Shown here: piece after piece, positions 1 to 24,841 of the stretch | Layout: every line of letters starts with the position of its first letter | How positions within the stretch are numbered: the stretch's first letter is position 1 | Virus record (IMG/VR): IMGVR_UViG_3300021376_000324 | Coordinates: 1-24,841 of that record | Source of the DNA: a virus | DNA length: 24,841 nucleotides | Reading direction: 5' to 3' (one strand) | Made by a program: the position numbers and the translations under genes | The notes under the pieces: generated by a model | The model's database searches: none | Told to the model about the DNA's origin: nothing | What the model saw: only the letters and a program-made list of their open reading frames with translations

Positions 1-2
1 AC

Positions 3-308
3 GACGCTCTGGCTAACAAGTTGCCGGCGTATGTCAACGCCCGCCGCGCCTACGACACTGCCGAGAAGAAGAAGGCGACATCCAGCACTGGCACCGGCAC
101 AGGCACTGGCATGATGACCGACCCTGAGTACAGCCCGATTGCTGGCCTGCCACCGATTGCCGAGTACCTGCCCGGCGTTCCCAATGTCGGCAAGGCTCGC
201 ACGCAAGCCTTGTACCAGAAGTTGTCACGGGCATTACTCGCCCAAAGCCGAGGCAAGCAGCCGGTGGCAAGAAAGATCCAGACACCTGGGAGAATGATCC
301 CGCAATGA
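3..308 (+). CDS. C-terminal part of an unidentified phage protein (5' truncated)
   Basis: The reading frame is already open at the first bases of the window, so the true start lies upstream and only about 101 C-terminal residues are visible. A TTG at 21 is possible but has no convincing ribosome-binding site. The visible part has a Gly-Thr low-complexity stretch (GTGTGTG), then Pro-rich sequence and a basic C-terminus. No catalytic motif is recognisable. The stop overlaps the next start as ATGA at 305-308, so the two genes are probably translationally coupled. Its position directly before the 402-aa and 2434-aa genes suggests a virion-associated role, but that is inference from context only. 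Confidence 0.6.
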   Translation, partial: DALANKLPAYVNARRAYDTAEKKKATSSTGTGTGTGMMTDPEYSPIAGLPPIAEYLPGVPNVGKARTQALYQKLSRALLAQSRGKQPVARKIQTPGRMIPQ

Positions 309-1513
309 TTGCTCGTACGAAAGACAAGCTCGTCGAGGCCGCCACCGGCGTTCCTGCGCCTGCGCCAACACCGGCCACCGCGAGCCCGATGGGTATGGCA
401 ATGGCAGGCAAGGTGTCACCGCGCAAGGGCTTCGAGGACTTTCTCACAACCACTGGCCTCATCACGCCAGGGTTGAGTAACCAGGGCCTTTCTAGTAAGG
501 GCCGCTACTCCGGGTTTAACACCTCGACCGAGCTTGAGCGTGCGATTATCGGCGAGGCCTTGATGGCCAACGAGGAGGCCAACCGCTGGGCCTCCGACCT
601 GAAGGCTCTGGCAACGGCTCGTGCAGGCCAAGCCCGCCAAGCACAGGGTCAAGAGTGGCAGATGCGCGCACCCAAGGCTTACGAGCCGCAGATGGGCCCG
701 ATGTCGCCGCAGGCCATGCAGAAGGAGGAGGCTGCGCGCCTCGGCACCTTGTACAAGGGGTTGTCGGAAGCCCAGCAACTTTCCAGCGAGTTTGCCCCGT
801 TCTACGGTGAACTGGCGCAGAGCCGCCAAACCGCAGAAGATGTTGAGAACATCCCGGCCAGCCAATACGCCCGCGCCTTGGCGACCCGCAAGTACGGTAT
901 GAACCCTGCGCTCGCGGCAGGCACGTTCGGCACCGACTTTGACATCGAGGTTGCGCAGGATCTCCGCGACCAGTACTACTACGAGACAGGCCAGGGTCTG
1001 GGTTACCAAGACTACGTGTCACGCCTTGCGCGCGAACAGTCTCAGGCCGACCGCGAAGACCAGGCCTTCCGTCAGTCCATCGCCGACGCTGTCAAGTCCC
1101 AAAACCCGTACGCGCTGTACGACGCAATGGAATACAGCCAAGAGGCCCGCGATCTGTACTACAACCAGTTTGTTTCCGACCAACTTGGCATGGACGCGGC
1201 GCGCTTGTTCCGTGCCGCGCAGGTCACGCCAGAGCAGGGCTACGCGCTCACGCAACAACGAGTGCAGATTAGCGAAGACGGCGCGACCGCAAACTTTGCA
1301 GAACTTGCCGACCAAGCGGCCGCACAAATTGCCAACGACGACGAGGCTCGTGCATTCGCAACGGCAAACCAGTTGATCTTCAGTGAAGACGAGGACACGC
1401 GAATGCTTGGCCGATTACTAGCGACCTACGTCGACAACTTGGTTCGCGCCGCAGGCAAGACCGGCCGCGGGCTCTACCAATACCAGCAGGCATCTGACAT
1501 ACTTGGCCCCTAA
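305..1513 (+). CDS. Hypothetical protein, probable virion-associated
   Basis: A 402-residue protein of unknown function. The first 35 or so residues are rich in Ala, Pro and Thr (a PAPAPTPAT-like stretch). The rest is predicted mainly helical, rich in Gln, Ala, Tyr and Asp, with no signal peptide, membrane segment or Cys motif. The start is the ATG of an ATGA overlap with the preceding gene. The stop overlaps the start of the 2434-aa gene as TAATG at 1511-1515. Tight coupling of three genes ending in a giant protein resembles the organisation of internal or ejection protein genes in short-tailed phages, but I see no sequence match to a named family. It is real on the evidence of length, coupling and continuous coding character; function is unknown. 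Confidence 0.7.
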   Translation: MIARTKDKLVEAATGVPAPAPTPATASPMGMAMAGKVSPRKGFEDFLTTTGLITPGLSNQGLSSKGRYSGFNTSTELERAIIGEALMANEEANRWASDLKALATARAGQARQAQGQEWQMRAPKAYEPQMGPMSPQAMQKEEAARLGTLYKGLSEAQQLSSEFAPFYGELAQSRQTAEDVENIPASQYARALATRKYGMNPALAAGTFGTDFDIEVAQDLRDQYYYETGQGLGYQDYVSRLAREQSQADREDQAFRQSIADAVKSQNPYALYDAMEYSQEARDLYYNQFVSDQLGMDAARLFRAAQVTPEQGYALTQQRVQISEDGATANFAELADQAAAQIANDDEARAFATANQLIFSEDEDTRMLGRLLATYVDNLVRAAGKTGRGLYQYQQASDILGP

Positions 1514-4500
1514 TGGCAAAGTATGAGCCGCCGGTAACAACGTCCGGCCCGCGTGGAGGCACGCTGCGTCCGCCGACCCCCAGCGGTCGGCCAAAGCCGC
1601 TTGCACTGAACCGCCCTAAGCCACCGCCGCCTGGGACGCAGCCGATGCTGGCCCCATTGTCGCCTGTCGTTGTTTCTGCTGAAAAGAAAAACAAAGCCGA
1701 CGAAGAACTGACTTGGTCGGACGTAACCAGCGCGGTCAAAAAGACTCCATCCGTGATGGGTGAACTAGCCGTGGCTGCTCCAGGCGCAATGCTTGGCTTG
1801 GCCGCAGGGCTGATGGAAGGCCCAATGGAGATCGACAAAGACTCGTCGGTTATCGAACGCGCAGCAAATAGGCTTTTGCCGTTTATCGGTGTCAGTAAGA
1901 CCGCGGTCGAGCTCGGTAGGAGCATTATCAATACTCCCGACACCATCAAACTCGCTTCGCAGGCCCTGAAGGCTGGGGAGTCGCCACTACCCTACGTGCT
2001 TGAAGTTATTGGCAACGTTGCTATCGTCGCTGGCGGAAGTGGTCTGGCCCTTAAGGGAGCAGCAGCCGGTGCTAAGAGTGCAACAGTCAAGGCCGCTGCC
2101 GAGGCAGGCGCGCGACAAGCATTTCGTGCCGCCCGTGCAGCCGATATTATTTCCGATGCACCAATCACGTTGCCTGCATACGGCATTGGCAAAGGTGTCA
2201 ACCTCAGTGGCCGCATGGGTCGCTCTCACGCCAATAACTTGCGAGCAAAAGCTGCAACGACTGAGGCGCAAAACCCTCAAAATCCTAAGGTCCAGACGCT
2301 GCGCACCACGGCTGACAAGCTTGATGACTTCTTTGGCAAAGAAGTGTTTGTCAGCGGCGTCGCTCGCACGATTACCCGCAAAGCGCAAAACCGCTTCACG
2401 AACCGCGCAATGCGCCGCACCAACTCGGTCGTCGACGCACTGTCCCGCACGTTGCCGAAGATCGCCAACGAGCCGTTGTACCGCGACGACATCAACCCTG
2501 CAACCGGCGAGGCGTATGGCCCACTTAGCGCGGTCGAACAGCAGGCAGTCATCGCCACGCTCAACGGTCGCGCCCGTCTCATCAACGAGGTTGCAGCGCG
2601 CTTGGGCAAGACCCCCGGCGAAGTAGCACTGCTCGGCCGCTATGACTACGCACCGATGTCCAGCCTCACGCCAGAAGGTGCGCAACTCGCGGTCGACTTC
2701 CTCAACATGAACGTCGACGATGTCACCGGCCAGCGTCTGGCCAACGCGGCGGAACGACTCAGCCGCGAACTTGAGGCCAATTCGCAACTAGCACGGGAAG
2801 GTTATGGCCGACAGAACCCATTAGCCCGGATGTACGACATTCCGCTGCCTGAGCCGCGACGGTTTGCTGCACGCCTGCGCGAAACAGGCGCGACAGACGC
2901 CCTGATCCTCGCCGACGAGATCGACCAACTGGTGGCGCAGGGTTACTTTGACGAATTGCTTGCCGGTGACTTCCAAACCCCGAACGCGCAAGACGCACTG
3001 AACTTGTTGCAGACATACCTAGAGCGTTCTCCTGTCCGTGTTGCGCTCGACCCGTCTATCTACCCACCCAAAGAGCGCAACAACATTGCCTTCTACGGTC
3101 GCATCCGCGAAGCCTTGCGCGCACAGGCCGCGGCAACCGCTGGCGGAACACCCCCTGGCCCTGGCTACCCCGGCGGCCGCCCGACGCCGATGGACGAAGG
3201 TGCCGCAGTCGGGATCCCGCCCGAGGCCTTCTACGACAGCATCAACGCCCCTGGCGCGTTTAGCCGTATGCCCGAGCGTTACCTGCGCAACAGCATTAAG
3301 CAGCTTGAACGTCTGCGCGGCCGTGCGCGCCAAATCGGCGAGAAGATCGTGCAGATCGAACTGTCGATCCGCAACCTCGAGTTCAAGGTCATCAAGGCCA
3401 CCTTGCGTATCGAGTCGCTGGAGGGTTACTACACCGATACCGACGGCAACCGCGTGCTACCGGACGAAGACGGCACGTACCCTGCCGACGCGACGTTTAA
3501 CCCTGGCCTGATTGCTCGACTGATCGCAAAGCGTGACGCGGCCGCTGCCGAACTGGCCCGTATGCGCGCAGAGCAGGCGCAGACCACAGTCATTGACGGG
3601 AAGGTCCACACCGTTGAGCAGGTCGAGCAGATGGTGGTCGAGGCCGACGAGGGCGTCGCCGCTGTTGAGGCCGCCATCGAAGAACTTGAAGCCGAGGTCG
3701 ACGCAACAACGTCGGAGATGGACGAGATGGAGAAGGCTCAGGCCGACGCAGCCAACTCGCTAGAAGACATGGGCGAAGACGCTGACGCCATTGTCGCCGC
3801 CGCTACCGCTGACGCTGACTCGATCCCTGGCGACCCCGAAGCCTTCCTGACGTCCGACAATGGCACGGCCGCATTGGAGTCGGCCCGCGCCGATGTCGCT
3901 GCTGCCCGCACCGCCCGCGAAGCCGCCCGCATTGCCGAACTTGAAGCCCGCGCCAAGATTGTCGACCTTGAGACGCGGTACCGCGCACAGGAGGCCGAAG
4001 CGCAAGCCAGTATAGCCGAGCAGGAACGCAAGGCGATGGGGGAAGCCGCCCCGCCAACCCCTGAGCAGGTGCTCGAAGTTCTCAACAGGTTGGCAGATCA
4101 AGGAGCCATCCCGACCAAAATTGTCAAGGCTGTTGAAAAAGCGTACGACACGACATTTGTTGAACCAAAACCCGGGTCGAGTGCCAAAGCGGTTGACAAG
4201 GTCGTGTTCTCATCCAAAACAGGCGGCCTTGGCGACCAAAATCGCGGCGCAATGGTCAATGCCGTAGATGGCGACCTTTGGTACACCGACGGTTACGTAG
4301 CGGTCATTGTTGAGCCCACTAGCAAGTTCGGTCAAAAGCTCGCGGAGCTTGGCAATCAGCCAGGTCGGTATCGAACCAAGGCAATGGGCCGTTCGGCGGC
4401 AGATATGCAGCGCGCACAAATGTCGGGTGCTGGCGCAGACGCGCCCAATATTCAGCAACTGGTTGATCGAGCACGGCCAGATGCTGGCTTGCCGCCCGCA

Positions 4501-7500
4501 ACGGTGGTCGGTGTCGACCTGCCGACCAGCGGGCCTGTTGTCATCCTGCAAAACGCCGACGGCGCAACGATTGCCATAGATGTTGACAATCTCAACAAGG
4601 TCTACGAAGCTGGGGACACGCTGCATTTTAGCGACCCGAAGCAGCCCGTCATTGTCGTTCGCAACGGCAAGATCGTCGCACTTGTCATGCCGATACGCGG
4701 CGAGTACGCGCCCATTACTCCCGATGCGATCTATCAAAAGCTGCGTGAAGGTCAGTTCGGTTCAATAGGCGCAGCCGCCGCAGAACTCGATGCAATTCAG
4801 TTAGCCAATGCAACACGGCCACGCCTCAAGAAGCCCAAGACCCCCGGCATCACACCCGATGACCTCGACGCGGCAACCGCCGAGTGGAACAACACACAGG
4901 AAGCGTTGCGCGTCGCCGACCAGGCAATGCGTGCGGCCGAGGGCCAGTTGTATGCCGTCGAGAACGCGGCCCCAGCTGGGCGACTGACCCCTCCTGTAAC
5001 TCAAGGAGAGGTGTTCGGCGAGCAGCCCACCGGCCTGCGCTTGTCGCAGCTGGAAGCCACAGCCCTTGCCGCAGAAGGTCGCGCTGCCGAGGCCGCCGCC
5101 GATATCAACGTGGCCCGTGGCGAAGATGGTGACGTCAAGGCCGCTATTGTTGAGTACGACGCGGCCGCAGCCGAAGCACAGGCTGCGCGTGCTGCCGCAG
5201 ATGCTGAAGCGCGCCTGGCCCCGCCAGCCGAACCCATTGCGATCACTTCGACCCGCGACGCTATTCGTCGGGCGTCGAGCCGCACAACGAAGCTTGCTGA
5301 ACAGCAGGTGGCCGCCGACCGTCGCCTGCGCCAAGCAACACAAGCCAGGCGCGACCTGAAGAAGACAGGGGCTGACGCAGAAGCATTGCGTCTCGCTGAA
5401 GAAGAAGTTGCCGCGGCTCGACTTGCGGCCGACGACGTGCGCAAGCAACGCAATGCGGTGCGCGACGAGGCGGTGGCAGAGGCTGTTGACGGTGCTAATG
5501 ACTCAACATTCGCTGCCATTGAGCGTGCCAAGCCTGTCGACCCACAAGACCCACTAGGGGTTGCGTACTACGAAGGTGCGGCACAAATTGCACTAGACGA
5601 ACGACGCAACGCAGTCGAGGCCGTTACCGAGGCATACAACAAACTAGAAGAAGCGGTAAACGATTACGCAAAGGCCATTGCGCAAGGGGCTGCACCTGCT
5701 GGCGCGCGCGCAACACAACTGAAGCGCAGTATCACAATGGCCGAGGAAATGGTCGAGCGGGCTGTGACTCAAGTCCGGGAACAGAATGTTGTGTTCGGCA
5801 CCAACCTCGCCGCTATCGCAGACCTTCAAGGCACGCCGCGAGCAGCCCTTGTCGCCGAGTTGCGCACAAGCCTTGATGCCCGTCTGGCTGCACCCCCGCC
5901 GCCGGAAGTCATCTCGACGTCGGCGGCGACTGAGGCCGACTGGCAGAAGCAGAGCGACGGAACCTTCACGATCAACACGGGCTCGCGCCGGTACGCCGCA
6001 CTCAAGGTCGACATCACCCCGCCTGGGGCCAAGAAGAAGCGCACAACCTGGGCCTTGAAGCGTTACGGCAGCGACGGGGAGATCATCGAGGGCGCAACCC
6101 AAGTGTTCCCGAACTTCAAGGCCGCCCGCGATTACGTCCAGAAGCAGATTGAGGCTGACGGCCTCGACACGGGCCAACGTTTCACCTACCGCCCTGGCCG
6201 CGAACTGGGTGCTGGCCCTGGCATCGAGGTGCCCGTCGAACTGCTCGCCGCCGAACAGCGTCTTGAGCGCGCTGAGTCTGCTGTCGGCTCGGCCCAGCAG
6301 CGTCTCCAGAATCTGCGTACACAGATCGAGAAGAACAGTGCGCGCATTGACAAGTTGCGCGTCAACGAGGCCGCGCAGCGCGCCAAGCTCGCACCGATTA
6401 CCAGCGCGGCGATCCGCACCGAAGCCCGCCTCGCCCCAGAGATCTACACACAGCCTGAAATGCGCCTGCTGGCAGGCCAGACCCGTGGCGCGCCGATGGT
6501 CGGCCAAGCCCTCACCGAGACGGGCGCGCCTGTTCTGCCTGGCGAAGACTTGCCCGCAATGCTGCGGCCGACCGAGTTCACCCGTCGTGTCGTTGACGAC
6601 CAGATCCGTGAAGTCAACGCCGAAGAAGCCTCCCGTGGCGTTCCGGTTGAACAGCGCAGCCGCGAAGTGAAGGTTGTTGAAAAGGCGGCAAACGAAGCGT
6701 TGCTGCGTATGCGCCAGTCTTTGCCGCCCGCACTCCCTGGCCGCATCGCGCTGAGTGTTCCGCGGGAAGTGGGCGACACCTTTATCGGTTCGCAGTATGT
6801 GCCCGCTGGTCGCCGCCCTGGCCGTTCGGCCGGTGGCCGCCGCACTATCGAGCAGGGTCTGACGGGCGAACGTGGCCTGCGTTCAGAACGTCGTCGCACC
6901 GGTGAGGTCGAAGAAATCTTCGACATTCTTGAACTAAGCAACGTGCTCATCGCCGAGCGTCGACAGATGGAGTTGAACGAGGCGTACCGCACCCTGCTCA
7001 ATTCGCAATTGGCTCTGAGCCCAGAAGAACTACTTGGCGAGGACACCATCGCCGCGTTCGAGACAGAGGCCTACGAGCGGGCATGGCGTAAAATCGATGG
7101 TGGATGGGCTGCATACGCCCCTGGTGTAAAAAACCGTGACGCAGTGTTTGAGCGGTCGCGTCGGGAAATACTTGGCAGCCTTATTGACGAGGAGATGGCC
7201 AAGCGAGGCTTCGTAACACTGCCGCGTCAAGGCGACATGCTCAGCCCCGTGGCGGACATTGACATTGACGAGACAACCAAGTACATCCCGACGTACGCAA
7301 AAGAGCGCATTGCGCAGAAAACGCGGCCACCGGCGAATTTGGCTGTCGAAATCTATCTCACCAGCACAAGCCGCCTGACTGGCGCGTTTAAGAACCTGAC
7401 TTTGCCGTTGTCGGTTATATGGCAAATCGGTGACCTTGTCACCATTATTTGGGCGGCCGCAGTGACTGGTGTGTCGCCGAGCAAGATGGCCAACTACATG

Positions 7501-8817
7501 GCCCAGATGTTGGTCGAGAACTACGGCGGCGGCCTTGACGCACCTCGCAAGCGCGACATCGTGCGCAACATCTTCAAGGACCCGCAAGACCGCGTCGTTG
7601 GCAAGACCGCTGACCTCCTTGCCGCCTCGGGCATCCAAGACACGGGCCTGCGCATCGAGGAGTCGCGTATCCTGCGCGGCCAAGACCCCGGCGCAGAGCT
7701 ACAGACCATCCCGCAGCGTCTGCTTAACCGCTTCACCCCAGACCTCCCGCGCCCGACGTTGCAAGGTGGCCGCTTGGGCGTCACCCGCGGCAACATAGGC
7801 AACGTCTTCCCGTCGTTCCGCAAGCGCGCATACCGCGTCAACGAAGCGATCAACCGCGTTGGCCGCCACGCGTACTTTCTTGCCAAGCTCGGCGACGAAC
7901 TGAACAAGTTAAACGCGGCCCAGGGCACGAACTACACCATCGACGACATTGCCGAACTGCGCCTGCACGAACGGCCGGGGCCGATCCGCGAAGCGTGGGA
8001 AGACGCTATCGACACGGCTAACGAAGTCATGGGCGACTGGCTCGACCTCACGCCGTTCGAGCGTCGCGTCGTGCTGCCTCACCTGACTTTCTACGCGTGG
8101 ACCAAGCACATCCACAAACTGTTCATCAGGCTGGCCAAAGACAATCCGGCGGCAATCAAGTGGCAGATGTACTTGGGTGCGCTCGCCTACGATCCAGACT
8201 CCGACCCGCTTGAGATATACTCGTCGTACGTGCCAACCCCTGGAGGCGGGCTTGCTGGCACGAACTTCCTTAACCCGTTCGGCGACGTTGTGGAAGGCCC
8301 GCTTGGCAGTTTTGCCTTGCAGGGTGACCCGTCGCGGCTGTTTTCGGGCACATCGCCAATGCCCCGTATTTTGTCCGGCGCGTTTCCGGGCGTGAACCTT
8401 GCCAAAGGCCTACGCCCCGTTTCGCGTCAGTACGGCACCGGCGACGTGACTAAGACCGGCATACAAAAGTACGTGCCGCTTATCACGCGGCCAGGAGAGT
8501 TGCTGGGCTTCGCAACACAGCAGTTCCCGCTTGGCACGAAGGTGCTCGATCTGCTGCCTTCGGGCCAATTGCCGGGGACATCGATCCAGACTGGCCCGTT
8601 CGAGCGTTACGACACTGGCCAAGCCCGCTTTAGGCCGATGACGTCGCGCCCAGTGCCCAAGTTCGGCGGCCGACTACTGACCGCGGCCCGCCTCATCACC
8701 CTCCCCGGCGTGCCGACCACGTCCATCGAGAAGATGCGCGACATCGAGCGTCGCGCCCAGCAACGCCTGCGGGCCTTCGAGACGGCTAAGAAGACCGCCG
8801 AGTCGCGCGGTGGCTAG
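1513..8817 (+). CDS. Giant 2434-aa virion-type (polyvalent-like) protein
   Basis: Probably a virion or DNA-ejected protein; a protein this long must be a major investment for the phage. Visible regions: hydrophobic Ala/Gly-rich stretches near residues 88-100 and 165-187; coiled-coil, charged Ala-rich blocks at about 590-850, 1120-1330 and 1570-1625; between the first two a beta-rich segment (about 850-1070) ending in a DnaN-like 'MPIR' strand near 1059; a small beta-rich segment at about 1477-1550; a hydrophobic segment at about 1955-1985; and a motif near 2176-2197 (LTPFERRVV then PHLTFYAWTK). That last pattern recurs, as I recall, in large polyvalent-type phage proteins (LPD38-like region). 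The start overlaps the previous stop as TAATG. The segment around 4080-4800 looks less G+C-rich than the coiled-coil coding around it, suggesting modular assembly. Exact function is not established. Confidence 0.7.
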   Translation: MAKYEPPVTTSGPRGGTLRPPTPSGRPKPLALNRPKPPPPGTQPMLAPLSPVVVSAEKKNKADEELTWSDVTSAVKKTPSVMGELAVAAPGAMLGLAAGLMEGPMEIDKDSSVIERAANRLLPFIGVSKTAVELGRSIINTPDTIKLASQALKAGESPLPYVLEVIGNVAIVAGGSGLALKGAAAGAKSATVKAAAEAGARQAFRAARAADIISDAPITLPAYGIGKGVNLSGRMGRSHANNLRAKAATTEAQNPQNPKVQTLRTTADKLDDFFGKEVFVSGVARTITRKAQNRFTNRAMRRTNSVVDALSRTLPKIANEPLYRDDINPATGEAYGPLSAVEQQAVIATLNGRARLINEVAARLGKTPGEVALLGRYDYAPMSSLTPEGAQLAVDFLNMNVDDVTGQRLANAAERLSRELEANSQLAREGYGRQNPLARMYDIPLPEPRRFAARLRETGATDALILADEIDQLVAQGYFDELLAGDFQTPNAQDALNLLQTYLERSPVRVALDPSIYPPKERNNIAFYGRIREALRAQAAATAGGTPPGPGYPGGRPTPMDEGAAVGIPPEAFYDSINAPGAFSRMPERYLRNSIKQLERLRGRARQIGEKIVQIELSIRNLEFKVIKATLRIESLEGYYTDTDGNRVLPDEDGTYPADATFNPGLIARLIAKRDAAAAELARMRAEQAQTTVIDGKVHTVEQVEQMVVEADEGVAAVEAAIEELEAEVDATTSEMDEMEKAQADAANSLEDMGEDADAIVAAATADADSIPGDPEAFLTSDNGTAALESARADVAAARTAREAARIAELEARAKIVDLETRYRAQEAEAQASIAEQERKAMGEAAPPTPEQVLEVLNRLADQGAIPTKIVKAVEKAYDTTFVEPKPGSSAKAVDKVVFSSKTGGLGDQNRGAMVNAVDGDLWYTDGYVAVIVEPTSKFGQKLAELGNQPGRYRTKAMGRSAADMQRAQMSGAGADAPNIQQLVDRARPDAGLPPATVVGVDLPTSGPVVILQNADGATIAIDVDNLNKVYEAGDTLHFSDPKQPVIVVRNGKIVALVMPIRGEYAPITPDAIYQKLREGQFGSIGAAAAELDAIQLANATRPRLKKPKTPGITPDDLDAATAEWNNTQEALRVADQAMRAAEGQLYAVENAAPAGRLTPPVTQGEVFGEQPTGLRLSQLEATALAAEGRAAEAAADINVARGEDGDVKAAIVEYDAAAAEAQAARAAADAEARLAPPAEPIAITSTRDAIRRASSRTTKLAEQQVAADRRLRQATQARRDLKKTGADAEALRLAEEEVAAARLAADDVRKQRNAVRDEAVAEAVDGANDSTFAAIERAKPVDPQDPLGVAYYEGAAQIALDERRNAVEAVTEAYNKLEEAVNDYAKAIAQGAAPAGARATQLKRSITMAEEMVERAVTQVREQNVVFGTNLAAIADLQGTPRAALVAELRTSLDARLAAPPPPEVISTSAATEADWQKQSDGTFTINTGSRRYAALKVDITPPGAKKKRTTWALKRYGSDGEIIEGATQVFPNFKAARDYVQKQIEADGLDTGQRFTYRPGRELGAGPGIEVPVELLAAEQRLERAESAVGSAQQRLQNLRTQIEKNSARIDKLRVNEAAQRAKLAPITSAAIRTEARLAPEIYTQPEMRLLAGQTRGAPMVGQALTETGAPVLPGEDLPAMLRPTEFTRRVVDDQIREVNAEEASRGVPVEQRSREVKVVEKAANEALLRMRQSLPPALPGRIALSVPREVGDTFIGSQYVPAGRRPGRSAGGRRTIEQGLTGERGLRSERRRTGEVEEIFDILELSNVLIAERRQMELNEAYRTLLNSQLALSPEELLGEDTIAAFETEAYERAWRKIDGGWAAYAPGVKNRDAVFERSRREILGSLIDEEMAKRGFVTLPRQGDMLSPVADIDIDETTKYIPTYAKERIAQKTRPPANLAVEIYLTSTSRLTGAFKNLTLPLSVIWQIGDLVTIIWAAAVTGVSPSKMANYMAQMLVENYGGGLDAPRKRDIVRNIFKDPQDRVVGKTADLLAASGIQDTGLRIEESRILRGQDPGAELQTIPQRLLNRFTPDLPRPTLQGGRLGVTRGNIGNVFPSFRKRAYRVNEAINRVGRHAYFLAKLGDELNKLNAAQGTNYTIDDIAELRLHERPGPIREAWEDAIDTANEVMGDWLDLTPFERRVVLPHLTFYAWTKHIHKLFIRLAKDNPAAIKWQMYLGALAYDPDSDPLEIYSSYVPTPGGGLAGTNFLNPFGDVVEGPLGSFALQGDPSRLFSGTSPMPRILSGAFPGVNLAKGLRPVSRQYGTGDVTKTGIQKYVPLITRPGELLGFATQQFPLGTKVLDLLPSGQLPGTSIQTGPFERYDTGQARFRPMTSRPVPKFGGRLLTAARLITLPGVPTTSIEKMRDIERRAQQRLRAFETAKKTAESRGG

Positions 8818-9316
8818 GTTCGCTATCGAGCTCTGTCTGATGGGCCGACGCCCGATCAGCCTGAACCAGGAACGCAACCAGCACTTCCGTAAGCGGGTCG
8901 AGGACACCAAATGGTGGCGCGAAGGGTTTGCGTGGGCGGCTATTGAGGCCGGAATGCCCAACCTTACGGCTGCTGAGATCGTCGTCCAGCCGGTCTTGGA
9001 GAACCGCCGGTGGCAGGATACGGCCGCGTGCTTCCCGTCGGCCAAGGCGGCCATTGACGGCTTAATCGACGCACGCGTGCTGGAGGACGACACGCCTGAC
9101 ATTGTCCCGTCAATTACGTTCAAGAGGCCTATCCTTGGGCCGCAGGCTGGGTTACGCTTGACCATTATTGCCCTCAACGAAAGAGTGTCCGGTGAAGAAA
9201 CCATTTTGGGAAACGAAGAATCCGAAGTCGAAATCGCAGCGTCTCACGCCCGCACAAAAGCTGGCGGCCAAAAAGCGGGCAAAGGCCGCGGGGCGTCCGT
9301 ACCCAAATCTCGTTGA
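8810..9316 (+). CDS. RusA-like Holliday junction resolvase / endonuclease
   Basis: A 168-residue protein. RusA-type enzymes are dimeric, metal-dependent nucleases that cut Holliday junctions during recombination and replication. The middle carries the expected pattern: Asp70 (WQDTAAC), Lys79, Asp83 (AIDGLIDA), Asp87 and an Asp-Asp pair at 93-94 (VLEDD), followed by a beta-strand region. This matches the RusA layout of D..., K...DG/DA and DD, although the usual 'DxDN' is reduced to 'QDTA'. It starts with GTG at 8810, overlapping the giant gene by 8 bases. The last 45 residues or so are Gly/Lys/Ser-rich, unlike a folded core, and share their DNA with a small gene in another frame (9192-9350). 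RecT, SSB and an exonuclease are encoded elsewhere in the window. Confidence 0.6.
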   Translation: MARFAIELCLMGRRPISLNQERNQHFRKRVEDTKWWREGFAWAAIEAGMPNLTAAEIVVQPVLENRRWQDTAACFPSAKAAIDGLIDARVLEDDTPDIVPSITFKRPILGPQAGLRLTIIALNERVSGEETILGNEESEVEIAASHARTKAGGQKAGKGRGASVPKSR

Positions 9317-9350
9317 CAATGCAGCAGTTGCAAAAAAGGCCAAAGGCTAA
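9192..9350 (+). CDS. Small basic protein (52 aa), conserved-looking, overlaps rusA-like gene
   Basis: A 52-residue, very Lys/Ala-rich protein with a short ordered motif at its centre (LTPAQK, then AKAAGRPYPNLVDN). I recall near-identical 'AAGRPYPNLVDN' small proteins in aquatic phages, which makes this frame more likely real than the tail of the gene it overlaps. GTG at 9192 is preferred because GAAAGAG lies a few bases upstream; a TTG at 9168 is in frame but has no such signal. It overlaps the RusA-like gene by 125 bases in a different frame. The next gene begins within a few bases of its stop. Function is unknown; the charge suggests nucleic-acid or virion interaction, which is inference. 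Confidence 0.6.
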   Translation: MKKPFWETKNPKSKSQRLTPAQKLAAKKRAKAAGRPYPNLVDNAAVAKKAKG

Positions 9351-9353
9351 TTG

Positions 9354-9623
9354 GTGGCTTCCCCAGCGTGGCAGCGGAAGGCGGGGCAAAACCCTGAAGG
9401 CGGCCTCAATGCGAAGGGCCGCGCCTCCTACAACCGTGCCACGGGCGGCAGACTAAAGCCTCCGGTGTCGGCCAGCCAGGCGAAGAAGTCGCCGAAGGCT
9501 GCTGCTCGACGTAAGTCGTTCTGTGCCCGCATGGAGGGTGCGAAGCGCAAGTTGGCGTCGGAGAAGACTCGACGTGACCCGAACAGCAGGATCAACAAAG
9601 CCCTGCGGAAGTGGGATTGCTGA
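9354..9623 (+). CDS. Small basic phage protein, DUF6321-like
   Basis: An 89-residue basic protein with the ordered motifs NPEGGLNAKGRASYNRATGG, KSPKAAARRKSFCARM, and RDPNSRINKALRKW near its C-terminus. I recognise these as characteristic of a small protein family common in marine and freshwater phages (DUF6321 from memory). Its function is not known. GTG at 9354 is chosen because AAAGG at 9342-9346 sits 7 bases upstream; a TTG at 9351, directly after the previous stop, would add one residue. The stop overlaps the next ATG as TGATG at 9621-9625, so it is coupled downstream. In related phages this gene is often found near structural genes, consistent with the giant virion-type gene upstream. 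Confidence 0.72.
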   Translation: MASPAWQRKAGQNPEGGLNAKGRASYNRATGGRLKPPVSASQAKKSPKAAARRKSFCARMEGAKRKLASEKTRRDPNSRINKALRKWDC

Positions 9624-10573
9624 TGCCTCCGCGCCCACTAGCAGAGGATCTGGCCCGCAAGAAGGCCGAGCGCGAGAAGCAGAAGAAGGCCCAGGAGGCT
9701 CTTGCCATTCTTGAGAAGCCGAGTGGCTTTGAGCAGGCGGTAAATGCTGTCAAGGACCCCGTCGGCACCGTGAAGCAGTTGGGTCGCGTGGCGAAGGAGA
9801 CGTTCTACGACCCGTCGAAGCGGTTTGCTGCGGCGGTCGACCCTAACAGCGGCGCATCATTGCCCCAGCGCGCAGCAGGTTTGGCGGAGTCTGCGCTGTA
9901 TGCCGCTGACTTTCTGACGCCGGTGCCTGAGCAGGCGATCTATCGCGAGGCGATGGAGAAGGCCCTCGACCGCGAAGTGGCAGGGTATGCAGCCTCTGGT
10001 GGCGGGGCAAAGTACCGAGGCGTTCTTGGTGTCCACGGCAGCCCAGTTTCTGGGCTTACTCAAATTGAGCCTCGACTCGGGTCTGTGAATAATCCTGAAG
10101 AAAACGTGGCGTGGTTCTGGGATGCTGCAACTGGTGGTTTCAACTCGGCTGATCTAATGAATCGTGCCCGCGCTTATGCTGGCGAAGCTGGCGAAGGCGG
10201 CCAAATATACGTTGCGCGTTTTCCGCGAAACGACATACGTTATGAATCCAATGTTTTGAAAGACCCCGTGACTAGACCTAACGAAGCATTTTCTTCAGGC
10301 CGCGTGGTCGGTTCGGTCGAAATTTCCCCGAGTATGTACGAAGGCATAGGCGACCCTGACCCCATTGTTGATTTGCTACGAGTGGATGCTTATCAGCCCC
10401 TCTCTGACGCCCTAAAGTCAAAATTGGTTGCGGTAATGACGCCAAGCGAGCGCAGGGCGATGGCCGCTGCCGAACGATTGCCGGGGGCCGTAACCGCCAA
10501 ACGACTGGCCGACGAAGCTGCCATACTCCGTGCGCGTTACTCTGAATTGGCTAAGCGCAGGGGCGACTTCTAA
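9623..10573 (+). CDS. Hypothetical protein with possible ADP-ribosyltransferase-like segment
   Basis: A 316-residue protein starting at the ATG of a TGATG overlap. Residues 1-30 are a charged helical stretch (ARKKAEREKQKKAQEAL). Residues 30-125 are helical. From about 130 there is a beta-rich part beginning VLGVHGSPVSGLTQIEPR (HGSP at 138-141), then GGQIYVARFP and an acidic EAFSSG segment near 226. The 'HG(S/T)P..GL..I.P' opening followed by 'xYVAxxP' resembles ADP-ribosyltransferase-fold domains of toxins and phage polyvalent proteins, but no complete catalytic triad can be assigned by eye. The C-terminal half is coded with more A/T than the N-terminal half, suggesting a domain acquired separately. 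It ends the first transcription block; a promoter follows directly. Confidence 0.55.
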   Translation: MPPRPLAEDLARKKAEREKQKKAQEALAILEKPSGFEQAVNAVKDPVGTVKQLGRVAKETFYDPSKRFAAAVDPNSGASLPQRAAGLAESALYAADFLTPVPEQAIYREAMEKALDREVAGYAASGGGAKYRGVLGVHGSPVSGLTQIEPRLGSVNNPEENVAWFWDAATGGFNSADLMNRARAYAGEAGEGGQIYVARFPRNDIRYESNVLKDPVTRPNEAFSSGRVVGSVEISPSMYEGIGDPDPIVDLLRVDAYQPLSDALKSKLVAVMTPSERRAMAAAERLPGAVTAKRLADEAAILRARYSELAKRRGDF

Positions 10574-10582
10574 CCCTAAAGG

Positions 10583-10611
10583 TTGCCTAGAGGGTTGACC
10601 TAGGCTAAGGT
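10583..10611 (+). promoter_or_regulatory. Promoter with dyad (possible operator) in the spacer
   Basis: TTGCCT (10583-10588) and TAAGGT (10606-10611) are separated by exactly 17 bases and lie just upstream of the 58-aa gene. A perfect 6-bp dyad, GCCTAG (10585-10590) and CTAGGC (10600-10605) with 9 bases between, overlaps the -35 box and fills the spacer. A repressor bound there would block RNA polymerase. The promoter would drive the 58-aa gene and the lysozyme-fold gene. Confidence 0.5.
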
Positions 10612-10644
10612 GGACTTCCACATAGCAACGCTTGGAGGCCGTTG

Positions 10645-10821
10645 ATGAACAGCAACGAGATTGAGTTTGGGCTACGCGTCCGTGTGGCCGACCTACCTGG
10701 AGAATGGGTAGTCAAGAAGATCAACAACGACGGGTCGATCTGCTGCTACGGCGGCCCCGTCTACCGAAAGGCGTTCCGGGACTTCCCCGTCGAGCGTCTC
10801 CTACGAAAGGACTCTGAATGA
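10645..10821 (+). CDS. Small hypothetical protein (58 aa)
   Basis: A 58-residue protein with a good GGAGG at 10634-10638, six bases before the ATG. The sequence contains GLRVRVADLPGEWVVKK, then NNDGSICCYGG and a C-terminal FPVERLLRKD. The alternating hydrophobic strands and the 'G.RV.V.DLPG.W.V.K' start suggest a small SH3- or KOW-like beta-barrel, similar to short conserved proteins I recall from actinophages. It has a Cys-Cys pair but no zinc motif. The stop overlaps the start of the lysozyme-fold gene as ATGA at 10818-10821, so the two are probably co-translated. Function is unknown. Confidence 0.65.
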   Translation: MNSNEIEFGLRVRVADLPGEWVVKKINNDGSICCYGGPVYRKAFRDFPVERLLRKDSE

Positions 10822-11240
10822 AACGCATACTTATCGCCGCCCTTGCGGCTGTCGCCCTGCACGCTGGACCCGCCGAGGCGCGGGAATGGCAATGCCCCCA
10901 GTGGTACAAGCTGGCCCGCGAGGTTGGCTTCACCCGTCGCGATTACGTCACCCTCGATGCAATCCTGTTCAGGGAGAGCCGGTGCCGCCCTGAGGCGAAA
11001 GGCTACAACCGGCGCGCAGATGGAACCGTGTGGTCCATCGACCTCGGGCTCAGCCAGGTGAACAACTACTCGTGGGTCACCTACCTGCGGAACCTCGGGA
11101 TCATCAAACATTCCGAGGACCTGTTACACCCCCGCACTAACTTGCGCGCTGCGAAGGCACTGTACGACTACTCGAGGTCAAAGGGTTACAGCCCGTGGCA
11201 CCAATGGCGCACGTCGGGTAGTGGCAGCTGGAACAAATAA
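10818..11240 (+). CDS. Secreted lysozyme / lytic transglycosylase-fold protein
   Basis: A 140-residue protein with a clear signal peptide: MKR, a hydrophobic core of Ala and Leu to about residue 17, then a likely signal peptidase I site after AEA at residue 21. The mature part has the SLT/lysozyme signature: an early helix ending in ILFRESRCRPEA with probable catalytic Glu53, then SIDLGLSQVNNYSW (75-86), matching the 'GLxQxN' substrate-cleft motif, and a C-terminal 'AAKALYDYSRSKGYSPWHQW' helix typical of the fold. Cys26 and Cys56 could form a disulfide. It would cleave glycan strands of peptidoglycan outside the membrane, as a secreted endolysin or a wall-penetrating enzyme. It is coupled to the 58-aa gene upstream. 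No holin is recognised nearby. Confidence 0.8.
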   Translation: MKRILIAALAAVALHAGPAEAREWQCPQWYKLAREVGFTRRDYVTLDAILFRESRCRPEAKGYNRRADGTVWSIDLGLSQVNNYSWVTYLRNLGIIKHSEDLLHPRTNLRAAKALYDYSRSKGYSPWHQWRTSGSGSWNK

Positions 11241-11245
11241 TGTGA

Positions 11246-11251
11246 TACCGT
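11246..11251 (+). promoter_or_regulatory. Extended -10 promoter (TGA-TACCGT)
   Basis: TACCGT preceded by TGA forms an extended -10 element just after the lysozyme-fold gene. No good -35 box is seen 16-18 bases upstream. The predicted start of transcription is near 11258, giving a very short leader before GGAGG (11261-11265) and the ATG at 11271. It would drive the recT operon. Confidence 0.45.
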
Positions 11252-11270
11252 CAAACTCATGGAGGAACCA

Positions 11271-11798
11271 ATGACACAGGAAATAGAAACCGTATCGGTC
11301 AGCCCTGAACGACAGGCGCAGACCCTCGACATCATCGCCACGTTCGACCGTGTGCTGCTCGAGATGGACAAGTATCGCGCCGATCTGGCCGACAGCAAGC
11401 AGTGGGAAGCCCTCGCTGCGGGTCTGGTGCAGTTGCGTGGCTTCAAGGCCAACCTTGACACGCTTATGCGGGCCATCGAGGACGACGTGTGCGAGCTGAT
11501 GCCAGGGAAGAAGTTAGCAGTTGAAGGGGTCGGCCTACTGGAAAAGCGCAGCAGCACGACCCGCCGGTGGAACTCTGAAGGCTTGCTCCAGTACATGGTG
11601 CGCGAGGTGCTCGACCCAGACCGCACCGGCGAAGTCAACTACGACCGGATGTGGGATCTCATCGAAGCACTCAAGGCCAGTCTGCCGTTCACCGCAAGCC
11701 TCGGCTGGCGTGTGACCGCGCTAAAAGACCTGGGTATTCCTATCGACAACTTCTGTGAAACCAACTACGGCCGCCAAGCCCTGAGTATTACCAAGTAG
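11271..11798 (+). CDS. Hypothetical protein encoded upstream of recT
   Basis: A 175-residue soluble, mostly helical protein. GGAGG at 11261-11265 lies five bases before the ATG at 11271, so that start is preferred over the in-frame ATG at 11259, whose own codon overlaps this site. The N-terminal half is a long amphipathic helical region; the middle has 'KRSSTTRRWNSEGLLQYMVREVLDP', read here as a basic patch followed by a helix; the C-terminus contains ASLGWRVTALKDLGIPID. No catalytic motif is recognised. It is first in an operon with recT, only ten bases upstream of it, and genes in this position often assist recombination or protect DNA ends, but I cannot assign it to such a family. Confidence 0.75.
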   Translation: MTQEIETVSVSPERQAQTLDIIATFDRVLLEMDKYRADLADSKQWEALAAGLVQLRGFKANLDTLMRAIEDDVCELMPGKKLAVEGVGLLEKRSSTTRRWNSEGLLQYMVREVLDPDRTGEVNYDRMWDLIEALKASLPFTASLGWRVTALKDLGIPIDNFCETNYGRQALSITK

Positions 11799-11808
11799 GG
11801 AAGCAACA

Positions 11809-12720
11809 ATGAACGAGATCGAACTTTACGAGTCATCGTGGAAACTGGCCCAACGCGTCAACGCGACGCCGTTCGTGCCAAAGGCAATGCAGGGAAAGCC
11901 CGAGCACGTCCTTGCGTGCGTGCTGTACGGCCGCGAACTGGGCCTCGGCCCGATGCAGGCATTGAACTCAATCCACGTCATCGAGGGTCGCGCTGCGGCC
12001 AGCCCTGAATTGATGCGCGCCCTGGTCGCCAGCGCAGGCCACCGCATCGACATTACCGAAAACACGAACAATGCCTGCACCATGAAAGGTATCCGAGTAG
12101 ATACCGGCGCGGAGGCCACGGTGCGGTGGACTCTCGAAGACGCCAAGATGGCCAAACTGACCGGCAAGGACAACTGGTCGAAATACCCGCGGGCCATGCT
12201 GGCCGCGCGCTGCACATCAGAGCTCTGTCGGTTGCTGTTCCCCGACGTAATCGCTGGGCTCTCGTACACGCCTGAAGAAATTCAGAGCATCACCGACAAA
12301 CCGACCGTGACCCCGGTTGTCGAGGTAAAATACGAGAGCCCAGCCCCTCTCTCCGCCGATGAGTTCGAGGAGGCTGTTATCGTGGTCGCTGGCGACAGTT
12401 CCCCATCTGAGCCAGCGGAGTCGGAGGTCAAGGTCACGCTTGACCTCGACCCCGCACCAGTGGACCCCGTTGCGCTTGTCATGGAGGCCTTCCCCGGCGC
12501 GGAGGTGATCGACGGAGAAGTGCTTGCGTCGAGGGACGTGATCGAGAAGCGTCGCGCCGAAGCCAAGACGTGGGGCGCGTGGAACCGCGTTCGCGCCGTT
12601 GCCATGCCAATGGCCCGTGCCCACAAGTTGCCAGTGCCGCAGTGCCTCGACGACATCTTGTCAAACGACACGCTGTGGGAAGTAGTCGCTAGTCAGTTCA
12701 ACCAAGTGAGAAGCAAGTAA
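11809..12720 (+). CDS. recT: RecT-family single-strand annealing protein
   Basis: A 303-residue protein. RecT proteins bind single-stranded DNA and anneal complementary strands in phage recombination, usually with an exonuclease partner. Residues 20-61 match the family entry motif (FVPKAMQGKPEHVLA, then GRELGLGPMQALNSIHVIEG), and residues 122-150 match its core (NWSKYPRAMLAAR, then CRLLFPDVIAGL). An acidic, Pro-rich linker spans about 160-230, and a helical C-terminal part follows (KTWGAWNRVRAVA). The length fits the family. The ATG has AGGGAAG about six bases upstream. It follows a 175-aa gene and overlaps the next gene as TAATG. A DnaQ-type exonuclease lies at 20346, but no classical RecE or lambda-type exonuclease is adjacent. 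Confidence 0.75.
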   Translation: MNEIELYESSWKLAQRVNATPFVPKAMQGKPEHVLACVLYGRELGLGPMQALNSIHVIEGRAAASPELMRALVASAGHRIDITENTNNACTMKGIRVDTGAEATVRWTLEDAKMAKLTGKDNWSKYPRAMLAARCTSELCRLLFPDVIAGLSYTPEEIQSITDKPTVTPVVEVKYESPAPLSADEFEEAVIVVAGDSSPSEPAESEVKVTLDLDPAPVDPVALVMEAFPGAEVIDGEVLASRDVIEKRRAEAKTWGAWNRVRAVAMPMARAHKLPVPQCLDDILSNDTLWEVVASQFNQVRSK

Positions 12721-12905
12721 TGACTATCCAGTACAACCTGCCTTACGGCTACGACATGATGCAAGACCCTGACGTTGTTGAAGAGATCATGCAAAACGTG
12801 GCCAAGTTGATGGAACGCAACTGCAACCTTGCGACCGAGGTCAAGCACCTGCGCAGCGAGGTCGAGCGGCTGAGGATGATGCTGTATGGCAACCCACGTT
12901 GGTGA
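12720..12905 (+). CDS. Small hypothetical protein with C-terminal coiled coil (61 aa)
   Basis: A 61-residue protein whose ATG overlaps the recT stop as TAATG. The first 20 residues are Tyr/Met-rich (YNLPYGYDMMQDPDVV), and residues 25-53 form a heptad-like charged helix (LATEVKHLRSEVERLRMM). It probably dimerises through that helix. There are no enzyme motifs. The last 20 bases overlap the next gene. Function is unknown; its place in the recT operon suggests early expression. Confidence 0.6.
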   Translation: MTIQYNLPYGYDMMQDPDVVEEIMQNVAKLMERNCNLATEVKHLRSEVERLRMMLYGNPRW

Positions 12906-13506
12906 CATTCCGCAGCCCATGTACGCGTGGGTGAACAGCGCATACCTGCACAACTTTAAGAAGCACGGCGAGTGGGTTGAGTGCTGGATCTACGGCCTCT
13001 CGGCGTTGCCGGGGCGGGCTTGGGGGCTGTCGGCCATGATGAAAGACGGTTCGACCTTCCAGCACTTGCCGGTGTGTGCGTTCTCCAACCGCTACCACGA
13101 CGGGCCAGAGTCCTTTGACCATTACCACGCGTTGTCGGATCTGCAAGTGTGGTCGTGCTACGGCCAAGACTTCACAGCCCATGAGTACGACGCGTTGTCC
13201 GAACTGCCGGTGCGCGCCTACCTCGGCAACAAGACGTGGGAGGTGGGCCGCTACTGGTTTACCGCCGCGCCCTACAACGACCACTACGCCCGCACTCCCG
13301 ACCAGCACAAGCATTTCAACTTTGTGTGGCTCGACTGCGGGGCACTGGCCAGCCTTCCAGGCAACCGGCTGTTGTTCTCCGACCCGAGCTTTACTACCGA
13401 GATGCCCAAGTGGGGCGACCGCCCCCAGTACACGGTCAACACCCGCTACTACTACCCAGAACGCGACGACGTATTTGACGCAACGATCACGGAGGTGACG
13501 GGGTGA
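12886..13506 (+). CDS. Hypothetical protein, aromatic-rich (206 aa)
   Basis: A 206-residue protein unusually rich in Trp, Tyr, His and Phe (for example HVGDIPQPMYAWVNSAYLHN and YNDHYARTPDQHKHFNFVW). It has no membrane segment or signal peptide. Beta-rich content and repeated aromatic pairs could suit a binding protein, but no family is recognised. ATG at 12886 lies inside the end of the previous gene, with GAGG about ten bases upstream. The stop overlaps the methyltransferase start as GTGA at 13503-13506. Its tight coupling to the methyltransferase is the only functional hint. Confidence 0.65.
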   Translation: MATHVGDIPQPMYAWVNSAYLHNFKKHGEWVECWIYGLSALPGRAWGLSAMMKDGSTFQHLPVCAFSNRYHDGPESFDHYHALSDLQVWSCYGQDFTAHEYDALSELPVRAYLGNKTWEVGRYWFTAAPYNDHYARTPDQHKHFNFVWLDCGALASLPGNRLLFSDPSFTTEMPKWGDRPQYTVNTRYYYPERDDVFDATITEVTG

Positions 13507-14543
13507 GGTTCGGGAGTTTGTTCGCGGGTGTCGGCGGGTTTGACCTCGGGCTTGAGGCAGCAGGCTGGGAATGCGGGTTTCAGGTTGAGTGGGATGCCCA
13601 CTGCCAGCAGACACTCGCCCACTACTGGCCCAATGTGCCCCGCTGGGGTGACGTCTCAACTGTCAACGGCGCAGACCTGCCCCCCGTCGATGTCATCACG
13701 TTCGGCTCCCCGTGCCAAGACCTGTCGGTGGCAGGTAAACGCGCAGGGCTCGAAGGGTCACGCAGTGGTCTGTTTTTTGAAGCAACGAGAATCATTAGGG
13801 AGATGCAGCATGCAACAGGAGGAACTTTTCCCCGATACGCCATCTGGGAGAATGTCGTCGGGGCACTCAACAGCCGAGGCGGTGACGATTTTGAGGCGGT
13901 CCTCAAAGAAATGGCAAACCTGGGGGCTTGTCACCTTGAATGGTCCGTGCTTGACGCGCAGTTCTTCGGAGTCCCCCAAAGGCGTAGACGAGTGTTCGTC
14001 GTCGCTGTCTATGATTCTTCAGTCCTCGAGCGAGGTGGCGGACAAATATTTGCTGTCGGGGAAGGCCGCAGAAGGGATTCTGCGAAGGGCAAACCGTCGC
14101 GGGAAACAGCTCCCGGCACCGTTGCAGACGGCGTTGGAGCAGGTGGCGGGCGGACAACCCGAGACGTTGTAGGAACGCTGTCGCCTGGCGCACACCCTGG
14201 CGGGTTGAACGGGCAGGACGCTTACACGGGGCAACTTGTCATTGAAGAAACGGTGATGTTCAGCCACGCGCAAGGGCTGGACGCGCAACCATCTTCGATA
14301 GCATCCCCAACAATTCGCAGCAACGGCAACGGCATGGCAGTAGCAGTACCGTACACGTCACCGAACTTCGCGGGATACGCCGACGGTGTAGGCACGTTAC
14401 GCGCTAACGGCGGGGACCCGGGGGGGCAGCGAGACGTTGATAGTTTCATCGGCGGCCCAATCACCGGCACACTCGCAACACGGGACTGGAAAGGTGTAGG
14501 GAATCAGTACGTTATGGAGAACAAACTGGTTGTGGCCGAGTGA
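13503..14543 (+). CDS. C5 cytosine DNA methyltransferase, N-terminal/catalytic subunit (motifs I-VIII)
   Basis: Transfers a methyl group from S-adenosylmethionine to C5 of cytosine, probably to protect phage DNA from host restriction. In 346 residues the ordered motifs are visible: motif I FAGVGGFDLGL (7-17), motif IV GSPCQDLS with catalytic Cys71, motif VI ENV (116-118) and motif VIII QRRRR (159-163). Residues 171-346 form a long, Gly-rich variable region, presumably for target recognition, with a C-terminal GVGNQYVMENKLVV stretch seen before motif IX in related phage enzymes. Motifs IX and X are absent; they are supplied by the overlapping next frame. Start is GTG in a GTGA overlap with the upstream gene. 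No cognate restriction endonuclease gene is seen. Confidence 0.85.
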   Translation: MRFGSLFAGVGGFDLGLEAAGWECGFQVEWDAHCQQTLAHYWPNVPRWGDVSTVNGADLPPVDVITFGSPCQDLSVAGKRAGLEGSRSGLFFEATRIIREMQHATGGTFPRYAIWENVVGALNSRGGDDFEAVLKEMANLGACHLEWSVLDAQFFGVPQRRRRVFVVAVYDSSVLERGGGQIFAVGEGRRRDSAKGKPSRETAPGTVADGVGAGGGRTTRDVVGTLSPGAHPGGLNGQDAYTGQLVIEETVMFSHAQGLDAQPSSIASPTIRSNGNGMAVAVPYTSPNFAGYADGVGTLRANGGDPGGQRDVDSFIGGPITGTLATRDWKGVGNQYVMENKLVVAE

Positions 14544-14782
14544 TTGTCCGCAGACTCACCCCAACCGAATGCGAACGGCTCATGGGATGGCCCGACAACC
14601 ACACCCTGAACCGTGCCGACGGCAAAACCAACAGCGACACCACCCGCTACAAAATGTGCGGCAACGGTGTTGCATCCCCGGTCGCGCAATGGATAGCGGA
14701 ACAAATCAACGCCTTTGAACGGCGTGACCGGCCGCCCCACATGGAGGACGGGGCAGCCGGTCGCCATAAACTTAGTGAATGA
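14540..14782 (+). CDS. C5 cytosine methyltransferase C-terminal part (motifs IX-X), separate overlapping frame
   Basis: An 80-residue protein that completes the preceding methyltransferase: RRLTPTECERLMGWPD (residues 4-19) is motif IX and MCGNGVASPVAQWIA (39-53) is motif X. It starts with GTG at 14540, overlapping the stop of the first part as GTGA and lying in the -1 frame relative to it. It could therefore be made by coupled reinitiation, giving a two-subunit enzyme like M.AquI, or by a -1 frameshift; no convincing slippery heptamer is present. A sequencing error in an originally single gene is also possible. A strong terminator follows two bases after the stop. Confidence 0.75.
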   Translation: MIVRRLTPTECERLMGWPDNHTLNRADGKTNSDTTRYKMCGNGVASPVAQWIAEQINAFERRDRPPHMEDGAAGRHKLSE

Positions 14783-14784
14783 GA

Positions 14785-14825
14785 AAGGCCCGAGTCAGCG
14801 GGGTCACTCGCGACTCGGGCCTTTT
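14785..14825 (+). terminator. Rho-independent terminator after the methyltransferase
   Basis: A perfect 12-bp stem (AAGGCCCGAGTC / GACTCGGGCCTT) with a 15-base loop is followed by TT and a short T run. It ends the recT-methyltransferase block. The opposite strand ends in a weaker T run, so it may also stop the convergent minus-strand operon whose last gene ends at 14851. Confidence 0.88.
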
Positions 14826-14850
14826 CGTGCTTGGAAGCGAGCGCAGTGTA

Positions 14851-15126
14851 TCAGCCCGCGAGCAGCCGTGCGAGTGTGTGGTCGATTTTTCTTCCGTAGA
14901 TGGTGAAGCCGTTGGACTCGGTGCGCTCAACGAACTCGTAGCCCAGGTGTGTGTAGAGTCCCCGAGCTCGACGTCGGCAGCTGTTGGCCCCGTTGCGTGA
15001 CGTGTAGGTGTGGAACGCGGCCCAGGTGTTGGGGTTCGCGTCGAGGAAGGCAACGAAGTCTTCGAGGTGCGGGGGTTGCTTGCGGCGTGTGTTGGCGCGC
15101 GCTGGCTGTCTGATCTCAAACTTCAT
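14851..15126 (-). CDS. Small basic hypothetical protein (91 aa), minus strand
   Basis: A 91-residue protein. It starts basic (QPARANTRRKQPP) and continues with an ordered FVAFLDANPNTWAAFHTYTSRN helix-and-strand region, a RRRARGLYTHLGYEFVER segment, and a C-terminal GRKIDHTLARLLAG. The 'FVAxLxxNPxxWAxF' and 'ARxLxxxGYEFVxR' features resemble short proteins I recall from actinophages, where small chains alternate helices with one beta-hairpin. Its ATG lies nine bases after the stop of the other minus-strand gene (15136-15348), so the two form an operon opposite to the rest of the window. Function is unknown. Confidence 0.65.
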   Translation of the reverse strand: MKFEIRQPARANTRRKQPPHLEDFVAFLDANPNTWAAFHTYTSRNGANSCRRRARGLYTHLGYEFVERTESNGFTIYGRKIDHTLARLLAG

Positions 15127-15135
15127 GCAGCCATG

Positions 15136-15348
15136 TTAGGCGGTCGCGGCGAGGGTGCGCAGCGTGCGGGCCATGCGCGCCGGTCGCGCAACGACGGGCA
15201 ACGCTTCGAGCTCGACCCCGCGACGCACCGCGAGCCGGTACAAGCCCGCGCCGAGGTTCTCAACTTCGTACACGCCGCCGCCAACGGGCGGGGCCACGCG
15301 CTGAAGTTCGGCGAGTGCTTCGCGCATTACGTCAAAGGGGTTAGGCAT
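15136..15348 (-). CDS. Small hypothetical protein (70 aa), minus strand, probably leaderless
   Basis: A 70-residue protein: MPNPFDVMREALAELQRV, then a Gly-rich strand region (GGGVYEVENLGAGLYRLAV), ending in a basic Ala/Arg-rich helix. The in-frame upstream extension to 15570 is rejected because it would run through the divergent promoter and the 54-aa gene. The ATG at 15346-15348 has no ribosome-binding site but sits eight bases after a -10 box (TATCGT), so the message may be leaderless, which is common in actinobacteria. It is first in a two-gene minus-strand operon. Function is unknown. Confidence 0.6.
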   Translation of the reverse strand: MPNPFDVMREALAELQRVAPPVGGGVYEVENLGAGLYRLAVRRGVELEALPVVARPARMARTLRTLAATA

Positions 15349-15356
15349 AGCGGCGC

Positions 15357-15362
15357 ACGATA
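15357..15362 (-). promoter_or_regulatory. -10 box of minus-strand leaderless operon
   Basis: On the minus strand, GTG-TATCGT lies eight bases upstream of the ATG at 15348, so transcription would begin at or next to the start codon. It is divergent from the plus-strand -10 box at 15387, and the two promoters lie within about 35 bp, which would allow joint regulation. Confidence 0.4.
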
Positions 15363-15386
15363 CACCACGCGCCGGGGGTTGTGTGG

Positions 15387-15430
15387 TATTGTAGAACCAC
15401 CTCGCCGACGCGGCGACGGATACCAAAGGG
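15387..15430 (+). promoter_or_regulatory. Leader cassette 1: extended -10, hairpin, ribosome-binding segment
   Basis: TGG-TATTGT (15384-15392) is an extended -10 element. Hairpin TCGCCG-ACG-CGGCGA spans 15402-15416, starting about where transcription should start. Then TACCAAAGGGGTC precedes the GTG at 15438. The start codon is 51 bases after the first base of the -10 box. Three other copies of this layout occur at 16854, 17086 and 17727. Confidence 0.55.
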
Positions 15431-15437
15431 GTCCATC

Positions 15438-15602
15438 GTGAAAAACTATTACGTGACGTTTGAATACACACTTGAAGTTGAGGCGGACGACCAACAGCAG
15501 GCACACGATTTGGCCTGGTCAGACTGGATAAATAACTGGGGGACGGTTTCACCCGCCGATTTTGTTTCATCGGAACCAGAAGAGGAACGGGGTGCGGAAT
15601 GA
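15438..15602 (+). CDS. Small acidic hypothetical protein (54 aa)
   Basis: A 54-residue acidic protein beginning KNYYVTFEYTLEVEADDQQQ, with the pattern of short beta-alpha proteins (strand, strand, then an Ala-rich helix AHDLAWSDWINN) common in phages and plasmids. GTG at 15438 is chosen because AAAGGGG lies just upstream within leader cassette 1; the in-frame upstream region crosses the promoter. The stop overlaps the GP88-like gene as ATGA at 15599-15602. Function is unknown; it may be the first gene of a three-gene unit reaching 16755. Confidence 0.65.
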   Translation: MKNYYVTFEYTLEVEADDQQQAHDLAWSDWINNWGTVSPADFVSSEPEEERGAE

Positions 15603-16564
15603 GTCGCGCCTATCTGCCCACCTCGCCACTATCTGACCGGCCCATAAGGCTACGGATCAACACGGTGGCAGGCCCGTTACAACTACACGCCGACGCAAAG
15701 ACCGGCCCCCTAGCCTTTTGGAGAGATGACCGGCGGCCGGTAAGTGTCGTTCCCAACGCCTTCGCCCTTCCCGCTGGCCCCGTCGAGGGTGGCGGTACTT
15801 GCCCGCAACTGTCGCCGACGGCGTGCCGAGCGTGCTACGCGGTGCGGCTTGAGGTTGGCCCCTTCGATGACTTCGGGCGCGTGATCGCGCGCAACCTCGA
15901 CACGGTGCGCGGGTTGCGTGTGGCCGGTGGAAAGTACCTCACCGAGGCGTTAGGCGCGTTGGTTGATCGGTCGGCCGCGCTTCAGACTGCCGCGGGCGTG
16001 CGTGTGCCTTCCTTTCGCTGGTTCTCCTCGGGCGACATCTTCGCCCCGTGGCTGGCCGCGGCGGTGCGTGACGTACAGCGGGCGCGCCCGTCGGTGGCCT
16101 TTTGGGGCTATACGCGGTCGGTCAAGTACCTTCCGAACTTGCTCGGCCGGTCGGGCCTTCCCAAAAATGCGCGCTGGTTTGTGAGTGTTGACCCCGAAAA
16201 CGTCGCCACCCACGGCAAGGCCGCAGCGCGCTACGGCTTGCCCGTCGCCTACCTCGCGGCCAACTCGGCCGAGGCGGTCGAGCTGCGTGTCCGTGTCGAG
16301 GAGATGCGCGGCGAAGTGTGGGGCCGCGTGACGTGCCCCGCGGGCGGCGTGTGGGCCGGTGATGGCCTTGGCCCGTCGTATGTCTCCGGCCTCGATGGCC
16401 GCCGCGCTTCACTTGTGCGGGGTCACGTCGCTGGCGCGTGTGCGGCGTGTGGGGCGTGCCTTCCTGCGGGTGCGGTGCGCGACGTGGTTTTCCTCCGCCA
16501 CGGTGGCGCGGGTAGTGCCGAGACTTTTCAACGGCTTGAAGTGCGGCGGGCGGTGCGGGCGTGA
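15599..16564 (+). CDS. GP88-like cysteine-motif protein
   Basis: A 321-residue protein. Near residue 68 it has TCPQLSPTACRACYA (Cys68, Cys76, Cys79), in the middle RWFSSGDIFAPW and FWGYTRSVKYLPNLL, then WFVSVDPEN, and near the C-terminus CAACGAC (Cys281, 284, 287) followed by DVVFLRHG. This order (a CP...C..CYA cluster, an SGD motif, a YTRS motif, an S-x-D motif, a C-terminal Cys cluster and a final V.F..H) is what I recall for the phage GP88-type family, which has no settled function. The clustered cysteines suggest a metal or Fe-S site. It is G+C-rich in coding, like the rest of the island, and overlaps both neighbours (ATGA and GTGA). Confidence 0.6.
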   Translation: MSRAYLPTSPLSDRPIRLRINTVAGPLQLHADAKTGPLAFWRDDRRPVSVVPNAFALPAGPVEGGGTCPQLSPTACRACYAVRLEVGPFDDFGRVIARNLDTVRGLRVAGGKYLTEALGALVDRSAALQTAAGVRVPSFRWFSSGDIFAPWLAAAVRDVQRARPSVAFWGYTRSVKYLPNLLGRSGLPKNARWFVSVDPENVATHGKAAARYGLPVAYLAANSAEAVELRVRVEEMRGEVWGRVTCPAGGVWAGDGLGPSYVSGLDGRRASLVRGHVAGACAACGACLPAGAVRDVVFLRHGGAGSAETFQRLEVRRAVRA

Positions 16565-16755
16565 CCCCGCCGCCTACCCCGTGTGTGTGGTGCGGGCGGG
16601 TGGTCTACGCCGCGGGCGGCGGCGTGTGGGCCGTCGAGGGCGGCGGCGTCGAGGGCGGCGGCGTCGAGGGCGGCGGCGTCGAGTGTGCTGCGCACCCGCT
16701 GGGGCGTGGCCCGCACTTGCCCCGCCACACGATCACCCGCCGCGGCCCCGAGTAG
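16561..16755 (+). CDS. Small Gly-rich protein with CxxC and an internal repeat (64 aa)
   Basis: A 64-residue protein starting with GTG in a GTGA overlap. It begins TPPPTPCVWCGRVVY, so Cys8 and Cys11 form a CxxC knuckle; another Cys and His follow near residues 42-45 (VECAAH), which could complete a zinc site. Between them is a perfect five-residue repeat (GGGVE, three times) encoded by a 15-bp tandem repeat. The repeat probably varies in copy number between relatives. It ends the three-gene unit begun at 15438. Function is unknown, and the reality of this gene is less certain than that of its neighbours. Confidence 0.5.
   Translation: MTPPPTPCVWCGRVVYAAGGGVWAVEGGGVEGGGVEGGGVECAAHPLGRGPHLPRHTITRRGPE
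16633..16683 (+). repeat. 15-bp tandem repeat, 3.4 copies
   Basis: The unit GTCGAGGGCGGCGGC occurs three times exactly (16633-16677), then a partial GTCGAG. It is in frame with the 64-aa gene and adds the residues VEGGG per unit. Such repeats can expand by slippage without breaking the frame. Confidence 0.9.
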
Positions 16756-16853
16756 CCCGCACCCTTCACCCGTCCCCCCCTGTCTGCGTCGGTCTCCGCG
16801 CAACGTGGGGGCCGCTTTTGGGCGGTATCCCCCGCCGAGGCCGCTTCGCGGCG

Positions 16854-16902
16854 TATTTTGTCCCCGTCGGCCACAACGGCCGACCACTACCGAAAGGGTC
16901 AC
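16854..16902 (+). promoter_or_regulatory. Leader cassette 2: -10 box, hairpin, ribosome-binding segment
   Basis: TATTTT (16854-16859) is a -10-like box; the perfect 7-bp hairpin GTCGGCC-ACAAC-GGCCGAC is at 16866-16884; CTACCGAAAGGGTCAC is at 16887-16902, just before the ATG at 16905. Distance from -10 to start is 51 bases, as in cassette 1. The T-rich box also follows a small hairpin (GCCG-CTTCG-CGGC), so it could alternatively be the T tract of a terminator for the upstream unit. Confidence 0.5.
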
Positions 16903-16904
16903 AC

Positions 16905-17147
16905 ATGACAGACACGATTAGCCCCGCGTGCGGGACATTCTTGGGCGAGGCGCAAGCCTGCGAAGTTGCCGCCGTGGTCGCGGTCGAGACCGGCGCGCGG
17001 TACTTCGACGCTCGACCCGCCGAGACAACTTCGCCGCCGATCTTGGTGCTTTCGCTCGTGGTCACACTTGGGGCGTGTTTTCTGCTACTGTCGAAGGTGA
17101 CACGCCGCAACGGGCGGCGGGTCATCTACCGAAAGGGTCACCAATGA
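16905..17147 (+). CDS. Small predicted membrane protein (80 aa)
   Basis: An 80-residue protein. The N-terminal 45 residues are soluble-looking (SPACGTFLGEAQACEVAAVV and on); a hydrophobic segment LVLSLVVTLGACFLLL at about residues 48-63 could span the membrane once; a basic tail follows (KVTRRNGRRVIYRKGHQ), which would favour a cytoplasmic C-terminus. The last third is encoded by the same DNA as the next gene's promoter, hairpin and ribosome-binding segment, so the tail may be partly a by-product of that overlap. ATG at 16905 is chosen from leader cassette 2. The stop overlaps the next start as ATGA. Function is unknown. Confidence 0.5.
   Translation: MTDTISPACGTFLGEAQACEVAAVVAVETGARYFDARPAETTSPPILVLSLVVTLGACFLLLSKVTRRNGRRVIYRKGHQ
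17086..17141 (+). promoter_or_regulatory. Leader cassette 3: extended -10, hairpin, ribosome-binding segment
   Basis: TGC-TACTGT (17083-17091) is an extended -10 element. The hairpin GAC-A-CGCCG, loop CAACGGG, CGGCG-G-GTC occupies 17099-17123 (one mismatch), beginning seven bases after the -10 box. CTACCGAAAGGGTCAC follows at 17126-17141, identical in all 16 bases to cassette 2. The ATG is at 17144. Confidence 0.55.
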
Positions 17148-17620
17148 AGGAAAAAACAACACTTACGGGGGCCGCGGCCCTCGATCTTCTCACGATGGCG
17201 CGAACTTGGCCCGACCTAGAGTGGCGGTCGCCAACTTCCGCCGAAGTCTGGGCCTACGGGGGCGGCGAGATTCACGGCCTTCACGGCACGCAGGTCGAGC
17301 GCGTCGGCACGGGCCAGGACATCTACGACCTTCTCGACGACACATTCCACCTACTGTCGGGCGTGAGCGATCTCAGCGGCTTCGCGCTCGTCACATGGGG
17401 GTGGGCCGCGCCGGTCAACCCCGCGACAGGCGATCTCGACGGCGCGCCGAGTGAGAGCCCCGCCCGCCGCCGCGTGCGTCTATGCGTCTACGTCTCTAAC
17501 GCGGGCGTGTACTCGCGTCTCGCCTTCGAGGACTCGACCGAGGACGTGGACGACAACGGAGAAGCAACCGGCCCGCTCGCGGAAGCCTGCGCGGAAGTCT
17601 GGGCCATGCTGAACTCCTGA
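17144..17620 (+). CDS. Hypothetical protein of the accessory island (158 aa)
   Basis: A 158-residue acidic protein. Features: an N-terminal helix (AAALDLLTMARTW), a Gly/Thr strand region, and a C-terminal part with FALVTWGWAAPVNP, then SPARRRVRLCVYVSN and GVYSRLAFEDS. The 'GWAAPV...P..RRRVRL.V.V...G' pattern recalls uncharacterised actinobacterial phage and plasmid proteins; the basic RRRVRL strand is its most distinctive element. No enzyme motif is seen. ATG at 17144 is fixed by leader cassette 3; the longer in-frame extension is rejected. A strong terminator follows 23 bases after the stop, so it can be expressed as a single-gene unit. Confidence 0.65.
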   Translation: MKEKTTLTGAAALDLLTMARTWPDLEWRSPTSAEVWAYGGGEIHGLHGTQVERVGTGQDIYDLLDDTFHLLSGVSDLSGFALVTWGWAAPVNPATGDLDGAPSESPARRRVRLCVYVSNAGVYSRLAFEDSTEDVDDNGEATGPLAEACAEVWAMLNS

Positions 17621-17643
17621 CGCGAGCCCGCGACACCCGAGAG

Positions 17644-17676
17644 AAGACCCGCGCCACGGCGCGGGTCTTTTCTTTT
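17644..17676 (+). terminator. Rho-independent terminator
   Basis: An 11-12 bp stem (AAGACCCGCGC, loop CACG, GCGCGGGTCTT) is followed by TTCTTTT. It is a strong, textbook terminator placed after the 158-aa gene and before leader cassette 4. Confidence 0.92.
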
Positions 17677-17726
17677 GCCTGGACACCGCGCCGCGCTCAA
17701 TGTCTCACGGCCTCGCCCTTCGCGTG

Positions 17727-17777
17727 TATCATCAGACCTGGCGACGCACTTCGGCGCGCCACTAGCGAAAGGGTCAC
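17727..17777 (+). promoter_or_regulatory. Leader cassette 4: -10 box, hairpin, ribosome-binding segment
   Basis: TATCAT (17727-17732) is a -10 box. The hairpin TGGCG-(A)-CGC, loop ACTTCG, GCG-CGCCA covers 17739-17761 (eight pairs, one bulged A). CTAGCGAAAGGGTCAC at 17762-17777 differs from cassettes 2 and 3 at one base. The ATG is at 17781. Confidence 0.55.
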
Positions 17778-17780
17778 CCA

Positions 17781-18464
17781 ATGAAAGTCATCACCGTACG
17801 AAGCCACAAGGCCGGACAGGGGGCCACGGTTACCGCGTGCGCGCTTGCGCTCGCGGTCGAAGCCACCGGCCGGCGCGTCGCGCTCGCGACGAACGACGAC
17901 GACACGCTCGCGGTCTACGGAGTCGCGACAGGCGACGACCGCCTAAGCGTCGAAGTGAAGCAAGGGCTTCAAGTGTTTGACGCTTCCCGCCTCGGCGATC
18001 TCGACCCGCAAGGCCTAGCCGGCCTGGTGGGTCTGTCTGACGGCCCGCGCCGCCACCGCTTCGACGTTGTGATCACGGACCTACGGGACGCGACACCGAC
18101 GCGCGCAACACTCGCCGCCGTCGGCTTCACCGCGCCCGAGTCCGTCGAAGTAGTGCGGCCCTGCTATCTGGCCCTGCGTCGCTCGACGACCGCCGACAAC
18201 GCCGCGGCCGAGTCGCGCCAACATGTGGCGGTAATCCGCGAGGACGACCGCGCGCTCACCGTCGGCGACGTGAAAAGCGTCCTGCGCCCCGCGGGCGAAG
18301 TGATCGAGATTCCGCACGCCGCAGCCGTGGCGCGCACCGTGGACGCGGGGCTGCTCGCCCACCGGTTGCCGCGCGAGTTTGACGCGCTCGCCGCGTGGGC
18401 CGAGTCGGTGACGACGAGCGACGCGCGCAAGGGCCGCCGCACCGCGAAGAAGGTGACCAAGTGA
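17781..18464 (+). CDS. ParA/MinD-like protein with degenerate P-loop
   Basis: A 227-residue protein with the ParA/MinD start: beta-strand MKVITVRS, then a loop KAGQGATVTACALALAVEA (10-28) where KGGxGKT would be expected, then a helix and 'RRVALATNDD' as the next strand. Residues 94-103 (FDVVITDLRD) take the place of the Walker B strand, and 'VEVVRPCYLALRRS' resembles the later strand of the fold. The catalytic Lys of GKT is missing, so ATP use is doubtful. Related actinobacterial proteins with KGGQG-type loops occur, as I recall, in plasmids and conjugative elements. The C-terminus is basic. It is coupled to the next gene through a GTGA overlap. Confidence 0.62.
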   Translation: MKVITVRSHKAGQGATVTACALALAVEATGRRVALATNDDDTLAVYGVATGDDRLSVEVKQGLQVFDASRLGDLDPQGLAGLVGLSDGPRRHRFDVVITDLRDATPTRATLAAVGFTAPESVEVVRPCYLALRRSTTADNAAAESRQHVAVIREDDRALTVGDVKSVLRPAGEVIEIPHAAAVARTVDAGLLAHRLPREFDALAAWAESVTTSDARKGRRTAKKVTK

Positions 18465-18802
18465 AGCCGCCGCGCTGGAAGGCCGCGCCGCCGCCGCTCG
18501 ACCCGCAGGCCTTCGCCGAAGTGGTCGGCCTGTACGCCGACGAGATCGCCGCAGCCGTTGCCGAGCGTTACGACGACGACCACGACACCGCCGACATTCT
18601 CGCCAAGGCCGCGCTCGACTACGCCGAGGCACTCGCCGACGTGGCCCGGTACTGCGTCGGCGCGCTCGACGAGATGAGCCGGGGCCACTTCGACGCGGAA
18701 GGCCTTGCCGGTGATGTGGACTACTTCGCTATGAACGACCTGCACACCGCGGCTCAGTCGGCTCTTTTCACCTTCGCGCACTCGACCAACCCACCCGACT
18801 AA
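18461..18802 (+). CDS. Hypothetical helical protein paired with the ParA-like gene (113 aa)
   Basis: A 113-residue, acidic, Ala-rich and largely helical protein. A basic, Pro-rich start (KPPRWKAAPPPLDPQAF) leads to helices containing EIAAAVAERYDDDHDTADI, then ALDYAEALADVARYC and MNDLHTAAQSALFTFAH. GTG at 18461 overlaps the stop of the ParA-like gene (GTGA); the longer in-frame version from 18395 is rejected because it lies inside that gene. By position it could be a partner of the ParA-like protein, but no ParB- or CopG-type DNA-binding motif is seen. A strong terminator follows 20 bases after the stop. Confidence 0.6.
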   Translation: MKPPRWKAAPPPLDPQAFAEVVGLYADEIAAAVAERYDDDHDTADILAKAALDYAEALADVARYCVGALDEMSRGHFDAEGLAGDVDYFAMNDLHTAAQSALFTFAHSTNPPD

Positions 18803-18822
18803 CCCGACACCCCACGCGCCAC

Positions 18823-18866
18823 AAGGCCCGCCGACGCTCGACCACCACCGAGCGCGGCGGGCCTTT
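18823..18866 (+). terminator. Rho-independent terminator, long stem
   Basis: The outer 11-bp stem (AAGGCCCGCCG / CGGCGGGCCTT) is continued, after a bulged A, by a 6-bp inner stem (CGCTCG / CGAGCG) around an ACCACCAC loop, then TT. Its outer arms begin with AAGGCCCG, like the terminator at 14785. It closes the ParA-like unit. Confidence 0.85.
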
Positions 18867-19041
18867 CGCACCCGCGAGAAAGACCACGGCCGACGCGCCA
18901 CAAGGCCACCAGGCCGACGACCCGCAGGCCTTCGCCGGACTCTGCCGACACTCGACGCGCGTGCACCAGCGGGGAAGGTAGCGGGCTATGCGGTCGCGCT
19001 CACGGTGTGGGGACACGTCGCGCGGCACACTCGCCCACACC

Positions 19042-19104
19042 CGGCCCCGCTCGACCGGCCCCGCTCGACCCGCTGCCGACCGCCTTCGACCGGCCCCGCT
19101 CACC
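19042..19104 (+). repeat. G+C-rich imperfect repeat, three copies
   Basis: CGGCCCCGCTCGACC occurs at 19042-19056 and again, with a 14-bp period, at 19056-19070. A third, diverged copy (CGGCCCCGCTCACC) is at 19091-19104. They could be iteron-like sites near an origin, but in such G+C-rich DNA they could also be simple low complexity. Confidence 0.5.
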
Positions 19105-19292
19105 GGCGACGCCGCCACCCGCCGACCGAAGTGGCCTCGGCCCCCACGACCGCGAGTGCCCAAGCCCGCACCCGCCCGCGCACGCACCCCCCCCGGCCCC
19201 GTGGGGGGACCCCGTGGGGTATTGTGTAGTTCCCATCCCCGTACGTTTGGGGTGCCCTGAGGGGGTGGTTGTCTGGGTTCCGGCTGTTACCG

Positions 19293-19334
19293 TTGTCCAC
19301 AGCGTCCTGTGGGAAAGTCTCGATGTTATCCACA
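19293..19334 (+). other. Pair of DnaA boxes (putative origin core)
   Basis: TTGTCCACA (19293-19301) and TTATCCACA (19326-19334) are both canonical DnaA boxes, in the same orientation. Each is followed by GCGTC, so the repeated element is TCCACAGCGTC. Their starts are 33 bp apart, close to three helical turns, so DnaA would bind one face. A degenerate inverted copy (CCTGTGGGA) lies between them at 19306-19314. Confidence 0.6.
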
Positions 19335-19788
19335 GCGTCACTTGTCGCGGTTCGTTCTGCGCCGGGGCCACCACATTGTCTCGAGTTGGTGTTTCTCCCG
19401 CCTTCGCTGCCGCTCAGTTGGGTTGCGCTGCGCACTTCGTTCCTTGTGCTTGCGCCTCACTTCGTTGCACGGGCAGACCGCGCCCCTTCCCCCCCAAGTT
19501 GATTAAGGCTCAACCCGTCAGATTCGGCGTCACTACCAGAAAGCCTTGTCCGTGCAGCGTCAATTCACACCTACCTGGCTGCCAGAGCCCGGATCACTCC
19601 CGTGGGCCACCTCTGTTGTGCTTGGCTCACAGGATGTCTCGCCTGTCATTCCCGGGTGGGTGCCGCAACAGATTCAGTAACAGCCAGGTTCTCGGACTGT
19701 CTGTTGGTGCCGAGAAACCCTATTTGACGCGCCTTCCCAGCTGGCTGCTGGGGTGGACGAGACGCAGGATACATCTGAGACTCAAAGG

Positions 19789-19809
19789 TGTCAACGACCT
19801 TTGTTGACA
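19789..19809. promoter_or_regulatory. Perfect 7-bp dyad (possible operator)
   Basis: TGTCAAC (19789-19795) and GTTGACA (19803-19809) are perfect inverted arms with seven bases between them. A second, overlapping inverted pair (AAAGGT / ACCTTT) is present. The symmetry suits a dimeric DNA-binding protein. It lies just before a hairpin and about 90 bp upstream of the next promoter. Confidence 0.45.
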
Positions 19810-19815
19810 AATGAC

Positions 19816-19850
19816 AAGAGCCCCGATCTTGCGGCAGACCGGGGCTCTTT
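19816..19850 (+). terminator. Hairpin terminator, short T tract
   Basis: A perfect 10-bp stem (AAGAGCCCCG / CGGGGCTCTT) with a 14-base loop and only a short TTT at the end. It separates the intergenic region from the replication/packaging block and would insulate the promoter at 19884. Confidence 0.7.
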
Positions 19851-19880
19851 GCGCGTGGGTGTCGGCTGTTACTCGACATA

Positions 19881-19902
19881 TGTTACAGTAGTACACAGGA
19901 GG
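19881..19902 (+). promoter_or_regulatory. Extended -10 promoter and strong ribosome-binding site
   Basis: TGT-TACAGT (19881-19889) is an extended -10 element; no clear -35 box is seen. TGTTAC is repeated at 19867 and 19881, and the palindrome ACATATGT (19876-19883) overlaps the -10 region. AGGAGG (19897-19902) lies five bases before the GTG at 19908. It could drive the coupled block that continues to the terminase genes. Confidence 0.55.
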
Positions 19903-19907
19903 ACATT

Positions 19908-20180
19908 GTGCAAGTAGACCCAACTATTTCCCACGGCACCCTTTACGGCTATGCGGGCCAAGGTTGTCGGTGCGATCGATGCAAAGAAGCTTCAAGGCTC
20001 TATGGGCAGAAGTACCGGTCCACGGAGAACGGCCGCCAAGCATCACGACGATCTGCGGCGCGTAACAACTTCATCCGGCAGAAAGCTTTGGAATGGGTGC
20101 GTCGTGAGCGGCCGGACATGCTAGGCATCTTCGAGCTTCAGTTCCAAGAAATGCTTGACGACAAGAAGGTTAGCGAGTAA
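19908..20180 (+). CDS. Small Cys-motif protein (90 aa), actinophage type
   Basis: A 90-residue protein. Residues 9-26 read HGTLYGYAGQGCRCDRCK, i.e. 'HGT..GY...GCRC..C', a short actinobacterial and actinophage motif with three close cysteines that may bind zinc. A basic helical region follows (EASRLYGQKYRSTENGRQAS), then a C-terminal helix (MLGIFELQFQEML). GTG at 19908 is preferred over the TTG at 19906, which is in another frame; AGGAGG is five bases upstream. It is the first gene after the candidate origin and opens the replication/packaging block, which would suit an early DNA-binding or regulatory role. That role is inference. Confidence 0.7.
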   Translation: MQVDPTISHGTLYGYAGQGCRCDRCKEASRLYGQKYRSTENGRQASRRSAARNNFIRQKALEWVRRERPDMLGIFELQFQEMLDDKKVSE

Positions 20181-20209
20181 TGTCGAACCAAGCGCACAGG
20201 GGAGTCGAA

Positions 20210-20359
20210 ATGCTCGAAGAAATTCGTTACAGGCTACGTTCCGACCTCGAGATCGCCGTCGAGGAACAAGTGAACGTCTGGGCCCACTTCGGTCGTCTTC
20301 AAGCTGAATGTTCCCCGTGGAACAATAAGCAGGAGGCACAAGCCAATGACCATGAATAG
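20210..20359 (+). CDS. Small hypothetical protein (49 aa)
   Basis: A 49-residue protein, mostly one charged helix (MLEEIRYRLRSDLEIAVEEQ, then VNVWAHFGRLQAEC). ATG at 20210 is chosen because AGGGGAG (20198-20204) is five bases upstream. The ATG at 20180, in a TAATG overlap with the previous stop, is in the same frame and would give 59 residues; either is possible. The end overlaps the exonuclease gene by 14 bases. Similar 'LRSDLEI' small proteins occur in actinophages as I recall; function is unknown. Confidence 0.6.
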   Translation: MLEEIRYRLRSDLEIAVEEQVNVWAHFGRLQAECSPWNNKQEAQANDHE

Positions 20360-21005
20360 TCCCCAAACCTTCTTCGTGACCGACGTCGAAACATCCGGCG
20401 TCGATCCGATGGAAGACGCCATCTTTACCCTCGGGTGCGTTGCTGTCACCTACGACGGCCAATACGCAATCATCGAGGGCAACTACTTCTACGAACCCAT
20501 CGACCAGGAGGAGTGGATTACCACCACCCGCTGGTTGCACACGATCATGGAACCCCAGTCGACCCTATCGTGGTGGCTGCGTCAGCCCATCGACGTACAG
20601 AAGGCCGCATGGCGCGAACCCAGGGCGCGCTTGCGCTACAACGAGGTCGGATCGCTGTTCTGCGACTTTGTTGCAGGGATGACCGCGCACCTCACCACCA
20701 AACCGATCTTCGCGGCCAGCCCCGCCAGCTTCGACTTACCGTTTGTTGACCGGCTGCTGCGCGATTCCGGCGAGAAGAACCCGTTTGACTACCGCACGCT
20801 GTGCATCCGCTCGATGGCTTACGGCCAGCAGCGGGGTGAGTCATGGGGCTTGAACGGGTGGCAAAACAGATCGCAAGCACCTCACCACGCGCTCTACGAC
20901 GCCTACGGCGCAGCACAAGACCTTGTCGATCTGCTGACTGGCCGCGACGAAAGCGCATACGAAGACCAGCTAAACCTCAAGTACACGGGGTCGAGCGATG
21001 AGTAA
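20346..21005 (+). CDS. DnaQ-like (DEDDh) 3'-5' exonuclease
   Basis: A 219-residue protein of the DEDDh exonuclease family, which removes nucleotides from 3' ends using two metal ions. Motif I is FFVTDVETSG with Asp13 and Glu15; motif II contains Asp130 (SPASFDLPFVDRLL); motif III is HHALYDAYGAAQDLVDLL, giving His180 and Asp185. The middle (residues 55-110) is an insertion rich in Trp and Arg, also found in relatives of the RNase T/DnaQ group. AGGAGG at 20331-20336 is nine bases before the ATG at 20346. It could proofread for a host or phage polymerase, or resect ends for the RecT protein. The stop overlaps the next gene by eight bases. Confidence 0.85.
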   Translation: MTMNSPQTFFVTDVETSGVDPMEDAIFTLGCVAVTYDGQYAIIEGNYFYEPIDQEEWITTTRWLHTIMEPQSTLSWWLRQPIDVQKAAWREPRARLRYNEVGSLFCDFVAGMTAHLTTKPIFAASPASFDLPFVDRLLRDSGEKNPFDYRTLCIRSMAYGQQRGESWGLNGWQNRSQAPHHALYDAYGAAQDLVDLLTGRDESAYEDQLNLKYTGSSDE

Positions 21006-21339
21006 CCAGATGATGCTCTGGCCTGAGGGGGGCAGCCGGTACTACAAGGGCCCTAAGCAGATGACCCGCTGGTCAGATCCGGCTACAAGCTTTCAGGCGG
21101 CGGCATCCGTCGATCTCACCAAAGGCCAAAAGATCGTCATGGCCGCCTTCCGTGTGCGGAGCCAGATGACCGACGACGAACTTGTCAACCTGGTGGCCGA
21201 ACTGCGTCTTAAGTTGAGCCCCTCGGGTTGCCGGTCGCGGCGTAAAGAGCTCGTTGATCTCGGAATGCTTCGCGATTCCGGGGTGAAAGCCTTGACACCA
21301 CACAAAAGAACCACCACCGTATGGGAGATAGTCCAATGA
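20998..21339 (+). CDS. Putative winged-helix DNA-binding protein (113 aa)
   Basis: A 113-residue protein. After a short Trp/Gly-rich start come SDPATSFQAAASVDLTKGQK, then MTDDELVNLVAEL and LSPSGCRSRRKELVDLGMLR, ending TVWEIVQ. This order (helix, helix, 'SPSGxRxRRxELVxLGxxRD', beta-wing ending 'VWE') is the winged-helix layout I recall from many small actinophage proteins near replication genes. The SGCRSRR segment would be the recognition helix. The start overlaps the exonuclease stop by eight bases and the stop overlaps the SSB start as ATGA, so it is translationally tied to both. Confidence 0.65.
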   Translation: MSNQMMLWPEGGSRYYKGPKQMTRWSDPATSFQAAASVDLTKGQKIVMAAFRVRSQMTDDELVNLVAELRLKLSPSGCRSRRKELVDLGMLRDSGVKALTPHKRTTTVWEIVQ

Positions 21340-21719
21340 ACCACATGACCATGATCGGCAACCTGGCCAAAGAGCCCGAGTTGCGCTACACCAACAACAG
21401 TCTGCCCATCTGCACGTTTACTATCGGCGTGTCAAATGGGAAAAATGCCGACGAACCCATCTGGATGGACGTCTCCTGCTTCGGCGAACTGGCCGAAAAC
21501 TGCGCAGCAAGCCTGTTTAAGGGGGCTCGAGTCGTCGTCATTGGCAAGTTCCGTCGCCGGAAGTACGAAAAGAAGGACGGGACCACCGGTTACTCGACCG
21601 AATTGGTCGCCGACGACGTCGCGGCCAACCTCCGTTTCGCCATAGTCACCATTGACAAGGGCACAAAAGCCCCAACCTCGGGGAATTACAATTCGAATGA
21701 CCCCGAAGACCCCTTCTGA
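21336..21719 (+). CDS. ssb: Single-stranded DNA-binding protein (SSB)
   Basis: A 127-residue OB-fold protein that coats single-stranded DNA in replication and recombination. The family features run in order: MIGNLAKEPELRYT (strand 1), PICTFTIGVSN, PIWMDVSCFGELAENCA, LFKGARVVVIGKFRRRKYE and STELVADDVAANL. A flexible tail ends DPEDPF, matching the acidic C-terminal tip that binds partner proteins. The ATG at 21336 overlaps the previous stop and has GGGAG about eight bases upstream. The end overlaps the WhiB-like gene by 23 bases. It probably works with RecT and the exonuclease. Confidence 0.92.
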   Translation: MNHMTMIGNLAKEPELRYTNNSLPICTFTIGVSNGKNADEPIWMDVSCFGELAENCAASLFKGARVVVIGKFRRRKYEKKDGTTGYSTELVADDVAANLRFAIVTIDKGTKAPTSGNYNSNDPEDPF

Positions 21720-22416
21720 GCATGGTTTCTGGTGGCTTAGGGCGGTCTGTCGCGGCCTTGATGCGAACATTTGGTTCCCAGAGAGGCCGCAGGGTCGTGA
21801 TTACTTCGCTGTCGCTCGTTCTTACTGCAATAAGTGCGACGTACGCGAAGAATGCCTTGCCGAGGCTATGGCTCAAGACCCGGATAATGACCGGTTTGGG
21901 ATGTTTGGGGGTAAAAGCCCGCGTGAACGGCAAAAAATCCGCGAAGGACGAACAGAACCTGTGGTCGTCCCCCTACGCGACCCCAAGATCAACCTACCCA
22001 CGCCTGCATGGCGGCAAAAGGCCGTCGTTCGGGGATTTAGAAATCAAAATCGGCCTGATCCGGAACACTCGGCTCTAGGAAGGAAACCACTAAAGTTGGA
22101 AAAGACAGACATTCCGAAGCAGACCCGTCTGGTTATGGAACTGACACCTACGTTGGGTGCGTCATCTCTGACTGCACAGGCAGTGGCCGCACTTATCATG
22201 GCTGGTTGGGAAGATCCGATTCAGCCACGGACCGCGGCGGCGTTGTTTATGGGCGCATCGTACGTTGGCAACCTTGCGCGCGAAGGCGTCGAGGCTGGTG
22301 TCATTACGCCACAGGAAAATGCGGCGGTGCAGGGCGTCGTTGAGCTTGCAATGCAGGTATGGAAATTTCATGCCCTCAATGGCACAATAAGCACAACACA
22401 TAAGTCGGAGGAGTGA
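21697..22416 (+). CDS. WhiB-like protein with long C-terminal extension
   Basis: WhiB-type proteins are small Fe-S transcription factors confined to actinobacteria and their phages. Residues 1-85 match: AVCRG, then YCNKCDVREEC (C-x2-C-x5-C, completing four cysteines for a 4Fe-4S cluster), then GMFGGKSPRERQK, the family's GGxxxxER turn and basic helix. About 150 further residues follow: a basic linker, then an Ala-rich helical part (LTAQAVAALIMAGWED, TAAALFMGASYVGNLA). The usual WhiB length is about 80-140 residues, so this is an extended form, possibly a second domain. ATG at 21697 is the first ATG before the motif; its ribosome-binding site is weak. It overlaps ssb by 23 bases. A phage WhiB could antagonise host regulators. 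Confidence 0.8.
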   Translation: MTPKTPSEHGFWWLRAVCRGLDANIWFPERPQGRDYFAVARSYCNKCDVREECLAEAMAQDPDNDRFGMFGGKSPRERQKIREGRTEPVVVPLRDPKINLPTPAWRQKAVVRGFRNQNRPDPEHSALGRKPLKLEKTDIPKQTRLVMELTPTLGASSLTAQAVAALIMAGWEDPIQPRTAAALFMGASYVGNLAREGVEAGVITPQENAAVQGVVELAMQVWKFHALNGTISTTHKSEE

Positions 22417-22916
22417 TGGCAACTAAGAAAGAAAAACCCGTTCTTGAGCCGGTGCCGGTGGCAGAAGTGGTCGCTTCGTACAAATTCACCAAAGAAGACC
22501 GCGAAAAGTCCCAAAAGACCCAAGCCAAGAACCGCGAAGATCAGAAGATCGCCCGCCTTGAGAACGCTGACGAATACCGTCGTCGGCAGGACCAAATTGC
22601 CAAATTGGGCCTGACAAAGGTCGCTTCCGAGGTTGACCGCGACCAATTGCCGGCAATTGCTCTCTCGATCATTGCCGACCACGGCCTGCGGGTCTTGGGC
22701 GGCGAATGGGAGATCAAGACCGCTGAAGAGGCCACGAAGATCGGCAAGGTTTGGCACGACATCTTCCGCTTAGAGATGGGCGAGCCTACGACGATCTCGT
22801 CAAGCCAAGAGTCCGAAAGCCCCGACCAGCGGAAGAACCGTTTTGAGGAGTTAAAGCTTGAGGCGAAGCGTCGCGTGGAGGGCGGCCTTCGTGCTATTGC
22901 TGGCGACGCCGGATGA
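22416..22916 (+). CDS. Hypothetical protein, candidate small terminase subunit
   Basis: A 166-residue, very charged protein lying directly before the large terminase gene, with an ATGA overlap (22913-22916). The N-terminus is Lys/Glu/Pro-rich; residues 25-65 are a coiled-coil-like stretch (KEDREKSQKTQAKNREDQK); a compact part around 80-120 (QLPAIALSIIADHGLRVLGG, then AEEATKIGKVWHDIF) could be a folded domain; the tail is charged. Small terminase subunits recognise packaging DNA and form rings; their sequences are poorly conserved, so the assignment rests on position and size. ATG at 22416 has GGAGG four bases upstream; a GTG at 22413 is in the same frame. Confidence 0.6.
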   Translation: MATKKEKPVLEPVPVAEVVASYKFTKEDREKSQKTQAKNREDQKIARLENADEYRRRQDQIAKLGLTKVASEVDRDQLPAIALSIIADHGLRVLGGEWEIKTAEEATKIGKVWHDIFRLEMGEPTTISSSQESESPDQRKNRFEELKLEAKRRVEGGLRAIAGDAG

Positions 22917-24514
22917 GCATTACGGTCGACAAGACCCTTCTGCTGACGGATGAGGAGTTTGCGTCGCTAACCGCGGCCGAACAAGACGAATACTTACAAC
23001 TTTTAGAAGAAGACCTGTCAGCCTGGTCGCTTGTCGGCAACGACCGGCAGTTGAGGGCAAACATCTTGCTTGACAAGGTGGACTGGCTCCTCTATGGGGG
23101 TGCGGCGGGTGGTGGGAAGTCGGAACTCATCACCTACCACGCCCACAATCTTTCGATGCGCTACCCCGGCCATCGCAGCCTGTTGATCCGTACCAGCCTG
23201 CCCGAACTGCGTCGGTCGCTGATTATTCGCACCCAGGTGCGCTACGCGCAGCTTAAAGCCAAGGCCCAATTGCGGTCGGTCGACAACATGAAGGCCTGGT
23301 GGTACGAGAACGGGTCGATCATTGAATACGGGTATTGCGCCCGCGACGAGGACGTCGGCCAGTTCATGTCGGCTGAATACGACTTTGTAGCCTTCGACGA
23401 GGCAACGCAGTTCTCGCCGTACCAAATGCTTATGATCTCGGGCCGCCTCCGCACTAGCCGTAAAATGGCCGCCGCGGGCGTGCGCACCCACGTCATGTTC
23501 GCTACCAACCCAGGCGATAAAGGCCACCAGTTCTTGTATTCAATGCTGGTTACGCCAACCCACTACGGCAAGAACGCCGTGGTGTATGACGTCAATGATG
23601 GCTTCGAAAACCCAGACATTGTGGACATTGTGCCATTGCCGGATGATTTGGCCGAACTTGAAAAAGTTAAAATTGACCACGACCCTAACAAACACCTGAT
23701 CGTGGCATTTGTCCCGTCAACAGTGATCGACAACCCATTTATCGACCCAACGTACAAAAAGCACCTTTCAATGCTGCCAGAGGTCGAACGTCGGCAAAAA
23801 TTGCTTGGCGACTGGGATACGTTCTCGGGCCAGTATTTTGGCGAATTTAACCGCCAAATGCATGTTATTGAGCCGTTTGCAATACCACAAACGTGGCAAA
23901 GGTTTAGAGCCATTGACTTCGGTACAGCTAACCCGTTTTGCTGTCTCTGGGGTGCCCTGGACCCGTCGGATGGCACCATGTACGTCTACCGCGAGGCGTA
24001 CCAGAAAAACTTGACAACCGCCAATCAGGCGCGTCTTGTGAAGTCGATGAGTGTCGATGAACACGGTAAAGGTGAAAACATCTCGATCACAGTCATTGAC
24101 CCGTCAACTTTCTCCAACGTTGCAGGCCTCGGCACCACGGTGGCGGCCCAATACAACGCTCAGGGAGTCGTTGTAATTAGAGCTAAAAACGCCCGTATTG
24201 GTGGCTGGCAAAATATGCGTCGGTACATGATGCCCCACCCAGTTGACGGCAAGGTTCGGCTTCAGATTTTCAATTCGTGCCAAAATCTTGTGCGCACTAT
24301 TCCGTTGATGCGCCACGACCAGTTAAATCCCGAAGACCTTGATAGCCGCGACGAAGACCATGCTGTCGACGCCTTGCGCTACCTGTTAGGGTGTAGACCA
24401 TACGAACTGTCGAAGCGGGACAAGAAAAAGTACGAACCAGGGGCTGAGGGCCGCGTGCAGAAATTCATGGAAAAGCTTGATCGTCAAGGCAAACGTCGGA
24501 ACGTCTGGAGGTAA
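22913..24514 (+). CDS. terL: Terminase large subunit (TerL)
   Basis: The ATP-driven motor and nuclease that packages phage DNA into the head. In 533 residues: Walker A GGAAGGGKS (62-70), adjacent 'LLIRTSLPELRRS' region, Walker B with catalytic Glu FVAFDEA (158-164), coupling motif FATNP (196-200), then the nuclease domain: AIDFG (Asp335), TVIDPS (Asp396) and DEDHAVDALRYLL (480-492), the acidic residues that bind the metal ions. The length and order are normal for the family. The start overlaps the previous gene as ATGA. Next is a zinc-finger-like gene after three bases. Confidence 0.97.
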   Translation: MSITVDKTLLLTDEEFASLTAAEQDEYLQLLEEDLSAWSLVGNDRQLRANILLDKVDWLLYGGAAGGGKSELITYHAHNLSMRYPGHRSLLIRTSLPELRRSLIIRTQVRYAQLKAKAQLRSVDNMKAWWYENGSIIEYGYCARDEDVGQFMSAEYDFVAFDEATQFSPYQMLMISGRLRTSRKMAAAGVRTHVMFATNPGDKGHQFLYSMLVTPTHYGKNAVVYDVNDGFENPDIVDIVPLPDDLAELEKVKIDHDPNKHLIVAFVPSTVIDNPFIDPTYKKHLSMLPEVERRQKLLGDWDTFSGQYFGEFNRQMHVIEPFAIPQTWQRFRAIDFGTANPFCCLWGALDPSDGTMYVYREAYQKNLTTANQARLVKSMSVDEHGKGENISITVIDPSTFSNVAGLGTTVAAQYNAQGVVVIRAKNARIGGWQNMRRYMMPHPVDGKVRLQIFNSCQNLVRTIPLMRHDQLNPEDLDSRDEDHAVDALRYLLGCRPYELSKRDKKKYEPGAEGRVQKFMEKLDRQGKRRNVWR

Positions 24515-24517
24515 CTG

Positions 24518-24841
24518 ATGCTTGTCGTTAACCATTACAACTATCTGCCGGGGTGCTGCACATTATGCAACAGCAGCAACCTGCCAGCCATCGACACGGG
24601 GTACGACCTCGACTGGCAGAACGCGCCAGACGACCCAAACCCGTCGGCCAACCGCCGTCTGTACATCTGTGCCGACTGCGCAATTACCCTCGCCGACATG
24701 GTCCGCGACGCCCGCGGCATCGAGCTGCGTCCGACGAATGCCTACAAGGTTCTTGAAGAACTGAGCCAAGGCCTCAGCGGCATGAACAAAGTCTTGAAGG
24801 ACCGCGTCGAGGAGCTCGAGAACACCATTGCGATTATCAAG
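24518..24841 (+). CDS. Zinc-finger-like protein (3' truncated by window end)
   Basis: The frame is open from the ATG at 24518 to the last base, giving 108 residues of a longer protein. Cys14-x2-Cys17 and Cys51-x2-Cys54 (CTLC, then CADC) form a probable zinc ribbon; residues 85-108 are a coiled-coil start (VLEELSQGLSGMNKVLKDRV). GGAGG at 24507-24511 lies six bases before the ATG. In many phages a small gene of this kind sits between the large terminase and portal genes. Function is unknown. Confidence 0.65.
   Translation, partial: MLVVNHYNYLPGCCTLCNSSNLPAIDTGYDLDWQNAPDDPNPSANRRLYICADCAITLADMVRDARGIELRPTNAYKVLEELSQGLSGMNKVLKDRVEELENTIAIIK

Follow-up and report, generated by a model that had tools for sequence, protein, structure and literature searches.

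A repeated leader of putative promoter, hairpin and ribosome-binding segment shared by unrelated cassette genes in a clade of probable actinobacterial phages

Phage morons are cassettes with their own promoter and terminator, and we know of no RNA leader common to them. In the cluster K mycobacteriophages, SAS and ESAS form a repeated start-associated element with an upstream inverted repeat: SAS is a 13-bp consensus, GGGATAGGAGCCC, located before starts, and ESAS comprises 17-bp inverted repeats with a sequence consensus, for which the authors' own test does not support RNA pairing (PMC3203893). A 2025 survey of 188 cluster K phages treats SAS and ESAS as sequence motifs (PMC12699233). Stem-loops at the very 5′ end that stabilise mRNA are known from E. 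coli ompA and papA and from B. subtilis aprE; RppH and RNase E require single-stranded 5′ ends, and 5′ secondary structure blocks both (PMC3997798).

The stretch of DNA analysed here (the window) is a 24,841-base IMG/VR phage contig. Since it encodes a RecT-like annealing protein, a DNA methyltransferase, GP88, a WhiB-like protein, an Rv2179c-like 3′–5′ exoribonuclease domain and a large terminase, the phage is probably actinobacterial. Searches found no plasmid relatives of GP88 or of the ParA-like protein of the window, and no TerL relatives in bacterial genomes. Four genes of the window follow a leader with a constant layout of −10 box, hairpin and ribosome-binding segment, in a region of 64–72% G+C. 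The parts are as follows.

15387–15392, + strand: −10 box of leader 1 (TATTGT), read directly and re-located by script
15402–15416, + strand: hairpin of leader 1, TCGCCG-acg-CGGCGA
15421–15433, + strand: ribosome-binding segment of leader 1, TACCAAAGGGGTC, the copy that diverges most
15438–15602, + strand: gene behind leader 1, 54 aa, weakly DpnD/PcfM-like; replaced by unrelated genes in relatives
16840–16852, + strand: terminator-like hairpin whose T-rich tail holds the −10 box of leader 2
16854–16859, + strand: −10 box of leader 2 (TATTTT), read directly and re-located by script
16866–16884, + strand: hairpin of leader 2, GTCGGCC-acaac-GGCCGAC
16887–16902, + strand: ribosome-binding segment of leader 2, CTACCGAAAGGGTCAC
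16905–17147, + strand: gene behind leader 2 (TM80), 80 aa with a hydrophobic stretch, probably a membrane protein
17086–17091, + strand: −10 box of leader 3 (TACTGT), inside TM80, read directly and re-located by script
17103–17119, + strand: core hairpin of leader 3, CGCCGC-aacgg-GCGGCG
17126–17141, + strand: ribosome-binding segment of leader 3, CTACCGAAAGGGTCAC
17144–17620, + strand: gene behind leader 3 (P158), 158 aa, with relatives in further aquatic actinophages and Acidimicrobiia MAGs
17640–17673, + strand: intrinsic terminator in the gap between P158 and leader 4
17727–17732, + strand: −10 box of leader 4 (TATCAT), read directly and re-located by script
17739–17761, + strand: hairpin of leader 4, TGGCG-13 nt-CGCCA
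17762–17777, + strand: ribosome-binding segment of leader 4, CTAGCGAAAGGGTCAC
17781–18464, + strand: gene behind leader 4, 227 aa, ParA/MinD-like NTPase with a degenerate P-loop

The first-pass annotation had placed leaders before the starts at 15438, 16905, 17144 and 17781, and both reading and script found them again at these sites, with the distances from −10 box to start of 51, 51, 58 and 54 bases (leaders 1–4) that it had given. We found every pair of arms that it had reported (GTCGGCC/GGCCGAC, CGCCG(C)/(G)CGGCG, TCGCCG/CGGCGA and TGGCG/CGCCA), and each of them pairs. Its 16-base segment, CTACCGAAAGGGTCAC, occurs unchanged in copies 2 and 3 and with a single mismatch in copy 4; copy 1, TACCAAAGGGGTCC, matches the consensus that it drew for the bases before the start only loosely. 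The hairpins of leaders 1, 2 and 3 gave p values of 0.013, 0 and 0, respectively, in 300 shuffles. Leader 4 has the weakest hairpin of the window (5 bp, a 13-nt loop, shuffle p 0.07), and its orthologues have clean hairpins. Leader 3 lies within the 3′ end of the preceding open reading frame (16905–17147), with an ATGA overlap, and the gene behind it may also be translationally coupled to the upstream gene.

Relatives were collected by Blast of fetched contigs and by searches with terminase and GP88 alignments, which added eight distinct phage contigs of useful coverage: L058/L061, L067 (=L045), L066, L065/L009, L037, L077/L015/L027 and the lower-GC L063 and L064. Further leaders with paired arms, on which the first-pass annotation had staked its proposal, were found in these related phages, and the nine contigs, window included, carry 28 leaders. 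A hairpin is present in 26 of the 28 and absent from E2 (L065) and F5 (L037), so the hairpin is not indispensable. The arms, 5′ and 3′, are 5–8 bp long, and both loops and stems differ in sequence and length. In 25 of the 26 hairpin leaders the main stem starts about 6–11 nt past the −10 box (in the fifth leader of L077 it starts 5–7 nt past, depending on the register), and its 3′ end lies 22–31 nt ahead of the start codon. The hairpin would thus begin close to the RNA 5′ end, as judged from the −10 box. In the low-GC L063 and L064 the stem GTTGC/GCAAC is kept beside a ribosome-binding site that reads AAGGAG rather than GAAAGGG, and therefore the hairpin outlasted replacement of the neighbouring segment.

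Several comparisons indicate that structure rather than sequence is selected, as the first-pass annotation had suggested: folding energy and covariation exceed their controls, and related stems differ by compensatory changes. From the −10 box to the ribosome-binding site, the summed folding energy is −330 kcal/mol, compared with −160 ± 12 kcal/mol in 1000 shuffles (z −14.6), and z is −12.3 for 18 representatives picked to lower relatedness. The covariation score is 0.277 against 0.077 ± 0.021 in shuffles, with 0 of 500 reaching it, and 0.006–0.043 in controls with a slid partner. MAFFT alignments of all leaders put the stems out of register and were not used for pairing counts. Pairing was counted instead on a model-based alignment and by an explicit stem parse; on the model-based alignment 90% of cells pair and both sides are changed in 18 cells, that alignment being fitted to structure and favouring pairing, with the shuffled and slid controls using the same alignment. 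Between the window and L058, leader 2 shows double changes at 4 of 6 inner pairs with none broken, and leader 4 shows them at 5 of 6 pairs between L067 and L065; no single-sided changes occur across the ten leader pairs compared. Over the 28 leaders the arms hold little sequence information, and three letters of the −10 box, T, A and T, never vary, in part because this box was the criterion by which leaders were chosen.

It is extremely improbable that these stems are an artefact, either of chance pairing in G+C-rich DNA or of coding constraint at the end of TM80, even though the base composition of the region and the position of leader 3 inside a coding sequence would invite both. Chance pairing is opposed by the composition-preserving shuffles and slid-pair controls, and by the retention of the hairpin in low-GC relatives. 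A strict version of the layout (TAnnnT, followed 6–11 nt later by a stem of 5 bp or more) occurs in the window at 3 of the 47 start-like codons with a Shine-Dalgarno-like sequence, which are exactly leaders 1–3, and at 0 of 24 other window genes; across all phages 21 of the 28 leaders have it, compared with 2.8% after segment shuffling. As for coding, the ribosome-binding segment of leader 3 reads as the codons CGA AAG GGT CAC in the TM80 frame of the window, but TM80 in L066 and L067 has 71 aa and stops before the segment, and in L077 the segment is read in another frame, which together exclude coding constraint for leader 3.

The variability of arms and loops also argues against a sequence-specific protein, whether on DNA or on RNA. 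On DNA, the inverted repeat could be an operator for a dimeric regulator just downstream of the promoter, as proposed for ESAS; inverted repeats near a transcription start are the usual form of an operator, and Pope et al. lean towards DNA binding as the role of ESAS (PMC3203893). A shared operator, however, needs conserved half-sites, whereas the leader arms change freely with compensation and show two or three pair types at the stem positions, a few G–U pairs among them, which makes this reading very improbable. On RNA, an antisense RNA, or an RNA-binding protein of phage or host origin, might bind the hairpin or the common segment and control all cassettes together, and the sharing of GAAAGGGTCAC beyond the needs of Shine-Dalgarno pairing fits such a binder. 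We nevertheless regard it as unlikely, since stems and loops of varying sequence and length make a sequence-specific RNA binder hard to see, and a near-complement of the ribosome-binding segment, sought in the window as a possible antisense partner, does not occur above chance.

While the leader is retained, the genes behind it are not. Grouped by similarity, the proteins encoded after the 28 leaders form ten families, with none detectable between families (blastp E 0.01). The leader-1 locus, which in each case lies downstream of the same leftward gene, has four unrelated genes in the window, L066, L065 and L077, with leaders that are 72–89% identical, and the fifth leader precedes three unrelated genes, in L037, L067/L066 and L077. 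L066 equals its near relative L067 minus exactly one cassette, the ParA-like one, and its flanks join in a 22-bp repeat, ACCGACCACCACCGAA, that precedes the terminator. Every other core phage has the ParA-like gene, so its loss from L066 is the simpler explanation. The ten families, the locus swaps and the L066/L067 difference bear out, at the level of sequence, the view of the first-pass annotation that the leader is common to unrelated genes and that the units behave as cassettes, and the genes are best explained as short, swappable accessory genes. It is possible, and we put it forward tentatively, that the constant module of terminator, promoter, hairpin and ribosome-binding site serves as a standard expression socket into which accessory genes are swapped by homologous recombination, the 5′ hairpin freeing expression from any dependence on the gene inserted. 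Were this so, selection would act on the RNA structure of the socket while the genes turn over. That the leaders serve mainly as recombination homology, for RecT-type swapping or deletion of whole cassettes, seems improbable. Genes are indeed replaced behind a conserved leader, L066 and L067 differ by one cassette, and the window encodes a RecT-like annealing protein; but recombination has no need of pairing with changing letters, which reduces homology, and it is more likely a consequence of the leaders than their purpose.

Aligned, the 28 leaders outline a putative promoter: TTTT stands at about −20 to −17 and G at −13, followed by TAnnnT, and a weak AT lies further up at −39/−38. It contains no TTGACA-type −35, and a sigma-70 hexamer pair, looked for at the leader promoter sites, was not found. 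Folding places strong A-stem-T terminators between cassettes. In most of the cassettes folded from the relatives, the terminator U-tract runs into the next −10 box (TTTTCGTGTATCATC), L058 being an exception; in the window, about 50 bases separate the terminator from the −10 box of the next leader.

We propose that the leader is probably a gene-independent expression module whose hairpin protects the mRNA 5′ end. Transcription would start from a promoter that has a TAnnnT −10 box but lacks a TTGACA-type −35 and is often set right at the U-tract of the preceding gene's terminator, and the transcript would open with a short hairpin, its first pair at about +1 to +4, followed by a fixed Shine-Dalgarno segment, GAAAGGGTCAC, shortly ahead of the start codon. 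The hairpin would tie up the 5′ end and so keep out the pyrophosphohydrolase and the ribonucleases that depend on the 5′ end (RNase E/J), while the ribosome-binding site beside it would stay single-stranded. The outcome would be steady and similar expression of short, rapidly exchanged accessory genes wherever they are inserted. A hairpin at the expected start followed by a free ribosome-binding site is how mRNA-stabilising 5′ stem-loops are built, and for this reason we favour 5′-end protection; from the layout we infer the transcription start, the protection of the mRNA and the independent expression of the cassette genes. Protection does not explain the conservation of GTCAC downstream of the Shine-Dalgarno, which has no obvious pairing role. 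The main rival is a translational insulator or standby structure, in which the hairpin holds the ribosome-binding site open, so that whichever gene is swapped in is translated to the same extent. Such a role would suit the constant spacing between hairpin and start codon, the almost invariant ribosome-binding segment and the many unrelated genes served. On the other hand, the distance of the hairpin from the −10 box varies no more than its distance from the start codon, and E2 and F5 presumably work without a hairpin; as the principal function we think it rather unlikely, although protective and translational roles may coexist.

As far as searched, the leader appears to be a property of one phage clade. 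A covariance model (R1) built from 12 leaders recovers leaders of the same phages that had been held out, with scores of up to 47 bits; elsewhere in the records of these phages it finds no matches at E ≤ 0.001. Unrelated contigs that carry the identical ribosome-binding string reach 28 bits at most, presumably on account of that string. R1 found no leader in 407 kb around P158 relatives of distant aquatic phages, nor in 222 kb of Acidimicrobiia MAG loci. IMG/VR scans for exact patterns of the ribosome-binding segment returned 53 and 13 stretches; the segment alone was rejected as a marker of the leader, the matches outside the related phages being scattered singles with no leader-like hairpin upstream by eye. 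In the distant phages L090 and L097, a −10 box and GAAAGGG are again seen, together with a short repeat, TGG..CCA. We did not accept this as the same element and left it out of the leader counts: the repeat starts 0–3 nt past the −10 box, partly upstream of the expected start, and is mostly not significant. P158 relatives occur in Ilumatobacteraceae and Acidimicrobiaceae MAGs, and members of these families are therefore the likely hosts. To our knowledge, mRNA decay in Acidimicrobiia, the likely host group, is unstudied, and the leader would be a convenient system in which to ask whether hairpins at the 5′ end protect actinobacterial mRNA. It could also mark accessory, possibly host-takeover, genes of uncultured actinophages. 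If the proposed mechanism holds, the leader would be a natural, evolution-tested design for gene-independent expression, in which a promoter, a protective 5′ hairpin and a ribosome-binding site are reused for unrelated genes.

The first-pass annotation knew of no described element with this design. For the exact design this stands, in that within the open-access literature neither SAS/ESAS nor the 5′ stem-loops share it, but related elements have been described. Rfam 15 has no family that matches the window leaders even at E ≤ 1, and in five relatives it gave no match at the gathering threshold. Like SAS, the leader presents a repeated, nearly invariant ribosome-binding-site segment before many unrelated actinobacterial phage genes, with conserved letters that reach beyond the Shine-Dalgarno; about half of SAS copies have an upstream inverted repeat, as do 26 of the 28 leaders. 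The leaders nonetheless lack two defining features of SAS/ESAS, the sequence and the non-pairing repeats: their segment is CTACCGAAAGGGTCAC, with the core GAAAGGGTCAC, rather than GGGATAGGAGCCC, and, unlike ESAS, their arms are 5–8 bp long, have no fixed sequence, pair by compensation and stand at a fixed distance from the −10 box. With the ompA type they share a stem-loop followed by an unpaired ribosome-binding site, as well as a dependence on pairing rather than sequence, to which the compensatory changes point; judged from the −10 box, the stem-loop of the leaders would also lie a few nucleotides from the 5′ end. The known cases of that type, however, sit on single genes, whereas the leader design recurs before many unrelated phage genes and moves as part of cassettes. 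As in morons, the genes behind the leaders are small and accessory, and they may form self-contained transcription units that are gained or lost individually; terminators lie between cassettes and a one-cassette difference was seen, with leader 3 lying inside the previous gene. In contrast to what is known of morons, the leader stays and the gene behind it changes.

The cassette array ends in a long stretch of conserved non-coding sequence, a candidate for a new phage non-coding RNA, which recurs in four related phage contigs.

Window 19163-19762: long conserved non-coding block
L058 2967-3590; L066 5914-6560; L067 3506-4110; L037 1916-2512: the block in relatives
Window 19794-19766, minus strand: promoter TTGACA-17-TATCCT ahead of the block

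Its core of ~230 bases (19490-19720) is nearly identical across phages, whereas the adjacent proteins have diverged much further. Among five sequences, 7 of the 88 predicted pairs show changes on both sides; folded as a single sequence, the block is unexceptional (z -0.2), and no Rfam family matches it. Two further features lie in this region, and three other phages carry a different block there.

Window 19163-19251: CCCCGTGGGG palindrome twice, TATTGT box, then CCCGTACGTTTGGGG
Window 19290-19340: TTGTCCACA and TTATCCACA, DnaA-box-like, adjoining the conserved non-coding block
L077 18550-19130; L063 6580-7150; L064 1490-2060: different conserved non-coding block, corresponding position

The first of these, ~90 bases long, is conserved across nearly all phages of the group, including low-GC members, and looks like a strong promoter or regulatory element common to these phages. 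The DnaA-box-like sequences mark a possible replication origin. The different block (AGCCGACACCTGTT...CCCCGTTTCCGGCC) appears as if one type of RNA or origin had been swapped for another.

Among the accessory genes, that for the ParA/MinD-like protein behind leader 4 (17781-18464) is kept by most phages of the group. Its P-loop, which reads KAGQGAT in the window and GGQGRT in relatives, lacks the usual GK(T/S) lysine.

L067 1687-2483: direct repeats 775-778 bp apart, exactly flanking the ParA-like cassette

L066 lacks this cassette. P158, the 158-aa protein behind leader 3 (17144-17620), belongs to a family with the motif VTWGWAAP. Many aquatic phages carry members of this family, as do Acidimicrobiia MAGs, a distribution that hints at phage-host exchange.

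Two distant phages outside the leader-bearing clade carry an arrangement upstream of several genes that is possibly a cousin of the leaders.

L090 2090; L097 2090-5878: -10 box, short TGG..CCA repeat with TGTCC, GAAAGGG
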